From assembly GCA_022447225.1 (NCBI GenBank), contig JAKVAZ010000010.1, forward strand, positions 124,001-188,000: DNA of 64,000 nt. The letters are read 5' to 3'. The notes beneath the pieces are model-generated. The model saw only the letters and a program-made list of their open reading frames with translations, was not told the DNA's origin and ran no database searches. The DNA comes from Fuerstiella sp. (GTDB lineage Bacteria > Planctomycetota > Planctomycetia > Planctomycetales > Planctomycetaceae). The position numbers and the translations under genes are program-made. Below, one piece after another: positions 1 through 64,000 of the stretch. The number at the start of each line of letters is the position of its first letter. The first letter of the stretch is position 1.

Positions 1-479
1 CTGGTGCCCGCGGAGAAACACTTTCAATCGCATTCTCCGGTGCGGGGCAGCATCAGGACGCCGGCGCCAAGATGGTGCATTGTGCTCCCAACACGAGTAG
101 TCGCATTATCAGCAAGAGTATCAGTAAGGACGGCGGTCGCAGTAGCTATCGCGGACTGGTCAAAGTGGAAGACGGTGCTGGTCAGTGCAGGAGCAATGTT
201 GTGTGCGATGCGTTAATTCTTGATCCGGCCAGTAAGAGTGACACATACCCGTACATCGAAGTCGAAGAACAGGACGTGGCGATCGAACATGAAGCCAGTG
301 TGAGCAGGATTGCGGAAGAACAGCTGTTTTATCTGATGAGCCGTGGTCTGAGTGAAGCTGAAGCCAGTGCTATGATTGTTACTGGGTTTATTGAGCCGCT
401 GGTAAAAGAATTGCCCATGGAATACGCCGTTGAAATGAACCGGCTGATTGAGCTGCAAATGGAAGGTAGTGTTGGCTGA
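1..479 (+). CDS. sufB: Fe-S cluster assembly protein SufB, C-terminal part (cut by window start)
   Basis: The reading frame is open from base 3, so the true start lies before the window and only about 158 C-terminal residues are visible. They match the end of the SufB/SufD beta-helix family: a [12 protein letters not shown]-type stretch, an [18 protein letters not shown]-like segment and the family's closing pattern of glutamates and arginines ([17 protein letters not shown]). SufB is the scaffold on which SufBCD assembles [4Fe-4S] clusters in the cytoplasm. It is followed 21 bp later by sufD, so the two are probably co-transcribed. An internal ATG at base 72 would start a shorter frame, but the homology continues upstream of it, so it is not the start. 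Confidence 0.93.
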
Positions 480-500
480 CGTCGACACAACAATGTAAAC

Positions 501-1835
501 ATGGCCGTCACCACGCTTAATATTTCCCGATCGGGGTTCGATGCTGAAGTTTTCGAGGAGTTTCTCGCTGCACAAAACGAAGCTGCCTGGATAACTGACG
601 CCCGTCGCGTCGCCTACGCAGCTTATGAACAGACGCTGGCTGCAGAACTGAACCCCGAGGAATTCAAACGAATAGACCTGCGAGTTTTCAATGCCGCAAA
701 ATTTCGCCCTTTGTTAAAGCCGGATGATGCGGCCGCGGTGTCAACACTGCTTGCAGACAAGACGGATTACGGCGGACGAATTGTTCATGTTGACGGTCAC
801 ACCACCCACTCAGAACTACTGAATGAAATTTCAGCGCAGGGTGTGCTCTTTGGTGATCTGCGGACGTTGCTGACAGAAAACCGTGAACTGCTGGAACCTT
901 ATTTTCTTAAGCAGGCTGTCAGGCCGGACGCTGATCGGTTTTCCGCATGGCATGCAGCCTTCTGGACCGGCGGGACCCTCCTCTACGTTCCCAAAGGTGT
1001 TCAGGTTGATTTGCCGCTTCACAGTCTGATTGGTCACAGCAAAGACGGGGTTGCTGAGTTCAGTCATACCCTGGTCATTGTCGAGGACGAAGCGCGAGCC
1101 ACTTTACTGGAAGAAACAACGTCTGCGACCGCTGACATCAGCGGCCTGCATGTTGGCTGCGTTGAACTGATTGTCGGGCGGAATGCCGGTTTGCGTTATG
1201 TTCAGCTGCAGAACTGGAATCAGAAGGCCTGGCACTTTGCTCACCAGGCCGGCAATGTTGACAACTCCGGGTCACTCCAGTGGACGGTGGTGGGGCTGGG
1301 TGGCAGGCTGAGCCACATTCATCAGGATGTCAATCTGCAGGGACGCAGTTCCACGGCGGAAGTCAATGGTGTTACGTTCGCCGTCGATCGCCAGAAGGTC
1401 TCCTATTACACGCAGCAACACCATCAGGCCCAGGGAACTCACAGCGACCTGTTGTACAAAGAAGTCCTGCGTGATGAGTCACGAGTCATCTGGCGCGGAA
1501 TGATCAAAGTTGACGAAGCGGCTCAGCAGACGGACGGCTACCAGCGCAGCGATGCGCTGATGCTGAGCGCAGATGCTCGCTGTGACAGTATTCCCGGACT
1601 GGAAATCGAAGCGGACGACGTACGGTGCACTCACGGAGCAACAACAGGTCGCGTCGATGAAGAGCAGATTTTTTATGCTCAAAGCCGGGGCATCAGCGAA
1701 AAAGAGGCCATGCACATTATCGTGGAGGGCTTCTTTCAGCAGATCTATGACCGAATTCCGGTTGAAGTTGTACGGGAAACACTCAGTCGAGCCGTTCAGG
1801 GCAAACTGGGAATTGAGACGGTAGTGGACCTTTGA
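501..1835 (+). CDS. sufD: Fe-S cluster assembly protein SufD
   Basis: A 444-residue protein of the SufB/SufD family, the usual length for SufD. The N-terminal part is variable and helical. The C-terminal half is the beta-helix core, with a GAQGT-like stretch (QHHQAQGTHSDLLYKEVL) and a closing segment (THGATTGRVDEEQIFYAQSR) parallel to the end of the SufB just upstream. SufD pairs with SufB in the SufBC2D scaffold and is linked to iron supply for cluster assembly. There is no sufC between the two genes, so the ATPase gene must lie upstream or elsewhere. A strong hairpin 76 bp after the stop probably ends the operon. Confidence 0.93.
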   Translation: MAVTTLNISRSGFDAEVFEEFLAAQNEAAWITDARRVAYAAYEQTLAAELNPEEFKRIDLRVFNAAKFRPLLKPDDAAAVSTLLADKTDYGGRIVHVDGHTTHSELLNEISAQGVLFGDLRTLLTENRELLEPYFLKQAVRPDADRFSAWHAAFWTGGTLLYVPKGVQVDLPLHSLIGHSKDGVAEFSHTLVIVEDEARATLLEETTSATADISGLHVGCVELIVGRNAGLRYVQLQNWNQKAWHFAHQAGNVDNSGSLQWTVVGLGGRLSHIHQDVNLQGRSSTAEVNGVTFAVDRQKVSYYTQQHHQAQGTHSDLLYKEVLRDESRVIWRGMIKVDEAAQQTDGYQRSDALMLSADARCDSIPGLEIEADDVRCTHGATTGRVDEEQIFYAQSRGISEKEAMHIIVEGFFQQIYDRIPVEVVRETLSRAVQGKLGIETVVDL

Positions 1836-1911
1836 ACCGGTCGAAAAGTGAGCGAAAGTCCGGTGGGGTTTATTCCGACCAACAGCATTCATTCTGACAT
1901 CAAATTCAGCC

Positions 1912-1944
1912 ATCACCCCGACTGCTGCCTGTGGTCGGGGTGAT
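1912..1944 (+). terminator. Hairpin downstream of sufD, probable operon end
   Basis: An 11-bp perfect inverted repeat (ATCACCCCGAC and GTCGGGGTGAT) is separated by an 11-nt loop. It lies between the sufD stop and the next gene. There is no clear U-tract after it, so it may act as a 3' end stabiliser or a weak intrinsic terminator. Confidence 0.6.
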
Positions 1945-1991
1945 TACGTGACACAGACAGTGTTTCTGCTTCGACAACCAGGTCAGGTTGC

Positions 1992-2876
1992 ATGACAGAT
2001 CAGATCGAACACGATTTCCGACCGGTAAATCCCGCCGGTGTGGCGACTCAGTTTATTACTGACAGTACCATTGAAATCATCGATGGCTTTGTCCCTTCCG
2101 CCGCACTCCGGCACGTACTGTTTGATTTCGATGGTACGCTCAGTCTGGTCCGTGAGGGGTGGACTGAGGTCATGGTGCCAATGATGGTGGAATACCTCCT
2201 CGAAACTGGTACAGACGAAACCAGCGAACACCTGTCCGGGATCTGTGCCGAATTCGTTATGCAGCTTACCGGTAAACAGACGATTTATCAGATGATTCGC
2301 CTCGCGGAGGAAATCCGGCAGCGCGGCGGGAGACCACTTGAGCCTGCTGCATACAAGCACGAATATCATAAGCGACTGATGCAGCGTATCGAATCCCGTC
2401 GCGAACGGTTGCGGTCCGGTCAGACACCCCCGACAGAAATGGTGGTGCCAGGCAGTTTTGAACTGCTCAATCGGCTGCGTGATCGCGATGTTCAGCTGTA
2501 TCTGGCCAGTGGAACCGACGAACAGTATGTTCGTGAAGAAGTTGATTTGTTGCAACTGGGGGAATACTTTGGCCCTCACGTTTATGGTGCACAGGAAGAC
2601 TACAGGTCTTTCTCCAAAGCCCAGGTGATTCAAAGGATTCTGACGGAACACAGTGTCGATGGCGCGACTCTTCTGGGGTTTGGTGACGGATACGTTGAGA
2701 TTCAGAATGTCCGGGATGTAGGTGGCACGGCCGTTGCCGTTGCCAGTGATGAAACGGAGCGCAGCGGCCGACCCGATGCGTGGAAGCGTGACAGATTGAT
2801 TGCAGCCGGGGCCCATGCCGTCGTTCCCGACTACCAGGACGCCGGTCGGTTAGTCGAATGGTTGTGGAACATTTGA
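1992..2876 (+). CDS. HAD-superfamily hydrolase (probable sugar-phosphate phosphatase)
   Basis: A 294-residue protein with the haloacid dehalogenase catalytic motif I, FDFDGT, at about residues 44-49, where Asp45 would be the nucleophile and Asp47 the acid/base. Motif II is LYLASGT and motif IV is GFGDGYVE. A helical cap lies between motif I and motif II. HAD enzymes of this size usually remove phosphate from small metabolites, often sugar phosphates. It is the first gene of a tight three-gene set: the next gene begins 13 bp after its stop, and that gene overlaps a PfkB-type sugar kinase. This suggests a shared carbohydrate-phosphate pathway. The exact substrate cannot be read from the sequence. 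About 40 residues precede motif I, an unusual N-terminal extension for this family. Confidence 0.85.
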   Translation: MTDQIEHDFRPVNPAGVATQFITDSTIEIIDGFVPSAALRHVLFDFDGTLSLVREGWTEVMVPMMVEYLLETGTDETSEHLSGICAEFVMQLTGKQTIYQMIRLAEEIRQRGGRPLEPAAYKHEYHKRLMQRIESRRERLRSGQTPPTEMVVPGSFELLNRLRDRDVQLYLASGTDEQYVREEVDLLQLGEYFGPHVYGAQEDYRSFSKAQVIQRILTEHSVDGATLLGFGDGYVEIQNVRDVGGTAVAVASDETERSGRPDAWKRDRLIAAGAHAVVPDYQDAGRLVEWLWNI

Positions 2877-2889
2877 CAGGAAACAGGAA

Positions 2890-4002
2890 ATGCCACACCC
2901 GCAACTGGACCGTTTCCAGGTTCGTATGGACTCGTTGACCACTCGCACGAACAAAAAACAGATCGAACACGATCATGTTTCACCTGATGATCCCTGCCCG
3001 GAGCTGTCTGATTTGGCTCAGCGTCTGATTGCGGACACTGTTCGACGGATTCAGAACGCACGAGCTGCCGGCCGTCCTGTGGTTGCAGCCTTTGGTGCCC
3101 ATGCAATCAAAAACGGACTGGGACCGGTCTTTCTGAGGCTGATTGAACAGGGCTGGTTCACTCACCTGGCTACTAACGGTGCAGGCGTCATCCACGACTG
3201 GGAATTTGCCTGGCAGGGACAGAGTTGTGAGCACGTCGGCCCTATGGTCAAAGAAGGAAAATTTGGTAACTGGCAGGAAACCGGTTTCAATATCAATCTG
3301 GCACTCAACGTAGGAGCATTCGAAGGCAGAGGCTACGGGGAATCGGTCGGAGCGATGATTGAAAATGAGGGTCTTGATATTCCGGAGGCCACGGATCTCG
3401 AAGACCTGATCCGAAAACAGGCATCGTTCGATCCTCATCAGGTGGCCGCTGCTGCTGACCTGCTGGGCATTATTAAAACATTCGGTCTGGTTGCCGGACG
3501 TCTTGAAATCCCTCATCCATGGAAACAGTACAGTGTCCAGGCAGGAGCATTTCGACAGGGGGTTCCATTTACAAGTCATCCAATGATCGGTCACGACATC
3601 ATCTACAATCATCCCATGAATCACTGTGCTGCTTTAGGGCGGACTGCACAGCGAGACTTTCTGACGTATGCACAAACGATCAGCCGGCTGGATGGCGGAG
3701 TGTATCTGTCGATCGGGTCGGCCGTGATGAGCCCTATGATTTTTGAAAAGTCTCTGTCCATGTCGCAAAATCTGGCAATTCAGGACGGGAGGCACATCGA
3801 CGGCCATTACATTCTGGTAAGTGATCTGGCCAAATCAACCTGGGACTGGAGCCAGGGGGAGCCGCCGGAAAATGATCCGGCCTACTATCTGCGCTACAAC
3901 AAATCGTTCAGCCGAATGGGCGGTACCATGCGATATCTTGAGGCGGACAATCGGGATCTGTTGCTGAATCTTGTGCATCAGCTGGGAGAATCGGAGCCGT
4001 GA
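2890..4002 (+). CDS. Conserved protein resembling deoxyhypusine synthase; function unknown
   Basis: A 370-residue protein that I do not recognise with certainty. The stretch VVAAFGAHAIKNGLGP followed by ATNGAGVIHDWE resembles, by eye, the Rossmann-like core of deoxyhypusine synthases (glycine/alanine-rich strand, then a TxGA-x-xHD-like motif). A second glycine-rich part, GGVYLSIGSAVMSP, lies near residue 275. The GGGxPKH region that carries the catalytic lysine in true deoxyhypusine synthase is not visible, so the same reaction is unlikely. There is no signal peptide or membrane segment, so it should be cytoplasmic. A purine-rich AGGAAACAGGAA precedes the ATG. Its stop overlaps the kinase start by 4 bp, which points to translational coupling. 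A role in processing a sugar or sugar phosphate is an inference from the neighbours only. Confidence 0.6.
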   Translation: MPHPQLDRFQVRMDSLTTRTNKKQIEHDHVSPDDPCPELSDLAQRLIADTVRRIQNARAAGRPVVAAFGAHAIKNGLGPVFLRLIEQGWFTHLATNGAGVIHDWEFAWQGQSCEHVGPMVKEGKFGNWQETGFNINLALNVGAFEGRGYGESVGAMIENEGLDIPEATDLEDLIRKQASFDPHQVAAAADLLGIIKTFGLVAGRLEIPHPWKQYSVQAGAFRQGVPFTSHPMIGHDIIYNHPMNHCAALGRTAQRDFLTYAQTISRLDGGVYLSIGSAVMSPMIFEKSLSMSQNLAIQDGRHIDGHYILVSDLAKSTWDWSQGEPPENDPAYYLRYNKSFSRMGGTMRYLEADNRDLLLNLVHQLGESEP

Positions 4003-5045
4003 GTTCACTGCTGAGTCCTGAGCGTCTGAAATCACTGGTCGAATGTTTTTCTGACTGTCGAATTGCTGTTGTGGGTGACTTCTTTCTGGACAAATATCTG
4101 GACATTGATCCGTGTCTGGAAGAACCAAGTGTGGAGACCGGTAAGCCAGCCCGCCAGGTGGCGTCGGTTCGTTGTTTTCCTGGTGCAGCCGGTACTGTTG
4201 TATCGAATCTGAGTGCACTGGGCGCGGGAACACTGCATGCCGCCGGATTCACTGGTGACGATGGTGAAGCGTGGGAGCTGCGACGCGGGCTGACGGCAAT
4301 GCGATGTTCAACCGAACACCTGCATGTCGTACCCGAACGATTCACCCCGACCTATACCAAGCCACGCAACATGAGTGTCAGCGGACTCGACGGCGAGTAT
4401 TCGCGAATCGACATCAAAAATCGTCAGACAACTCCGACAGAGACAGAGCATGCGATCATTGCGTCTATCACAGACCTTGTCTCTGAAGTGGATGCTGTGA
4501 TCGTGATGGATCAGGTGGAAGCTCGGAATTGCGGAGCTGTCACAGCGATGGTTCGGGAACATCTCGGGACGTTGGCCGAAAATAATCCGGATGTGATCTT
4601 CTGGGCCGACAGCAGACGCCGAATTCGCGAGTATCGAAATGTGATTACGAAGCCAAACGAATTTGAACTGACCGGCAATGACGATCCTGTGCCTGGAGAT
4701 ACGGTCGATGCAGCTGAACTGCAGAGTGCAGCTGCTCAGCTGCGTACGAAGACCGGTGCTCCGGTCTTCGTGACCTGTGGCGCCAACGGAATGTTCGTGA
4801 CAGATCCGCAATGGACTGCCGTTCCCGGCATTCGGCTGACCGGAGAAATCGATACCACGGGTGCAGGCGACAGTGTGACCGCGGGCTGCGTGCTTGCTTT
4901 GTGTTCCGGCGCATCGTGTGAACAGGCAGCAGTGGTTGGCAATCTCGTTGCCTCAGTCACTGTCCGGCAGCTGGCCACCACCGGTACGGCCTGTTCATCT
5001 CAACTCGGACTCTGCCTTCAAACCTGGCTGGAACAAGTCGGCTGA
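3999..5045 (+). CDS. PfkB-family carbohydrate kinase (RfaE/HldE-like)
   Basis: A 348-residue ribokinase-fold kinase. The N-terminal segment IAVVGDFFLDKYLDI resembles the RfaE/HldE kinase domain, which phosphorylates heptose 7-phosphate. The PfkB signature near the C-terminus, DTTGAGDSVTAG, contains the catalytic Asp and the anion hole. The start is a GTG inside the stop of the previous gene (GTGA overlap), so the two are translationally coupled. HldE-type enzymes normally carry a cytidylyltransferase domain or act with GmhA/GmhB. None is seen here, so the substrate is probably a different sugar or sugar phosphate. It is the last gene of the three-gene cassette; no terminator is obvious after it. 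Confidence 0.85.
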   Translation: MSSLLSPERLKSLVECFSDCRIAVVGDFFLDKYLDIDPCLEEPSVETGKPARQVASVRCFPGAAGTVVSNLSALGAGTLHAAGFTGDDGEAWELRRGLTAMRCSTEHLHVVPERFTPTYTKPRNMSVSGLDGEYSRIDIKNRQTTPTETEHAIIASITDLVSEVDAVIVMDQVEARNCGAVTAMVREHLGTLAENNPDVIFWADSRRRIREYRNVITKPNEFELTGNDDPVPGDTVDAAELQSAAAQLRTKTGAPVFVTCGANGMFVTDPQWTAVPGIRLTGEIDTTGAGDSVTAGCVLALCSGASCEQAAVVGNLVASVTVRQLATTGTACSSQLGLCLQTWLEQVG

Positions 5046-5296
5046 TCAGTGGTGTACAGGGGCCGGGTGGACGGTGAGTGATGTTGGGGGTTTTTGCCCG
5101 AAATCTGACAGCGTTGTGCGGGCAGATAACGCGATCCTGGCTCATTTGAAGCAGTGATAACACCACTATGGAAATCTGAACATTGTGTCGGACCTTTCGG
5201 TGGAAGACCCGACGAGTTGACAAATACATCGTGAATGCGAAATTGACCGCTAAAATCAACCGCGTTCGCACTTATAGCCACCAGCGACTCACTCTT

Positions 5297-6295
5297 ATGA
5301 AATGCCTGACACTCAATGCTGTTAAGTCGCCTCTCCAGCTGGAAGAACGTCCCGATCTGAGACCGGGACCTGGTGAAGTCGTGTTAAAGGTCAAAGCCGC
5401 TGCTCTTAACCGTCGTGATTTCTGGATCACTCTGGGGATGTATCCTGGAATTGAATTGCCCTGTGTTTTAGGTTCCGACGCTTCCGGAATCGTGATGAGT
5501 TGCGGGGAAGGAGTGGATCAGTCGTGGATTGACAGGGAAGTCGTCTTCGATCCAGGTCTGGACTGGGGCGACAATCCAAACGTACAGCATCTCAACTTCA
5601 ACATTATGGGTTTACCCGGCGACGGAACGTTTGCAACTCAGGTGATCGTACCGGCCAGTCAGTTGTATGCACGGCCGACACATCTCGACTGGATTGAATC
5701 TGCTGCGCTGCCGCTGGCAGGAGTCACGGCCTATCGGGCCGTGTTCACTCAGGGAAGTCTGCAAAATGGTGAAACAGTTCTGATCACTGGAATCGGCGGA
5801 GGGGTTGCAACGTTTGCTCTGCAGTTTGCTGTTGCTGCCGGTGCCAGAGTCTGGGTCACTTCATCTTCCTCCGCGAAGATTGACAGAGCGATTCAACTGG
5901 GAGCCGAGGGCGGATTTGATTACAGAGATGATGACTGGTGGAAACAGATGTCGAAAGACGTGGGTGCACCCCAACTGATCGTCGACAGCGCCGGCGGCAG
6001 TGGATACAGGAATTTGCTCAATCTGGCCGATGCCGGAGGTCGTGTTGTCAGTTACGGGGCGACCACGGGGCCACCGGAGAAATTGGATCTGTTCAAGTTG
6101 TTCTGGAAACAACTTCGTCTGATCGGTTCCACCATGGGATCACCGGACGATTTCACCGCAATGCTGAAGCTGGTCAATGAGCACAAGCTCCGACCTGTCG
6201 TTGATACTGTGTTTCCACTGGAAGATGGAAACATCGCTGTCAGCCGGATGAACTCATCACCGCAATTTGGCAAATATGTTCTTACCAATGCATGA
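5297..6295 (+). CDS. Zinc-free MDR-family oxidoreductase (quinone reductase-like)
   Basis: A 332-residue medium-chain dehydrogenase/reductase. The N-terminal GroES-like domain contains LGSDASGIV, and the NADPH-binding Rossmann fold starts at LITGIGGGVATFALQFA. The cysteine cluster that binds structural zinc is absent, as in quinone oxidoreductase and enoyl reductase branches. The ATG at MKCLTLNAV was chosen because the frame continues 38 codons upstream without family similarity. The substrate is not predictable; probable reactions are NADPH-dependent reduction of quinones or enones. It is a stand-alone gene that converges with the aldehyde dehydrogenase, separated by about 140 bp. Confidence 0.85.
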   Translation: MKCLTLNAVKSPLQLEERPDLRPGPGEVVLKVKAAALNRRDFWITLGMYPGIELPCVLGSDASGIVMSCGEGVDQSWIDREVVFDPGLDWGDNPNVQHLNFNIMGLPGDGTFATQVIVPASQLYARPTHLDWIESAALPLAGVTAYRAVFTQGSLQNGETVLITGIGGGVATFALQFAVAAGARVWVTSSSSAKIDRAIQLGAEGGFDYRDDDWWKQMSKDVGAPQLIVDSAGGSGYRNLLNLADAGGRVVSYGATTGPPEKLDLFKLFWKQLRLIGSTMGSPDDFTAMLKLVNEHKLRPVVDTVFPLEDGNIAVSRMNSSPQFGKYVLTNA

Positions 6296-6436
6296 CCGGC
6301 TACCAGGATTCACATAACCGACCAAAGGAAATTGCAGAAGCTGATGGTTCCTCATTGTCCTTAGTTTCTCTTGTGGCCGTTTGGACTGAAAACGGGTGGC
6401 CTGGGCGGCCATAAAATCTATTGTTCACGGGAAAGG

Positions 6437-8095
6437 CTAACCGGTCCATGCGGCTGTTGCCAAACCAGGAAGACGCAGCAGGCGTGGTCGATGATACAGT
6501 TCCAGCAACTTCCAGCTGACTGATTCTGCTTTGCGATGTGACGGGAACCAGATCGGTTTTGGTGAATTCACCAGCGGTCCTCTGAGGACTGATTTTTCAT
6601 GATTTGCCAAAAGGTAAGTGTTGTGAACACTGCCAATCCCGCTCTGCACATCTTCATAAGTGCTGCCTGGCCAGGCACCCCACGGCGTGCTGATAAGTCC
6701 GTAGGCAAGACCGGACCACTGGTTCAGACAGACCGACCCGTACCGCATCGAACCGATGGTCCGTTCCAGCCAGGCAGGTTCAGATCTTTGCAGACTGTTG
6801 GGAAGGGTGATGCTGGCGCTGAGCGTCCCGTAGAGTTGATCGTTGACAAACGCCGCAACAGCTTCCAGAAACTTCTTCGCATCGGGCTCATCAAGAGTCG
6901 TTTCTGTACAAACGCAGACGAATGACTCTTCGTTAAACAATTCCGGACGCTCCAATGGTTTTTGATCGACCAGCAGCTTCCAGGGCAGGTGTCCGTCAGC
7001 GTCCAGTGGATCTTCAACGGCAGCAAAACGAATGTATCGATCCGTGGCTCCGGGATAGTACGGTTTTCTGGTCGGCGTCTCGTCCAGAGCCTTCTGCAGC
7101 AGGTACAGGAACTGGTCCCGCTGCGACCACTGGCGCGACGTCACAATCACTTTTGTCGCAATACAGTTGAATGAAGCGTTGTTTGTGATTGACGCAGCGA
7201 GGTGTTGAGCCTGTGAGGTTAATTGTTTCTTTGTATAGCGTCCTGGAACAACAATCCAGGGAGTGACATTACCCAGCTCACTGGTCACGCACTTGTCTGT
7301 GACCGGCGTGTCGGGTCGGCTTTCACCAGGTTTGGTTCCCCAGACGATTGCCTCATGTGTCATAACAGAACCAGTGACGTGAATTTCTGTCACCCGATCA
7401 TTCCGGGCCAGTGTGGCTCCCATCTCACCGCCACCGGTGACAATCCGAAGCAGTCCGGCGCTGATAAACGGACGCATGACGTCACGGAAAACGTGTTCAA
7501 GATAATCGTTGACGGGATTGAGTTTTAGCAGTACACGGCGTCCGTCAAAGATGACTCGGTTCAGGGTATCTGTTGCCGGGATAGATGAAACATTTCCTGC
7601 CCCGAGCACCAGCGTAATCCCGTCCTCCGGCAAACGATTCAGCTGTTTGAGCAGATCGCCGTGCAGTTGATGATCTGCGGTGTCCGGCTGCATGTGGACC
7701 TCTGCCGTGAGGCCTGTGAATGTAAGGGAGTCAAAGAACCCGGCCGTCGGAAACACAGGAACCGCCAGTTGGCCGGTTGCTGTTCTGCGGACAGCGCCGG
7801 GTAGAATCGGTGTGCCGGTAACCTGGATACGTGACAGTGTCTGTATGGACAGTTGAAGCTGTCGCAGGACGACAGCAGGTCCGCTGAGCACAGCTTCCGA
7901 TCGTTCTCCGTCTGACAGTCCTTTTGCTTCAGATTCCAGTTGCACCCATTCAGCAGCTGACTGCACAACACGTTCGACACATTCACGGCAAAGACGTATT
8001 CGGTTATCGACAGAGATTTGTTTTGCAGGCTGTGCTGCCAGTTCTTCCAGGACCTTGACGGCAGACTTTGACGCTGTATTTGCAATCGCCGGCAT
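6437..8095 (-). CDS. Aldehyde dehydrogenase family protein
   Basis: A 552-residue NAD(P)-dependent aldehyde dehydrogenase homologue. The catalytic cysteine lies in NNASFNCIATK and the likely general-base glutamate in TSELGNVTPWIVV; both motifs are degenerate compared with classical ALDHs (usually GQxC and LELGGK). A glycine-rich cofactor segment, VTGSVMTHEAIVWG, is also visible. The protein is somewhat longer than the usual 480-500 residues because of its N-terminal part. The divergent motifs place it in an atypical ALDH branch, and its substrate cannot be named. It lies head to head with the amidase gene, with a 474-bp gap that should hold both promoters. Confidence 0.8.
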   Translation of the reverse strand: MPAIANTASKSAVKVLEELAAQPAKQISVDNRIRLCRECVERVVQSAAEWVQLESEAKGLSDGERSEAVLSGPAVVLRQLQLSIQTLSRIQVTGTPILPGAVRRTATGQLAVPVFPTAGFFDSLTFTGLTAEVHMQPDTADHQLHGDLLKQLNRLPEDGITLVLGAGNVSSIPATDTLNRVIFDGRRVLLKLNPVNDYLEHVFRDVMRPFISAGLLRIVTGGGEMGATLARNDRVTEIHVTGSVMTHEAIVWGTKPGESRPDTPVTDKCVTSELGNVTPWIVVPGRYTKKQLTSQAQHLAASITNNASFNCIATKVIVTSRQWSQRDQFLYLLQKALDETPTRKPYYPGATDRYIRFAAVEDPLDADGHLPWKLLVDQKPLERPELFNEESFVCVCTETTLDEPDAKKFLEAVAAFVNDQLYGTLSASITLPNSLQRSEPAWLERTIGSMRYGSVCLNQWSGLAYGLISTPWGAWPGSTYEDVQSGIGSVHNTYLLANHEKSVLRGPLVNSPKPIWFPSHRKAESVSWKLLELYHRPRLLRLPGLATAAWTG

Positions 8096-8569
8096 TTGGT
8101 AACCCTAGATGAAACGAATCGCTGACTGCTGGTAGCGTTGGTTTGAGGTTTCCGTCTGACACCGGCCGGAGCGGGCACTGAGACCAGTTGGAAGTCAGAC
8201 ACGGCACCGTCATCCGGTTGTACACAGATGTCCTGCCCGGGGGTTGTCCTGTGAACAGCGAGCGATTGAACACGGTGGACATGCAAATTCCGAGCATACC
8301 CCAAATGGGACCGGAGAAGCGGCACTGAATCCCGGATTTTTGGCTCTGCATCGGAAGCTGCAGCAGCGCGGCCGTTCAAACGGAACAATATTAACACGGG
8401 AAACACTTGAAGAACGTAGACGGTCAGAAAAATGCGGTTGTTCTTTTGGCTGTCTGCTGCAATGGTGTGGACCATGATTGTCCCAGGGGTTTGAGCTGGG
8501 GACGCTGGCAGTTTGTTTGCCACTGCCCGGCGAAGAGTAAATAACTCTGTTTACGGATTCAGTCCTTCG
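8096..8569. other. Intergenic region between divergent genes
   Basis: This 474-bp gap separates the divergent aldehyde dehydrogenase and amidase genes and should contain both promoters. No convincing coding frame, RNA gene or repeat is visible. Frames that run through it are short and low in complexity. Confidence 0.5.
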
Positions 8570-9775
8570 ATGAATTTCAACAGTCACCTGCAGGCCGTTC
8601 ACTCACACGAACCCACCGTTAAGGCACTTGTGGGCTGGAATGAAGAATTTGCCCGTCGTCAGGCGTCGCGGGCGGGTGACGGTCCGTTGTCCGGCTGGGC
8701 CCTCGGAGTCAAAGACATTATCGATGTTGCCGGGCTGCCGACACGGGGAGGTGTTGACTTTCTTCCCGGTGACGCGAAATCCGGGAGCGCAGATATTGTT
8801 GAGCGACTGGAATCTTTGGGGGCCTATGTGTTTTCGAAGACGGTGACCACGTCACTTGCTTATTTTGATCCCGGTCCTACTACGAATCCCTGGAATTCGG
8901 AACATACACCGGGAGGATCGAGCAGCGGGTCGGCGGCGGCTGTCGCGGCCGGCATGGTACGCTTTGCGCTGGGATCCCAAACCATTGGGTCAATTGGTCG
9001 CCCGGCTGCATACTGCGGGGTTGTCGGCTTCAAGCCCGGTTACGAGCGAATGATTTCATCCGGCATGATTCCGTTTTCTCCTTCGGTTGATACGGCTGGT
9101 TTCTTTACAGCAAATGTGGCCGATCTGCAGACTGTATGTGCTGCTCTGTTCAACGAACCGATCGTCGAAAATCAGAAAACACTGAACGTGGGTCTGGTCG
9201 AGGATCTACTTTGTCCGGCGGCCGACCCGGACATGATTGACGCCCTGCGAATGACGAGTGACAAACTTAGCGCTCTCGATGGTGTTTGTGTGCAGGCAAC
9301 GTCACTTCCTGACCAGCTGCAGACCGCCTACGATAATCATGTAAACCTTGTTGCTGCTGAACTGGCGGTTTCGCAGGCGCAGCTGTTTGAGAAATATGGT
9401 TCGCAATATCCGCCGAAGGTGCGCGAACTCTATCTGAAGGGTAAGGATATCAGCGACAGAGACCGACAGGAGTGTCTGCGACAGCGCACTCATTATCATT
9501 CGGTTTTGGATTCAATGTTTGATCGGTTCGACGTTCTTCTTGCACCATCAGCTCCGGGCGCAGCTTTGAAAGGACTGGCCATCACCGGAGATCCCCGGAT
9601 GAACCTGATTGCCACTCATACACGGGTTCCGGCGTTAACGCTTCCGGCCCGCTTGAATCAATACGGACTTCCACTGGGGATTCAGTTGCTTGGGCGACTG
9701 GGGCACGACATGAATCTGCTGTCAGCCGCCCTTCGTGTGGAGTCAGCGATCGGATTCAGTGTTCGACCCGTGTAA
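8570..9775 (+). CDS. Amidase signature family hydrolase
   Basis: A 401-residue amidase of the GatA/AS family. The catalytic lysine is in LGVKDIIDVAG and the glycine/serine-rich signature is PGGSSSGSAAAVAAG, followed by SQTIGSIGRPAAYCG, which supplies the cis-Ser and the nucleophile Ser of the Ser-cisSer-Lys triad. It is shorter than GatA (about 480 residues) and is not next to gatB, which lies alone at 17.4 kb. A role as GatA is therefore unlikely; hydrolysis of a small amide is more probable. A TTG 57 bp upstream could give a longer protein, but similarity begins after the ATG chosen here. The gene is followed 16 bp later by the convergent iron alcohol dehydrogenase. Confidence 0.85.
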   Translation: MNFNSHLQAVHSHEPTVKALVGWNEEFARRQASRAGDGPLSGWALGVKDIIDVAGLPTRGGVDFLPGDAKSGSADIVERLESLGAYVFSKTVTTSLAYFDPGPTTNPWNSEHTPGGSSSGSAAAVAAGMVRFALGSQTIGSIGRPAAYCGVVGFKPGYERMISSGMIPFSPSVDTAGFFTANVADLQTVCAALFNEPIVENQKTLNVGLVEDLLCPAADPDMIDALRMTSDKLSALDGVCVQATSLPDQLQTAYDNHVNLVAAELAVSQAQLFEKYGSQYPPKVRELYLKGKDISDRDRQECLRQRTHYHSVLDSMFDRFDVLLAPSAPGAALKGLAITGDPRMNLIATHTRVPALTLPARLNQYGLPLGIQLLGRLGHDMNLLSAALRVESAIGFSVRPV

Positions 9776-9791
9776 AACAGTTTCCAACGGT

Positions 9792-10916
9792 TCAGAACGC
9801 CGCTTCCAGCATTGCCTGGCAGTCGGCTTCGGTAACCTGGCGAGGATTTGTTGGCGTTGAATGATCTGCCACTGCTTCCGCCGGAATTTCAGCTAAATCC
9901 TCTCGCGTTACACCCATGTCACGCAGTCGGCCTGGCAGTCCGATTGATTCATTGAGCTGTTCGCTTGCCCGTGCCAGAGATTCAGCATCAGTTCCGACTC
10001 CGGTTGTCTCGGCCATTCGCCGCATCTTTTCCGGGCAGGTGTCGGCGTTGAATCGCAGCACATGCGGCAGGAATATGGCGTTGAGCATTCCGTGATGGAG
10101 ACGACGGTGTGTCAGCGCGCCCATAGGATGACTCAGGCTGTGAATCAGACCAAGTCCTTTTTGAAAGCTCAGACCTCCTTCCAGTGCAGCGATCATTAAC
10201 TCTTCCCTGGAATTGATATTGTTTCCTGTCCGGACTGCTGTTGGCAGGTTCTGCCATGCGCGTTTGAGACCATCGAGCGCAATTGCTTCTGCCACCGGAT
10301 TGAATTTCGGGCTGCAGAATGTTTCGACGCAGTGTGAGATCGCGTCCAGTCCCGTTGCGGCTGTCAGCAACGGAGGCAGTTCACGAGTGAGCTGTGGATC
10401 GCAAATCGCAGCATCCGGAATGATATGCGGGCTGATCACGGCCAGTTTCCGACCGCTTTGCATCGTCACAAGCGCTGCGCGACCAACCTCGCTACCGGTG
10501 CCTGCAGTCGTCGGAATAGCGATGAACGGAGGTTTATTGGCCGTAATTCTTGCAGCGCCGCCACGGATCAGTGCATACTGTTCCAGCGGTTCAGGATGGG
10601 TAATGAGCAGTGAAACGCATTTAGCGCAATCGATTGGCGACCCGCCGCCAAGACCAATAATTCCGTCACAATTGTGTTCACGATAAACTGCAACGCCGGC
10701 CAGCGCCCCCGCCTCATCGGGATTCGTCTCCACATCTGCGAAGATGGCTGCGGGTTTCACACCTAGCCGGTCGACGAATCCCAGTTCCAGCAGACCTCGG
10801 TCTGTTACCACCAGCGGACGTTCCACTTTGTATTCACTGAGTACGTCAGGGAGCCGCTCAGTGCTGCCCGTCCCAAAGTGGACTCCGGTAAGATAATTAA
10901 TTGTGGGGATGATCAT
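9792..10916 (-). CDS. Iron-containing alcohol dehydrogenase
   Basis: A 374-residue member of the group III iron-dependent alcohol dehydrogenases. The NAD-binding motif GGGSPIDCAK and the TTAGTGSEVGRAALVT segment are both present. The metal ligands are visible as GLDAISHCVE and IHSLSHPMGALTHRRLHHG, giving the conserved Asp and His set. It probably interconverts an aldehyde or ketone and an alcohol with NAD(P)H; the substrate is unknown. The nearby aldehyde dehydrogenase and MDR enzyme suggest a local group of aldehyde-handling enzymes, but the genes are not in one operon. Confidence 0.88.
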   Translation of the reverse strand: MIIPTINYLTGVHFGTGSTERLPDVLSEYKVERPLVVTDRGLLELGFVDRLGVKPAAIFADVETNPDEAGALAGVAVYREHNCDGIIGLGGGSPIDCAKCVSLLITHPEPLEQYALIRGGAARITANKPPFIAIPTTAGTGSEVGRAALVTMQSGRKLAVISPHIIPDAAICDPQLTRELPPLLTAATGLDAISHCVETFCSPKFNPVAEAIALDGLKRAWQNLPTAVRTGNNINSREELMIAALEGGLSFQKGLGLIHSLSHPMGALTHRRLHHGMLNAIFLPHVLRFNADTCPEKMRRMAETTGVGTDAESLARASEQLNESIGLPGRLRDMGVTREDLAEIPAEAVADHSTPTNPRQVTEADCQAMLEAAF

Positions 10917-11320
10917 ATTGGCTCGCCCGGTTGGATACCGTTCGGCTCAGAGTGTTCCGGATTGCGGTGGTCAAATCAAACTCCTGACTTGACCTTTGCT
11001 GTGCGCATCGGGGTTTATTGCGGCAGCAAGAAACCATCGGATCAGGATTGGTATTTCCAATTCACCGAATTAATCCGCGACTCCCGATCAATAACCCAGT
11101 ATTGCATGATTTGAACGTAGATGACAGCAATCATCAACAGGTATCGCGGCGTCCCTGGCCCGGTCGTGTTGGCGAATGCGTCTTTTGGGGTCCTGAACTG
11201 AAGACCGTTGTTTGGTTTCCCGCCATTGACGGATGTCGCGAAAAGCATCTAACTGTCCATATCCGACATCAGGACGTGCGGTCGTGTTCTGTTCAATACC
11301 GGCACAACGGTCAGTGCTGC
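10917..11320. other. Intergenic region upstream of the iron alcohol dehydrogenase
   Basis: This 404-bp gap lies between two minus-strand genes. It should hold the promoter of the iron alcohol dehydrogenase and the 3' end of the mqn transcript. No convincing gene, RNA or repeat is visible. Confidence 0.5.
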
Positions 11321-12433
11321 TCAGATCAGCGGCAGCTGTGTTGCTGATTGTGAGGTTGAGCGGTATTCAGCAGACTCATCAATGAATTCATAAAACACAT
11401 TTCTCTGTCGCGGTACGTATCCGACGTTGGTGATACAGCGGCGTATGGTATCCAGCGACAGGTGATGCACCGTACCGGCTTCTGACACAACATTTTCTTC
11501 GATCATGAGACTGCCCATATCGTTTGCTCCGAACATGAGCGCCAGCTGACCGATTTTTTCACCCTGAGTGACCCACGAAGACTGAATGTTGGCAACGTTG
11601 TCCAGATACAGTCGACTCACGGCCTGAGTCTTTAGATATTCGAATGCACCCGCCGGTGAAATATGTGCCATGTCGGTGTTCTCCGGTTGAAATGTCCAGC
11701 AGATAAATGCAGTGAACCCACCGGTTTCATCCTGGAGTTGTCTCACCCGATCAAGGTGTTCGATACGTTCCTCCAGCGTTTCCACATGACCAAACATCAT
11801 CGTTGCTGTCGAACGCCCCCCAAGTTCATGCCATACTCGCATCACATTGAGCCAGTCATCGGTCAGAACCTTGCCTCTTGTGATCTCTTTGCGCACGCGA
11901 TCCACCAGGATTTCACCTCCGCCTCCCGGCAGACTTCCAAGACCGGCATCCCGCAGGCGTTTGAGTACTGTTTTCAGAGGGAGCTTCGCGATCTTTGTGA
12001 AGTGATGAATCTCCGGAGGACTAAACCCGTGGACATTGACCTGTGGAAATTCCATTTTGATGGTTCGAAGCATATCTTCGTACCACTCCATGGGCAGTTT
12101 TGGATGCAGTCCGCCCTGCAGCAGGATCTGATCGCCTCCGACTTCCACGGTTTCTGCAATTTTCTGCAGCAATGACTTTATGGGAAGGACATAGACGTCC
12201 GGATGGTTCGGTGGCCGATAGAAGGCACAGAAATCACAGACGGCCGTACAGGCGTTTGTATAGTTGATGTTTCGGTCGATGTTGTAGGTGCGAAATTCTT
12301 CAGGATGAAGTCGGCGGGTAACGGCGTCCGCGGCGGCACCAATTGCCGGCAGATCGTGGGACTTTAACACTGCCAATCCCTCATCCGGAGTCAGGCGATC
12401 ACCTGCCACAGCTTTGTTGAGAATAGACTGCAT
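11321..12433 (-). CDS. mqnC: Cyclic dehypoxanthine futalosine synthase MqnC
   Basis: A 370-residue radical SAM enzyme of the futalosine route to menaquinone. The [4Fe-4S] motif CTAVCDFC (Cys62, Cys66, Cys69) lies in the family-typical context INYTNACTAVCDFCAFYR, and GGEILVDRVRKEI follows in the SAM barrel. MqnC cyclises dehypoxanthinylfutalosine. The ATG chosen lies just after the mqnA stop; the frame continues about 100 codons further upstream, but that part is the antisense of mqnA and lacks family similarity. It is separated from mqnA by one base, so the pair is almost certainly one operon. Confidence 0.93.
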   Translation of the reverse strand: MQSILNKAVAGDRLTPDEGLAVLKSHDLPAIGAAADAVTRRLHPEEFRTYNIDRNINYTNACTAVCDFCAFYRPPNHPDVYVLPIKSLLQKIAETVEVGGDQILLQGGLHPKLPMEWYEDMLRTIKMEFPQVNVHGFSPPEIHHFTKIAKLPLKTVLKRLRDAGLGSLPGGGGEILVDRVRKEITRGKVLTDDWLNVMRVWHELGGRSTATMMFGHVETLEERIEHLDRVRQLQDETGGFTAFICWTFQPENTDMAHISPAGAFEYLKTQAVSRLYLDNVANIQSSWVTQGEKIGQLALMFGANDMGSLMIEENVVSEAGTVHHLSLDTIRRCITNVGYVPRQRNVFYEFIDESAEYRSTSQSATQLPLI

Positions 12434-12434
12434 C

Positions 12435-13262
12435 TCAGAGCCTCCAGGCCAGGTCAGCGTTAGAATGAACGGCAAGTGGCTCAGGACGAAGAAGATTCTG
12501 TTGTTCTGCCAGTTGTCGAAACAGTTCCAGTCCGCTGCGTTCAGCAGATGCAAGATGATAATTGAGGTTTTGCGTGAGGTAGGTCGTTGCTGATTCGCTC
12601 GAAAGATTAAGCAGAGGAGCCTGTTCTTCTGCAATCCTGTGAAGTGCAGCGACTCCCCGGTCTCGTGATTTATCGAGAACTCGTTCAATGCCGGTGATGT
12701 CGGCATCTTCACGTGCGACCCACATGGCAAAGACAAACGGCAATCCGGTCCATTCGTACCACAACTGACCCAGATCCATCACTTCGACAAATTCTTCGAG
12801 TGGTTCATGCATTGCTCGATCACCAATCAGCAGTACTGCATCAGCAGTACTGCTCAGTGTTGATGATTCGATCGGCAGAGGCTCACTTTCCGGAAAGACG
12901 CCATACCGTTCGGCCAGGATCACCCGTGACAGTGCGACACTTGTTCGAGAGCCTTCATCCATTGCAAGACGGCGAATATTACCTGGATGAACCCGACAAT
13001 ACAGCTTCACACTCATGACCGGGCCGCGTGCTGCCACACAAGCGCTTGATACGACCTGGTATCCGGATCCGCGGAAGTACTCCACAGACGGAATCAGGGC
13101 GACGTCCAGTTGTCCGGCGGCCAGGGCATCTGCCAGTCGACTGGGATAGTCGAGGATGATTTCAGACTCCGGCAGGAGGTCTTCCAGATCTTCGATGAGT
13201 GGTTTGGAATTGAGATAGCTGACCGCACCAATTCGGACGGCAGGCGGATTAGAATTGATCAT
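12435..13262 (-). CDS. mqnA: Chorismate dehydratase MqnA
   Basis: A 275-residue periplasmic-binding-protein-like enzyme that converts chorismate to 3-[(1-carboxyvinyl)oxy]benzoate, the first step of the futalosine menaquinone route. The N-terminal IGAVSYLNSKPLIEDLE and the SVEYFRGSGY and YCRVHPGNIRRLAMDEGSRTS-like parts are typical of MqnA, as is the DLGQLWYEWTGLPFVFAMW segment. There is no signal peptide, as expected for the cytoplasmic enzyme. It lies immediately upstream of mqnC. An overlapping 14-bp tandem duplication inside the gene is reported separately. Confidence 0.93.
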   Translation of the reverse strand: MINSNPPAVRIGAVSYLNSKPLIEDLEDLLPESEIILDYPSRLADALAAGQLDVALIPSVEYFRGSGYQVVSSACVAARGPVMSVKLYCRVHPGNIRRLAMDEGSRTSVALSRVILAERYGVFPESEPLPIESSTLSSTADAVLLIGDRAMHEPLEEFVEVMDLGQLWYEWTGLPFVFAMWVAREDADITGIERVLDKSRDRGVAALHRIAEEQAPLLNLSSESATTYLTQNLNYHLASAERSGLELFRQLAEQQNLLRPEPLAVHSNADLAWRL

Positions 13263-13607
13263 TGACGGGATTCCGAACCCGAATGGTGCAGGAAGTCAGA
13301 GAATCACAGTTGGACACTGGCAGGAAGACTCAGGTTGTTTACGATCGTTAAGGCATTAGCCGACGGTAACAGAAAGTCCAAATGTGTCTCTACGATACCG
13401 TTATTCGGATGGTTCCTTCTGCCCAGAGTTCATTTTGGTCAGTATAGACGCGCAATCAGTATAGACGCGCAAATAGTCGTCTCAACCGCTGCTCCTGACT
13501 CAACTTAGATTCTCACTGCTTCTTACTGTGGTCGATGATTATTCCTTGCTATTATCCGCAATACTTATTTGCCGAATAACCGATTTTCAGCCAACTGCAG
13601 TAAACAA
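13263..13607. other. Divergent intergenic region with a 17-bp tandem repeat
   Basis: This 345-bp gap lies between divergent mqnA and hom and should hold both promoters. Its only conspicuous element is the 17-bp tandem repeat at 13439-13472. No coding frame or RNA gene is visible. Confidence 0.5.
13439..13472 (+). repeat. Tandem 17-bp direct repeat upstream of hom
   Basis: TCAGTATAGACGCGCAA occurs twice back to back with no mismatch. It lies about 135 bp upstream of the hom start in the mqnA-hom divergent promoter region. It could be a regulator-binding site or a local duplication. Confidence 0.85.
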
Positions 13608-14915
13608 ATGCCGGAAACACCGCTGAACATTGCTCTGATCGGCTTTGGCACCGTTGGTACTGGTGTGGCTCGTATACTGACGGAGCAACGCGAAGAGCTT
13701 CGGGTTCGGGCAGGACGTGAACTCCGGCTCTGCCGTATCGTTGTCCGGGATCCCGGTAAGACACGAACATTCAACCCGCCAAACGTTCCCGTTTCCGGCA
13801 GCATCGACGACGTTTTGAGCGACGATTCGATTGACCTGGCTGTACAGCTTGTTGGCGGCACTGATGCGGCTCTTCAGTATGCCATTCGATTGCTGAACGC
13901 GGGCAAAGATCTGGTGACTGCGAATAAGGCGTTAATTTGTGCCCACGGCCCCGAATTGTTTGAAATTGCTGCTGACGGCGGACGAACGATTTGCTTTGAA
14001 GCAGCCGTTGCCGGAGGGATTCCGGTGGTCAATGTCATCACCACAGCAATGACGGGCAATCGAGTGGAGTCCATCGAAGGGATTCTGAACGGGACCAGCA
14101 ACTTCATTCTGACGCAGATGCTCTCTGAAAATCAAAGCTATGATCAGGCCCTGAGTCTGGCGCAGGAGCTTGGCTTTGCAGAAGCCGATCCCACTCTGGA
14201 TGTGGATGGCACCGATGCAGCCCAAAAACTGGCTATCCTGACGCGTCTGGCATTTTCCACCGACGTCCCTGTGGAGGGGATGAATTGTATGGGAATTGAC
14301 AAACTAACGTTGTCTGATCTGGAGGCCGCTGCATCGCTCGGGTATCGAATCAAGCTTCTGGCTGTGGCGAAACTTAATGACGGCTGCCTTGAGATTTCAG
14401 TTCAGCCAACACTGGTGCCACAGGATCGTGAGTTGGCCCAGACGCAGGGTGCGGACAATATCGTAACCGTTACGGGAAGTGCGGTCGGGCGTCTGGGACT
14501 GGCAGGTGCCGGGGCGGGCCAGCTGCCCACGGCGTCCGCAGTCATTGCTGATATTGTTGATTCTGCGGCGGGTCGGGCGGTCAATACATTTAAGGCAGTG
14601 TTGCGCAGCTGTCATCAAAATTCAGTTCCAATTCTGCCACAGGACGAGCGGCAACATCGATTTTATCTTCGCTGTACGGTCGACGACCGACCGCATGTGC
14701 TGGCGGATGTTACTGACATCCTGGGCCGTCATCGGATCAGTATATCGTCGCTGCTGCAGGACGAATCACGAACGGCCACGGCTCAGGATCAGGCCGCTCG
14801 ACTCATTATTATGACTCACCGGGTTAGCGAGGGACAAATGAGGTCCGCAGACGCCGAACTGGACGCTCTCAGTTGCGTCCAGGGAAAATGCCTGAGACTT
14901 CCTGTGGCTGACTGA
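13608..14915 (+). CDS. hom: Homoserine dehydrogenase with C-terminal ACT domain
   Basis: A 435-residue enzyme that reduces aspartate semialdehyde to homoserine, the branch point for threonine and methionine. The NAD(P)-binding motif IALIGFGTVGTGVARIL is at the N-terminus. The core contains VAGGIPVV, GILNGTSNFIL and AEADPTLDVDGTDAAQKLAIL, all family signatures. The last 80 residues, from HRFYLRCTVDDRPHVLADV, form an ACT domain, which usually mediates feedback inhibition by threonine. The ATG is chosen over a TTG 39 bp upstream because the Rossmann strand begins shortly after it. The 17-bp tandem repeat lies in its promoter region. Confidence 0.93.
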   Translation: MPETPLNIALIGFGTVGTGVARILTEQREELRVRAGRELRLCRIVVRDPGKTRTFNPPNVPVSGSIDDVLSDDSIDLAVQLVGGTDAALQYAIRLLNAGKDLVTANKALICAHGPELFEIAADGGRTICFEAAVAGGIPVVNVITTAMTGNRVESIEGILNGTSNFILTQMLSENQSYDQALSLAQELGFAEADPTLDVDGTDAAQKLAILTRLAFSTDVPVEGMNCMGIDKLTLSDLEAAASLGYRIKLLAVAKLNDGCLEISVQPTLVPQDRELAQTQGADNIVTVTGSAVGRLGLAGAGAGQLPTASAVIADIVDSAAGRAVNTFKAVLRSCHQNSVPILPQDERQHRFYLRCTVDDRPHVLADVTDILGRHRISISSLLQDESRTATAQDQAARLIIMTHRVSEGQMRSADAELDALSCVQGKCLRLPVAD

Positions 14916-14942
14916 GGTGAACACGATGGATGCGATGAGACC

Positions 14943-15275
14943 ATGATCAGTGAATCTGAGATGCGACGTAAACGGGCAGTCGTTGCGTTGCTGGCCGTTG
15001 TGTGCATTGTCACAGGTGTCATTCTGTTAACGAACAGTGATTCAGACGGTCTGGCATCAGCATTTCTGCGGGTTGGACTGTTGTTAGGGGCATTCTGGCT
15101 GGTACTTCCGGCAAAAGACCGGCCGGCTGCCTGGGCACGTGTGTCTCCGTGGTCGGTAGGATGCGTTGTGGGGCTGGCTCTCATCCTTCCCAGGGCAAGA
15201 TTTTTTATTCCGGTACTGGTCGCGGGAGTCGCAATCGGCTGGCTTGTTCGTCCGCGAAACAAAAAGGGACGATGA
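14943..15275 (+). CDS. Small multi-span membrane protein, unknown
   Basis: A 110-residue protein with three or four hydrophobic segments: VVALLAVVCIVTGVILL, FLRVGLLLGAFWLVL, SVGCVVGLALIL and FFIPVLVAGVAIGWL. The ends are basic (MRRKR at the start and RPRNKKGR at the end), as in small inner-membrane proteins. I do not recognise a family. It begins 28 bp after hom, so co-transcription is likely. Confidence 0.65.
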   Translation: MISESEMRRKRAVVALLAVVCIVTGVILLTNSDSDGLASAFLRVGLLLGAFWLVLPAKDRPAAWARVSPWSVGCVVGLALILPRARFFIPVLVAGVAIGWLVRPRNKKGR

Positions 15276-15431
15276 TGTCCCTGAAAAATATCGAAAATTT
15301 AGCCGGACGCGATCAATTACAAAACCGCCGGCACTCGGTCAGATGTCCCGCGACAGACGATGTTTTTCTTAAGACAGCATCGGAAGGTTGGCGGGCGTTG
15401 TTCGGGACCGGTGGTCAACATTTCAGAAAGT

Positions 15432-16433
15432 ATGTTTGTGTCTCAAATCAACTGGGCACCATTTAAGAACATCATTGAACGTCATCAGTCGTTTCTGATT
15501 ACGACGCATGTTCGTCCGGATGCAGATGCCCTGGGCTCCCAGCGAGGTCTCGCTGCCCTTCTGGAATCATTTGGCCGGGAGGTATTGATGGTTAATGCGA
15601 CCGCACCTCCTGAAAATCTGAATTTTATGAATCAGGACGGACAAGTAAAAAAACTGGGTGATGGTATCCGCAAAGACGAAATTCCTGATGTCGATGTTCA
15701 GATCGTTGTGGACACCAGTGCCTGGCAGCAGTTGGGAGGAATTTGTGAAGTGATTCGGGGTTCCGACTGTACCCGCGTGATCATTGACCATCATGTGAGT
15801 TCCGATGACCTGGGTGCCAGCGAATTCAAAGACGTTGCGTCTGCCGCTACCGGAGAACTGATTTATGAAGCAGCTGAGTACCTTGGTGTGACGTTTGATG
15901 CAGATGTGGCTTCCTGGCTGTATGCGGCAATTGCCACGGACACCGGATGGTTTCGTTTTCCATCAACGACATCACAAACAATGCGGATCTGTGCCGCTTT
16001 GATGGACCAGGGGGCTCAGCCGGATGTGATCTATAATCACATCCATGAGCAGTGGTCAGTTGCGCGAATGCACCTGTTGAGTCGGGTACTGGGGCGTATG
16101 CAGGTAGACTGTGGCGGACGACTGGCCTGGATCACTGTGACTCGTAGTGACCTGGAAGCGACTCAGGCTGTTCTGTCAGACACGGAGGGACTGGTGAATC
16201 AATGTCTGACTGTGGCAGGTTCAAAAGCAGCATTTATTGCGGTCGAACTGCCGACCGGTCAGGTGAAATGCAGTCTGCGTTGTCGTCCTCCATACGATGT
16301 TGCAGCATTTGCTGAACGTCTTGGTGGCGGTGGCCATCGACTGGCGGCAGGTGTAACCCTGTCAGGCGGGTTTTCTGAAGCCGTGGAACGAATAAGACAG
16401 GAGTTTCAGCAGATGCTGGAATCCCTCAAATGA
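15432..16433 (+). CDS. nrnA: DHH-family phosphoesterase, NrnA-type oligoribonuclease/pAp phosphatase
   Basis: A 333-residue DHH/DHHA1 protein. The N-terminal DHH motifs are HVRPDADALGSQ, VDTSAW and IIDHHVSSDD, which bind Mn2+. The C-terminal DHHA1 domain ends with the substrate motif GGGGHRLAAG. NrnA degrades short oligonucleotides from the 3' end and dephosphorylates 3',5'-adenosine bisphosphate, acting in the cytoplasm. The start at MFVSQINW is preferred because the upstream 24 codons of the open frame have no similarity. Its length is normal for NrnA. Confidence 0.9.
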   Translation: MFVSQINWAPFKNIIERHQSFLITTHVRPDADALGSQRGLAALLESFGREVLMVNATAPPENLNFMNQDGQVKKLGDGIRKDEIPDVDVQIVVDTSAWQQLGGICEVIRGSDCTRVIIDHHVSSDDLGASEFKDVASAATGELIYEAAEYLGVTFDADVASWLYAAIATDTGWFRFPSTTSQTMRICAALMDQGAQPDVIYNHIHEQWSVARMHLLSRVLGRMQVDCGGRLAWITVTRSDLEATQAVLSDTEGLVNQCLTVAGSKAAFIAVELPTGQVKCSLRCRPPYDVAAFAERLGGGGHRLAAGVTLSGGFSEAVERIRQEFQQMLESLK

Positions 16434-16503
16434 TGATGTCCTGAAATTCTGAATAATCTGTCTCTGATCCTTCATTTTCAACATTCCGGTTTCGTGTGGT
16501 TAC

Positions 16504-17412
16504 ATGTCTTCACCTGTTACTGCAACTCTGCTGCCTGGTTTGATTCGTATTCGCTCGAAAGGTGACGATCGAGCGAAGTTTTTGCACAATTTCTGTACCA
16601 ACGACATCAACAGCATGCAGTCAGGGACGACCTGTGAAGCTTTTTTTACCAGTGCCAAAGCCAGAATTATTGGCCACGGATACATACTGGCCGGAGAGGG
16701 GTACCACGAAATCTGGATGTTACCAGGCAATGAAAGTTCCCTGCTGGAACATTTGAACCGCTACATTATTTCTGAAGACGTGACCTTTGAATCAATGACA
16801 GCCGACCACGCGGCTATGGCAGTCATCGGGCAGATTCCAGATTCAATTTTTCGTAATCAAGTGAATCAGTCAGGAACATGGATCGACTCGTCTGTCGGGG
16901 ACGCTGTCGTGACATGTCTCCGGCTTGAATGGGCCGGACAGTCTTTGACCCTGTTGAGTGGTCCACGGACGGCCATCGAAACACTACAGACCGAAATTGT
17001 GAAACATGGTCGAACAGGGTCTGGGGTGGAATTCGAACGATTGAGAATCCTGGAACGCTTTCCAGTGATCGGCCGTGACCTGACCGAAGACCATCTGGCT
17101 CCCGAAGCCGCTCGAAACACATCCGCAATTTGTTATACCAAGGGGTGTTACCTGGGGCAGGAACCCATTGCGAGAATTGATGCACTGGGACGGGTGAATC
17201 GAGCCCTTGCCACGGTAGAATTGCAGCCGGAGTCCATCGAATCGGAGACGTCCTGTCAGTTGACCTCAGTGGATAATGAAACTTCGCCGGCTGTGGGACT
17301 GGCAATTGTGAAGGCTGACAACATTCGTTCCGGATTCACTTTGGTTCGATCTTCCGACAACAGATTTTTTTCAGCAGCGATATCTCAACCGAAGTCTCTG
17401 ACCGGAGACTGA
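16504..17412 (+). CDS. ygfZ: YgfZ/GcvT-like folate-binding protein
   Basis: A 302-residue protein of the COG0354 family. Its signature, [20 protein letters not shown], contains the conserved K-G-C-Y-x-G-Q-E heptad with the essential Cys. The N-terminal half has the GcvT fold, including [11 protein letters not shown], which is the usual start of this family. YgfZ proteins bind tetrahydrofolate and help make or repair certain Fe-S enzymes. It is immediately followed, 5 bp later, by gatB, so the two are likely co-transcribed. No oddities are visible apart from the unremarkable N-terminal start. Confidence 0.9.
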
Positions 17413-17417
17413 ATGCG

Positions 17418-18914
17418 ATGACACAATACCAGACAATCATTGGACTGGAAGTGCACGTCCAGCTTCGCACTCGATCTAAACTGTTTTGCGGCTGTTCACC
17501 CCGATTCAATCCGGATGAACCCAACACACAGACCTGTCCGGTCTGTCTGGGTTTACCGGGTGCATTGCCGGTCATGAATCGCAGCGCATTCGACCTTGCG
17601 CTGAAGACGGCTGTGGCACTGAACTGTACGATTGCAGAATTCACAAAGTGGGACCGCAAGCAGTACTATTATCCGGATCTGCCCAAGGCCTATCAAATCA
17701 GTCAGTTTGATCTGCCGTTCAGTTCCAATGGCTGGCTTGACATCTCTGCAGATGAAGAGGGGGCCGAACCGCGACGTATTCGGATTACGCGAGCACATCT
17801 GGAAGAAGACGCGGGAAAGAACGTTCATGACGAAACCGGTCGTGGCGGCGACAGTCGAGTTGATCTGAACCGGACCGGAACTCCGCTGCTGGAAATTGTC
17901 AGTGAACCCGATCTGCGAACGGCTTCCGAATCAAGACAGTATCTGGAGCAGTTACGGACCCTGCTGAGATTCATCGATGTGTCGGACTGTAATATGCAGG
18001 AAGGCAGTCTGAGATGTGATGCGAATGTGAATCTGCATGTCGATGACGGCAACGGCGAGAAAATAGCAACGCCTATTGTTGAACTCAAGAACATGAACAG
18101 CTTTCGCAATGTTGAGCTCGCAATCGGATACGAAATCAAGCGACAGATAAAGCAGTGGGAAAAGACGCATCAGACGATCGACGACGCGCCCAAGTGCACA
18201 CGCGGATGGGATGCCGAAAGAGGTGCTACATTCGGACAGCGGGAAAAAGAAGATTCGTCTGATTATCGCTATTTTCCGGATCCGGATTTAATCCCGGTAG
18301 TGGTCACAGCCCGTGAAGTTGATGAGGTTCGCAATTCACTGCCGGAGAATCCTGCGGACCGCTGTCAGAGATTCCAGTCTGAACTTGGATTGTCTGAGTA
18401 TGATGCGAACGTGATTATCGATCAGGGACCGCAGTTCACGGACTGGTATGAACGGGTTGTCAGAGTGTGTGGAGACGCAAAGACAGCTGCTAACTGGGCT
18501 ACACAGGACATACTCCGGGATCTCAATGTGAGTGGTGTCTCGATTAATGAGTTCGGTATCACCGGCGAAATTCTTGGTGAGCTGCTGACGTTAGTCGTCA
18601 GTGATCGAATCACCACAAAGAGCGCCAGAGAAATTTATGGGCTTTTGAAAATCCGCAGTGAATCCGGAGAATCGATTTCTGTGCCTGACGTGAAATCACT
18701 GGCTGCGGAACGAGAAGTCGTAAGTGATTCGGGTGCACTCAGCGAAGCCGTGGCAGCAGCTATTGAAGCGATGCCCGGTGCTGCAGCAGATGTTCGTTCC
18801 GGCAAACAGGCAGCCGTTGGGCCGCTGATCGGAATTGTCATGAAACAGATTTCCGGTGCGGACCCAAAGACAGTCCGGGGACTTCTGCTGGACAGTCTGC
18901 AGAACGGAGATTGA
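17418..18914 (+). CDS. gatB: Aspartyl/glutamyl-tRNA(Asn/Gln) amidotransferase subunit B
   Basis: A 498-residue GatB of normal length. The opening [20 protein letters not shown], the zinc-site cysteines (CGC and CPVC) and [11 protein letters not shown] are diagnostic. The catalytic core continues with EDAGKNVHD and [12 protein letters not shown]. The last 150 residues form the helical and YqeY-like tail that contacts tRNA. With GatA and GatC it amidates mischarged Glu-tRNA(Gln) and Asp-tRNA(Asn). The gatA and gatC genes are not next to it here. Confidence 0.95.
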
Positions 18915-19443
18915 AGGTTTCCTTTCCTGGAGCATCCGGACCATGCACGCCTGTTCACCGGACTCAGATATTCGTCAATATTCCAGGTACCTGCTGCAGT
19001 TTCAGGTTGTCTCATGGAACTGAATGGCCGGCGGCGTCGAGTCCATGCCTGACGACAGCAAATAAGACGCCCGCGGATTTGTCCATTACCATTACACAGC
19101 TCCTTTGCCGGACGTTGACAGGTAACGCAAATTCGGATTCGATATTGTGCTGGCAATACTTAGTCATCGCGGGATGATAAACTCTCGAATGTGTTCAGCC
19201 GTCGTGGGGGCACCGTCCGATACCTCCGAACTGTGTAACCGGCCGGACCAACGAGTGAGCATTGCATTTCTGTGATCAGCCGGGTTCAATACACGCAGAA
19301 GACGAAGTCTTCGTCGGTATACGATTTATCTGATGAAGCAGAGTCTGATGACTTGTTGTTTGGACCAGAGATATCAGACGGAAGAGCCAGGTGACGGCGG
19401 AAATAAACCGTCATTGTATTAATTGATCAATTGAGAGCCCGCC
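18915..19443. other. Intergenic region between gatB and the cyclophilin gene
   Basis: This 529-bp gap lies between two plus-strand genes. No coding frame with a recognisable start and normal amino-acid composition is seen, and no tRNA-like cloverleaf or strong hairpin was found. Confidence 0.5.
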
Positions 19444-20055
19444 ATGAGAACCTTTGTATCGTTAACTGTGGTCGCGATTGTCGGCAGCGTTGCTTCTGCA
19501 GCAAACCCGGTCGTTGTCATGAACACCAGCATGGGCGAGATTACAATTGAGCTTGATCAGGATAAGTCTCCGATTACCGTCGAAAATTTTCTGAAATATG
19601 TAGAAGAAGGCAGGTTTGACGGAACGATTTTTCACCGCGTGATCGGTAATTTCATGATTCAGGGCGGTGGTTTCGAAAAGGGGGAGCCGCCGACACAAAA
19701 GCCGACAATGAGTCCAATCAGAAATGAGGCCAGGGTCAGCGGCCTGAGTAATCTCCGGGGGACCATTGCGATGGCGAGAACCTCCGAACCGGATTCGGCA
19801 ACCTCACAGTTTTTTATTAATGTTGTCGACAACAACAGGAGTCTTGATCCTGGTGGAGTTGATTCCAGTGGTTATGCCGTTTTTGGAAAGGTTACCGGCG
19901 GTTTGGCTACAGTTGACAAGATTAAGGCGGTCAAAACCGGTCCGGCTATTCTCAAGTCGCGCACGGCTAACGGGCAGCTCGTAAGCAGTCGATCGAGAGA
20001 TGTGCCGCTCGAACAGGTTGTTATTGAATCTGTCCGAATTAAGCGCGACGGATAG
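19444..20055 (+). CDS. Exported cyclophilin-type peptidyl-prolyl cis-trans isomerase
   Basis: A 203-residue protein with an N-terminal signal peptide (MRTFVSLTVVAIVGSVASA, likely cleaved before AN). The rest is a single cyclophilin domain: FDGTIFHRVIGNFMIQGG contains the catalytic Arg in the FHRVI context, followed by the family-typical NLRGTIAMAR and SATSQFFINV. It would catalyse prolyl isomerisation of exported proteins in the periplasm. It is isolated, with large gaps on both sides. No operon partner is visible. Confidence 0.92.
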   Translation: MRTFVSLTVVAIVGSVASAANPVVVMNTSMGEITIELDQDKSPITVENFLKYVEEGRFDGTIFHRVIGNFMIQGGGFEKGEPPTQKPTMSPIRNEARVSGLSNLRGTIAMARTSEPDSATSQFFINVVDNNRSLDPGGVDSSGYAVFGKVTGGLATVDKIKAVKTGPAILKSRTANGQLVSSRSRDVPLEQVVIESVRIKRDG

Positions 20056-20356
20056 AGACAGTTGTGTTGGTGAGCTGAGGCTGCTTCCGGCGGGTCTGCG
20101 GGAAATAAATGCGGTTGATTCATGTCGTGTTGAGACATTGAACGACCCAAAACACCGGGTAACGGCTGTACTAGGCGGGTATGATGCCGCGAACTCTTTG
20201 CGAGCTGAAAATTTGCGACGATTGGTGGAGCGTTGCTTTCAGATTCCCCGCGTGCGAACCACACTGGTCAGTCGAACCGTGACGTTGCGTGATGATGTTC
20301 GTCAGTATTCTGTTTTGACTGTGACTGATCAGCAGGCCTGGCCGGGAAAGCCCGGT
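20056..20356. other. Intergenic region between cyclophilin and FHA genes
   Basis: This 301-bp gap lies between two convergent genes. A short GC hairpin with a 5-bp stem (CCGGG and CCCGG at about 20342-20355) sits just before the FHA gene's stop and could be a weak terminator. A frame that spans the gap has no recognisable features. Confidence 0.45.
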
Positions 20357-20779
20357 TTATGTGATCAGGTCTTCATCTGAAAGCAGCATGACATCGCTGC
20401 TGGTGGATAAATTGTCTGCAGACTCAGGTGTTGGATTTGACCCGTCGTTATTTGATGTTTTGTCCTGTGATTCAGCATCGACATTGTCGGAGTCCGGGGC
20501 AAGATAGACCTGAAATGCACTGCCCGAGAATGAAATCTGGTCACCTGGCAGTAATGCTCCCCGCAATACTCGTTGTCCGTTGACTCGCGTACCGTTGGTG
20601 CTGCCCAGGTCCCGCATATAAATGAGTCCGTCTGTCTTCACCAAAATACAATGGATCTTTGAAACGGCAGTGTTTTTCAGTGGCAAATCACACAAGCGGG
20701 CGCTGCGACCCACGACCGTCACCGGACGATCGAGAGTCACCGGAGCCCCCCCGTTCACTGGTAAGAGTTGAGCAAGCAT
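20357..20779 (-). CDS. FHA-domain protein
   Basis: A 140-residue protein that is mostly one forkhead-associated domain. The phosphopeptide-binding residues are visible in VVGRSARLCDLPL, AVSKIHCILV and RDLGSTNGTRVNG, matching the GR, SxxH and NG motifs. The tail is rich in Ser, Asp and Asn and probably unstructured. FHA proteins recognise phosphothreonine, so a partner Ser/Thr kinase is expected; planctomycetes have many, but none is encoded here. No other domain is present, so it is likely a stand-alone adaptor. Confidence 0.9.
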   Translation of the reverse strand: MLAQLLPVNGGAPVTLDRPVTVVGRSARLCDLPLKNTAVSKIHCILVKTDGLIYMRDLGSTNGTRVNGQRVLRGALLPGDQISFSGSAFQVYLAPDSDNVDAESQDKTSNNDGSNPTPESADNLSTSSDVMLLSDEDLIT

Positions 20780-20976
20780 ATTTATTTTTCGAAGATAAGA
20801 CGTTGTCGATCGTACTTTACGGGTGATGACACGTCCGTTGGCAGTTTGGCCGGCCAGGAGAGTAAGTGTCGGACTCCAGGTTATTCATCAGCCTTTGATG
20901 GCAGGTACCAAATGTCAAGGATGCTTCGTATGAAGTGGCCACAACTGCCAATTTGATCGACTCCAGACAGCTTTCG

Positions 20977-21957
20977 TTAAAACGATCGGTCAGATGTTTT
21001 TGACTGCTTTTGCAGTTCTTCGATGTTGGCGACGTGTTCCGCAGGTGAGGCAATGAATTTTGTCATCAGAGTTCGAGTCTGGAATGTCCAGATCCGGTTT
21101 CGATATACGGCCGCATGTTTGAGATGCCCCGGAACAAGCCTGCCTGATTCCAGTAATGTCATTGAACAGTGGCCGTCGAGCACAGGCCAGTATTTCTCGG
21201 GCTTCAGAAAAAACTGGTTTCGCTGATCAGCGTTCCTGAAGTGCAGGATCTGACCACGATATTCCGCTGCAAACTCAGGAGTACCTGCAACCGGGTTACG
21301 TTCATCCACAACACTTGTGAGACAAATTCCATCGAATGACGGATTGATCTCCGCTGTCGGTGTATTCTGATCCGTTGAACTGCCGAGTCCCAAAGAAAAA
21401 TTCGATCCGACACTGAGACGTGTTTTTGCAGGCGTTTGCCGGTCGAAAGATTGATCATCATCAGCGGTCCGATGTGGGGGAATCGGCTGATTGCGCTGTT
21501 GAGCCGCAGAAACAGCCATGACTCGGTCAGTCCGACGATACGCCGCCAGGACGGCCTGGAGTTTAGGTAACAGTTTTTTGGTTGTTTGATATCCCGTGAT
21601 TCGTTCCAAGACAGTCATGTCGGCGTTGACAATCAGAATTGCCGGAAGACCTTTAATTTGCAGCTCTCTGGTCAGATCCGCGTGCCTGTCTGCATCGACC
21701 AGCAGCGGTACAAATCCACGATGTACGGTTTCCACTGTCACTGAATCGGAGAACGTAGTGCGTTCCATTTTCTTGCAGTACCCGCACCAGTCTGCAGTAA
21801 ATTTTATTAGAAGCGGACGACCGGTCGCCGCGGCCTGCTGAAGAGCAGCGGGAGGGTTTGTCTGCCATTTCATATCCTTTGCCGTTGCACTCGGAGTTAG
21901 TGCAGCGACGACAGTACAAATCAGAAGTCTTTGGATTGGCCGGCCCTGGCATCTCAT
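20977..21957 (-). CDS. Exported thioredoxin-like protein with C-terminal YHS-like domain
   Basis: A 326-residue protein with a signal peptide over the first 26 residues. A thioredoxin fold follows, with the redox motif FTADWCGYCKKME (Cys58, Cys61) and the cis-Pro in IKGLPAILIVN. After a Gln/Ser/Thr-rich linker, residues about 205-300 contain FDGICLTSVVDERN and an FRNADQRNQFFLKPEKYWP pattern that looks like a YHS metal-binding domain (compare the usual DPV-C-G and F-x-F-x-s-xxxxxxFxxxPxxY). The combination suggests a periplasmic thiol or copper-handling role, but this is inference. The FHA gene downstream is separated by about 200 bp. Confidence 0.82.
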   Translation of the reverse strand: MRCQGRPIQRLLICTVVAALTPSATAKDMKWQTNPPAALQQAAATGRPLLIKFTADWCGYCKKMERTTFSDSVTVETVHRGFVPLLVDADRHADLTRELQIKGLPAILIVNADMTVLERITGYQTTKKLLPKLQAVLAAYRRTDRVMAVSAAQQRNQPIPPHRTADDDQSFDRQTPAKTRLSVGSNFSLGLGSSTDQNTPTAEINPSFDGICLTSVVDERNPVAGTPEFAAEYRGQILHFRNADQRNQFFLKPEKYWPVLDGHCSMTLLESGRLVPGHLKHAAVYRNRIWTFQTRTLMTKFIASPAEHVANIEELQKQSKTSDRSF

Positions 21958-22303
21958 CGTACCACTCCACTGTTTCCCGTTTCAGATTCATTTGTCCTAT
22001 TCGATGTATCGGAACCGGTTGTTCCACCCTGCGTGAACCAGGCGATGATTCACTGCGGTTTTTGAAATGAGTGGATTTTTGCGGTTCAGGGAGCCGTGAA
22101 AAATGACTTGATCGGCAGGTCCTGCCGGTTTCAGGATTCTGGCTTACGTTTACCCGTCGATTTCTGTACCCGCGAACCGGACGTTCGGTGCTCTCAATTC
22201 CGGTGTCTTCTGTGGTCACGACAAGAGATACTGTGCGACTCCCGCGGAAACCTGTATTTCGCTACGATACTGTGCAACTCACTGAGACTGCGAGTCAAAT
22301 CTG
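21958..22303. other. Intergenic region between the thioredoxin-like and Usp genes
   Basis: This 346-bp gap separates divergent genes and should carry both promoters. No coding frame, RNA or repeat stands out. Confidence 0.45.
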
Positions 22304-23158
22304 ATGACTGACCACATTGACGAATTTGAATCCATATTTCGTCGTGCTGAGAAAGAGCAGTTTTCCTGTGTCGACATCCCTGTTGGGAGGGTCACGCTGG
22401 TTTCAGACGGTAGTCTGGATCATGCACAAATTGTGAAAAACGATCTTTGCCGTTTCATCGGTCGACTGGATGCAGTCAAATCCTGGCGCCTGATCACTGG
22501 TGATGATTATCATACAGCAGGAGAATTGGTTGCTCTGGTGGACCAGCAGCAAACTGATCTGCTGGTCACTCATCGGCATTTGAAGGAAACATCCCGGGTA
22601 CCGCAGTACAGTCTGGGTGTTTACCTGGATGTGCTTACACAAATGACTTCGATACCCGTACTGGTACTGCCCGGCACATCAGCTCATCCCATGAGGGTGG
22701 CTGATCGTGACTGCAATCGTGTTATGGTTGTGGCCGATCACATTTCCGGTGACAACCGACTTATCAACTACGGGGCGGCGATGTGCCGCGCGGGAGGAAC
22801 GATGTGGCTGTGCCATGTGGAAGACGATCGGGTCTTCGAGCGCTACATGCAGGCCATTGCAAGAATCCCCGAGATTGACTCAGGTGATGCCCGAAATTTT
22901 ATTGAAAATCAACTGCTGAAGGAAGCGACCGATTTTATAGAAGTGTGCTCCCGGGTGATTCATGAAGAGGGTCCAGATATCAGAGTCGAGCCTTATGTCG
23001 GGCGAGGTCACTATCTGCGGGACTATTGCAGTCTGATCAGGGATCATGACATCGATCTGCTCGTTCTGAACACCAAGGATGATGATCAGCTGGCCATGCA
23101 CGGCCGAGCCTATTCACTTAGCGTCGAGTTGACAGATGTTTCCATGATGTTGCTCTAG
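22304..23158 (+). CDS. Tandem universal stress protein
   Basis: A 284-residue protein made of two Usp-like halves. The first half runs roughly from VTLVSDGSLDHAQIVKND to PVLVLPGTSAH, and the second from NRVMVVADHISGDN to the C-terminus, ending in the Usp-typical segment DLLVLNTKDDDQLAMHGRAY. The ATP-binding glycine motif (GxxGS) of the ATP-binding Usp class is not clear, so it may belong to the non-ATP class. Usp proteins often modulate transporters, and here a membrane transporter follows on the same strand, but a strong hairpin lies between the two. The gene is likely transcribed alone under stress. Confidence 0.75.
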   Translation: MTDHIDEFESIFRRAEKEQFSCVDIPVGRVTLVSDGSLDHAQIVKNDLCRFIGRLDAVKSWRLITGDDYHTAGELVALVDQQQTDLLVTHRHLKETSRVPQYSLGVYLDVLTQMTSIPVLVLPGTSAHPMRVADRDCNRVMVVADHISGDNRLINYGAAMCRAGGTMWLCHVEDDRVFERYMQAIARIPEIDSGDARNFIENQLLKEATDFIEVCSRVIHEEGPDIRVEPYVGRGHYLRDYCSLIRDHDIDLLVLNTKDDDQLAMHGRAYSLSVELTDVSMMLL

Positions 23159-23164
23159 TCAGCG

Positions 23165-23183
23165 GCTGCATGGTTCATGCAGC
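23165..23183 (+). terminator. Rho-independent terminator after the Usp gene
   Basis: A perfect 8-bp stem (GCTGCATG and CATGCAGC) with a GTT loop starts 6 bp after the Usp stop. It is followed by AGGTTTTTAG, a short U-run, as expected for an intrinsic terminator. Confidence 0.75.
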
Positions 23184-23220
23184 AGGTTTTTAGATTGCGT
23201 CCTGACTCCTTTAGTCAGCC

Positions 23221-24687
23221 ATGGTATTCCCAATGCACTCAGGCGACTCAATTTTACATCTGTTTCACATGACCGGATCCGGCAGCTCTGAGTCCGTGTG
23301 CCTGCTTGCGGATGCCGGTGCTTCGCATTCGGTTCCCGGATGGATCACCGTTGTTTTTGCTGTGTTGCTGACGGCTATGGTCGTGGCACTGGCCCTGGAA
23401 GAGAAACTCCACGCAAAAAAATCGATCATTGTTGGCTCGTTTGCCGGTCTGAGTCTGATTCTGGCCACTGTGATGAAGCTGCTTGAGTTTGGTCCGGTTG
23501 AGTTGCCGGATCACACCCTGAAATCTCTGCCCATATATATCCCGTCAATAGACTGGGGTGTCATCACGATCATCCTGGGGGCAAGTCTGTTTGTGGAAGT
23601 CACCAGTCGCTCCGGAGTGTTCACGTGGATGGCGATCGTACTGACTCGAAAGTCCTGCGGAGATCCCTGGAGACTTCTGGTCTTTTACGGATTACTGACG
23701 GTGTTGTTTTCTGCAGTACTGAACAATGTGACGGCTATGATCATCATTGGGTCACTGACCACCGTGTCACTTAAGAAACTGAACCGCAACGAATTGATGC
23801 TGGGTTTTTTGATCACGGAAGGATTACTGACCAATGTTGGCGGACTGCTGACACTGATCAGCAGTGTTCCCAACATTATCGTGGGAAAGACTGCCGAAAT
23901 CAGTTTTGCACGGTTTTTCGTGGTGGCAGCTCCTTATGTGCTGGTTGCGACCGCAGTCACTCTGTATATGGCGCGAAGCAGGTTCGGAATTCGTGGACTA
24001 AAAACGGAGGAAGAAAAAGCCGAAGCGCGTCGACTGGTTGACAGCTTCGATCCCTGTGAAAGTATACCCAGTAACCGTTTCTTTTGGTTTTCTGTGGTCT
24101 CACTTGTACTGTTTATCGGTGGTATTGCGGGACAGGCAGCCCTGCCGTTTGGTCTGGACCAGTTGGAGATGGGGTTTGTGGCTCTGTTTTTCGCCGGGTT
24201 TGTTTTACTGGCCTACCGCAGCGAAGTTGACAAATTCTATTCAGCAGTTGACTGGGACCTGCTGGCATTCTTCGCATCTCTGTTTGTGGTCATTCATGTC
24301 ATGGAACATGCGCAGGTTCTGGCCTGTATCGGTCGGGGTATCGCCGGAATGTTGTCGCTGCCTTGGCCGGGAGATTCAGTTGTTCTCCTGTCGAGCGCCG
24401 CGGCTGCCAGTTCCGTGACTGACAATATTCCACTGGCGGCGATGCTCGCTCAGATCCTTAACACGATGAATACCGCGTCCGATTCACCGTACTGGTGGTG
24501 CGTGATTTTCGGGGCAAACCTGGGTGGTAACATCACGCCGATCGGAAGTGCGTCGACCGTGGTGGCTATGACGATTATTCATCGTCAGCGGCTCAAACTG
24601 ACGTTCGGCGGGTTTGTCAGTACTGCGCTTCCGTTTGCATTGATTCAAATCATTCTTGCCGCAGTCTACGTTCTGATTGCTGTTTGA
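23221..24687 (+). CDS. ArsB/NhaD-type ion transporter (probable Na+/H+ antiporter)
   Basis: A 488-residue inner-membrane protein with about 11-12 hydrophobic segments. The two-fold symmetric Asn motifs of the ion transporter superfamily are visible: VLNNVTAMIIIGSLTTV in the first half, then SSVTDNIPLAAML and GANLGGNITPIGSASTVVAM in the second. These surround the substrate site in ArsB, NhaD and CitM relatives. An N-terminal extension of about 30 residues precedes the first membrane segment. The exact ion (Na+, arsenite, citrate) cannot be assigned; absence of ars or cit genes favours a Na+/H+ antiporter. It lies between an Usp gene, after a terminator, and pssA, with 192 bp to pssA. Confidence 0.8.
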   Translation: MVFPMHSGDSILHLFHMTGSGSSESVCLLADAGASHSVPGWITVVFAVLLTAMVVALALEEKLHAKKSIIVGSFAGLSLILATVMKLLEFGPVELPDHTLKSLPIYIPSIDWGVITIILGASLFVEVTSRSGVFTWMAIVLTRKSCGDPWRLLVFYGLLTVLFSAVLNNVTAMIIIGSLTTVSLKKLNRNELMLGFLITEGLLTNVGGLLTLISSVPNIIVGKTAEISFARFFVVAAPYVLVATAVTLYMARSRFGIRGLKTEEEKAEARRLVDSFDPCESIPSNRFFWFSVVSLVLFIGGIAGQAALPFGLDQLEMGFVALFFAGFVLLAYRSEVDKFYSAVDWDLLAFFASLFVVIHVMEHAQVLACIGRGIAGMLSLPWPGDSVVLLSSAAAASSVTDNIPLAAMLAQILNTMNTASDSPYWWCVIFGANLGGNITPIGSASTVVAMTIIHRQRLKLTFGGFVSTALPFALIQIILAAVYVLIAV

Positions 24688-24879
24688 AACAGACCACTGA
24701 TTCCTGGCGTGTTCTGTACAGTTGATTCTGCCGATCAGTTGTTTCCTGCGGTCTGCCAGGTGTGCCAACTTGGGAATTGGTCCGAGTTTTGTGAGATCTC
24801 GGAAATTCGATGGTACAATACGACAGATATTTCTGACATTGTATCAGCATCTCCGCCAGGTTGAACGACGGGAAGAATT

Positions 24880-25845
24880 GTGGATTCGGAACGAATTTCA
24901 GAACGCGGTCGACGTCGTCGAAAAGTCTTTGCGGTGTTTCCCACGTTGCTGACGCTGGGTAATGCTGTGTGTGGATTTGGTGCGATTATGATTCTGGCAC
25001 GCGTTGGCCCAACGATTTCAGCGGACGTTCTGAAAATGATTGAGCCCGCAGACACGCAAAGTTTCGTGAAAGAACAAGTAGGGATCTTTGCAGAGCAAAT
25101 GGTGTTGGCTTCATGGCTGATCTTTCTGGCGATGCTGTTTGATGCACTTGACGGCAGTGCTGCCCGGCTCACCAATCAGACAAGTGAATTTGGCGCTCAG
25201 CTAGACAGTCTGTGTGATGTGGTCAGTTTTGGTGTGGCGCCGGCGTTTCTTATGCTCAAATTGACCCATCCCAACAACCAACTGATGCCATCCGTGGCAG
25301 TACCACAGTTTCAGTTTGAATTCTGGCCCAGATTCCTTTCCGCGTTTGCCACGCTGTTCGTACTGTGTGCCGTCATGCGTCTGGCACGATTCAACACAGA
25401 AACTGACGAGGAAGATTTGCATGAGGGGTTCAGTGGTCTGCCTTCGCCCGCCGCGGCAGGAGTCATCGCCTCAATGCCCATTGGAATTAAGGGACTGAAC
25501 GATCTTTTGGCTGAAGACGTCTCGCGATGGTCAGCGTTTGTCAGTGGTTATGTTCTGCCCGCACTGGCTGTTCTGCTGCCCTTTATAACGTTGGGGACGG
25601 CCTTGCTGATGGTTAGTCGAATCCGCTATCCACATCTCTTCAATCAGCTGGTGCGAGGAAGTCAGGGCCGTCGTCAAATCGTAACAATTGTTGTTCTTGC
25701 AGTTCTGGTCTTTACTGTTCACGAAGTCGCCATTCCCATTTTGTTCTGCTGGTTTGCGTTTACAGCTCCGGCCAGGGCTCTCTGGATTCGCTATCTTCGA
25801 CAGTGGCTTCCAGGTCGTCTGAGTTCCGGTCAGGTGATGAACTGA
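24880..25845 (+). CDS. pssA: CDP-diacylglycerol-serine O-phosphatidyltransferase
   Basis: A 321-residue membrane protein of the CDP-alcohol phosphatidyltransferase family. The catalytic motif is DALDGSAAR followed by FGAQLDSLCDVVSFG, giving D-G-x2-A-R-x8-G-x3-D-x3-D. The N-terminal VFPTLLTLGNAVCGFGAI is typical of PssA. It forms phosphatidylserine from CDP-diacylglycerol and serine, the first step to phosphatidylethanolamine. The start is GTG, preceded by a good GGGAAG ribosome site. About 30 residues (around VGPTISADVLKMIEP) are inserted after the first helix, making it longer than short PssA proteins (about 240-260). Confidence 0.88.
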   Translation: MDSERISERGRRRRKVFAVFPTLLTLGNAVCGFGAIMILARVGPTISADVLKMIEPADTQSFVKEQVGIFAEQMVLASWLIFLAMLFDALDGSAARLTNQTSEFGAQLDSLCDVVSFGVAPAFLMLKLTHPNNQLMPSVAVPQFQFEFWPRFLSAFATLFVLCAVMRLARFNTETDEEDLHEGFSGLPSPAAAGVIASMPIGIKGLNDLLAEDVSRWSAFVSGYVLPALAVLLPFITLGTALLMVSRIRYPHLFNQLVRGSQGRRQIVTIVVLAVLVFTVHEVAIPILFCWFAFTAPARALWIRYLRQWLPGRLSSGQVMN

Positions 25846-25987
25846 TCGGTCTGTCTGACCTTCTCATGCCTTATCGGAGGGTTGATGATGTTGTTTAGTC
25901 AGCCCAATATCGCAGTTCTTTTAAGATTCTGATAGTGTCGGCGAACAGCCTCTGTACCGTTCACGATTGCTGTTTGGAGACAACCGG

Positions 25988-26653
25988 ATGAAACGATGCC
26001 TGTGGCTTACTCTGCTGTTCTGCCTCCTGGTTTCTGTTGTTGTCGCGCAGGATCGTTCTGCCAGGCCTGAATCCACGGTTGACAGGAATCATGAAACAAG
26101 TGTCGGGGATAACGCGGTTTCGGCTGCGGATGTGTCAGATATGACAGACGTTGTGACCCCGGAACAACAGGGAACAGAGTCCGCCTTCGAAATTTTGAGC
26201 GAGGCTAAAGATCGTGTGGATGAACTGGCCGGAACACTGGACAGAAACCAAACAGTGCAGGATGTGTCGACACAGATTCTCCGTCCGATTGCTCTGACAG
26301 CCAAACTGCTTGCGTTTCCCGAATTTTACTGGCTGGCATTTGCGCTCATGGTTTCCGGGGTTGTTAACTATGTCTTCCAGCTGGTACCTGGAAAACTTGT
26401 TGTTCTGTCCCAGGGAAGTATGAACCTTCGGGAGATTATCTCAGATTCTGCCGGTCTGGTGATCAGTGCCGTTGGACTGATACTGACGACTCAGGCAGCA
26501 ACAGAGAACTCTGCTTTTTCTCAGAGTCCTGCAGGTGTCGTGTCGGCGACTGTTGCTGGTTGTATTGCCGGGTTGGTTCTTTATCGATGGAATCAGGCTG
26601 AAGAAGTGCATGCCGCTCGCGGACGTCGTCGGAAGACGCGAAAGGGCATATGA
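25988..26653 (+). CDS. Exported/membrane protein of unknown function
   Basis: A 221-residue protein with a signal peptide (MKRCLWLTLLFCLLVSVVVAQ). A hydrophilic region of about 80 residues follows, and then three hydrophobic segments: LLAFPEFYWLAFALMVSGVVNYVF, AGLVISAVGLILTT and GVVSATVAGCIAGLVLYRW. The C-terminus is strongly basic (ARGRRRKTRKG), so it probably ends in the cytoplasm. The ATG chosen places the signal peptide at the very start; the frame extends 7 codons upstream. I do not recognise the family. It follows pssA by about 140 bp, so membrane biology is a loose contextual link only. Confidence 0.6.
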   Translation: MKRCLWLTLLFCLLVSVVVAQDRSARPESTVDRNHETSVGDNAVSAADVSDMTDVVTPEQQGTESAFEILSEAKDRVDELAGTLDRNQTVQDVSTQILRPIALTAKLLAFPEFYWLAFALMVSGVVNYVFQLVPGKLVVLSQGSMNLREIISDSAGLVISAVGLILTTQAATENSAFSQSPAGVVSATVAGCIAGLVLYRWNQAEEVHAARGRRRKTRKGI

Positions 26654-27060
26654 TCACACTGATGATAATAAGTCGTCAGCTGCAGAGGGACTCACTCAGT
26701 GAATGGCGCAAATTTGCATGCTGATTCCGGCCCGCAAACAGTACTCGGCGTTTGACCGTTTGCGAACGGCTTCGGCACGGTCGGCGCAGAAGAGACAAAT
26801 CAGGTGGATGAATATGGTGGTCAGTCTTACCTGCTAAACCTGATTGAAGAAGAATATCGCTGACCGGAGAACCGGTCAGCAGATGAATCGAGGTGAGATT
26901 CTGTAGTGTCAGTGACCATATCGGAAATAGTTCATGAAATCTGTGTCCGTCTGCTTTGAGAATCTGCCACTTTTCCGGAAGACAGTGTGAGTCGACGAGT
27001 TTTCGGCAGGTGTTTTATGGTGCCGAGAATATCTTGACCCGTCCTGATGGCGACCAGTTC
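26654..27060. other. Intergenic region with a strong hairpin
   Basis: This 407-bp gap separates two convergent genes. A short frame from GTG 26699 to TGA 26861-26863 has an internal TGA at codon 19 and no recognisable homology, so I do not call it a gene. The only clear structure is the hairpin at 26859-26880. Confidence 0.5.
26859..26880 (+). terminator. Perfect 9-bp hairpin with tetraloop between convergent genes
   Basis: GCTGACCGG and CCGGTCAGC flank an AGAA loop with no mismatches. It sits between the convergent membrane protein and molybdopterin oxidoreductase genes, a typical location for a bidirectional terminator, but it is 200 bp from either stop and lacks a U-tract. Confidence 0.5.
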
Positions 27061-29250
27061 TCATACAGGTTTTTCCGGACTAACTTTGACAGGAACCCCC
27101 TTGAAGCCGGGTGTCTTTGACAGAGGGTCCACTGCATGCGGGACGAGTGTATTGGCCTCCGGATAATACATGAGTACGTTGCCTGCCCGTACGTCATATT
27201 CACGAACATGACAGTAACGGATCTCTCCCGCAGAACTGGCGACTCGCACCTGCTGGTTGTTTTCCAGGCCGCGTGCATTCATGTCGTCTTGATTCATGAG
27301 CACAACATCACGTCTCTCCTGGCCTCGGTAGAGATCTTCTTCCTCGTAGACAACACTGTTGAACTGACCTTCCGAACGCACTGTCATCAGTCTTAGCTCG
27401 TTGTCCTGACATCGTGGTTCGGGCAGCGGCACCGAATTAAACGATGCTCTGCCCGATTCTGTGGAGAATTTGTAGTCCACCGGTGTGCGACCTCTAACGT
27501 GGAATTCCTGCTTCGACTCATCGATTCCCCGCATTTCTTCATAGCCGGGCACCAGTTCCCCGATCAGTTCTCTGATGGCTGCGTGACTTTTCAGAGTTTC
27601 GAAATCCACCTTACTGTTGTGTCCGAATACTTTGTGTGCGATCTCTGCAAGGATCGACACTTCACTGCGTGGACCCTGAAAACGTGCGGGGCCACCGTCA
27701 CTCAGACGTACATAGCTGAACATTGATTCCTGAGTGGTCGGTTGAGATTCTTCGTCACGTGGAAGCACCGGGAGAATCATTGTTTGCTTCCCCAGCCCCC
27801 AGGCATGACCTGTATTGAGCGTCGTCGACAGGTAGCACACGGTGCCGATCGAATTCAAGGCTCCTGCGGCGTACTGCAGATCCGGGTTGCTGGCGTACAG
27901 GTTTCCGCCAAGACACAGCGAAAAATCCATTTCCCCGGCATGTGCAGCCTGCATGCACCGCATTGTGTCGTAGCCGGGTGACTTCGGCACAGTGATCCCG
28001 AGTTTTGTTTCGAGGTTTTCCAGCATCGATTGTTTCAGCGCAGGAGTGACTCCCACCGAGCCCAGTCCCTGCACATTACTGTGACCGCGTATGGGCATCA
28101 TCCCGGCGTCGCGTCGTCCGATCATTCCTCGCAGTAGTGCGGTATTTGCGATCATCTGCACATTGTTGGTACCGTGCAGATGATGAGTGATTCCCATGCA
28201 CCAGCCGAAGACAACATTCTTTGCCGCAAGGTACTGATCCGTGAACTCGCGAATCTGTACCTGACTCAAACCGCTCAACCGTTCGATATCTTCCCAGGCG
28301 AGAGATTCTATCGATCGCCGAAATTCATCGAATCCAAGCGTGTGGCGATCGATGAACTGCTGATCCTCTGCCCCGCGTTCCAAAATCTCACGGCAGACGC
28401 CGGACAGCATGGCCAGATCACCGCCAATATGGGGCTGTACGTACGAACTGGCGATGGGTGAACCAAATATCAGGCTGCGGACGTCACTGGGAACCCGGAA
28501 ATTCCGCAGGCCCAATTCCTTCACCGGATTGACCACAATCACATTGCCGCCACGACGGCGGATTTCCATCAATGACCGCATGAGTCGCGGATGATTGGAT
28601 GACGGATTAGCTCCGATGAGTATGTACAGGTCAACGTTTTTGAGGTCTTCGAGACGAATCGTGCCGGTGCCGGAACCGATACTGCTGGTCAGTCCAACTC
28701 CGCTGGCCTGGTGACAGTAATAGGAACAGTTGTTGACATAATTAGTCCCAAACTGCCTGGCGATCAGTTGCAGTAAAAATCCGGCTTCATTGCTGGAACG
28801 GCCACTGGCGTAAAAGAAACTTCGTTTCGGACCGGCAGCAGCCATACGATCAGCAAGTCGCTGCAGAACTTCGGCCCATTCAATGGGTCGATAATGAGTT
28901 GCCCCCTCTTCCAGGATGACTGGTCGAACGATTCGTCCACAAAACTCCAGTTGTCGCGATGTCATCGCCTGAAGCTGATTGACACTGTACCGGCTCCAGA
29001 AATGATCAGGGATGGCTCCCTGCATATCGGACGCCACTGCCTGCACCGATTTCTTGCACACTTCCGGAAAATATCCGCCCTCGTTGACCATGCCGCCGAG
29101 CTGGCCGCCCATACCGACAGCGCAGGTCTTACAGGCATTTTTCGACCGCAGAGCCTTCCACATCTTCCACCAGCCGACTCGGCCGGCCAGTTGCATTGTG
29201 TAGCCGATTGCCTTCCATCCGCCACCGCTGGAGGGTTGTTTCACAGCCAT
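27061..29250 (-). CDS. Molybdopterin oxidoreductase, FdhF/YdeP-like
   Basis: A 729-residue protein of the molybdopterin (bis-MGD) oxidoreductase family, closest to the FdhF/YdeP branch. The N-terminus has C40-x2-C43 and Cys65, three of the four cysteines usual for the N-terminal [4Fe-4S] cluster. The metal-site motif is NNCSYYCHQASGVGL, where Cys179 aligns with the Sec/Cys that binds Mo or W in formate dehydrogenase. The C-terminal part ends with the cofactor-binding domain (MNQDDMNARGLENNQQVRV). There is no twin-arginine signal, so it is cytoplasmic. No electron-transfer subunit or fdhD lies next to it. Substrate unknown; formate is possible but unproven. Confidence 0.85.
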   Translation of the reverse strand: MAVKQPSSGGGWKAIGYTMQLAGRVGWWKMWKALRSKNACKTCAVGMGGQLGGMVNEGGYFPEVCKKSVQAVASDMQGAIPDHFWSRYSVNQLQAMTSRQLEFCGRIVRPVILEEGATHYRPIEWAEVLQRLADRMAAAGPKRSFFYASGRSSNEAGFLLQLIARQFGTNYVNNCSYYCHQASGVGLTSSIGSGTGTIRLEDLKNVDLYILIGANPSSNHPRLMRSLMEIRRRGGNVIVVNPVKELGLRNFRVPSDVRSLIFGSPIASSYVQPHIGGDLAMLSGVCREILERGAEDQQFIDRHTLGFDEFRRSIESLAWEDIERLSGLSQVQIREFTDQYLAAKNVVFGWCMGITHHLHGTNNVQMIANTALLRGMIGRRDAGMMPIRGHSNVQGLGSVGVTPALKQSMLENLETKLGITVPKSPGYDTMRCMQAAHAGEMDFSLCLGGNLYASNPDLQYAAGALNSIGTVCYLSTTLNTGHAWGLGKQTMILPVLPRDEESQPTTQESMFSYVRLSDGGPARFQGPRSEVSILAEIAHKVFGHNSKVDFETLKSHAAIRELIGELVPGYEEMRGIDESKQEFHVRGRTPVDYKFSTESGRASFNSVPLPEPRCQDNELRLMTVRSEGQFNSVVYEEEDLYRGQERRDVVLMNQDDMNARGLENNQQVRVASSAGEIRYCHVREYDVRAGNVLMYYPEANTLVPHAVDPLSKTPGFKGVPVKVSPEKPV

Positions 29251-29415
29251 TGCGTCGTTTCCGGGGCTGCTGTGGAATTCGTTTGTGACCGCAGCACGGT
29301 AACCGTCATCGGGAAACGTTCCCGATGAAATTGTCCCGGACAGTCAGGTAACAGGGAAGGCAGGATGTAACGGTCAGAGATGCGGCATCTACCAAACGCT
29401 GCCATCGTCATTTCC

Positions 29416-29433
29416 GACAGGTTCTCGCCTGTC
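29416..29433 (-). terminator. Small hairpin just after the gap stop
   Basis: GACAGG and CCTGTC form a 6-bp stem around a TTCTCG loop, 7 bp downstream of the gap stop codon. It is modest and has no U-tract, so it is only a possible terminator. Confidence 0.35.
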
Positions 29434-29440
29434 ACCCGTG

Positions 29441-30487
29441 TCAGAGAACCGCCAGCTTTTCAATCAGTTCAACAGTACGGCACGAATAGCCGTATTCGTT
29501 ATCGTACCAGCCCAGTACCTTGACCATGTTACCTGCCATCACAGTGGTAAAGCCCGAGTCAAAAATACAGCTGTGGGTATTGCCAATGATGTCGCTGGAG
29601 ACGAGTGGATCTTCTGAATATTCCAGGATCCCACTGAGGCCATCTTCGGCAGCAGCTTTGACGGCATCGTTGATCTCTTTCGCTGTTGTGTCTTTTCCAA
29701 CGATTGCGGTGAGGTCCGTTACGCTGCCTGTCACAACAGGAACTCGCAGTGACATTCCCGTTAATTTGCCATCTACCACAGGAAAGACTTTGCCAACAGC
29801 TTTTGCGGCGCCAGTTGACGTGGGAATAATATTGACGGCAGCCGCCCGCGATCGACGGGGATCGGAGTGCAGTTGATCTGCCACTTTTTGGTCATTTGTA
29901 TAAGCGTGGCATGTTGTAATCAGACCGTGCTGAACGCCGCCAAAATTCTCATGAAGGACTTTGACCATGGGAGCCAGACTGTTGGTCGTGCAGCTCGCAT
30001 TTGAGATGCACCTGTGATCGGCCGTTAGTTGATCGTCGTTGACACCACAGACAACGGTGAGATCTTCTCCTTTGGCCGGAGCAGAGATGACGACCTTACC
30101 CGCACCTGCGCTGATGTGTGAATCAAATCCCGGCCTGCCTTCCGCCGCCCGGCTGGTGAAGAATCCGGTCGACTCCAGAGCAATATCAACGCCCAGATCT
30201 TTCCACGGCAGATTTCCAGGATCTCGTTCTGCGCAGATTCTGATGGTGCTGCCGTTCACAACCAGGTCATCCCCGCTGACGTGAACATCGCCATCGAAAC
30301 GTCCCTGAGCACTGTCATACTTAAACAGATTAGCCAGTGCTGCGGTTGCACCAAGGTCATTGATTGCCACCACTTCGATATCAGCCTGCCGTTTGTCACA
30401 CTTCTGCCGAGCGATCAGGGCACGAAGTGTAATACGACCAATACGGCCAAAGCCGTTGATGCCAACTTTAACTGACGGACGTGACAT
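29441..30487 (-). CDS. gap: Glyceraldehyde-3-phosphate dehydrogenase
   Basis: A 348-residue GAPDH. The N-terminal NAD motif is [11 protein letters not shown], the catalytic Cys166 lies in [13 protein letters not shown] and the partner histidine in [10 protein letters not shown]. The C-terminal [10 protein letters not shown]-type segment is present as [12 protein letters not shown]. It interconverts glyceraldehyde 3-phosphate and 1,3-bisphosphoglycerate in glycolysis and gluconeogenesis. It is a single gene with a large gap upstream for its promoter. Confidence 0.96.
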
Positions 30488-30857
30488 AACAAATCTCTCT
30501 TCGAACTTGACTTACTCAATTACCGGTAACCGTACAGACAGCAGGTGTGAAGGCCCCCGCACGAACTCATGGCTGAGAGTGATGATTGATCCAAAATTTC
30601 GGAGTTTGGACGATTATTCCATGCACACACAGGTCATCTGAGGAATTCCCACAGTCCCTGGTTTCCCGGCCACCAACCGATCGTAACGCCGAGATCAGGC
30701 TTTGCAAGGTGGGTGGAACAGCGTCCGGCAGTTGCCTGGATTCGGGTCTCCGGTTGTACATTGGGGAAAATTCGGATTCTCGTGAATGACCATGTGATCA
30801 AGCAGGGTTCCGGGGAATCAAAGTCAGACTTTCTGCTGAGACACACTGCGAACACAC
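30488..30857. other. Intergenic region upstream of gap
   Basis: This 370-bp gap lies upstream of gap and downstream of the SDR gene. No coding frame or RNA gene is evident. It must contain the gap promoter. Confidence 0.45.
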
Positions 30858-31694
30858 CTATCCTTCAGCAGCAGAAGCGACTGATACGTCGGCCACTTTC
30901 CTGGTAAATTTCCTTGAAACTGCAAGGATCAGTTTCTCCGCCAGTCGGGGAAATAACTGCTTCAGCACCAGCACAGGCCGCACAGGAGGCCAGTTTACGA
31001 TGAGTTCCGGCGGTCTTGACCGGATCCCTTTTATGACCGCACTTGCCACGGCATCGGTTGTGGTACATCCGACAGCAGCCGATGTGCCGCGGCCAACCGC
31101 AGCTGTCATCCGTTCGTAAATCCCTCCGTCCTTTGTGAATCCAGGACAGACAGCGGTTGAAGAAATTCCGCGATCCATATACTCGCCGCGGAGTCCCTCA
31201 GTGAATCCGATCAATGCCGTTTTAGTGGCACCGTAGACGGCTCCGAATGCCGGACAGTGTTTTCCCGCTGTCGATGCCATATTAATAATGCACCCGGAAT
31301 TTTGCTCAAGCATTGTTGGGATGACCAGGCGGGACATCAGTAGTGCCGCGGTGAAATTGACTTCGATTGTTTTGAGGATCTGACTGACCTGGATCGTTTC
31401 ATAATGTCCAAAACATTCGATGCCGGCGTTGTTGATGAGCACGTCGATTCGGCCGAAACGATCCAGTGTCTGCCGAGTCAGTTCTTTTAGATCTCCGGAA
31501 CTGGAAACATCACACTTCACAGCAAGAGCTGATCCGCCCTTACTTTCGATCAGTTGCTGCAGTTCACTAAGGCTGTCGATCGATCTCGCAGCCAGCACCA
31601 CACTAAAATTATCTTCAGCCAGACGGAGTGCAATGGCTCTGCCGATACCGGCGGAGGCTCCGGTGACGATCGCAACCTGTTTTCCAGCTTTCAT
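30858..31694 (-). CDS. Short-chain dehydrogenase/reductase
   Basis: A 278-residue classical SDR. The cofactor motif is VTGASAGIGRAIALRL, NNAG appears in VLINNAGIECFG, and the catalytic Ser/Tyr/Lys set is visible in NMASTAGKHCPAFGAVYGATK. The C-terminus includes a hydrophobic stretch (VNWPPVRPVLVLKQLFPRLAEKLIL), as in several membrane-associated lipid reductases. The substrate cannot be named; NADP(H)-dependent alcohol or ketone oxidoreduction is expected. It lies downstream of the PPOX gene on the same strand, with a 276-bp gap, so it is probably separately transcribed. Confidence 0.88.
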   Translation of the reverse strand: MKAGKQVAIVTGASAGIGRAIALRLAEDNFSVVLAARSIDSLSELQQLIESKGGSALAVKCDVSSSGDLKELTRQTLDRFGRIDVLINNAGIECFGHYETIQVSQILKTIEVNFTAALLMSRLVIPTMLEQNSGCIINMASTAGKHCPAFGAVYGATKTALIGFTEGLRGEYMDRGISSTAVCPGFTKDGGIYERMTAAVGRGTSAAVGCTTTDAVASAVIKGIRSRPPELIVNWPPVRPVLVLKQLFPRLAEKLILAVSRKFTRKVADVSVASAAEG

Positions 31695-31970
31695 CCTGTC
31701 GATACTCTGATGGAGATTTCGGTCTTCAGTCCGTTAACGGATTATGTCAGAGCATGGCACATCAGATGTCGCAGGTCGACAGCAGCTGATCAAAAACAAA
31801 GTGTCATCTGCTGAATCCTCCGGAACGGATCCATTAGTCTGGAATAACCCAAAACACGGGTTCACAGAAGTGCGTATTTCGCCGGTGGTCCCGAGGACGT
31901 GCTGAGTGACGTCTACGGCGCGACAGTGGTTGCCGAACAGCTGCACGATTCAGCAATCGTTCGAAACAGA

Positions 31971-33422
31971 TCAATCTGACAAATCAGCAGAGAGACGGTC
32001 GGCGGCGGCGTAACCACTGCTGATGCAGTCAGGAATACCTACTCCATGGTAGGAGTTGCCGGCGAGTTCCAGACTGCATTGACGAGATACACGCTCGTCA
32101 ATGCGATTGACCAAATTCGAATGACCGATGTGATACTGCGGCATTGCCTGCTGATATCGAATGACCGTGGCGAACCGTGCTTTTTGCGATCTTCCCAGCA
32201 GTTGTTGCTGTTCAGCGGCGACAATTTCAAGAATATCCTGATCCGGAAGGTCAAGCAGATCCGCCTGCATGGCACCACCCAGAAATGAGCGAAGCAGTAC
32301 ATGCCCGTTTGGTGCCCGGTTTTTGAATTTACGACTGGAAAAAGAAATGGCGAGGATGCCGCGGTCTTCAACTGCAGGTACCACCAAACCAAATGCGTCC
32401 ATCGGATGTGTGAAATCACTCAGACGGTGTCCCGTCGTTACGATCGCTGTTGAGGCGAATTCGATCGTACTCAGGTCGTTGGCCAGGGTTGCATCGACGG
32501 TCTGCAGTATCCCGGCACTGACCCGTGACGGAGTCGTCAGTATCACTCCCTGGAACGATATTTGATTCTGACCGGCAATTCTTACGTGCCAGCCACCCGT
32601 CGGTTCATGTGTCGGTTTGACAGAATCTACAGCGGTATTGAAATGCACCTTCGCCCGGCCGGATGATTCCAGTGCTGATACGATCGATGCCACAATTGAT
32701 GACAGGCCTGTGGCATGCGTGGCAAACAATCCATAGCGTGCACCGCTTTCCGACGGCTGAGAGTCCTCAGGTCCGGACCGTTTATCCGCCAGAACTGCCC
32801 GAATGACACTGCCATACTGTCGTTCCATTTCGAGGAACCGGGGCAAAGTAGCTTTGAGGCTTAGTCGTTCCGGATCAGAAGTGTAAATCCCGCCGACCAG
32901 AGGCTGCACGAGTCGATCAAATGTTTCTGTTCCGAAGCGGCGACGAACAAAAGATGCCAAACTCTCGTCGTCATCGGTGGACTTTCGCGGCCGAAAAATT
33001 TCGGACAGCAAACGTAGTTTTCCGGCGAACGACAGAATCGGCGTTTTTAAAATTGCTGACGGCCTGGCAGGCGCCATCAGCATGAAGCCTTCCGGAACGG
33101 GAACCGGACGACCACGACGGACGACAAGGGAACGACGATGCTGCTCATCCGTTCCCGTCAGTTGGTCTGTGATACCAAGATCGCTGCACAGTTGCAGCCC
33201 CCCCGGTTTATTTGTGATGAAGGCATCCGGACCATGCTCGATCAGAAAACTGTCCCGGCGTTCGGTTTGAATAACACCGCCTGCACGTGACGACTCTTCC
33301 AGCACGTCAACATACAGATCCTTGTTTTGCTGAATCAGTCTGAGCGCTGCAGCCAGTCCCGTGATCCCCGCACCTATGACGGTCACACGCCGCTGTCTCT
33401 GAGACACGGCTGCAGCCGACAT
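31971..33422 (-). CDS. hemG: Protoporphyrinogen oxidase (HemY-type)
   Basis: A 483-residue FAD-dependent enzyme of the oxygen-dependent PPOX type. The dinucleotide motif VIGAGITGLAAALRL is at the N-terminus, and the family segment GPDAFITNKPGG follows. The middle has LVQPLVGGIYTSDPERLSL, which is diagnostic of PPOX, and the C-terminal FAD motif ends in GNSYHGVGIPDCISSG. It oxidises protoporphyrinogen IX to protoporphyrin IX, the penultimate haem step. Its ATG overlaps the hemE stop by one base (TGATG), so translation is likely coupled. Confidence 0.94.
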   Translation of the reverse strand: MSAAAVSQRQRRVTVIGAGITGLAAALRLIQQNKDLYVDVLEESSRAGGVIQTERRDSFLIEHGPDAFITNKPGGLQLCSDLGITDQLTGTDEQHRRSLVVRRGRPVPVPEGFMLMAPARPSAILKTPILSFAGKLRLLSEIFRPRKSTDDDESLASFVRRRFGTETFDRLVQPLVGGIYTSDPERLSLKATLPRFLEMERQYGSVIRAVLADKRSGPEDSQPSESGARYGLFATHATGLSSIVASIVSALESSGRAKVHFNTAVDSVKPTHEPTGGWHVRIAGQNQISFQGVILTTPSRVSAGILQTVDATLANDLSTIEFASTAIVTTGHRLSDFTHPMDAFGLVVPAVEDRGILAISFSSRKFKNRAPNGHVLLRSFLGGAMQADLLDLPDQDILEIVAAEQQQLLGRSQKARFATVIRYQQAMPQYHIGHSNLVNRIDERVSRQCSLELAGNSYHGVGIPDCISSGYAAADRLSADLSD

Positions 33423-34477
33423 CAGCGGGCTCCCAGTTCATGAACATAATCAACAACGGCTTTCACATGATCCGGATTCATGTTCGGCATCACTCCGTGA
33501 CCGAGATTAAAAATGTGGCCGGGACGACCGTTTGCCTGATTGAGAACATCCTGCACACGCTGCTTCAGAATAGGAAGTTCGGAATACAGAGACACAGGAT
33601 CCATGTTTCCCTGAACGGCAACATCCGGGCCAAAAATATCCCATGCGTCATCCAGGCTGATTCGCCAGTCAACTCCCATGACCTGACCGCCGGCATCCTT
33701 CTGAGACGGTAAAAGTGCAGGATTGCCGGTGAGAAAGCTAATCACAGGAGCATCTGCACTCACCGCGTCAATGACGCGTTTTGTATGAGGCATCACATAG
33801 CGACGATAGTCAGAAGGGGACAGACACCCGGCCCAGCTGTCAAAAAGCTGGACGGCCTGGCATCCGCAGGCAATCTGTTCGCGAAGGTACATAATGACTG
33901 AATCAACCAGCGTGTTCATCAGCGCAGTCCAGGCTCCCTCATCATTGTACATGATTGATTTCGTACACACCCAGTTTCGGGAGCTTCCGCCTTCGATACA
34001 GTATGAAGCCAGTGTAAAGGGGGCCCCTGCAAATCCCAGCAGCGGAATGTTGTCCGGCAGTTCGCGTCGAATCATTCTGACCGCGTCAAATACGAACCCC
34101 AGCGGTTCGACCGCATCCAGAACCGTCAGGCGGTCCACTTCCTTTGCGTGTTTGATCGGATTATGGATCACAGGTCCCTCGCCTTTAACGTACTCGAGGT
34201 CTATGCCCATGGGCTGCAGCATTGGCAGCAGGTCGGCAAACAGAATGGCCGCGTCGACTCCAAGAACGCTGCGCGCCGTGAGGGTGACTTCGCAGGCCAG
34301 TTCGGGTGTCCTGCATAATTCAATAAATGTCACCCTGTTGCGGACGGCCATGTACTCCGGAAGGTAGCGGCCAGCCTGACGCATAATCCACACCGGCGTT
34401 GTTTCTGTAGGCTCCCGGCGTACCGCCTTCATCATGAGGCTGTTTTGAACGACAGAGTCTGTGTGTGGTCGGGTCAT
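33422..34477 (-). CDS. hemE: Uroporphyrinogen decarboxylase
   Basis: A 351-residue HemE. The signature PVWIMRQAGRYLPEY contains the conserved Arg that binds the substrate carboxylates, and the IILFADLLP-like and DSWAG motifs are also present (DAAILFADLLPML, FDSWAGCLSP). It removes four carboxyl groups from uroporphyrinogen III to give coproporphyrinogen III in the cytoplasm. The start is the ATG of MTRPHTD; the 63 extra upstream codons belong to the KaiC-like gene's strand in another frame. It begins 4 bp after the stop of the upstream ATPase gene and overlaps the PPOX start. Confidence 0.95.
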   Translation of the reverse strand: MTRPHTDSVVQNSLMMKAVRREPTETTPVWIMRQAGRYLPEYMAVRNRVTFIELCRTPELACEVTLTARSVLGVDAAILFADLLPMLQPMGIDLEYVKGEGPVIHNPIKHAKEVDRLTVLDAVEPLGFVFDAVRMIRRELPDNIPLLGFAGAPFTLASYCIEGGSSRNWVCTKSIMYNDEGAWTALMNTLVDSVIMYLREQIACGCQAVQLFDSWAGCLSPSDYRRYVMPHTKRVIDAVSADAPVISFLTGNPALLPSQKDAGGQVMGVDWRISLDDAWDIFGPDVAVQGNMDPVSLYSELPILKQRVQDVLNQANGRPGHIFNLGHGVMPNMNPDHVKAVVDYVHELGAR

Positions 34478-34481
34478 GGCG

Positions 34482-35369
34482 TTAAGGATCGAAGGTGATT
34501 CCGGATTCCGTGATGGTAAATGGCAGAATAGCTTCTTCACATGCACTGCCACGATGTTTGGCGATGAACAGTGCGCGTCCAATCTTTGAGCCTTGGCGAG
34601 TTTTTCCAACCAGGATAACCGTATTGGCGTTGGAAAGGACATCTCCCGACTGCAGAGGCCGTTCAATCAGGTCATCAAGCATAACTTCATGGCTGGTATA
34701 CGACAGCATCCCGCTGATCCCGCTGCAGTCATAGGCGTGCTGCTGCACCCGATCCTGCTGAGCACGATAGTGGACACGGAACAAATCTCTGGCCAGCCAG
34801 TCGTGTTCCTTTCGCAGGATCTGGTGGTACACATAATCAAACAGATGGAATTGAAACGAGTCGCTGTCCTGTTCTGTCGGTTCCACGCCGTCAACCACAG
34901 CCCTGCGGACGCCGTGTATGAAGTTGCCGTAGAAAAAAGCAATCGTCTGATCCAGACGCCGCATCAGATCTGCTTTGAATTCCTGCCATTCTTCCGGCTG
35001 CATGTCGTTGATGGTGACGCGCCGGCCGCCGCGGTCAAACACATGCAGGTAATCACTGCGGATATCTTCTTCGTTCCAGACAACGTCAGGATCGATTCGA
35101 TCGACCAGCTGCCGATTCTGAATGGACCAGTTGTGAATCCGCTGTGCATAATCTGACTGGTTCTGAGAATCACCGCGTGTGGTAAGGTCGAAGATGATAC
35201 CTCGCTGCCCTTCCTGGTGTTTTCCGGCGTTGCAGTAGCTAAGCGCAAGTTGCGTCTTGCCGATACCGGTGGCTCCCATCAGCACAGTCAGCGTACCTGG
35301 GATGAGACCTCCTCCAAGGGCGTCATCCAGTCGTTTGATTCCGGTCGAGTGACGTGGTGTGTCTGACAT
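34482..35369 (-). CDS. RecA-superfamily KaiC-like ATPase
   Basis: A 295-residue single-domain KaiC/RadA-type ATPase. The opening STGIKRLDDALGGGLIPGTL is the KaiC family signature, followed by the Walker A motif GATGIGKT (residues 32-39) and a hydrophobic strand ending in Asp (RRAVVDGVE) as Walker B. The C-terminal part contains VILVGKTRQGS, which resembles the RecA-like sensor region. There is only one RecA domain, while circadian KaiC has two. It ends 4 bp before hemE, so it is probably translated with the haem genes. Its function is unknown; regulation or a signalling role is possible. Confidence 0.8.
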   Translation of the reverse strand: MSDTPRHSTGIKRLDDALGGGLIPGTLTVLMGATGIGKTQLALSYCNAGKHQEGQRGIIFDLTTRGDSQNQSDYAQRIHNWSIQNRQLVDRIDPDVVWNEEDIRSDYLHVFDRGGRRVTINDMQPEEWQEFKADLMRRLDQTIAFFYGNFIHGVRRAVVDGVEPTEQDSDSFQFHLFDYVYHQILRKEHDWLARDLFRVHYRAQQDRVQQHAYDCSGISGMLSYTSHEVMLDDLIERPLQSGDVLSNANTVILVGKTRQGSKIGRALFIAKHRGSACEEAILPFTITESGITFDP

Positions 35370-35437
35370 GCTGTCATTCTGTTTACGGACCGAGGATCAA
35401 CCTGAAAATCAGTGACATCCCGACAGCACGGATCGCT

Positions 35438-36205
35438 CTAACCTTCCCGGTCGTGTCGTTCTGCCATGTCGTTTGTGATGTGCAGTCCAACCAGACGAGC
35501 GACGATTACTACCAGGTAAAGTTGACCGATCAGCGCTTCAGCAGTAGTCAGCATACGGGCCGGCATCGAAACCGGTGTGATGTCTCCGAATCCCAGTGTC
35601 GTCAGTGTCACGAAGCTGAAGTATAACGTTGTGGCGGTGGTCTCGTCACCGAACCGCATGTTCCGGTCAGGGAATTCAGCAGAAGTTCCGGTGTTGATTG
35701 CTGCGCTGTTGAATTCAACCAAAAGAGCATAGCCGGCGGCAAAGACGATTCCCGTCAGCAGATATCCGCACAGTGATGCAGCGATCGTGTCGTAATCAAC
35801 TCGACGAGCACGAAATAAAGAACGGATGATTAAATGGATCACATGGATCAGCAGTATAATCGTTAAAATTTCGTGAAGAATCCGCAGTTGGGCGGAATCG
35901 ACCAGATGAGCCGGTGCGCTGAGTATGATGCATGCAAGTGAAAGGAGAATGGCAAAACGAGACTGATGTTCCTTTTCACTGACAGTCAGAGAAGCGGCGA
36001 TCAGTACAGTTGCCAGCACTCCCACCAGCAGGACAGCGGCCAGTGTTCTCCCGAGCTGGTTTTCAAATGCACCTACGAACGGTGCTGTAAACAACAATAG
36101 TGACAGCGCAATCAACAGCCGGACGAAACGTGCCTGATGCATACGCCTCAGCAGCGATTGTTTTCGGGAATCATCGCAGTCAGTGATCGGGTTGATACTG
36201 TTCAT
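35438..36205 (-). CDS. Potassium-type ion channel protein
   Basis: A 255-residue membrane protein. The selectivity filter TLTTLGFGDITPVS near residue 215 is the K+ channel T-x-G-[YF]-G-D motif, and the pore helix precedes it. About five hydrophobic segments come before the pore pair, so it has more spans than the simple two-TM channels; no cyclic-nucleotide or RCK domain is visible. Its ATG overlaps the stop of the upstream remnant by 4 bp. It is 68 bp upstream of the KaiC-like gene and may share a transcript with it. Confidence 0.82.
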   Translation of the reverse strand: MNSINPITDCDDSRKQSLLRRMHQARFVRLLIALSLLLFTAPFVGAFENQLGRTLAAVLLVGVLATVLIAASLTVSEKEHQSRFAILLSLACIILSAPAHLVDSAQLRILHEILTIILLIHVIHLIIRSLFRARRVDYDTIAASLCGYLLTGIVFAAGYALLVEFNSAAINTGTSAEFPDRNMRFGDETTATTLYFSFVTLTTLGFGDITPVSMPARMLTTAEALIGQLYLVVIVARLVGLHITNDMAERHDREG

Positions 36206-36675
36206 GCAGACTCAACCTGGACCGGGTGCACACCGAACGTCTCGACAAACAGAGCATAAAGTGAGGGAACAACGAGCAGCGTCAGCAAAGTGGCGACAGT
36301 CAGTCCGTGAATCATGCACCAGGCCATGCCCTCCCACAGAGGTCCGCCACCGGTTGCCAGTCGCATCGGCAACGATTCCTTAAGGCCGATCACCGCGGCT
36401 TCCCAGGCAACTTGAAAATCACTGGGAGGATCAACCTGAGCAGCCACAACGACTTTGTCTGCTTCCCGAGGAAGATACACGGGGCTGTTGGCAGAATTCT
36501 GCGGAGTTGCCCAGTCATTTGACGTGGCTATATTGCTTTTCAAAACTCTGTCCACATCGATCACGAGGACCGCATTGGCACCAGTCGGAAGGGCTTTGGC
36601 CAGGTCGCGAAATTCAGAGGCCGCACAAATAACCTGGGGCACAAGCAGTATTGTCAAAACGCCAAGTCTGATCAT
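36202..36675 (-). CDS. Chimeric remnant: secreted planctomycete protein fused to the tail of an RND transporter
   Basis: A 157-residue frame from the ATG that starts a signal peptide (MIRLGVLTILLVPQVICA). Residues about 18-95 look like the N-terminus of a secreted protein of unknown function (ALPTGANAVLVIDVDRVLKS). From about residue 98 the sequence changes to GGGPLWEGMAW, IHGLTVATLLTLLVVPSLYALF, which is the last transmembrane segment of an AcrB/CzcA-type RND efflux pump. Neither half is complete: an RND protein has about 1000 residues. This looks like a deletion that joined two genes. The open frame continues upstream for 33 codons, so it could be translated from further up. It overlaps the ion channel gene by 4 bp. 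Confidence 0.6.
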   Translation of the reverse strand: MIRLGVLTILLVPQVICAASEFRDLAKALPTGANAVLVIDVDRVLKSNIATSNDWATPQNSANSPVYLPREADKVVVAAQVDPPSDFQVAWEAAVIGLKESLPMRLATGGGPLWEGMAWCMIHGLTVATLLTLLVVPSLYALFVETFGVHPVQVESA

Positions 36676-37242
36676 CAGACTGAGTTTTCCTTCATCTGAT
36701 ACTTCGGCTGATTTGCGAGCCGCCAGAATAGCATCGCCCGGTCTCAGTTTAGAGTCAAGGCGTTGGACGAACACTCGTACGGCGGAATTCCAGGATCATG
36801 TGATGTCAGAAGGCAGATGTTTGATATTCGATGTTCGGGCTGCAAGTTGGCCAGGATGCGCTGCTTAGCGCTTCCTCTATTCGTAAAGACCTTTCAATCA
36901 GCAGACTCCCGGCACACTGTGGTTTATTGCATCACACTCTCTGTTAGTCACGGCCGAAATCTTATGTTATCCGGGGCCGGCGAAAAATTTCCTGGCCTGT
37001 CGTGTTCGTGGGTAAGGTTCCGCATCCGAAAGTTGAACGGAGCTGATGCTGCAGCTGTTTGGAGATTATGCGATCAGGTTGATCGTAATCATTCATTCTG
37101 GTGTCTTGCTGATTGGGTTTATCACTGCGAAGATAGGAGCCGGGTTGATCTCTGGCTAACGATTGTCTCCTGTTTTAGTGTCCACCGGCAGGGGCCCTTG
37201 GTTGTGTCTGGTTTGCCAAATTCAGTTGAGTAAGGTCAGCAG
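36676..37242. other. Intergenic region before the HemL-like gene
   Basis: About 570 bp of divergent spacer separate the chimeric remnant and the HemL-like aminotransferase gene. No start with normal coding features is seen. Frames here are short, Cys/Trp-rich and probably spurious. Confidence 0.4.
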
Positions 37243-38601
37243 ATGGAACACAGCAACAGAATCTTTGACACGTACCGGCAGAAGACACAAGGATCTGTCG
37301 ATCTGTTTGAAGCCGCCGGTACCGTGCTTCCTGGCGGAATTGCGCATGACTCCCGATATATTAAGCCGCATCCTGTCTATATCGATCATGCCAGTGGTTC
37401 ACGAAAATGGGATGTCGACGGCAATGAGTATATCGACTATTTCGGCGGGCACGGTGCTCTCCTGCTGGGGCACAATCATATTGATGTTACCGCAGCGGTG
37501 AAGGCTCAGTTGCAAAAGGGAACGCACTTCGGCACCTGTCATGAACCTGAAGTGATGTGGGCCAAGCAAATTCAGAAGATGTTGCCCTCAGCTGAACTCG
37601 TTCGTTTCACCAGTTCCGGTACTGAAGCAACGATGCTGGCGTTTCGTCTGGCCAGAGCATTTACCGATCGACCAAAGATCCTGAGGTTTAAAGGTCACTT
37701 CCACGGCTGGCAGGATCATGCCGCATTCGGTGTGAGCTCGCACTTTGACGGCACTCCAACTCCCGGGATTCTGCCTGAGTTGAGTCAGGGAATTGTCCTG
37801 GGGGCAACGGAGTCCATTCAGGACGTCCGCCAGCGTCTGCAGGAACGTGACATCGCTGCCGTTATTTTGGAACCAACCGGCGGTGCGTGGGGACGATTTC
37901 CATTGTCGGAGCAATTCGTTCGTGATTTGCGTGTCGCCACGTCGGAAACAGACACGCTGCTGATCATGGATGAAGTTATCAGTGGTTTCAGGTGTTCACC
38001 AGGTGGTGCGCAGGTCGAACTCGGAATAACACCGGACATCACAACTCTTGCCAAAATTCTTGCAGGCGGGTTCCCCGGTGGGGCTGTCACCGGACGACGC
38101 GACGTCCTTGGACTTCTCGACATGGATTACGGCAAAGACGATGGCCGTGAAAAGGTTCCTCATCAGGGAACCTACAACGCTAATCCGGTATCCGCAGTGG
38201 CGGGACTCCGGACACTGCAGATCATTGAGGAGACTGACGTATGTGAACGGGCAAGTGCAGTTGCCTCACGATTGCGTGCGTCCCTTAATGACATCTTTCG
38301 TGAAGAAAAGATCCCGTGGGTCGTGTACGGGACCCACTCGGGTTTTCACATCTGCACTAATCCTGAGAGTATTAAAATTCCCCTGAGTGAATTCAATGCC
38401 CGAATATCACCCGAACAAATCAGGAACCAGGATCCAGTCCTGATCGGACTGTTACGGGTGGCCCTGTTGATCCATGGCGTCGATATTGCCAAGTGGCCTG
38501 GTGGTATTGTCTCTGCAGTCCATTCGTCGCAGGACACGGACGAAACGACAAACGCGTTTCGGCAGTCCGTTAAAATGCTTCGTGGCAGCGGTGTCATCTG
38601 A
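37243..38601 (+). CDS. Class III PLP-dependent aminotransferase, HemL-like
   Basis: A 452-residue protein of the aminotransferase class III family, similar in layout to glutamate-1-semialdehyde 2,1-aminomutase. The segment VRFTSSGTEATMLAFRLARAF resembles the HemL substrate region, and the PLP-lysine lies in TTLAKILAGGFPGGAV. The C-terminal part lacks the usual HemL closing pattern and is about 20 residues longer than HemL. It is thus either a HemL paralogue or a different amino-group transferase. It lies near haem genes but on the opposite strand. True HemL identity would need a tree. Confidence 0.75.
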   Translation: MEHSNRIFDTYRQKTQGSVDLFEAAGTVLPGGIAHDSRYIKPHPVYIDHASGSRKWDVDGNEYIDYFGGHGALLLGHNHIDVTAAVKAQLQKGTHFGTCHEPEVMWAKQIQKMLPSAELVRFTSSGTEATMLAFRLARAFTDRPKILRFKGHFHGWQDHAAFGVSSHFDGTPTPGILPELSQGIVLGATESIQDVRQRLQERDIAAVILEPTGGAWGRFPLSEQFVRDLRVATSETDTLLIMDEVISGFRCSPGGAQVELGITPDITTLAKILAGGFPGGAVTGRRDVLGLLDMDYGKDDGREKVPHQGTYNANPVSAVAGLRTLQIIEETDVCERASAVASRLRASLNDIFREEKIPWVVYGTHSGFHICTNPESIKIPLSEFNARISPEQIRNQDPVLIGLLRVALLIHGVDIAKWPGGIVSAVHSSQDTDETTNAFRQSVKMLRGSGVI

Positions 38602-38677
38602 AAACAAGGGGAGATTCCATTGCCGAAATCCCGGAGCAGCCGGGCGGTGAAAAACTGAGACGCTGTCGGTCGGTCTG

Positions 38678-40408
38678 TCAAACTCCGCTGGTTTCTGAGG
38701 GACCGACGTCGAGATCCTGACCTCGATGAAAATTCTTCCCCATCAGGTATTTAATCTCCAGTTCCACGTCCCTCACAAAAATTTCATCAGTCAGTTCCGG
38801 GTCACGGCGAGTGAGCGTCACTTCAATGCTGTTCCTGCCGTTTTGCGGCCAGTGTTCGCGGTTCAGTCGGAAGATGAACCAGTATCCCGATCCGGTGCGA
38901 TAACGCGGAGCACTCATCCGATACATCTGGTTGATTCTGCGAAGCGATGTCTCAGGCAGCAGCATTCCGTTCAGACGGAAGTTCAGTGTGTCGAGTTCCG
39001 TGGTATTCATCACTCGCAATCGCAGTAAAACGTCATGCACACGCCCCGCAGTGTCCCATCGCGGCAGGTTATCAGCAATCTCCAGTTCCAGGGCAACCGG
39101 TCGACTGACTTCGAGCTTCGCAGGAAGTTGTCTGGTTAACCCACGGTTGTTGAAGCGGCCTGCGGTGGTGGGGATATGATAAAACTTGTCTTTGGCGCCC
39201 ATAATGTCGGGATGAGGCAGTTCACGCAGCTTTTCGTAAAATGAAGCATCATAGGGCCAGTTGCCGTGCCACTGAGAGATATAAAGGCCGGCGACGCCAC
39301 ACTTCCAGAAACTGCAGGCTGCCGCGCGGATCATTTCAATGGGAGCTTCTGCGAGTCGATCGGAATCCAGGTGGCTGTCAATGGCAGCATGAATGCGACA
39401 CTGCGAGTTGCCGGCTGACCTGACAAGTGAGCTGATATCGTCCAGCAGCCATCCTTCGTAAACGAGGAAGGTTCCGTTCGGATCCATCAATTCAGGCTGC
39501 GCGAGCTTGTGGGCGACGATCACATCCACGATGCCTTGTTCAATCCATTTCAGTGGATCCAGTCCCCGGGACAGACACGTTTCAATGTTTGACGGAATGC
39601 TGATGACCAGTTCCCGTTGCGAGCCACTGCGTTTGACGGCTTCATGCACCCGTGCAATCCATTCGGTCATAATGTTTCGACCCGCTGTGACTTCGTCCGG
39701 GTGAAAATAATACGGCCAAAAATTTAACTGCAGCTCAATCCCGTCAACCGGGTACTGAGTCAATACTTCATTGATGATGGCAAACCGTTCATCCCGGACC
39801 TCACGGTGTTTGAAGTCAGCACAGTTGTAACCGGGGAAATCCTGACGGACTTTGCCGCCGCCGATGTCCAGTTGCTTATTGTCCAGCCGAAAATTTGAAC
39901 TGCGGATGTCATAACCACGACCGCCACGCACTCCACTTTCAAGCTGCATCAAAAGCGTAGGGTACAGCCGCATGCCTTTTTCGTGAGCCCGCTCACAGAC
40001 GATTCTCAGTGGGTCATGTCCCTGATCAATCAGCCCTTTGGCGTTTTGGTAGGTGCGTCGGAAGATCTGGTGCGTCCAGGCATCCACGTTATGGCCCCAT
40101 AATTCGCCAGCCTTCGTGTCGTGCATCATCGTTCGCCCGTCACCCAGACAAAACATCAGTGCTTCGACCGGTGTTCCCGCCAGTTCATCAACGGCGGCCT
40201 CACATTCCTCTTTCTGCATCGGTGGTTCGTACATGTAGAACAACGGGTGGCGACCGTCGTGGTAAAACATAATCTGTGGCGGAGAATCCGGCGCTGTATT
40301 CGGATCAGGAGCGTTGTCTGGTTTGCCTGTACTTAAACCCGTTTCACTTACGATCCCGGCACCAAAAGCGCCTTTCATGAAGTCTCTTCGGCTGTCACTC
40401 TGTGTCAT
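38678..40408 (-). CDS. Tat-exported TIM-barrel protein (GHL10-like glycoside hydrolase family)
   Basis: A 576-residue protein with a twin-arginine signal (SRRDFMKGAFGAG, RRxFxK) at residues 6-18. Residues about 45-420 look like a TIM barrel of the putative glycosyl hydrolase-like 10 type: VDGIELQLNFWPYYFHPDE carries a conserved acidic position, and later LYISQWHGNWPYD is the barrel end. The last 140 residues (from LEVSRPVALELEIADNLP) form a beta-rich domain. It is probably secreted folded and may act on polysaccharide, but no substrate can be named. It converges with the aminotransferase gene. Confidence 0.72.
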   Translation of the reverse strand: MTQSDSRRDFMKGAFGAGIVSETGLSTGKPDNAPDPNTAPDSPPQIMFYHDGRHPLFYMYEPPMQKEECEAAVDELAGTPVEALMFCLGDGRTMMHDTKAGELWGHNVDAWTHQIFRRTYQNAKGLIDQGHDPLRIVCERAHEKGMRLYPTLLMQLESGVRGGRGYDIRSSNFRLDNKQLDIGGGKVRQDFPGYNCADFKHREVRDERFAIINEVLTQYPVDGIELQLNFWPYYFHPDEVTAGRNIMTEWIARVHEAVKRSGSQRELVISIPSNIETCLSRGLDPLKWIEQGIVDVIVAHKLAQPELMDPNGTFLVYEGWLLDDISSLVRSAGNSQCRIHAAIDSHLDSDRLAEAPIEMIRAAACSFWKCGVAGLYISQWHGNWPYDASFYEKLRELPHPDIMGAKDKFYHIPTTAGRFNNRGLTRQLPAKLEVSRPVALELEIADNLPRWDTAGRVHDVLLRLRVMNTTELDTLNFRLNGMLLPETSLRRINQMYRMSAPRYRTGSGYWFIFRLNREHWPQNGRNSIEVTLTRRDPELTDEIFVRDVELEIKYLMGKNFHRGQDLDVGPSETSGV

Positions 40409-40482
40409 CGATCTGCCTTTCCGTCAGTCAGTTTCGCCGGGAGTCCGGATTGTTGTCTGCTTGTGATTCGAATCAGTGAGTT

Positions 40483-41220
40483 TCAGTCAGTCTGGACCCA
40501 TCCGGCGAAGTACTCCGGTGACCACTTTCGGGTGAGAAATATCTTTCTTTGTGCATACATTCCGTGGGGCAGACACTCTTCACCTTCGATCCAGGCTTCG
40601 GCAGCTTCCAGTGTCGGCAGTTCGATAATCCAAGCTCGGTGCCAGTCGTTCTGCGGTGTGAGGAGCTGGAAGGCTTCCAGGCGTATCAATCCGTATTTGC
40701 GGGCGATACTCTGCATGAGTTGCCCGTGTTGGGCATCGCCACGAACGTCTGCTGAGAGTGATTCTGCCCCAGGCCTGTACCGAGCAAACATCAGCACGAC
40801 GATACTGTCCCTGTCCGTCCACAACTCCGGAACATTGTGGGGATCGACAGTCAGAGGAACAGTCGCAGAGACTGGTCGGGGGCCCCATGCGTTGAACACG
40901 TCGGGCTGCAACTGCTGCGATAAGAAATACTCGTAGTAGCCATAGCGACCATACGGCGGGGCCATCTCTGCACGAATCCACCGCTCGGCACCTTTTATCT
41001 TAGGGAACTCAATCAGCCAGAAACGCTGCCAGTTGTCCTGGGGGCCGATGAGGCGAAATCCTTCGAGCCGACTCAGTTGGTGCTTCTCGGCCACCGTCAG
41101 CATCAGGTCAACATGAATTTGAGAGAACTTACGCTGATCTGTGTCGGATAACTCGTACCATGAGGGCAGCCGTCCACCCTTGAAAAGTACAACAATGTTG
41201 TCAGTGTTGCCGGCTGGCAT
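40483..41220 (-). CDS. Internally duplicated small protein, two-domain, unknown function
   Basis: A 245-residue protein made of two similar halves. In the first half KHQLSRLEGFRLIGPQDNWQ matches KYGLIRLEAFQLLTPQNDWH in the second, and both are followed by a W-x-IE segment (RFWLIEFP and RAWIIELP). The ends of the halves also align (PPYGRYGYYEYFL with LPHGMYAQRKIFL). The pattern suggests two dimeric alpha-beta-barrel-like domains. It has no signal peptide, so is cytoplasmic. I do not recognise a named family. It lies upstream of the Tat protein on the same strand, 75 bp apart, and may be co-transcribed. Confidence 0.72.
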   Translation of the reverse strand: MPAGNTDNIVVLFKGGRLPSWYELSDTDQRKFSQIHVDLMLTVAEKHQLSRLEGFRLIGPQDNWQRFWLIEFPKIKGAERWIRAEMAPPYGRYGYYEYFLSQQLQPDVFNAWGPRPVSATVPLTVDPHNVPELWTDRDSIVVLMFARYRPGAESLSADVRGDAQHGQLMQSIARKYGLIRLEAFQLLTPQNDWHRAWIIELPTLEAAEAWIEGEECLPHGMYAQRKIFLTRKWSPEYFAGWVQTD

Positions 41221-41602
41221 ATCTTTTTGATCTCCCCTGCCGGACAGGTGGACGGGTTAACTGACACAACGATCAAGGCATTGGTAATCAGACTGATTGA
41301 ACACAAGTATGATACCCTCAGTTGATGCCCGATGTCTTCCTGTCACCGAATGGTGATTGCGTAAACGAGTTCCGGATGATTTGAGGTTCCGCAGATCGCG
41401 GTGAGGATCGTTTTCCAGTGATGTACAGGATTCTTCACGGGGCCTGTTTACCGGTGACCTTTCCGTACGATGCTGTAAAGTGAATTGAATCCATCCCTTC
41501 CCCGTCCATGCTGCCGGATATTGTGTATATTTGCAATTACGGTGTAATGATCATGGGCTGTTCCATGGTGATTTCGCAGCGAAAGAGTCCGCAGAAACAC
41601 AG
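41221..41602. other. Intergenic region before the amidohydrolase remnant
   Basis: This 382-bp gap lies between divergent genes. Nothing coding is evident. Confidence 0.4.
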
Positions 41603-42010
41603 ATGCACCTCAGAAAAATGTTGCGAGCATCTTTACTGATGGCCGGATTCAGTGCCAACACGTTCGCAGAAACGATCATTCATGCAGGTCGCTTTATCAA
41701 TGGTCATGATGGCGTGGTCCATCAGAAAATGTCAGTCCGGATTAACGACCGTGCGCGACGTTGGAGACAATAGAGTCAGTTCAGTTTTACAGCGCAAAGC
41801 AATCGATCAGGGCTGGATTAGCGGCCCGTGTATTTTCACGTCCGGCATGTTGCTGGCGACCACAGGGCCTATGTCGATGGGACGAATGGTTATGTGGACA
41901 TTGGCAGACTCCGCTTCACCGAATTGTCCGATTTTGCTAAACCACCCCAAGTTCAGAACCCTGGGCAATTTGCATCCGGTGTCAATCTGAAACTTTTTCC
42001 CTGCATGTGA
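41603..42010 (+). pseudogene. Decayed exported amidohydrolase
   Basis: The start encodes a signal peptide (MHLRKMLRASLLMAGFSANT) followed by ETIIHAGRFINGHDG, the N-terminal strand of amidohydrolases related to imidazolonepropionase. About 45 codons in, the reading jumps frame and about 70 residues that should carry the HxH metal motif are missing. It resumes as LTTVRDVGDN, then GWISGPCIFTSGMLLATTG, both typical of the family. A second frame change follows near 41870, after which YVDGTNGYVD continues the match. The rest of the barrel is gone. An intact homologue would have about 430 residues, so this is a clear remnant. Confidence 0.78.
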
Positions 42011-42041
42011 TCGTCAAATCAACAGGGAGACTGACCGCAAA

Positions 42042-43772
42042 ATGAATGTCGTACTCGGATTTGTGTTCCTGCTGTTCCTGCTGCTGCTGGTGATGATCTT
42101 TGGCGAGCAGTTGAGTGTTTTTGGTGGTTTTTACGGCCGCTGGTTTACCGCACTTTCAGAGTTCATTGCGGATCTGTGGGACAGCATGTGCGAGGGAGTC
42201 GATCGCGTCTGGTGCTTTGTGCTGGAACACCTCTGGTGGGTGCTGGCAGTCAGTTCGGGAAGTGCCGGAGTTCTGATCGTCGCATGGATGTTGTTTGGAG
42301 GAATTGCAGAACAGGCGGCCGCCAATCTGTTTCAACGTTCCGGACGGATGAATGCGGGAGGCAGCCTGGACGGGCCCACAGAAATTCAGTCTCAGCCATG
42401 GACCGAACGGCCAAATGATTCAATCCGACGCAGAACTCTTCCTGACTCTCATGTTGTGCATCAGGAACCGTCAAATCGTCGACCGGACGTTGACCGGATC
42501 CTGAGCCAGAATCTGCTGCCAGGCCGGGAAACCGGTACACCGGGCAGGTCTGCTTCCGATAATGCTGTACTGTCCCCGATCGACATGGTTCGCGGGAGGG
42601 ATTACTTCAGACGAGGATTTGAGGATCTCGACGATCTTTCGGACGGGAATTCGGAGTCCTTCGACGGAAACCACAGTGACATGGCGGTTCTCGAACCCGA
42701 AACACGGATTGTTCCCCGCCTTCGAACACCACAGTTTTCACGGCAAAGAGAGGAACAGTACGATGGCGACGTCATCGTGGAGACTTCCGGGGTCGTTACA
42801 ACATCCCAAACACTAAAAGACGAAATTGAATCAGCGCTGCGTCAACTCAGATTTACGCGGCAGGATGACTGGAAACTTCGAGATCGGCTTCCTGATCGAA
42901 GCCTTAATTTTTCGAACCTGACGACAGAGTTGTTTTCGGTGCACGAAGCCAGCGTTGACGAACTTGATGCTGTCAGGTCGCGTGTAAGTATTGTGCCTGG
43001 TACTGATGTCGGTGCCAGTGATCTGCACATCCAAAAGAGTATGGCTGTCGCAGATGGTACAAATTTGTTCGACATTCAAATCAGTATCACGAATCAGTCT
43101 TCGCAGCAAATGAGTGGTTTGCTGATCCACGAACGACTTCCGTATCCGCTGGAGGCGGTGTCCGTTGGGCAGCAGGGTGTTTGTCGTGATTCAACGGTGA
43201 CCTGGGTTGTTGACGGCCTTCTTCCGCTGAATGAAAAAATTCTGCGAGTTCGTGTGAGGTCCGATTCCGGTCGTTTGTTTCCGCCTCCGAAAACCGTGAT
43301 TTCAGCAGTTGCGGCGGTTTCCTCTGAGGTTGTCGTCGGGTCGGAACGGCAAACGGACTATCCGACAGGCCGGCCGGATGTGCGGCTCACCATGCAAGAT
43401 TTCCCCCAGGTCGCCTGGTTATTCGACGATGTTGAGATTCCGTTTCGACTGAGTAATGTGGGTTCACAAACAGCAGCCGAGGTCTTGCTTCGTGTTGAGC
43501 TGCCGCGTGGGTTGTCTCACCGGGATATCAGGGACGATGATGTCAATCGGAGACTTTCTTTGATCATTCGCAATCTCGAGCCAAACACCAGTCGCGTTAA
43601 GATGCTGAAGGTGCGTGCCTCTGATGCGGGAGAGCATATTGCTGTCGTTGATGTTTCAGCCAGTGGCAGCGAACCTGAATTCACAACATTCAGAATTCGG
43701 GTCCAGGACGACAGACAGGACGACGCGAAGGAACTCCGGCCATTTTCTCCGGAAAACGACGGATCACGGTGA
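42042..43772 (+). CDS. Membrane-anchored protein with DUF11-like repeats, unknown
   Basis: A 576-residue protein. Two hydrophobic segments at the start, roughly residues 5-22 and 62-88, anchor it in the membrane. A low-complexity, Arg/Ser/Asp-rich region follows to about 260. From about 330 onward come beta-rich repeats like those in DUF11 or CARDB domains: NLFDIQISITNQSSQQMSGL, later VPFRLSNVGS-like segments (IPFRLSNVGSQTAAEVLLRV). Such domains mediate surface or complex assembly. It directly follows the amidohydrolase remnant and precedes the DUF1549 gene on the same strand. No enzymatic motif is visible. Confidence 0.68.
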   Translation: MNVVLGFVFLLFLLLLVMIFGEQLSVFGGFYGRWFTALSEFIADLWDSMCEGVDRVWCFVLEHLWWVLAVSSGSAGVLIVAWMLFGGIAEQAAANLFQRSGRMNAGGSLDGPTEIQSQPWTERPNDSIRRRTLPDSHVVHQEPSNRRPDVDRILSQNLLPGRETGTPGRSASDNAVLSPIDMVRGRDYFRRGFEDLDDLSDGNSESFDGNHSDMAVLEPETRIVPRLRTPQFSRQREEQYDGDVIVETSGVVTTSQTLKDEIESALRQLRFTRQDDWKLRDRLPDRSLNFSNLTTELFSVHEASVDELDAVRSRVSIVPGTDVGASDLHIQKSMAVADGTNLFDIQISITNQSSQQMSGLLIHERLPYPLEAVSVGQQGVCRDSTVTWVVDGLLPLNEKILRVRVRSDSGRLFPPPKTVISAVAAVSSEVVVGSERQTDYPTGRPDVRLTMQDFPQVAWLFDDVEIPFRLSNVGSQTAAEVLLRVELPRGLSHRDIRDDDVNRRLSLIIRNLEPNTSRVKMLKVRASDAGEHIAVVDVSASGSEPEFTTFRIRVQDDRQDDAKELRPFSPENDGSR

Positions 43773-43954
43773 TTTCGTCTTCGCTGACGGGGTGTGTCGA
43801 CCGACATCTCAGGCACAGAATTAATTGGCCCTGACCCGTTTTGCGTGTTTTCTTCGACACTGTGACCGCCCCGGCGGGTTTAGCTCAGCACAGGCTCGAT
43901 GAGAGCCTTCATTGTCTGGTGCAGGCCGTGATCTGACACAAGAAAGGTATCTCC

Positions 43955-45733
43955 GTGAGAATTGTTTACCTTGCCGTCATTCCTGTCATCGTTGCCACAT
44001 CCGGTACGGCAGCTGAACGGTCCGTCGGTTCGGCGGGAAAGTCAGCCGAAGTTGACCGACTGATTTATGCCGATCATTCTGCTGCGAGCGTAGACCGGAT
44101 TGACGATGCAAATTTTCTGCGCCGAATCTCACTGGACCTGATCGGCCGCCCGGCCACACCGGGAGAAATCACTCGGTTTGGGCTCTATCCTTCGTCTGAA
44201 AAGCGAATGGAGGCAGTCAAACGACTTCTGAATTCTCCGGAATATGGTGAAAACTGGGCGCGGTACTGGCGCGACGCGATATTGCTTCGGGCAACGAATG
44301 TTCGTTCCGGACTGGTCCGACAGCCATTTGAAAAATGGATGGCTGAGAAGCTGAATAGTAACCGCCCGTGGGATCAGATTGTCGAAGAATTGTTGACTGC
44401 TACCGGGCAGGTCACAGAAAACGGGGCAACAGCGCTACTGTTCGCACATGAAGGGGAGCCGGAGGAGGTGGCTGCCGAGGCTTCGAGGCTGTTCATGGGG
44501 ATCCAGATTCAGTGTGCCAATTGTCACGACCATCCGTGGGACCGCTGGAAACGTAAAGAATTTCACGAACTGGTCGCATTCTTTCCCCGTGTCAGTGTAC
44601 GACGAGATCGCTCGATGGATGTTCGCAACGCTTTTATTGTTGCGTCGGTGAACGGGAATCAGCGACGACGCCGGGGCGTCTCTGAGTTTCTGCTGACGCG
44701 ACTCGACAGGAACGAAGATGGATTGATTTCAAGGAACGAGGCTCAGAAGTCACCGCTGCGACGACTGTTTTCCAACGATCAAATCATGCAGCGCACTGAC
44801 AGGAACGGTGATGGAAAACTGACGCTGGAAGAAATTAGAACAGCCGAACCCCCTGGAAATAACCGACCGGGTCGGGGAAGCGCAGAACATTTCATGCCTG
44901 ATCTGGAGAATCCTGCCCTGGAAGGAACCCAGGTCGATCCGATGTTTTTTCTGAACGGTCGTAAAATCAAGTCAGGTTCAGATGATCTGGACCGTCGATC
45001 GGCTGCCGCCGATCTCATCACCAGTCGGGGAAACCAATGGTTTGCAAAGGCCGTTGTCAACCGGATTTGGGCAGAACTGACCGGAACTGCGTTCTATTCA
45101 CCAGTGGATGATATCGGTCCGGATCGCGAAGCCAGTCACCCAGCCGCGCTGCAAGCTCTTTGCGAGGGGTTTGTGAGCAGTCGTTATGACCTGAAGTGGC
45201 TGGTTGAGACCATCGTGGCGACGGATGTTTATCAACGCAGAATCAGGACTGATGTTGAGGGATTTGCGTATCTGGAACCGGCCGTTTTGAGATCTGATCA
45301 GCTGTACGCTGTGTTGTGTCAGTCCCTTGGTGTCGACGGTATGCGGCTTCCTGTCGAAGGTCGACGACGGTTTGATCGGGGAGATCCCGGGCGAAGCGCG
45401 ATAGCTGCCACCTTCGGTTTTGACCCCTCAACACCGCGCGATGAGGTAACCGGCACGATACCTCAGGCGCTCTTTCTGATGAATTCACCGCAAATCAGTC
45501 AACTGATCAGCGGACGAGATTCTGACAGTCCGATTGCCGGAATTCGACAACGGGTGTCCTCTGACGAGGAAGCTGTCTGTGAATTATATCTGACGGTTCT
45601 TGGACGAGAACCGACGACCGGAGAACTGGCCGTGTGCCGTGAATTTCTGCAGGACACCGTCGGCAGTACCGAAGCGCTGGAGGACGTCTTATGGGTGTTG
45701 TTGAATTCCAGTGAGTTTCGAACAAAGCGTTAA
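43955..45733 (+). CDS. Exported DUF1549/DUF1553 protein with two EF-hands
   Basis: A 592-residue planctomycete-type protein. A short signal sequence (VRIVYLAVIPVIVATSGTAA) follows a GTG start with a good AGAAAGG ribosome site. DUF1549 spans about residues 35-235 and holds CANCHDHPWDRW (Cys187, Cys190, His191), the family's CxxCH-like motif. Residues 251-262 (DRNEDGLISRNE) and 282-293 (DRNGDGKLTLEE) are two canonical EF-hand calcium loops. DUF1553 occupies the C-terminal half, with NRIWAELTGTAFYSPVDDIG and a late LFLMNSPQ motif. It is followed by the DUF1501 gene, the classic partner. The function of the pair is unknown; an extracellular polymer or redox role has been guessed. Confidence 0.93.
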   Translation: MRIVYLAVIPVIVATSGTAAERSVGSAGKSAEVDRLIYADHSAASVDRIDDANFLRRISLDLIGRPATPGEITRFGLYPSSEKRMEAVKRLLNSPEYGENWARYWRDAILLRATNVRSGLVRQPFEKWMAEKLNSNRPWDQIVEELLTATGQVTENGATALLFAHEGEPEEVAAEASRLFMGIQIQCANCHDHPWDRWKRKEFHELVAFFPRVSVRRDRSMDVRNAFIVASVNGNQRRRRGVSEFLLTRLDRNEDGLISRNEAQKSPLRRLFSNDQIMQRTDRNGDGKLTLEEIRTAEPPGNNRPGRGSAEHFMPDLENPALEGTQVDPMFFLNGRKIKSGSDDLDRRSAAADLITSRGNQWFAKAVVNRIWAELTGTAFYSPVDDIGPDREASHPAALQALCEGFVSSRYDLKWLVETIVATDVYQRRIRTDVEGFAYLEPAVLRSDQLYAVLCQSLGVDGMRLPVEGRRRFDRGDPGRSAIAATFGFDPSTPRDEVTGTIPQALFLMNSPQISQLISGRDSDSPIAGIRQRVSSDEEAVCELYLTVLGREPTTGELAVCREFLQDTVGSTEALEDVLWVLLNSSEFRTKR

Positions 45734-45862
45734 AGATGTGGTTTTCCGGCTGTGGGCCGGCGAATGACACAGGACTCTGTGAAGAGTTCTTGAAGTTATT
45801 GGGAATTCCGTTTCATTGTTTGATTGATTTCCTGTTTTGGCAGCATTCATCGGAGCGCAGTA

Positions 45863-47143
45863 ATGAGTACCCATTTCGTTGACCAGGTCAGTGTCTCAGG
45901 CAGCCATTTTACTCGGCGACGTGCTCTCCAGTTGGTCTCCAGTGCGGCAGTTGCTGCCGGTACTTCGGGCTTCCACGAACTCATGGCCGATCAGGCCGAG
46001 TCACTCCGCCGTGAAGGTCGTTCGATGATTCTGCTGTGGATGCGGGGCGGCCCAAGCCAGTTTGAAACACTGGACCCCAAGCCCGGTACGGAGAATGGCG
46101 GTCCCACTGAAGCGATCGAAACCTCTGTGCCGGGAATTCGCATTGCCGACAATTTTCCTCAGTTGGCAAAAGTCATGGATGATGTCGCCATCATTCGTTC
46201 CATGACAAATAAGGAAGGCAGTCATCCTCGTGCGACTTACCAGATGCACACCGGTTATCTGCCGGCCGGCAGCGTCAGACATCCTTCACTGGGGGCCTGC
46301 GTTACTCAGCAGCTGGGCAATCCAGAAAGCGAGTTGCCATCTTTTGTATCAATCGGAAGTACTCTGGGGGCGGGATTTCTTGGAACGGACTATGAACCTT
46401 TCGTAGTAGGCAACCCAGGAAAGTTACCGGCCAATGTCGCGCTTCCGACATCCCGTAACCGGTTTGCCCGCCGCAGGAAACTTCTGCAAAGACTGGAAAC
46501 CGAGTTCTCTGAATCGGGTGCGAAACAGCTTGTCGAATCGCACCAGGCGATCTATCGCAAAAGTGCCCGCCTGGTACTCAGTCCTGAAGTGAAAGCATTC
46601 GACATTGCAGATGAGAACAGCGGGCTTCGCGATCGTTATGGCGATGACAGTTTTGGTCGAGGCTGTCTGCTGGCCCGCCGACTGGTGGAACGCGGTGTGA
46701 CATTTGTTGAAGTCCGTTCCGGCAACTGGGATACCCACCAGAACAATTTCGAACAATGTGCGGGGAACGCCGGCGTTGTTGATCCCGCCACCGCAACGCT
46801 GATTGCAGACCTCAAAGACCGCGGCATGCTCGATCGGACACTGGTCGTCTGGATGGGCGAATTTGGTCGCACGCCAAGAATCAATCCTCGAAATGGTCGC
46901 GATCATTATCCTCGAGTGTTCAGCGCAGCAATTGCCGGTGGTGGAATCAGGGGAGGACAGGTGTACGGGGCGTCAACGGCGAATGGTACGTCCGTAGAGC
47001 GTTCCCCGGTCACCGTTCATGACCTGTTCCGTACAATCTGTCGTTCAATGAAGGTTGATGCAAACCATGAAAATATCAGCCCGCTGGGTCGGCCGATGAA
47101 AGTTGTTGATGGCGGTGAAGTGATTCCCGGATTACTGTCCTAA
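45863..47143 (+). CDS. DUF1501 protein with twin-arginine-like signal
   Basis: A 426-residue DUF1501 protein, the partner that in planctomycetes nearly always follows DUF1549/DUF1553. The N-terminal TRRRALQLVSSAAVAAG is a Tat-like signal. The alkaline-phosphatase-like fold has the motifs RSMILLWMRGGPSQFETLDPKP and later VVWMGEFGRTPRINPRNGRDHYP, all typical of the family. The ATG at MSTHFVDQ has a GGAG ribosome site; a frame 13 codons longer is possible. It is presumed extracytoplasmic and to act with the DUF1549 protein 129 bp upstream. Confidence 0.94.
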   Translation: MSTHFVDQVSVSGSHFTRRRALQLVSSAAVAAGTSGFHELMADQAESLRREGRSMILLWMRGGPSQFETLDPKPGTENGGPTEAIETSVPGIRIADNFPQLAKVMDDVAIIRSMTNKEGSHPRATYQMHTGYLPAGSVRHPSLGACVTQQLGNPESELPSFVSIGSTLGAGFLGTDYEPFVVGNPGKLPANVALPTSRNRFARRRKLLQRLETEFSESGAKQLVESHQAIYRKSARLVLSPEVKAFDIADENSGLRDRYGDDSFGRGCLLARRLVERGVTFVEVRSGNWDTHQNNFEQCAGNAGVVDPATATLIADLKDRGMLDRTLVVWMGEFGRTPRINPRNGRDHYPRVFSAAIAGGGIRGGQVYGASTANGTSVERSPVTVHDLFRTICRSMKVDANHENISPLGRPMKVVDGGEVIPGLLS

Positions 47144-47162
47144 GCGGCAGTCCGAAGGTGAC

Positions 47163-47580
47163 TGTGCTTGCGGCGGGCCGAGACGAAAACAACTTGACTG
47201 GTACCTGTCAAGAGATCAGATCCGGCGTGTCGCATTCAGGCGGCCTGATCGAGACGTTGCAGTACATGTCCCGGAAGTGAGCAGATTCTGTCGACAGGTA
47301 TATAACGATCAAATTCCGTTTGACGAACATTTTTGTGCGGACGACGACAAATACTATTGCGCCAAATTTGTCGATCTCGTATTCCGTCGACAGGGAGTTC
47401 CGCGTTGTAAGCCCGTTCCAATCAACCATCTGCCAAACATTGAGACGGTTTCCGGAATGAAGGTCGTCCTGGTAAAAGCACGGGCTCCAATTTCGGAGGA
47501 ACAGGATGTGATGTTACCCGGCGATGAATCGTACGGGATCTGATCCAGTCCGGACCTGAACAGGTACTCCGTCATAATCC
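47163..47580 (+). pseudogene. Broken permuted papain-like (YiiX/NlpC-type) gene, C-terminal half only
   Basis: The frame open from about 47163 reads SRDQIRRVAFRRPDRDVAVH, then YNDQIPFDEHF and DDDKYYCAKFVDLVFRRQG. The YCAKFVDLVF segment matches the C-terminal active-site YCSELV region of permuted papain-like enzymes of the YiiX type. The N-terminal half with the other catalytic residue is absent. At 47541-47543 a TGA takes the place where family members have Trp, and the sense reading continues SSPDLNRYSV after it. This is a truncated, probably non-functional remnant lying 20 bp after the DUF1501 stop. Confidence 0.68.
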
Positions 47581-47872
47581 GGACAGCCGCCCCGTTAAAT
47601 CTGTTGATCGGTCGTCAGGCTGCTGAGCCTGGTTATGTGTCCTGACAGAGCATTTTGCCAATTATTCCGACTTCCTGTAATTCAGTGTGAGTGCTCCGTT
47701 TTCTAACCTGATCATGCCGTGCAGGATCACACTGCCGGAGCAACCGGTCCTCTCGTTAAAGTTGGCCGGATCATCTGGCGCATCATTCTCCTGCCAAAAT
47801 TCGATCGAACCGCCATGCCGCGACTGTCGATAAGTCTTTCAGGAAACTTTGACCAGGAACGGACGTTGACTG
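47581..47872. other. Intergenic region after the papain-like remnant
   Basis: About 290 bp before the next gene. Nothing coding or structured stands out. Confidence 0.4.
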
Positions 47873-48277
47873 ATGAATGCCCGAATTTTACTCCTGATGC
47901 TTGCTGTCGGCCTGTTCATGGTCGCGTGGAACGGTGACCAGGCGTACAGACAGGAGTACCTTGCACAGCGACTGCGACAAAAGTCCGTTTCAGCAGTCGT
48001 CAGTACCGGTGACGATCGAAGAACAATCGTTCGTTCTTTGACAGAGGCCTCAGTTACCCGACATGTGCAAACCTCGATATCCGACAATCGGCATGTTGTG
48101 ACGCAGTTTCGACCGGATGGCATGGCGACAGGTGATTACCGCGGTGTCAGTGAGACAGGCGAGACGTTTGAGCTAAGAGTAGACAACAGTACAAACGCTG
48201 CCATCCGGGAATTTTATGTTGCGGATTCGCCGGCGGGAATTCGTTGGTACTTTGTTCGAATCAATTCGACCAACTGA
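47873..48277 (+). CDS. Small exported or anchored protein, unknown
   Basis: A 134-residue protein with a hydrophobic N-terminus (MNARILLLMLAVGLFMVAWN) that acts as a signal or anchor. The rest is soluble, with several short beta-like stretches (FELRVDNSTNAAIREFYVAD, IRWYFVRINSTN). There is no recognised domain. It is well separated from both neighbours. Coding potential rests on the ATG, the leader-like start and normal composition. Confidence 0.55.
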   Translation: MNARILLLMLAVGLFMVAWNGDQAYRQEYLAQRLRQKSVSAVVSTGDDRRTIVRSLTEASVTRHVQTSISDNRHVVTQFRPDGMATGDYRGVSETGETFELRVDNSTNAAIREFYVADSPAGIRWYFVRINSTN

Positions 48278-48561
48278 CACTCCGGCTGATCCACGGACCG
48301 GAACATCCGGGTATTGCCGCGGATATGATCTTTTTGACACCGGTCAGGGACAGTTCGCGAAACCTTCAGACGCGTAATCGACAGTCCTCACGCAGAATAC
48401 CTGTGTCGCTGTCCGTAAGATGCCATCGCAGCAGTCACATCCTGCCGATCGCAGTCGTGGCGAGCTCAGGCTCATCAACGAACCTGCTGACGCCAGGAAA
48501 TAAGTCACAGCGAACAGACGTTGGTGATTTGTTGTGCTGGGTCATTGTTGTCCTGAGTGGG
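48278..48561. other. Convergent intergenic region
   Basis: A 284-bp spacer between two convergent genes. Nothing coding is evident. Confidence 0.4.
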
Positions 48562-49113
48562 TCAATTCAGGATCTTTGACGTGGCAGCGATGATCTGTCG
48601 GATCGCATCGTCGTTCAGTGTTCCCTTTGCAAAAGCGTGATTGCTCGTCACGTCGTTGTCCACCCACATCATTACCGTGACATCAGAATCTTTGTGGATG
48701 CTGTACCTTCGCGGGCCAGCCGATTTTCTGAATGTCGTCAGTGGGGTATGTGAGAGTTTCATTTCCTTTGCTGCGGCCACCAGCATTTTTTCATGGTTGC
48801 GGGGCTGGTCGCTCAGCAGTACCACGAAGGCCGCCATTCGGTGTTCCTCGTGGTTTTTACCGACAACGTAATCAATCTGTTTGATCAGGTTCTTAACACT
48901 TTCGTTCATGCTGCGGGTGAAAATGGTGACGACCGGTCGAAAACCATACTGGCATTTGTAGCACAACGCCTTTCCTGCATTCGGACCTGTTACGTCATTG
49001 ACATAGAAGGCACCTGGCGAATCACCCACCTGAAGTCCTGATTCGAATTCTGCTGCCGCGGTCCCGACGGACATCAATATGAACAAAACACAGATTCCGA
49101 CAATGGTTTTCAT
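48562..49113 (-). CDS. Exported thioredoxin-like protein with CxxC motif
   Basis: A 183-residue protein with a signal peptide (MKTIVGICVLFILMSVGTAA). The mature part has a motif CYKCQYGFRPVVTIFTR, in which CYKC is a redox-type CxxC followed by a strand, as in the thioredoxin-like fold. The C-terminal SDVTVMMWVDNDVTSNHAF is the second half of that fold. It would act outside the cytoplasm on disulfides, but the partner is unknown. AGGAG precedes the ATG, which makes the start well supported. The 21 upstream codons of the open frame have no signal character. Confidence 0.75.
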   Translation of the reverse strand: MKTIVGICVLFILMSVGTAAAEFESGLQVGDSPGAFYVNDVTGPNAGKALCYKCQYGFRPVVTIFTRSMNESVKNLIKQIDYVVGKNHEEHRMAAFVVLLSDQPRNHEKMLVAAAKEMKLSHTPLTTFRKSAGPRRYSIHKDSDVTVMMWVDNDVTSNHAFAKGTLNDDAIRQIIAATSKILN

Positions 49114-49884
49114 CAGATGCTCCTGGACGTCGCGACTTCGTTTGAGGTGCTTCGAGTCAGACTGCAGGTGGTTCACTGTCAGGGGAACCTGCGACAGGTG
49201 AAGGCTGCGATTATTCGACGGACAGACACGGCTGTCGACTGAAAAAACGGACGAGGCAACAAATCACCTGCCGAATTGCTGGAATCCTCTAAGTTTATCG
49301 GGCCGTCAGAAATTCACAAACTGTTCAGTTAAGTGACACACCACAGCTGTTTTGTCATCGGTAACGTTGCGGAGATTTATTCGGACCGAACCAGCAGGGG
49401 GCACCACAAAACCCTGCTGCGAAGCACAGCTCATATTGAACTGTTTCACAGTACGGAAGCCGGTAAGTACGATGTCCGATACCGACGAATGATTCCTCCA
49501 TCGGTTACCGGCAATCTGATTTCGTCCGACATGAGTCCGCTGGCTACGGTTGCAATCGCTGCGACGCAACGGTCATGTGTGGTTTTACGGACGTGACCGC
49601 AGTTGGGGATTTTATTCCGTATCGTTTGGAGAATCCGGCAGGTGTGATGAGGAATCCGTTATTCTCCACAGGAATACCGGGGAACCGAACACTTTATGAA
49701 AGACATGGTTTCGGTGTTGAATTTGTGTTCTCCGCTGAATTCCTGCTGCCGGTTTGATCCTGCTTGACGGGATTTCCTGACGGCCTAAATTGTCGGAATG
49801 CTTCAGCGAGTCTTTATCGCGTTCCTGTCGGGTGTTGATTCCCTGTTACCGGCTTGTTCCTTTCAACTGATGACTGATTGTCCA
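49114..49884. other. Long intergenic region before nusB
   Basis: About 770 bp separate two genes. Several short frames exist but none shows a start with clear coding composition. A minus-strand frame at 49306-49569 has a segment FVVPPAGSVRINLRNVTDD that could be a remnant of a secreted protein, but this is too weak to call. Confidence 0.4.
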
Positions 49885-50337
49885 ATGCCGCGCCGCACTG
49901 ATGCCCGAAAAACTGCGTTGCAGATGCTCTATCTGATCGACCTGAACCCGGATGCTTCGCAGGAACAGCTGCATCATTCAATTAAACAGGAATTGCCAAA
50001 TCCGGAACTCACGGAATTCGCGGAGCAGATTGTGGCGGGGGTGCGCGCCCGCCGGTCAGTGATCGACAGTCTGATTGAGAAGACTTCGCAAAACTGGCGA
50101 GTCGGACGAATGGCTCCGACGGACCGTAATGTGATGCGACTTGCAGTGTTCGAAATGCATTATCTGGGTACGCCATCGCCCGTTGCAATCAATGAAGCAG
50201 TTGAGCTGGCAAAGGAATTCGGTTCTGCTAATTCTGCTGCGTTTGTTAATGGCATCATAGATCGTCTGACTCCGGAAGTACTGAAATCAAGTCCGGCGAC
50301 AGGATCGGGCGAGACGGAAAACGAGAATTCCTGCTGA
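49885..50337 (+). CDS. nusB: Transcription antitermination factor NusB
   Basis: A 150-residue NusB, the usual length. The opening RRTDARKTALQMLYLIDLNP is the family's N-terminal helix and WRVGRMAPTDRNVMRLAVFE is the core signature. The end region VAINEAVELAKEFGSANSAAFVNGIID is diagnostic. NusB binds boxA RNA with NusE to prevent early termination in rRNA operons. The frame is open about 29 codons further up; the ATG at MPRRTDAR gives the family-typical start (another ATG lies 15 bp before). The C-terminal tail (SSPATGSGETENENSC) is a low-complexity extension. Confidence 0.93.
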   Translation: MPRRTDARKTALQMLYLIDLNPDASQEQLHHSIKQELPNPELTEFAEQIVAGVRARRSVIDSLIEKTSQNWRVGRMAPTDRNVMRLAVFEMHYLGTPSPVAINEAVELAKEFGSANSAAFVNGIIDRLTPEVLKSSPATGSGETENENSC

Positions 50338-50450
50338 CCACCCTTGCAGCCGGATTCGGGCGGGAGATTGCCGGTTCGTTACTGGCGTTCGGTCCGTGAC
50401 CTGCTAATCTTTGAACCGACAACGCTCACGGCAGAAGGGTTCTTAACCGC

Positions 50451-50786
50451 GTGACCATCTTCAGAAAAATTATCAATCGCGAAATCGAAGCAGATATTGT
50501 TTACGAAGATGAGTTGTGCCTGGCATTCCACGATGTGAATCCTCAGGCACCCGTGCATGTTTTGCTGATTCCCAAGAAACCCGTCGAGTCACTGGACGTT
50601 ATTGATGATTCTGATGCCGTGCTGGCTGGTCATTTGCTGTTAAAAATTCCTCAGATCGCAGCGACTTTGGGGCTGGCAGACGGCTACAGAACCGTGATTA
50701 ACACCGGCCGTGATGGTGGCCAAACCGTATTTCATCTGCATATTCATATCATGGGCGGTCGCAGTCTGACGTGGCCTCCTGGTTGA
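50451..50786 (+). CDS. HIT-family nucleotide-binding hydrolase
   Basis: A 111-residue histidine-triad protein. The HIT motif HLHIHIMGG is near the C-terminus and the early TIFRKIINREIEADIVYEDE is typical of bacterial HinT-like members. HIT proteins hydrolyse nucleotide phosphoramidates such as AMP-lysine. The start is GTG with AGAAGGG about 11 bp upstream. It is 113 bp after nusB; a shared transcript is possible but not needed. Confidence 0.92.
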   Translation: MTIFRKIINREIEADIVYEDELCLAFHDVNPQAPVHVLLIPKKPVESLDVIDDSDAVLAGHLLLKIPQIAATLGLADGYRTVINTGRDGGQTVFHLHIHIMGGRSLTWPPG

Positions 50787-50850
50787 TTTATTTAATTGTC
50801 GATCTCCTTGGTTGATCTGGTCTTAAATTCCAGATACCGCACCCTGAATA

Positions 50851-50930
50851 CTCAGAAACTCAGAAACTCAGAAACTCAGAAACTCAGAAACTCAGAAACT
50901 CAGAAACTCAGAAACTCAGAAACTCAGAAG
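50851..50930 (+). repeat. Ten-copy octamer tandem repeat just before the DUF3500 gene
   Basis: Nine exact copies of CTCAGAAA are followed by CTCAGAAG, ten in all, ending 14 bp before an ATG. The last copy runs into the AGAAGAGG that would serve as the ribosome-binding site. Confidence 0.95.
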
Positions 50931-50944
50931 AGGATTCTTTTTCG

Positions 50945-51964
50945 ATGACGTTCCGCAATGTAACTGTTCCACTGCTGTCAATGACGCTGACAGGACTTCT
51001 TATGGCCGGGACTTCAGCGGTGGCCGGTGATCAGCCCGGTTTGGCCATGGCGGAAGCGGCCACCAGCTATCTGAGTTCACTGTCCAATGAGCACAGAGCG
51101 ACGACCAAATTCGATTTTGATGATAAGGAACGGGTTAACTGGCATTTCATTCCTCGTGAACGTCTTGGGCTGGGATTATGGGATCTTGACGGCAAGGCTC
51201 TGACGAGTGCAGAAGCGCTGGTGGCAACGGGACTCACGGTCGCGGGATATCAAACATCACTCGAGGTCCGCAGCCTGGAAGAAGTTCTGTATCTGTTTGA
51301 ATCCGGCGACGAAGCGGAACGACGCATGAAAAGGCATCCACACAGGTATTACATCAGTATCTTCGGCGATCCGTCAGGGGACGCCGTTTGGGGCTGGCGT
51401 TTTGAAGGGCACCACCTGTCACTGAACTACACGGTCAAGGGGAGTGAGATCCTCAGTTCCACACCCGAATTCTTCGGCGCGAACCCCGGGCTTATCGATG
51501 CAGGGCCGGGACGCAGTCTGCGAGTACTGGGGCGGCGTGAAGACCTTGCCCGGGCCATATTGAAAGCTGCGTCAACCGGTGATAAGACCAAAATTCTGCT
51601 ATCTGCCAAGGCGCCGAAAGACATCCGGGGAGCTGGTGCCGCTCAGCCGGAAGTTGATGAACCTGAAGGATTGGCATTTGGCCGGATGAATCCCGAGCAG
51701 CAAAAACTCATGAAAGAGCTGATCGGTGAGTACCTCGCGGCGATGCCGGCAAGCATCGTTGCCAAACGCACAAAAGAAATCCACGACGGCGGGATTGACA
51801 ATGTTTATTTTGCGTGGCGGGGTGGTTCCGAAATCAATGAACCCCATCACTACGTGGTCCAGGGACCGACTTTTGTGATTGAATACAACAACACGCAGAA
51901 TCAGGCGAATCATGTGCATTCGATTTGGAGAAGTCTTGGCGGTGATTTCAATATCCCGCGTTGA
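50945..51964 (+). CDS. Exported DUF3500 protein
   Basis: A 339-residue protein with a signal peptide (LSMTLTGLLMAGTSAVAGDQ). The family hallmark region reads HRYYISIFGDPSGDAVWGW and FEGHHLSLNYTV, and the C-terminal part includes HYVVQGPTFVIEYNNTQNQA, both characteristic of DUF3500. No catalytic assignment is known for the family. The gene is preceded by the octamer repeat, which places its ribosome-binding site at the end of the repeat. The following M16 genes are on the same strand, 61 bp downstream, and may be co-transcribed. Confidence 0.88.
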   Translation: MTFRNVTVPLLSMTLTGLLMAGTSAVAGDQPGLAMAEAATSYLSSLSNEHRATTKFDFDDKERVNWHFIPRERLGLGLWDLDGKALTSAEALVATGLTVAGYQTSLEVRSLEEVLYLFESGDEAERRMKRHPHRYYISIFGDPSGDAVWGWRFEGHHLSLNYTVKGSEILSSTPEFFGANPGLIDAGPGRSLRVLGRREDLARAILKAASTGDKTKILLSAKAPKDIRGAGAAQPEVDEPEGLAFGRMNPEQQKLMKELIGEYLAAMPASIVAKRTKEIHDGGIDNVYFAWRGGSEINEPHHYVVQGPTFVIEYNNTQNQANHVHSIWRSLGGDFNIPR

Positions 51965-52025
51965 CCGCTCTTCAGAATCTGAGATTTGTGGATTCCGCCC
52001 GATTATCGGTTGAGGTTGTTTTCCT

Positions 52026-53288
52026 ATGACGCATTCCTGTGTATCGACTCAGATACTCAGCAACGGGGTGACGGTTGTTGTCGAACAAATGGCAGACGTT
52101 CAGTCTGCTGCAGTCACGATCCTGCAGCCTGCCGGAAGTGTCTATGATCAACCCGGCAGGTCCGGTACGGCGGCACTCCTGTCGGAAATGCTGACTCGTG
52201 GTGCCGGCGGTTATTCGACTCGGGAGTTGTCTGCCTCGCTGGATAATCTCGGCGTTCAGCGCAGCGTCTCACCGGGACTCAGTCATTTGACGCTCTCGGC
52301 AGCCACGACTGCCGACCGCATTATTGATGCGGTTCCTCTGCTTGCTGCTGTGATGACGAATCCACATCTGGATGATGAGCATTTTGCGTCGGCGCAGGAT
52401 CTTGTAAGGCAGTCACTGCACGCACTGGAAGATGAACCGCAGCAGCGATTGGGACAGTACCTGCGACGTTGCAGTTACGACGCTCCCTGGGGGAATCCGT
52501 CGGGTGGTACGCTGGAGGATATTGACAGGATCACGTGCGACGATGTTCGCCGGCACTTCAACACATATGCGCGACCACAGGAAACAATCATCGGTGTTGC
52601 CGGGAATATTTCGCCCACCCGGATAGGTGACGCCATTGAATCCTCCTTTGGCTCATGGACCGGTGGCAAAGGTGCAGATATCAGCACATCTCCGTGTGAG
52701 TCCTCTCCGAGTCATATCAATCATGAATCGGCTCAAACCCATATTGGTCTGGCGTGGCCGAGTGTTCCGTACGGCCATGAACGTTATTTTGATGCGTGGG
52801 CGGCAGTCAGCATTCTCAGTGGAGGTATGAGTTCCCGGCTCTTCACAAACGTCCGCGAAAAACGCGGCCTGTGTTATTCCGTATCTGCGTCACTCAACAC
52901 ACTCAAGAACGAAGCAAGAGTGTTTGGCTACGCGGGGACTACCACCGAACGTGCTCAGGAGACACTGGAAGCAACAGTGGCAGAAATCCGTGGACTGCAT
53001 CAGGGACTCACGATTGATGAACTCCGTCGCTGTCAGGCCCAGGCCAAGAGCTCCCTGATTATGCAGCAGGAGTCGACCATGTCACGGTCCTCGTCACTTG
53101 CGCGTGATACCTGGCATCTGGGGCGGGTGCTCATGCCGGATGAGATACGGAACCGCGTTGACAAAATTACAGTCCAGGACGTCCATGACTACACGGTGGA
53201 GTATGCTCCAAAAGAAATCGTACTGGTCACGATCGGACCGGAACCACTCAATGCGGACTGTCTGCAGTCTGCGACGACGGCCGTGTAA
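52026..53288 (+). CDS. M16-family peptidase homologue, non-catalytic subunit
   Basis: A 420-residue member of the M16 family. The position of the zinc motif HxxEH is occupied by ALLSEML, so the protein cannot bind catalytic zinc. The C-terminal domain keeps REKRGLCYSVSASL, the R/Y pair found in non-catalytic M16B subunits. It therefore looks like the alpha-type partner of a two-subunit peptidase. The catalytic partner follows, 161 bp downstream on the same strand. The start codon is ATG, and no signal peptide is seen. Confidence 0.88.
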   Translation: MTHSCVSTQILSNGVTVVVEQMADVQSAAVTILQPAGSVYDQPGRSGTAALLSEMLTRGAGGYSTRELSASLDNLGVQRSVSPGLSHLTLSAATTADRIIDAVPLLAAVMTNPHLDDEHFASAQDLVRQSLHALEDEPQQRLGQYLRRCSYDAPWGNPSGGTLEDIDRITCDDVRRHFNTYARPQETIIGVAGNISPTRIGDAIESSFGSWTGGKGADISTSPCESSPSHINHESAQTHIGLAWPSVPYGHERYFDAWAAVSILSGGMSSRLFTNVREKRGLCYSVSASLNTLKNEARVFGYAGTTTERAQETLEATVAEIRGLHQGLTIDELRRCQAQAKSSLIMQQESTMSRSSSLARDTWHLGRVLMPDEIRNRVDKITVQDVHDYTVEYAPKEIVLVTIGPEPLNADCLQSATTAV

Positions 53289-53449
53289 AACATACCAGAA
53301 AACCAACCTCATTTGTTGTCAGTACAGCGATGGACGTGACCGACCTGTGTTTTCAGGAGTGACCTGGATTCAGGGACCGGGGCTGATTCACCGTTGATAA
53401 GACTGGAGTGACCTGACAGCTCTCCGGTCCGCTCACATCTGACATTTCG

Positions 53450-54724
53450 ATGACTCACATTCTGTCGGGTCCGCCCGACGTACGGATACCACCAATGCAG
53501 TTTTACCGGCACCAGCTCTCCAACGGACTCAATATCGTTGCTGAACTCACTTCGTCTGTGCACAGTGTCGCCGCAGGATTTTTTGTGCGCACCGGTGCGC
53601 GTGACGAGACGGATTCAGTCTCCGGGGTTAGTCACTTTCTGGAACACATGGCTTTCAAGGGGAACGATCACTATTCGGCTGATGATGTGAATCGAATCTT
53701 CGACGAAGTGGGTGCCCGCTATAATGCCTCCACGGGCGAAGACGTCACAACGTACTACGCTGCTGTACTGCCGGAATACCTGACAACCACCATGGAAATG
53801 CTGTCAATTCTGATGCAGCCATCATTACGTCAGGACGACTTTGACACCGAAAAAAACGTTATCCTTGAAGAAATAGGCATGTATGAAGACATGCCGTCCT
53901 TCACGGCTTATGACAACGTCATGGCAACTCATTTTTCGGGTCATCCACTTGGACAGAGTATTCTCGGAACTAATGAGAGCATTGCGAACCTGACCGCCGA
54001 TCAAATGCGGGCGTACCACAAACAGCAGTATCATGCTGCCAATATCACACTGGCCGTTGCCGGCAACACAGACTTCGCGTCAGTGCTGAGTCTGGCAGAG
54101 GAATACTGCGGATCGATTCCTTCCGGCACCTGTACACGCCGATTGCCGCCGGTTGAACCCCGGCAACGCAGCGAATTCATTGTGAAAGACGGAAGCGGCC
54201 ACCAGCATGTTATGCAGATGGGTCAGGCGCCGCTGGCGTCGGATCCGCTGAGATTCGCGGCCGAACTTCTCGCGGTGATTCTTGGAGATGAATCAGGCAG
54301 TCGAATGTTCTGGGATATCGTGTATCCAGGTCATGCGGATGCTGCCGAACTGGGTTACAACGAGTATGACGGGGCAGGAACATGGATGACTTATCTCAGC
54401 TGCAATCCGGAACACACGTCAGAAAATCTGCAGCGGATGCAGAAAATATTTGACCTTGTGAACCGTGATGGTGTTACTGAACAGGAACTCGAACAGGCGC
54501 GCAACAAAGTTGCATCCCGCATCGTTTTGCGAGGAGAACGACCGATGGGGCGTTTATCATCGCTTGGCGGAAACTGGGTCTATCGCGGTGAGTACAGTTC
54601 TGTCGCCGATGATCTGGGGATTGTGCGGAACATCGGAGCAGCACAGATCCGGTCGCTGCTGCAGGAGTATCCGCTGACGGTCAACACCACCATCGGAGTT
54701 GGACCGCTTGAAGCGCTGTCATGA
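53450..54724 (+). CDS. M16-family zinc peptidase, catalytic subunit
   Basis: A 424-residue M16B peptidase with the intact inverted zinc motif HFLEH (His62, Glu65, His66) in GVSHFLEHMAFKGN, and the downstream third ligand in NVILEEIGMYEDMP. The region ARYNASTGEDVTTYYA is also family typical. With the upstream non-catalytic protein it would form a heterodimeric chamber, like mitochondrial processing peptidase, that digests peptides or signal sequences. An ATG 15 codons later (MQFYRHQLSNGLNI) may be the true start, since family similarity begins there. The order non-catalytic then catalytic is common in bacteria. Confidence 0.9.
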   Translation: MTHILSGPPDVRIPPMQFYRHQLSNGLNIVAELTSSVHSVAAGFFVRTGARDETDSVSGVSHFLEHMAFKGNDHYSADDVNRIFDEVGARYNASTGEDVTTYYAAVLPEYLTTTMEMLSILMQPSLRQDDFDTEKNVILEEIGMYEDMPSFTAYDNVMATHFSGHPLGQSILGTNESIANLTADQMRAYHKQQYHAANITLAVAGNTDFASVLSLAEEYCGSIPSGTCTRRLPPVEPRQRSEFIVKDGSGHQHVMQMGQAPLASDPLRFAAELLAVILGDESGSRMFWDIVYPGHADAAELGYNEYDGAGTWMTYLSCNPEHTSENLQRMQKIFDLVNRDGVTEQELEQARNKVASRIVLRGERPMGRLSSLGGNWVYRGEYSSVADDLGIVRNIGAAQIRSLLQEYPLTVNTTIGVGPLEALS

Positions 54725-54827
54725 GATTTTGTCTTCGTTGGACAGATCCGCTGCCTGCCGCGTCAGCAGTTGATGCGTGAATCGTTGGTGGTTTCCTGCG
54801 AGTCTTAACGGCTGGCTCCGCCATATG

Positions 54828-55784
54828 TCAGGTTCCCGGGACCGGGTAGCCCTGCGACTGGTTCACCAGGTTTCTGAGCGGTTCCCCGGACCGGTAACGA
54901 CGCAGATTGTCGCAAAAGAATTCCATCAGACGCCTTGAGCGGTCACCCGACCATCCTGCGATATGAGGTGTGATGATCAGACGCGGTGTCTCCCAAAGTG
55001 GATCGTCTTTCGGCAGTGGCTCAACGGCCGTCACGTCCAGTCCGGCACCCATGATGCGGCCTTCTTTAAGACATTTGATCAGGGCCGGTTCATCGACGAT
55101 GCCGCCGCGTGCAATATTGACCAGAATTGCGTTTGGCTTGAGCAGCGCGATCTGCTCGGGCCCGATCAGTCCCTGTGTTTCTGCAGTGGCCGGACAGGAA
55201 ACCAGCAGGACGTCTGCTTCGGCGACCAGGTCATTCAGTCGCTCAAGTCCCTGAAGGGACTCCACCTCGTCGGGTTTGGGGGGAGAATGCCGATCGACAG
55301 CAATGACGCGCATTCCGAAGGCAGCGGCGACCCGGGCATAACGACGCCCGATCCCGCCCAGGCCTACAATGCCGACCGTTCGGCCGTCCAGATCATCTGG
55401 GATGAACGGATCCCAGTCATGCTCGTTCTGCCGCTGCTGGAAAGTTTTCAGGTGACGGGAGACAGCCAGTGTCAGGGCCCATGCGGTTTCCACAACCGGC
55501 GCCGCATGCAGCCCGCTGGCATTTGTGACGATCAGTCCACGTTTGACGACGTCAGGAGTCAGTATCATGTCGAGTCCGGCAGCAGCCGTTTGAATCCACT
55601 TCAGTTTTGGTGCCGGTGTGAAAATCTCCGGTGAGTGATGGCCCATGAACACATCCGCGTCAGCCATTTCGGAGACGAGGTCCTGCTCCGCGGGCAGCAC
55701 AACAGTACCGTCACCGGCTGCATCGATGAGCGCCGAGATGTGTTCATCTTTAAAACCGATAGGATCGGAAACGACAATCTTCAT
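54828..55784 (-). CDS. D-2-hydroxyacid dehydrogenase
   Basis: A 318-residue NAD-dependent enzyme of the D-isomer 2-hydroxyacid dehydrogenase family. The Rossmann motif is VGIVGLGGIGRRYARVAAAF, the catalytic Arg lies in LVNIARGGIVDEPAL and the catalytic His in IITPHIAGWSG. Its substrate could be glycerate, lactate or hydroxypyruvate and is not predictable. It converges with the M16 gene. The large region upstream should contain its promoter. Confidence 0.92.
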   Translation of the reverse strand: MKIVVSDPIGFKDEHISALIDAAGDGTVVLPAEQDLVSEMADADVFMGHHSPEIFTPAPKLKWIQTAAAGLDMILTPDVVKRGLIVTNASGLHAAPVVETAWALTLAVSRHLKTFQQRQNEHDWDPFIPDDLDGRTVGIVGLGGIGRRYARVAAAFGMRVIAVDRHSPPKPDEVESLQGLERLNDLVAEADVLLVSCPATAETQGLIGPEQIALLKPNAILVNIARGGIVDEPALIKCLKEGRIMGAGLDVTAVEPLPKDDPLWETPRLIITPHIAGWSGDRSRRLMEFFCDNLRRYRSGEPLRNLVNQSQGYPVPGT

Positions 55785-56758
55785 GGAACGGATCCTCGAT
55801 GGTCACCTGTGTCCAGGGACGAGGTGAACGACAACACATGAGCCTGACCGATCGAACTTTGCGTCTGAAATAGACGCTTCGAACCAGTGCGTGACGCAGT
55901 CTGCAACTGCAGCAAATTCAGCAAATCACCGGATATTCGATAACGTATGCGAAGAACAATGATCGCAAAGTGCGAAACCGGGTGCCCACGATGATTATCT
56001 GAACGCACACTGTGAAACACAAGCGGACGTTCAGCAGGATTGGACACGGCTCGGTTTGGCTTCCTGAGGTGGACTGAGGGAGGATTTGATTTCAACAGCC
56101 TTCCATAACGGGAACCAGTGTCTGAGTGATCTCGTTTCAGTCAATGTGTGGTAGCAGGTGACAGACGCCGGACAGCAAGTTGCCGTTCATCCGGAACATT
56201 AGCGAATCTGAGACCGAAATCATCATGGCTGCTGAATGGAATCACAACACAGCATTTGGTGATCGTTGCGGGACAGCGGTTGGACATGTCGTCCTGTTCT
56301 GATTGATATTTCCGCCAAAGGAGAGTTGCCGACCGCACACGGCCAGTGCCCGGTGTGCGGCAGCCCTGTTTGTAAAAAGAGGTCACTTGCATCACGGGGC
56401 ATACCAACCCTGCCCGACGGCGTTCGGATTCGAGGGTTTTCAGCGAAACATTCGAAATCATTGCAACCTGTTCCATTATTGTATGTTTCTTCCCACAAGT
56501 GGGAACTCGTCCTGGCAGGTCAGGCCACGATTCGGAACTGTTCCCGCCCGTCCGAAACGGTCAGGCACTTGGTTGCAGCAGAAATACGCATTTGTCATAG
56601 TTTCGGAGCCGGACGGGTGTAAGTCTGCTTCTTCGTTTGGTTATGCGGCGGGCAAACATCCTGTCCATCGCTAACGTTTCTGCGATTCCACCGATATCGG
56701 GCTATCCTACTTCTCTCCGCAGTGCCCCAGTGCACGTTTGTACGGCGGACAGGACCGC
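55785..56758. other. Long intergenic region upstream of nuoH
   Basis: This 974-bp gap separates the divergent hydroxyacid dehydrogenase and nuoH. It should hold both promoters. I see no convincing coding frame (the longer ones are Cys/Arg-rich and lack starts with family similarity), no tRNA and no repeat. It contains no trace of nuoA-G. Confidence 0.5.
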
Positions 56759-58114
56759 ATGTTTCTGACACTCGCCTCACAATCGCTACCAGAGCTTCTG
56801 GAGGACCTTGTTCCGCAGTCGTTGCAGAATGCTGCCCTGGAAGGCTGGCAATACGTCGGTGCTGCATTGATCCACATGGCTTTGCTGTTCGGCGTGTTTT
56901 CTCTGTGCCCGTTTTTTCTGATCTGGCTGGAACGCAAAGTTGCCGGTCGAATTCAGGACCGTCTGGGGCCCACGCGAGTGGGGGGGCGATTTGGCTGGCT
57001 GCAGTCTCTGGCCGACGGGGTCAAACTGATTCAAAAAGAAGATCTGTGTCCTCCGGCAGCAGATTCCATGTTGTTCAACGCGGCACCGTACATCGTTTGT
57101 ATGTCTTCGTTTGCAGCATTTATTGTTCTGCCGTTCAGTGAAGGCTGGGTTGCCGTGGCCGCAGATTGCGGTCTGTTCATCATGCTGGCAATTATGTCGC
57201 TGGAAGTTTTTGGAATCATTCTGGCCGGCTATTCCAGCGCGTCAAAATGGTCGCTGTTTGGCGGAATGAGAGAAGCCGCCCAGATGGTCAGTTATGAAAT
57301 TCCCATGGCTATTTGTGCGTTGATTCCGGTTGTTGCCGCCGGGTCGCTCAATCTGGGCGAAATTGGTGATATGCAAAGTGGTGGGATTCAAAACTGGTTT
57401 CTGTTGCACGATCCTTTCACGTTCATTGCTTTCTTCGTTTATTTCGTCGTGGCGACGGCCAGTTGCAAGCGGGCGCCTTTCGACCTGGCTGAAGCAGAAA
57501 GCGAACTCGTTGGCGGATTCCATACCGAATACAGTGGTATGCGATGGTCGTTCTTCTTCATGGGGGAATATGCCAGCATGTTTGCTGTGTGCGGTATCGC
57601 GTCAATTCTGTTTTTGGGCGGCTGGAGTACAGGGTTGCCCGCAGCCGACGAATTTCTTTCCGAAATGCGTGCCGGTGAGGGTGCGGGGAGCTATCTGGCA
57701 GGTGTTGTCGGAGCCGGTGTTTTTGCAGCAAAGGCTGCCGTTGGCGTGTTTATCCAGGTTTGGCTGAGATGGACGGTGCCACGCATCCGGATCGATCAGG
57801 TTATAACCGTATGTCTGAAATATCTTATTCCGATCAGTTGTTTTTTGTTCCTGGGGGCGATTGTCTGGCCGCTGGTTCTGCATTTTGGGCTGGGGGACAG
57901 GACAACCTGGAATGAACCACTCGGTGAGCGTGTCGCTGAGGCGATTGAAGGTGGTCAGCCGGTCACCGGCGTTCTGGAAACCGATAAGGAATCCGGTGAA
58001 TTGGAACCCGGTTCGTCAGGTCACCAGACCGGGGTGGAGGGAGAGGATTCTGCGTCCTCGGCGCAGGTCGGTCATTTCGTGACACGCCATTCAGTAGAGG
58101 ACGTGTCGCGATGA
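56759..58114 (+). CDS. nuoH: NADH-quinone oxidoreductase subunit H
   Basis: A 451-residue NuoH, longer than the usual 320-400. The quinone-site motif RIQDRLGPTRVGGRFGWLQ, then LADGVKLIQKED, SCKRAPFDLAEAESELVGG and FHTEYSGMRW are diagnostic. It has about eight membrane helices and forms the contact between the quinone site and the proton pumps. About 60 residues after the last helix are acidic and Gly/Ser-rich (for example LETDKESGELEPGSSG), an unusual hydrophilic tail. Its stop overlaps nuoJ by 4 bp, so no nuoI lies between. The ATG was chosen over a TTG 21 bp upstream. Confidence 0.95.
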   Translation: MFLTLASQSLPELLEDLVPQSLQNAALEGWQYVGAALIHMALLFGVFSLCPFFLIWLERKVAGRIQDRLGPTRVGGRFGWLQSLADGVKLIQKEDLCPPAADSMLFNAAPYIVCMSSFAAFIVLPFSEGWVAVAADCGLFIMLAIMSLEVFGIILAGYSSASKWSLFGGMREAAQMVSYEIPMAICALIPVVAAGSLNLGEIGDMQSGGIQNWFLLHDPFTFIAFFVYFVVATASCKRAPFDLAEAESELVGGFHTEYSGMRWSFFFMGEYASMFAVCGIASILFLGGWSTGLPAADEFLSEMRAGEGAGSYLAGVVGAGVFAAKAAVGVFIQVWLRWTVPRIRIDQVITVCLKYLIPISCFLFLGAIVWPLVLHFGLGDRTTWNEPLGERVAEAIEGGQPVTGVLETDKESGELEPGSSGHQTGVEGEDSASSAQVGHFVTRHSVEDVSR

Positions 58115-58713
58115 TTGGCGAGTCTCTGTTCTTTACTCTGTTTGCTCTCATGGCGTGTTTGGGCGCGATCGCAGTGGTTGTCAGCCAGAGAATGGTACGT
58201 ATGGCGTTCTGGCTGATCGTTTCACTGGGAAGCACGGCCGCGTTGTTCTTTCTGATCGATGCCGACTTCCTGGGAGCGGCTCAGTTGCTGATCTACGTTG
58301 GTGGTACGCTGGTCCTGCTGGTGTTTGCCGTGATGCTTACGTCAAGTGGCCCTTATCTGAATATTGAAACGTCACCCGGCGAGACCGTGATGGCGGCAAT
58401 GCTGGGTCTGTTGTTTTTGTTTATTGTGATTTCGTCTCAAAGCGAAATCGACTGGGACGTTACAAATCAGCAAATTGCCGCTGCCGGCGGGACGACAGGT
58501 GAGGTATCTGCGTTCGATTCCGGATCAGACGGTAATACGTTGAGAACAATCGGTATGAGTCTTTTGAGTTTAAGGCCTGATCGGGGTGCAGCTGAAACCG
58601 GTGAGTTGCATACAGGCTATTTACTGCCATTTGAAATTGTCTCTGTGCATTTGCTCGTTGTGCTGATCGGAGCCGCTTATCTGGCTCGGGCAAAGCGACG
58701 TCGTGATTCCTGA
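58111..58713 (+). CDS. nuoJ: NADH-quinone oxidoreductase subunit J
   Basis: A 200-residue membrane subunit of complex I. The family segment AQLLIYVGGTLVLLVFAVML is intact, with five predicted helices in total. A longer hydrophilic loop (AAAGGTTGEVSAFDSGSDGN) precedes the last helix. It overlaps nuoH by ATGA, so translation is coupled. NuoJ, with NuoA and NuoK, forms the connection between the quinone site and the pump subunits. Confidence 0.93.
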   Translation: MIGESLFFTLFALMACLGAIAVVVSQRMVRMAFWLIVSLGSTAALFFLIDADFLGAAQLLIYVGGTLVLLVFAVMLTSSGPYLNIETSPGETVMAAMLGLLFLFIVISSQSEIDWDVTNQQIAAAGGTTGEVSAFDSGSDGNTLRTIGMSLLSLRPDRGAAETGELHTGYLLPFEIVSVHLLVVLIGAAYLARAKRRRDS

Positions 58714-58778
58714 GTTCGTTCCGGTACAAGGCTGTTCATTGTCGGACACCAGTTGTTCAGTTAGTGATTGTTGAATCT

Positions 58779-59087
58779 ATGGAGCCCACCCTCAGCAGAT
58801 ATCTGATGATTGGCGCGGTTTTGTTTGTGTGCGGCGTGGTTTGCATGGCCACCAAACGCAACGCAATTGGGATTTTGATGGGTGTCGAGCTCGTGCTGAA
58901 TGGGGCCAATGTGAATCTGGTTGCATTCTCTCACTATACGACTCTGGGTATCGATGGTCAGATTTATTCACTGTTCGTGATTGTGCTGGCGGCTGCTGAA
59001 GCTGCCGTTGCCCTGGCAATTGCTCTCAATTTTTACAATAACCACTTGACGATTGATGTGGATCGAGCCAACAGCCTGAAAGGCTGA
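58779..59087 (+). CDS. nuoK: NADH-quinone oxidoreductase subunit K
   Basis: A 102-residue three-helix subunit. The signature NAIGILMGVELVLNGANVNL contains the conserved membrane glutamate needed for proton transfer, and a second conserved glutamate lies in LAAAEAAVALAIA. The length is typical (about 100). The ATG at MEPTLSRY is preferred over a GTG five codons upstream. It lies between nuoJ and nuoL as expected. Confidence 0.95.
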   Translation: MEPTLSRYLMIGAVLFVCGVVCMATKRNAIGILMGVELVLNGANVNLVAFSHYTTLGIDGQIYSLFVIVLAAAEAAVALAIALNFYNNHLTIDVDRANSLKG

Positions 59088-59141
59088 GTCCTTCGAGAGG
59101 GAGGCGATTCATCGTCATTCAGTATCGAATGCGAATAACCG

Positions 59142-61523
59142 ATGGTTGGTGAAGTGCTTATACCAACACTGCTGACAATCGCCTGGCTGCTTCCGCTGCT
59201 GGGTTTTGCTGTGGAGTTGCTCCACGGCAAAACAGGCGATCGCGCGGTCACAAAATGGCCGGCCTGGTGTGCGGTTGCGTGCATCGGAACCGGATTTCTT
59301 TGCAGTCTGTTTGCTTTGCTGACGTGGGGACAGGCCGGCGAATGGGCCGTGTTGGACAGTCACGGCGGGCATGGTGCGGATCAACATCATTCCGAAGATG
59401 ATCAACACATTCACGACGACCACGACGACTCGGTTCATGAGCAGCAACACCATGCTGTAACGAATAGCTCCGGCTGGCAGGTGACTGCATTGACGGACAC
59501 TGCGGAGTCCGGCAGCGCAGAACATGATGTTGCTCCTGCGATTTACAGCGGAACACTGTATACCCTGGGTGTCTTCGGTAGTCTGGTCGTGTCGATCGAT
59601 TATTACATCGACGGTCTGACACTCGTGATGTTCACGATGGTGACCCTGATTGCAACCTGTATCCATTTGTTTGCGATTGGGTACATGAGTGATGAGCTGA
59701 CTCATGAATACGAAGATCATTTTGCGCACACGGCCGACGGCAGTCATGTTTGTCGTCCAGGTCGCTTCTATCGGTTTTTTGCGTATATGTCGCTGTTCTG
59801 TTTTTCAATGCTGGGCCTTGTTCTGGCAGGAAATATTTTTCAGGTCTTCGTGTTCTGGGAACTGGTCGGCATTTGCAGCTATCTGCTGATTGGTTTTTAC
59901 ACGGAGCGTAAGTCTGCGGGCGACGCAGCCAATAAAGCATTCATTATGAATCGTATCGGAGACTTTGGGTTTCTGATCGGACTCATGGTTGTCTGGACAT
60001 GGTTTGGTACATTTCAATTCAGCGAGCTGTTTGATCTGCTACCGAGAGATTCGGCTGGTCATGTCGTTGCCGATGAACTGGGGGAAGTCGTTGTCAATAC
60101 GCACAGCGGTGAGTCCAAATCGATTCCGTACAGCTTGCTGGTCGTAGCCGGACTTGGAGTCTTCGCCGGATGTATCGGCAAAAGTGCGCAGTTTCCTCTT
60201 CAGACATGGCTGCCCGATGCGATGGAAGGGCCAACCCCCGTTTCCGCACTCGTTCACTCAGCAACGATGGTGGCCGCAGGTGTCTATCTTGTGGGCCGTT
60301 TCTATCCGATGTTTGTGCCGGAAGTCCTTTTGACAATAGCTTACGTCGGTGCCATTACTCTGTTTGTTGCAGCAACGATTGCAGTTGTCGCCACAGATAT
60401 TAAGAGAGTGCTGGCCTATTCCACGATTAGTCAGCTTGGTTACATGATGTTGGGGCTGGGCATGTTTGGCTGGGCTGCCGGATTGTTTCATCTGATTACT
60501 CACGCGTTCTTCAAGTCACTGATGTTCCTGTGTTCCGGAAGCGTGATTCACGGTTGCCATCACGAACAGGAAATGCCAAAGATGGGTGGCCTGATGCGAA
60601 AGATGCCCGTTACCGCCGGCACGATGCTGATTGGCGTGATCGCAATCAGTGGACTGGCTGTTCCTGGCGTGATCGCTTTTTCGGGGTATCACTCAAAAGA
60701 CGCCATTGTGGCCACGGCTCTGGCGTTTATTCATGCCAACCCTGCACACTTTTTGTTGTTTCTGCTGCCTCTGGTTACAGCTGGCATTACCGCATTTTAC
60801 ATGTTTCGCCTGTGGTTCTATACCTTTTACGGAGAACCGCGGGATCAGCACGTCTATGATCATGCTCATGAATCACCACGAATCATGACGGTACCTTTGA
60901 TGGTACTGGCTGTGTTTGCAGCGGGTTGTGCTTTTGGTGGAGAACAGGGCCCGCTGTACATGTTGCTGTTGAGCAGTGAGCCGGGGCACGTGGCTGGTGG
61001 TTTGTCCGCGGCCGCAGCCGGCGCCCTGGCTCTGCCAGGGCATGATGCCATTCACGAGGTTCATGCAGAAGCCGGTATGTGGGCTCTGGTTGCCGCCGTT
61101 TCCGGTACGTTGCTTGCTTATGTTCTGTATGGCACAAAGACAGTCAATCTGAATGACATGAAACGCCATCTGGCGGGAATGCATCAGTTTTTGTCACAGA
61201 AATGGTATTTCGACGAGCTGTACGACGCGTTGTTTATGAAACCCATGCATCAGGTTGCAGCGTTTTTTGCGTGGATCGATCGTACGTTGATCGATGCCCT
61301 GGTCCATTCGTCAGCAAGACTGATCGTGCAGGTCTCCAAATGGGACCGTTTCTTTGACGAGAAATTTATTGACGGGCTTGTGAATCTGATCGGTCGAGCC
61401 ACATTCTCTTCCGGAATTTTGTTAAAGGTTGTTCAGACCGGACGTCTCAGACAGTATGTGATGTTCATTGTCGTGGGTGTTGTGGCGCTGTTCGCCGTGT
61501 TATTTACAACGTTTCCGAACTGA
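59142..61523 (+). CDS. nuoL: NADH-quinone oxidoreductase subunit L with His-rich loop
   Basis: A 793-residue NuoL, clearly longer than the usual 610-650. The proton-channel core is present: FWELVGICSYLLIGFYTERK, SAQFPLQTWLPDAMEGPTPV and ALVHSATMVAAGVYLVGR, with the conserved membrane lysines and glutamate. The C-terminal part includes the long lateral helix region. An insertion after the second hydrophobic segment (residues 71-104) holds ten His and ten Asp/Glu and is discussed as a finding. It follows nuoK by 54 bp. Confidence 0.95.
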   Translation: MVGEVLIPTLLTIAWLLPLLGFAVELLHGKTGDRAVTKWPAWCAVACIGTGFLCSLFALLTWGQAGEWAVLDSHGGHGADQHHSEDDQHIHDDHDDSVHEQQHHAVTNSSGWQVTALTDTAESGSAEHDVAPAIYSGTLYTLGVFGSLVVSIDYYIDGLTLVMFTMVTLIATCIHLFAIGYMSDELTHEYEDHFAHTADGSHVCRPGRFYRFFAYMSLFCFSMLGLVLAGNIFQVFVFWELVGICSYLLIGFYTERKSAGDAANKAFIMNRIGDFGFLIGLMVVWTWFGTFQFSELFDLLPRDSAGHVVADELGEVVVNTHSGESKSIPYSLLVVAGLGVFAGCIGKSAQFPLQTWLPDAMEGPTPVSALVHSATMVAAGVYLVGRFYPMFVPEVLLTIAYVGAITLFVAATIAVVATDIKRVLAYSTISQLGYMMLGLGMFGWAAGLFHLITHAFFKSLMFLCSGSVIHGCHHEQEMPKMGGLMRKMPVTAGTMLIGVIAISGLAVPGVIAFSGYHSKDAIVATALAFIHANPAHFLLFLLPLVTAGITAFYMFRLWFYTFYGEPRDQHVYDHAHESPRIMTVPLMVLAVFAAGCAFGGEQGPLYMLLLSSEPGHVAGGLSAAAAGALALPGHDAIHEVHAEAGMWALVAAVSGTLLAYVLYGTKTVNLNDMKRHLAGMHQFLSQKWYFDELYDALFMKPMHQVAAFFAWIDRTLIDALVHSSARLIVQVSKWDRFFDEKFIDGLVNLIGRATFSSGILLKVVQTGRLRQYVMFIVVGVVALFAVLFTTFPN

Positions 61524-61589
61524 AGTTTACGGCCAGTGCACTGTTCTTTAGTCAACTGCTGATATCCAGCCAACAGCTGTGGTTAACTC

Positions 61590-63185
61590 ATGAACCCTAC
61601 AGTCCTTCTTTCACTCATAATTTTTGCTCCGGCCATTGGCGCCCTGCTGCTTGCTTTCATGGACGGACGTGCTGTCGGTCAGCTGCGGAATTTCACACTG
61701 GTGGTTACGATCATCACATTTGTGCTCACTCTGCTGCTGTCTCTCGAGTTCAATTACGGTGAGTCCGGTATTCAGTTTGAAGTCGTCAAAAACTGGATTC
61801 CGTCGTGGAACGTGTATTACCGACTCGGCGTCGACGGGATCAGTTTACCACTCGTGTTGCTGACCAGTCTCGTCAGTATGTTGGCAGCTGTGGCCTCGTG
61901 GAGCATCAATAAACTTCACAAGGGATATTTCATTCTCTTCCTGCTGCTGGAAAGCGGGATGATGGGTGTGTTCCTCTCGCTGGATTTCTTCCTGTTCTAT
62001 GTGTTCTGGGAGGTCATGCTGCTGCCAATGTATTTTCTGATTGGCATCTGGGGCGGACCTCGCAAAGAGTATGCAGCTATCAAGTTCTTTCTGTTCACGC
62101 TGGCCGGTAGTGTGTTGATGCTGATCGCCATGCTGATGCTGTACTTCACTACCGGTGGGCAGCAACACAGTTTTAATCTGATTGAGCTGGCAAAGGTGGC
62201 TGCGGGCAACAGCGATTACCTGACCACCGGGCTCACACCGAAGATGCAGATCACAGCCTTCGTGCTGCTGTTTATCGGATTTGCGATCAAGATGCCGGCC
62301 GTGCCGTTTCACACATGGCTTCCGGATGCTCATGTTGAAGCACCCACACCAATCAGCATGATTTTGGCCGGGGTGTTGCTGAAAATGGGTGGCTACGGAA
62401 TTATCCGTATTGCGTTTCCGTTGTGTCCGTACGGTGCGTACTGGGCCGCGTGGTTTCTGGTGGCAATCGGAGTGATCAGTATCATCTACGGTGCATTCGC
62501 GGCCTTGGCACAAACCGACTTCAAGAGACTGGTGGCGTACAGTTCGGTTAGTCACATGGGCTACGTATTAATCGGTATGGCAGTCTGGAAGATTACGGAC
62601 GGTCGAACTGTTAATCCTGACATGTGGAACATGGGGATCAATGGGGCGATGTTTCAAATGGTAGCTCATGGAATCAGCTCGACTGGTATGTTCTTTATGG
62701 TGGGGGTGATCTATGACCGGGTGCACCACCGAAATCTAAACGAGTTTGGCGGCCTGATGGGCAAAATGCCGGTGTACAGCGGCCTGTCGGTCGCGATCTT
62801 TTTCGCGGGACTGGGTTTGCCGGGAATGTGTGGATTCATCGGTGAAGTGTTTGTCGTATTGAGTACCTGGAATTTCAGTCCGGCATTGGCCATTGTGGCG
62901 GCCAGTGGAGTGATTCTGACCGCGGGCTATATCCTGTGGGCGCTGCAGCGAGTGTATTTGGGAGCTGAATACCGAGGGCCGCATGAAGAAGAAATCAGAC
63001 CAATTACGCCTCGTGAAGCTTCGGTTGGTTATATTCTGCTGGCTTTGGCAATCTTTCTGGGTGTGTTCCCTGGTCTCATGTTCAGCATCATGAACGGATC
63101 TGTTGCGGAACTCACGGAACATATGCAGGCAGGCTATGATCATGCAGCGGCATACCTGGATCAGCAACTGCAGGCTATGCGTTAA
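61590..63185 (+). CDS. nuoM: NADH-quinone oxidoreductase subunit M
   Basis: A 531-residue antiporter-like complex I subunit of normal length. Motifs typical of NuoM are present: YRLGVDGISLPLVLLT, FYVFWEVMLLPMYFLIGIWG (the key membrane glutamate is in FWE), and VPFHTWLPDAHVEAPTPISM. Later LVAYSSVSHMGYVLIG matches the family. It pumps protons through its own half-channels. It is 66 bp downstream of nuoL and 62 bp before nuoN. Confidence 0.96.
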   Translation: MNPTVLLSLIIFAPAIGALLLAFMDGRAVGQLRNFTLVVTIITFVLTLLLSLEFNYGESGIQFEVVKNWIPSWNVYYRLGVDGISLPLVLLTSLVSMLAAVASWSINKLHKGYFILFLLLESGMMGVFLSLDFFLFYVFWEVMLLPMYFLIGIWGGPRKEYAAIKFFLFTLAGSVLMLIAMLMLYFTTGGQQHSFNLIELAKVAAGNSDYLTTGLTPKMQITAFVLLFIGFAIKMPAVPFHTWLPDAHVEAPTPISMILAGVLLKMGGYGIIRIAFPLCPYGAYWAAWFLVAIGVISIIYGAFAALAQTDFKRLVAYSSVSHMGYVLIGMAVWKITDGRTVNPDMWNMGINGAMFQMVAHGISSTGMFFMVGVIYDRVHHRNLNEFGGLMGKMPVYSGLSVAIFFAGLGLPGMCGFIGEVFVVLSTWNFSPALAIVAASGVILTAGYILWALQRVYLGAEYRGPHEEEIRPITPREASVGYILLALAIFLGVFPGLMFSIMNGSVAELTEHMQAGYDHAAAYLDQQLQAMR

Positions 63186-63247
63186 CTCCCTGGCAGGGAA
63201 CCTGTGGCGTCTTTTGTTAAAACAACTTTCAGTTCGGTGATCAGATC

Positions 63248-64000
63248 GTGTTTTCTCAGCTGATTCAAAACCTGATCGACGACACGCTCGATTATTCGCT
63301 TGGTTACTTTGAAGCAGAATTGTGGCTCTGCGGCACTATTGTGGCATTGCTGCTGTTTCGTTTGCTCTCGATGGACCGGGTGATTCCGACCTCCATTCTT
63401 GCTCTGGCTGGTGCAGTGGCTGCCACGGTTGCGGCTTGGTTTCAGCTGACTGTCACAGATGGGTCGCAGACGTTTTTCACCGGCATGCTGATTCATGATC
63501 AGTTCAGTGTCTATTTTCGTCTTTTTCTGTCACTGTTCCTTGCGCTGACGATAGTGCTGACAATTCTGACCGGGATCCCGGATAACGAAGATTCCCCGGA
63601 CTTCTACACATTACTGCTGGGTGCCACGATCGGCATGATGATCATGGCCAGTGCCAACAACCTGCTGATGCTGTTCATTGGCGTGGAGATGGCCAGTGTT
63701 CCAAGTTACGCCATGGTCGGCTTTCTTAAAGGACGCAGGTCCAGCAGTGAAGCCGCACTCAAGTACGTGGTCTATGGTGCAGGTGCGGCAGGGGTGATGC
63801 TGTATGGTGTCAGCCTGATAGTTGGAATTCTGGGAACCGGTGACATGGGTTTGCTGGCGGATCGTCTGCGGATCGTCGCGGAAAACGGAATGGCCGGGCT
63901 GGGTGATCCGGACGTACGGCTGGTCGCACTGGGTACGATGCTGATCATGGTTGGTCTGGCCTTCAAGCTTTCACTGGTTCCGTTCCATTTCTGGTGTCCG
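63248..64000 (+). CDS. nuoN: NADH-quinone oxidoreductase subunit N, N-terminal part (cut by window end)
   Basis: The last 251 codons of the window form an open frame with no stop, so the gene runs off the end. It starts at a GTG, the only likely start after an in-frame TAA at 63218-63220. The visible part has the NuoN pattern: FYTLLLGATIGMMIMASANN, LLMLFIGVEMASVPSYAMVG (with the conserved glutamate) and SSSEAALKYVVYGAGAAGVM. It closes with LAFKLSLVPFHFWCP, the second signature. This is the third antiporter-like subunit, and its place after nuoM is normal. Confidence 0.95.
   Translation, partial: MFSQLIQNLIDDTLDYSLGYFEAELWLCGTIVALLLFRLLSMDRVIPTSILALAGAVAATVAAWFQLTVTDGSQTFFTGMLIHDQFSVYFRLFLSLFLALTIVLTILTGIPDNEDSPDFYTLLLGATIGMMIMASANNLLMLFIGVEMASVPSYAMVGFLKGRRSSSEAALKYVVYGAGAAGVMLYGVSLIVGILGTGDMGLLADRLRIVAENGMAGLGDPDVRLVALGTMLIMVGLAFKLSLVPFHFWCP

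Follow-up and report, generated by a model that had tools for sequence, protein, structure and literature searches.

In the window, the whole 64,000-nucleotide stretch of Fuerstiella sp. DNA analysed here, we find a compact three-gene unit that joins a HAD phosphatase (HAD), a middle protein of the GSU2086 family (MID) and a PfkB-family kinase (KIN). HAD-MID-KIN is a real functional unit, and on balance we read it as a conserved sugar-phosphate module whose steps parallel those of the upper ADP-heptose pathway, from which it is distinct. Together with a frequently associated sugar-phosphate isomerase, the trio probably forms a small sugar pathway across many phyla; what is new is a variant of a known pathway logic built around the uncharacterised GSU2086 family. 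More tentatively, and with somewhat less than even confidence, we propose an undescribed, widespread sugar pathway in which a NAD-dependent enzyme with the deoxyhypusine synthase (DHS) fold would work beside an HldA-like kinase, a C1-capped HAD and a GmhA-like isomerase, and which would make or degrade a sugar that has yet to be recognised in these organisms. A new pathway, as an earlier sequence-only reading of this locus had proposed, is consistent with everything found.

The three genes are intact and, as that reading had claimed from the sequence and its open reading frames, tightly linked. All are on the forward strand: HAD (1992..2876, 294 aa) is separated by a 13-bp spacer (2877..2889, CAGGAAACAGGAA), containing a plausible ribosome binding site for MID, from MID itself (2890..4002, 370 aa), whose TGA stop overlaps the GTG start of KIN (3999..5045, 348 aa) as GTGA. 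The motifs quoted earlier are likewise all present, namely FDFDGT in HAD, GAHAIKNGLGP and TNGAGVIHDWE in MID, and DTTGAGDS in KIN. We regard all three as real genes because they match Pfam or NCBIfam families and have homologues in other genomes, at identities of at most 95%. SufB/SufD-type genes lie 5' of the trio and a zinc-type dehydrogenase gene lies 3' of it; between the sufD-like gene and HAD, a 14-bp inverted repeat (1912..1944, no strand assigned; stem of 14 pairs, fold z of -2.65), without a T-run on the forward strand, sets the trio apart from the upstream Suf genes. The base composition of the trio resembles that of the neighbouring genes, and therefore nothing points to recent transfer.

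The recurrence expected of the trio is borne out in other genomes. Our co-occurrence sample comprised 59 genomes (the host's own and its relatives), and because these are related, p-values drawn from them overstate independence. Within this sample the trio occurs together in 25 genomes; MID and HAD are common to 25 (2+3 discordant), MID and KIN to 26 (1+3 discordant), and HAD and KIN to 28 (0+1 discordant). The order HAD-MID-KIN is contiguous in the window's genus and in other planctomycete families, and in at least three genomes where MID is solitary (G020, G022, G025) HAD and KIN are paired elsewhere. Beyond these genomes we compared the best 80 loci of at least 581 MID relatives, whose proportions are not a census because the 80 are the closest relatives. 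At 34 of them, mostly from other phyla and including Bacteroidota, Lentisphaerota and Spirochaetota, a single protein of about 634 aa combines KIN (residues 1-330) and HAD (350-630) and is encoded beside MID; Mariniphaga anaerophila has such a fusion. Neither KIN nor HAD lies within 2.5 kb of MID at 37 of the best 80, 16 of which have at least 4 kb of flanking sequence on both sides.

MID, the middle member, belongs to NCBIfam NF052581, the GSU2086 family (314 bits, cut-off 250, E 1e-93), and relatives score 384 and 386 bits against the same profile. It was conceivable that the protein would fall into an already characterised enzyme family; the family it matches is uncharacterised, with no function assigned in NCBIfam. 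Compared with the short form of the family, the window's MID has about 50 additional amino acids (residues 160-208), and whereas GSU2086 in Geobacter adjoins hldE and gmhA, the window's MID adjoins HAD and a separate kinase. No Pfam match was obtained for MID at E up to 0.1, including to DHS (PF01916), and PF21570 was not listed; MID as a single sequence had no match among PDB sequences, and it was not found in phage records. Across an alignment of 107 rows, which includes LPS-linked paralogues, the polar residues H71, N96, H102, D103, E105, E114, H230, D236, D256, K287, N294, D312, Y332 and R335 are each conserved in at least 98%.

For MID, an AlphaFold2 model based on 20 relatives (mean pLDDT 92.3) places DHS and the cyclodeaminase domain of AgrE/ArgZ in a tie for first in fold searches (Foldseek, VIA-align; Z 17-18 over 210-270 residues). 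With DHS, the likeness covers 250-268 residues at Z of about 17 to 18 (8put: Z of 17.9, rmsd of 4.1 over 268 residues) and has a Foldseek value of 5e-7, and with AgrE (6lrh) Z is about 17.7-17.8. The sequence-only reading had guessed a DHS-like protein from two short motifs, and the fold proves it right. Furthermore, the segment NGAGxIHDxE resembles the NAD site of DHS, and from this motif and the fold MID would be expected to use NAD. DHS and MID nonetheless differ in sequence (about 10-12% identity, no PF01916 match) and in context, with no eIF5A context at MID; when a MID profile was compared with one of bacterial DHS sequences taken from relatives, nothing was found (E 0.09), and a profile search of the host's own genome gave no PF01916 match at 1e-10. 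The lysine motif of DHS, described earlier as not visible, was indeed not identified, but a conserved lysine is present: K287, in the segment GSAxxxPxxxxK.

The C-terminal ornithine cyclodeaminase (LOR/SDH) domain of AgrE/ArgZ (PF21570) is like MID in both fold and profile. A profile search of PDB sequences with MID retrieved AgrE/ArgZ at E 3e-5 (residues 15-112), MID relatives reach 30.0, 30.3 and 32.8 bits against the ArgZ-like C-terminal Rossmann domain of PF21570 (gathering score 27), and ArgZ-like sequences, compared profile to profile, matched MID in part (probability 78, residues 45-112). This likeness in sequence is confined to about residues 15-112, however, and MID differs from AgrE/ArgZ in having no arginine dihydrolase part and in its gene context.

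KIN, assigned by Pfam, NCBIfam and conservation, matches Pfam PfkB (E 6e-19, 69 bits against 25.8) and keeps its catalytic GAGD aspartate, D291, in at least 98% of rows. Its closest named family is TIGR02198, the HldE/RfaE kinase domain, at 124.5 bits against an equivalog cut-off of 345. Compared with the HldE kinases of relatives, KIN has the catalytic GAGD in common and different substrate-side motifs: ExSxET in place of RISPEAP, DQxE in place of SDYxKG, and DSR in place of DPxxG. By its sequence, KIN is a distinct subfamily nearest the HldE/RfaE kinase domain.

HAD matches Pfam Hydrolase and HAD_2 (HAD E 4e-11) and has a complete catalytic set: D45 and D47 (motif I), S173 (motif II), K209, and GDG231-233/E236, with D45, D47, S173, K209, D232 and E236 kept in at least 98% of 60 aligned rows. 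Its model (AlphaFold2, pLDDT 91.5) shows a helical C1 cap at residues 58-142, between motifs I and II. HAD has no match among PDB sequences. The nearest folds found by Foldseek are the alnumycin P phosphatase AlnB and beta-phosphoglucomutase, which have the C1-cap HAD fold in common with it but are only 17-21% identical and have different partner genes; pyrophosphatase, YniC, the MtlD phosphatase domain and others match about equally well, all at Z 17.6 to 20.6. GmhB, the heptose bisphosphatase, belongs to HAD subclass III and has no large cap. HAD as a GmhB is ruled out by its family matches and cap type, and there was no GmhB-type NCBIfam match at E up to 0.1; the absence of GmhB structures among the matches listed for the HAD fold carries no evidential weight. 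The resemblance to HldE/GmhB logic that had been drawn for this locus therefore holds for the kinase, for which TIGR02198 is nearest though far below its cut-off, and fails for the phosphatase, which is not a GmhB relative.

The wider module includes a SIS isomerase, putatively GmhA-like, and the earlier view that GmhA is missing needs correcting. Among the best 80 loci of at least 581 relatives, a SIS gene ranks next in frequency among the partners of MID (21 loci). Three planctomycetes carry the run SIS-HAD-MID-KIN, and in G020, one of the genomes with a solitary MID, SIS adjoins KIN-HAD. On a Chloroflexota plasmid, HAD-MID-KIN-SIS are separated by gaps of 2-3 bp and lie behind a sugar ABC transporter, a Gfo/Idh/MocA dehydrogenase and DeoC; on a Solidesulfovibrio plasmid, a nucleotidyltransferase-kinase, MID and SIS lie within a surface-sugar cluster; and in Geobacter the order is hldE, GSU2086, gmhA (PMC5585712). 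The sole SIS_2 gene of the host genome is on another contig, followed by a ROK kinase gene, and close orthologues of both adjoin MID-KIN at a locus in another genome. One SIS protein of the module scores below the gmhA cut-off (153 against 209). A SIS protein that looks like phosphoheptose isomerase may catalyse something else, a caution on GmhA-like names: NagS, for instance, had its structure solved from the template of a putative phosphoheptose isomerase, and this SIS protein is a GlcNAc-6-phosphate dehydratase (PMC12680351). Window-type SIS genes also occur in many genomes without the trio (MID against SIS, p = 0.07 in the 59 related genomes).

The upper ADP-heptose pathway runs through an established logic of GmhA, HldA and GmhB, and the module resembles the full pathway (GmhA, HldE or HldA, GmhB, HldD) in its HldE/RfaE-like kinase, its GmhA-like SIS partner, the pairing of phosphatase with kinase, and the hldE genes that adjoin MID paralogues in Geobacter and some planctomycetes. 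It differs in the substrate-side motifs and low family score of KIN, in the C1-capped phosphatase where that pathway has GmhB, and in the extra DHS-fold protein. Profile searches, from which all genome-wide statements here derive (the host genome is about 97% complete), found no HldE nucleotidyltransferase (TIGR02199, rfaE_dom_II) in the three genomes of the window's genus. Among the 59 related genomes, trio presence is independent of HldE (p = 1), and 19 of the 25 trio genomes have an HldE-type nucleotidyltransferase in addition to KIN. With the genus lacking that nucleotidyltransferase and the trio independent of HldE, the trio does not amount simply to the LPS heptose pathway of these bacteria. 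For the host genome we reject ordinary heptose biosynthesis as a complete explanation, because searches found no HldE nucleotidyltransferase domain and KIN scores under the family cut-off. MID paralogues, mostly in a separate clade, do occur in LpxK-MID-HldE-heptosyltransferase clusters (LpxK-MID-HldE-GT9 at two loci and LpxK-MID-GT9 at a third). Five genomes with such LPS-linked MIDs have no HldD above cut-off, which suggests, though not conclusively, that MID replaces HldD there; many HldE genomes without HldD also have no LPS-type MID.

In the sugar-phosphate module that we favour, SIS (acting in trans here, from beside the ROK sugar kinase) would convert ketose and aldose phosphate into one another. 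The aldose phosphate would then receive a second phosphate from KIN, most likely at C1, and HAD would strip the distal one to leave a sugar 1-phosphate. The order of these steps and the C1 specificity are proposed by analogy with GmhA, HldA and GmhB. MID, which alone recurs in all three settings (with HAD/KIN, with HldE and with the nucleotidyltransferase-kinase), would modify one of these sugar phosphates by a NAD-dependent, overall redox-neutral hydride step, through oxidation, rearrangement or epimerisation, and reduction. Counting against this explanation are the low TIGR02198 score and different substrate-side motifs of KIN, as well as the MID loci without KIN or HAD and the SIS genes in genomes without the trio.

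It is also possible, if somewhat unlikely, that the genes serve heptose biosynthesis proper, with KIN a diverged HldA, SIS a GmhA, the product a heptose 1-phosphate or modified envelope heptose, and MID, in that event, an HldD-like epimerase or other heptose-modifying enzyme. The paralogues in LpxK clusters, the Geobacter hldE/gmhA neighbourhood and the five genomes without HldD speak for such a role, but the window's genus has no rfaE_dom_II, the trio is distributed independently of HldE and coexists with an HldE-type nucleotidyltransferase in most of its genomes, and many genomes are without both HldD and an LPS-type MID. Alternatively, the trio may belong to a catabolic route for a sugar released from glycans, in which ROK phosphorylates, SIS isomerises and KIN, MID and HAD lead to a central metabolite. 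We think this unlikely, even though the Bacteroidota and Spirochaetota neighbours (a LacI regulator, ROK kinase, SSS symporter, AGE-type epimerase, and GH92 and GH38 mannosidases) and the genes ahead of the four in Chloroflexota fit it: the mannosidase loci are mostly from related Bacteroidota genomes and thus not independent, no such neighbours occur in the window or in other planctomycetes, and the Geobacter and Solidesulfovibrio loci are biosynthetic clusters. Catabolic use is favoured in some lineages by the Bacteroidota neighbours and the Chloroflexota operon, and envelope sugar synthesis in others by the Geobacter, Solidesulfovibrio and LpxK contexts.

Two further readings concern the chemistry of single members, and we hold both to be improbable. 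HAD could be a phosphomutase of the beta-phosphoglucomutase type instead of a phosphatase, primed by a bisphosphate made by KIN; AlnB and beta-phosphoglucomutase as its nearest folds would agree with this, but the C1-capped fold is about equally common to many phosphatases, and a 1:1 fusion with the kinase fits a sequential pathway better than catalytic priming. Perhaps, instead, MID acts on an amine, with the pathway processing an amino sugar phosphate or coupling an amine with a sugar aldehyde. DHS and the AgrE/ArgZ cyclodeaminase, the characterised near fold relatives of MID, act on amines (spermidine and ornithine) with NAD, K287 could form an imine, and ROK relatives include amino-sugar kinases; little credence is left to this reading by a partner kinase and isomerase of the heptose type, not the GlmS or Nag type, and by a lysine not mapped onto that of DHS.

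Returning to the sugar-phosphate module, a role on sugars would extend the chemistry known for the DHS fold, since the fold relatives of known function act on amines. The recurrent partnership of kinase, phosphatase and isomerase offers a short list of proteins for in vitro mixing, and with the KIN+HAD fusion the order of two of the steps can be tested directly. The GSU2086 family itself occurs in about ten or more phyla without an assigned function. In the literature we found no functional paper on the trio, the KIN+HAD fusion or the MID family, and GSU2086 was found named only in one Tn-seq table (PMC5585712). There, GSU2086 matters for Geobacter growth on electrodes: insertions in hldE, GSU2086 and gmhA have fitness values of -3.1, -3.2 and -3.7, respectively (PMC5585712).

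The apparent sugar-utilisation operon on the Chloroflexota plasmid plas-ZRK (CP069395.1; L191, 1-12231) combines the HAD phosphatase, the GSU2086-family protein MID, the PfkB-family kinase KIN and the GmhA-like isomerase SIS, in the arrangement HAD-MID-KIN-SIS, with DeoC, two Gfo/Idh/MocA dehydrogenases and an ABC transporter, a gene content that helps in guessing the substrate of the module. On plasmid pDCAR1 of Solidesulfovibrio carbinolicus (L190), MID and SIS adjoin an HldE-like fusion (6462-7991) whose domain order is reversed, the nucleotidyltransferase preceding the kinase.

Diverged MID paralogues are also contained in lipid A/LPS clusters (L140, 9283-14226; L141, 5589-10439; L143, 7231-9458; L144, 6575-9761), where the gene order is LpxK-MID-HldE-GT9 or LpxK-MID(-GT9), GT9 denoting the heptosyltransferase family; HldD, an ADP-heptose pathway enzyme, was found above the cut-off in none of the genomes carrying these loci. 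In Hydrogenedentota-type genomes, alanyl-tRNA synthetase is encoded near MID (L051, L069, L075, L077, L081 and L099), and neither HAD nor KIN lies close to MID at these loci. Several MID-like frames, short or split, are arranged in tandem in genome G030 (L145, 7381-11006; L146, 6800-7947) and have the appearance of duplicates that are decaying or have diverged; the same genome has only a weak match to KIN and none to HAD or to window-type SIS, the kind present in the host genome.

Window-type SIS is common among relatives, both with and without the trio, and at L135, 8978-10705 (contig G000:C6), the sole SIS_2 gene of the host genome is followed by a ROK kinase gene. Between the sufD-like gene and HAD lies a 14-bp inverted repeat (window 1912-1944) whose arms enclose a loop of 5 bases. 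Folding of the surrounding 96 bases is stronger than that of shuffled sequence (z -2.65), but the + strand carries no T-run.
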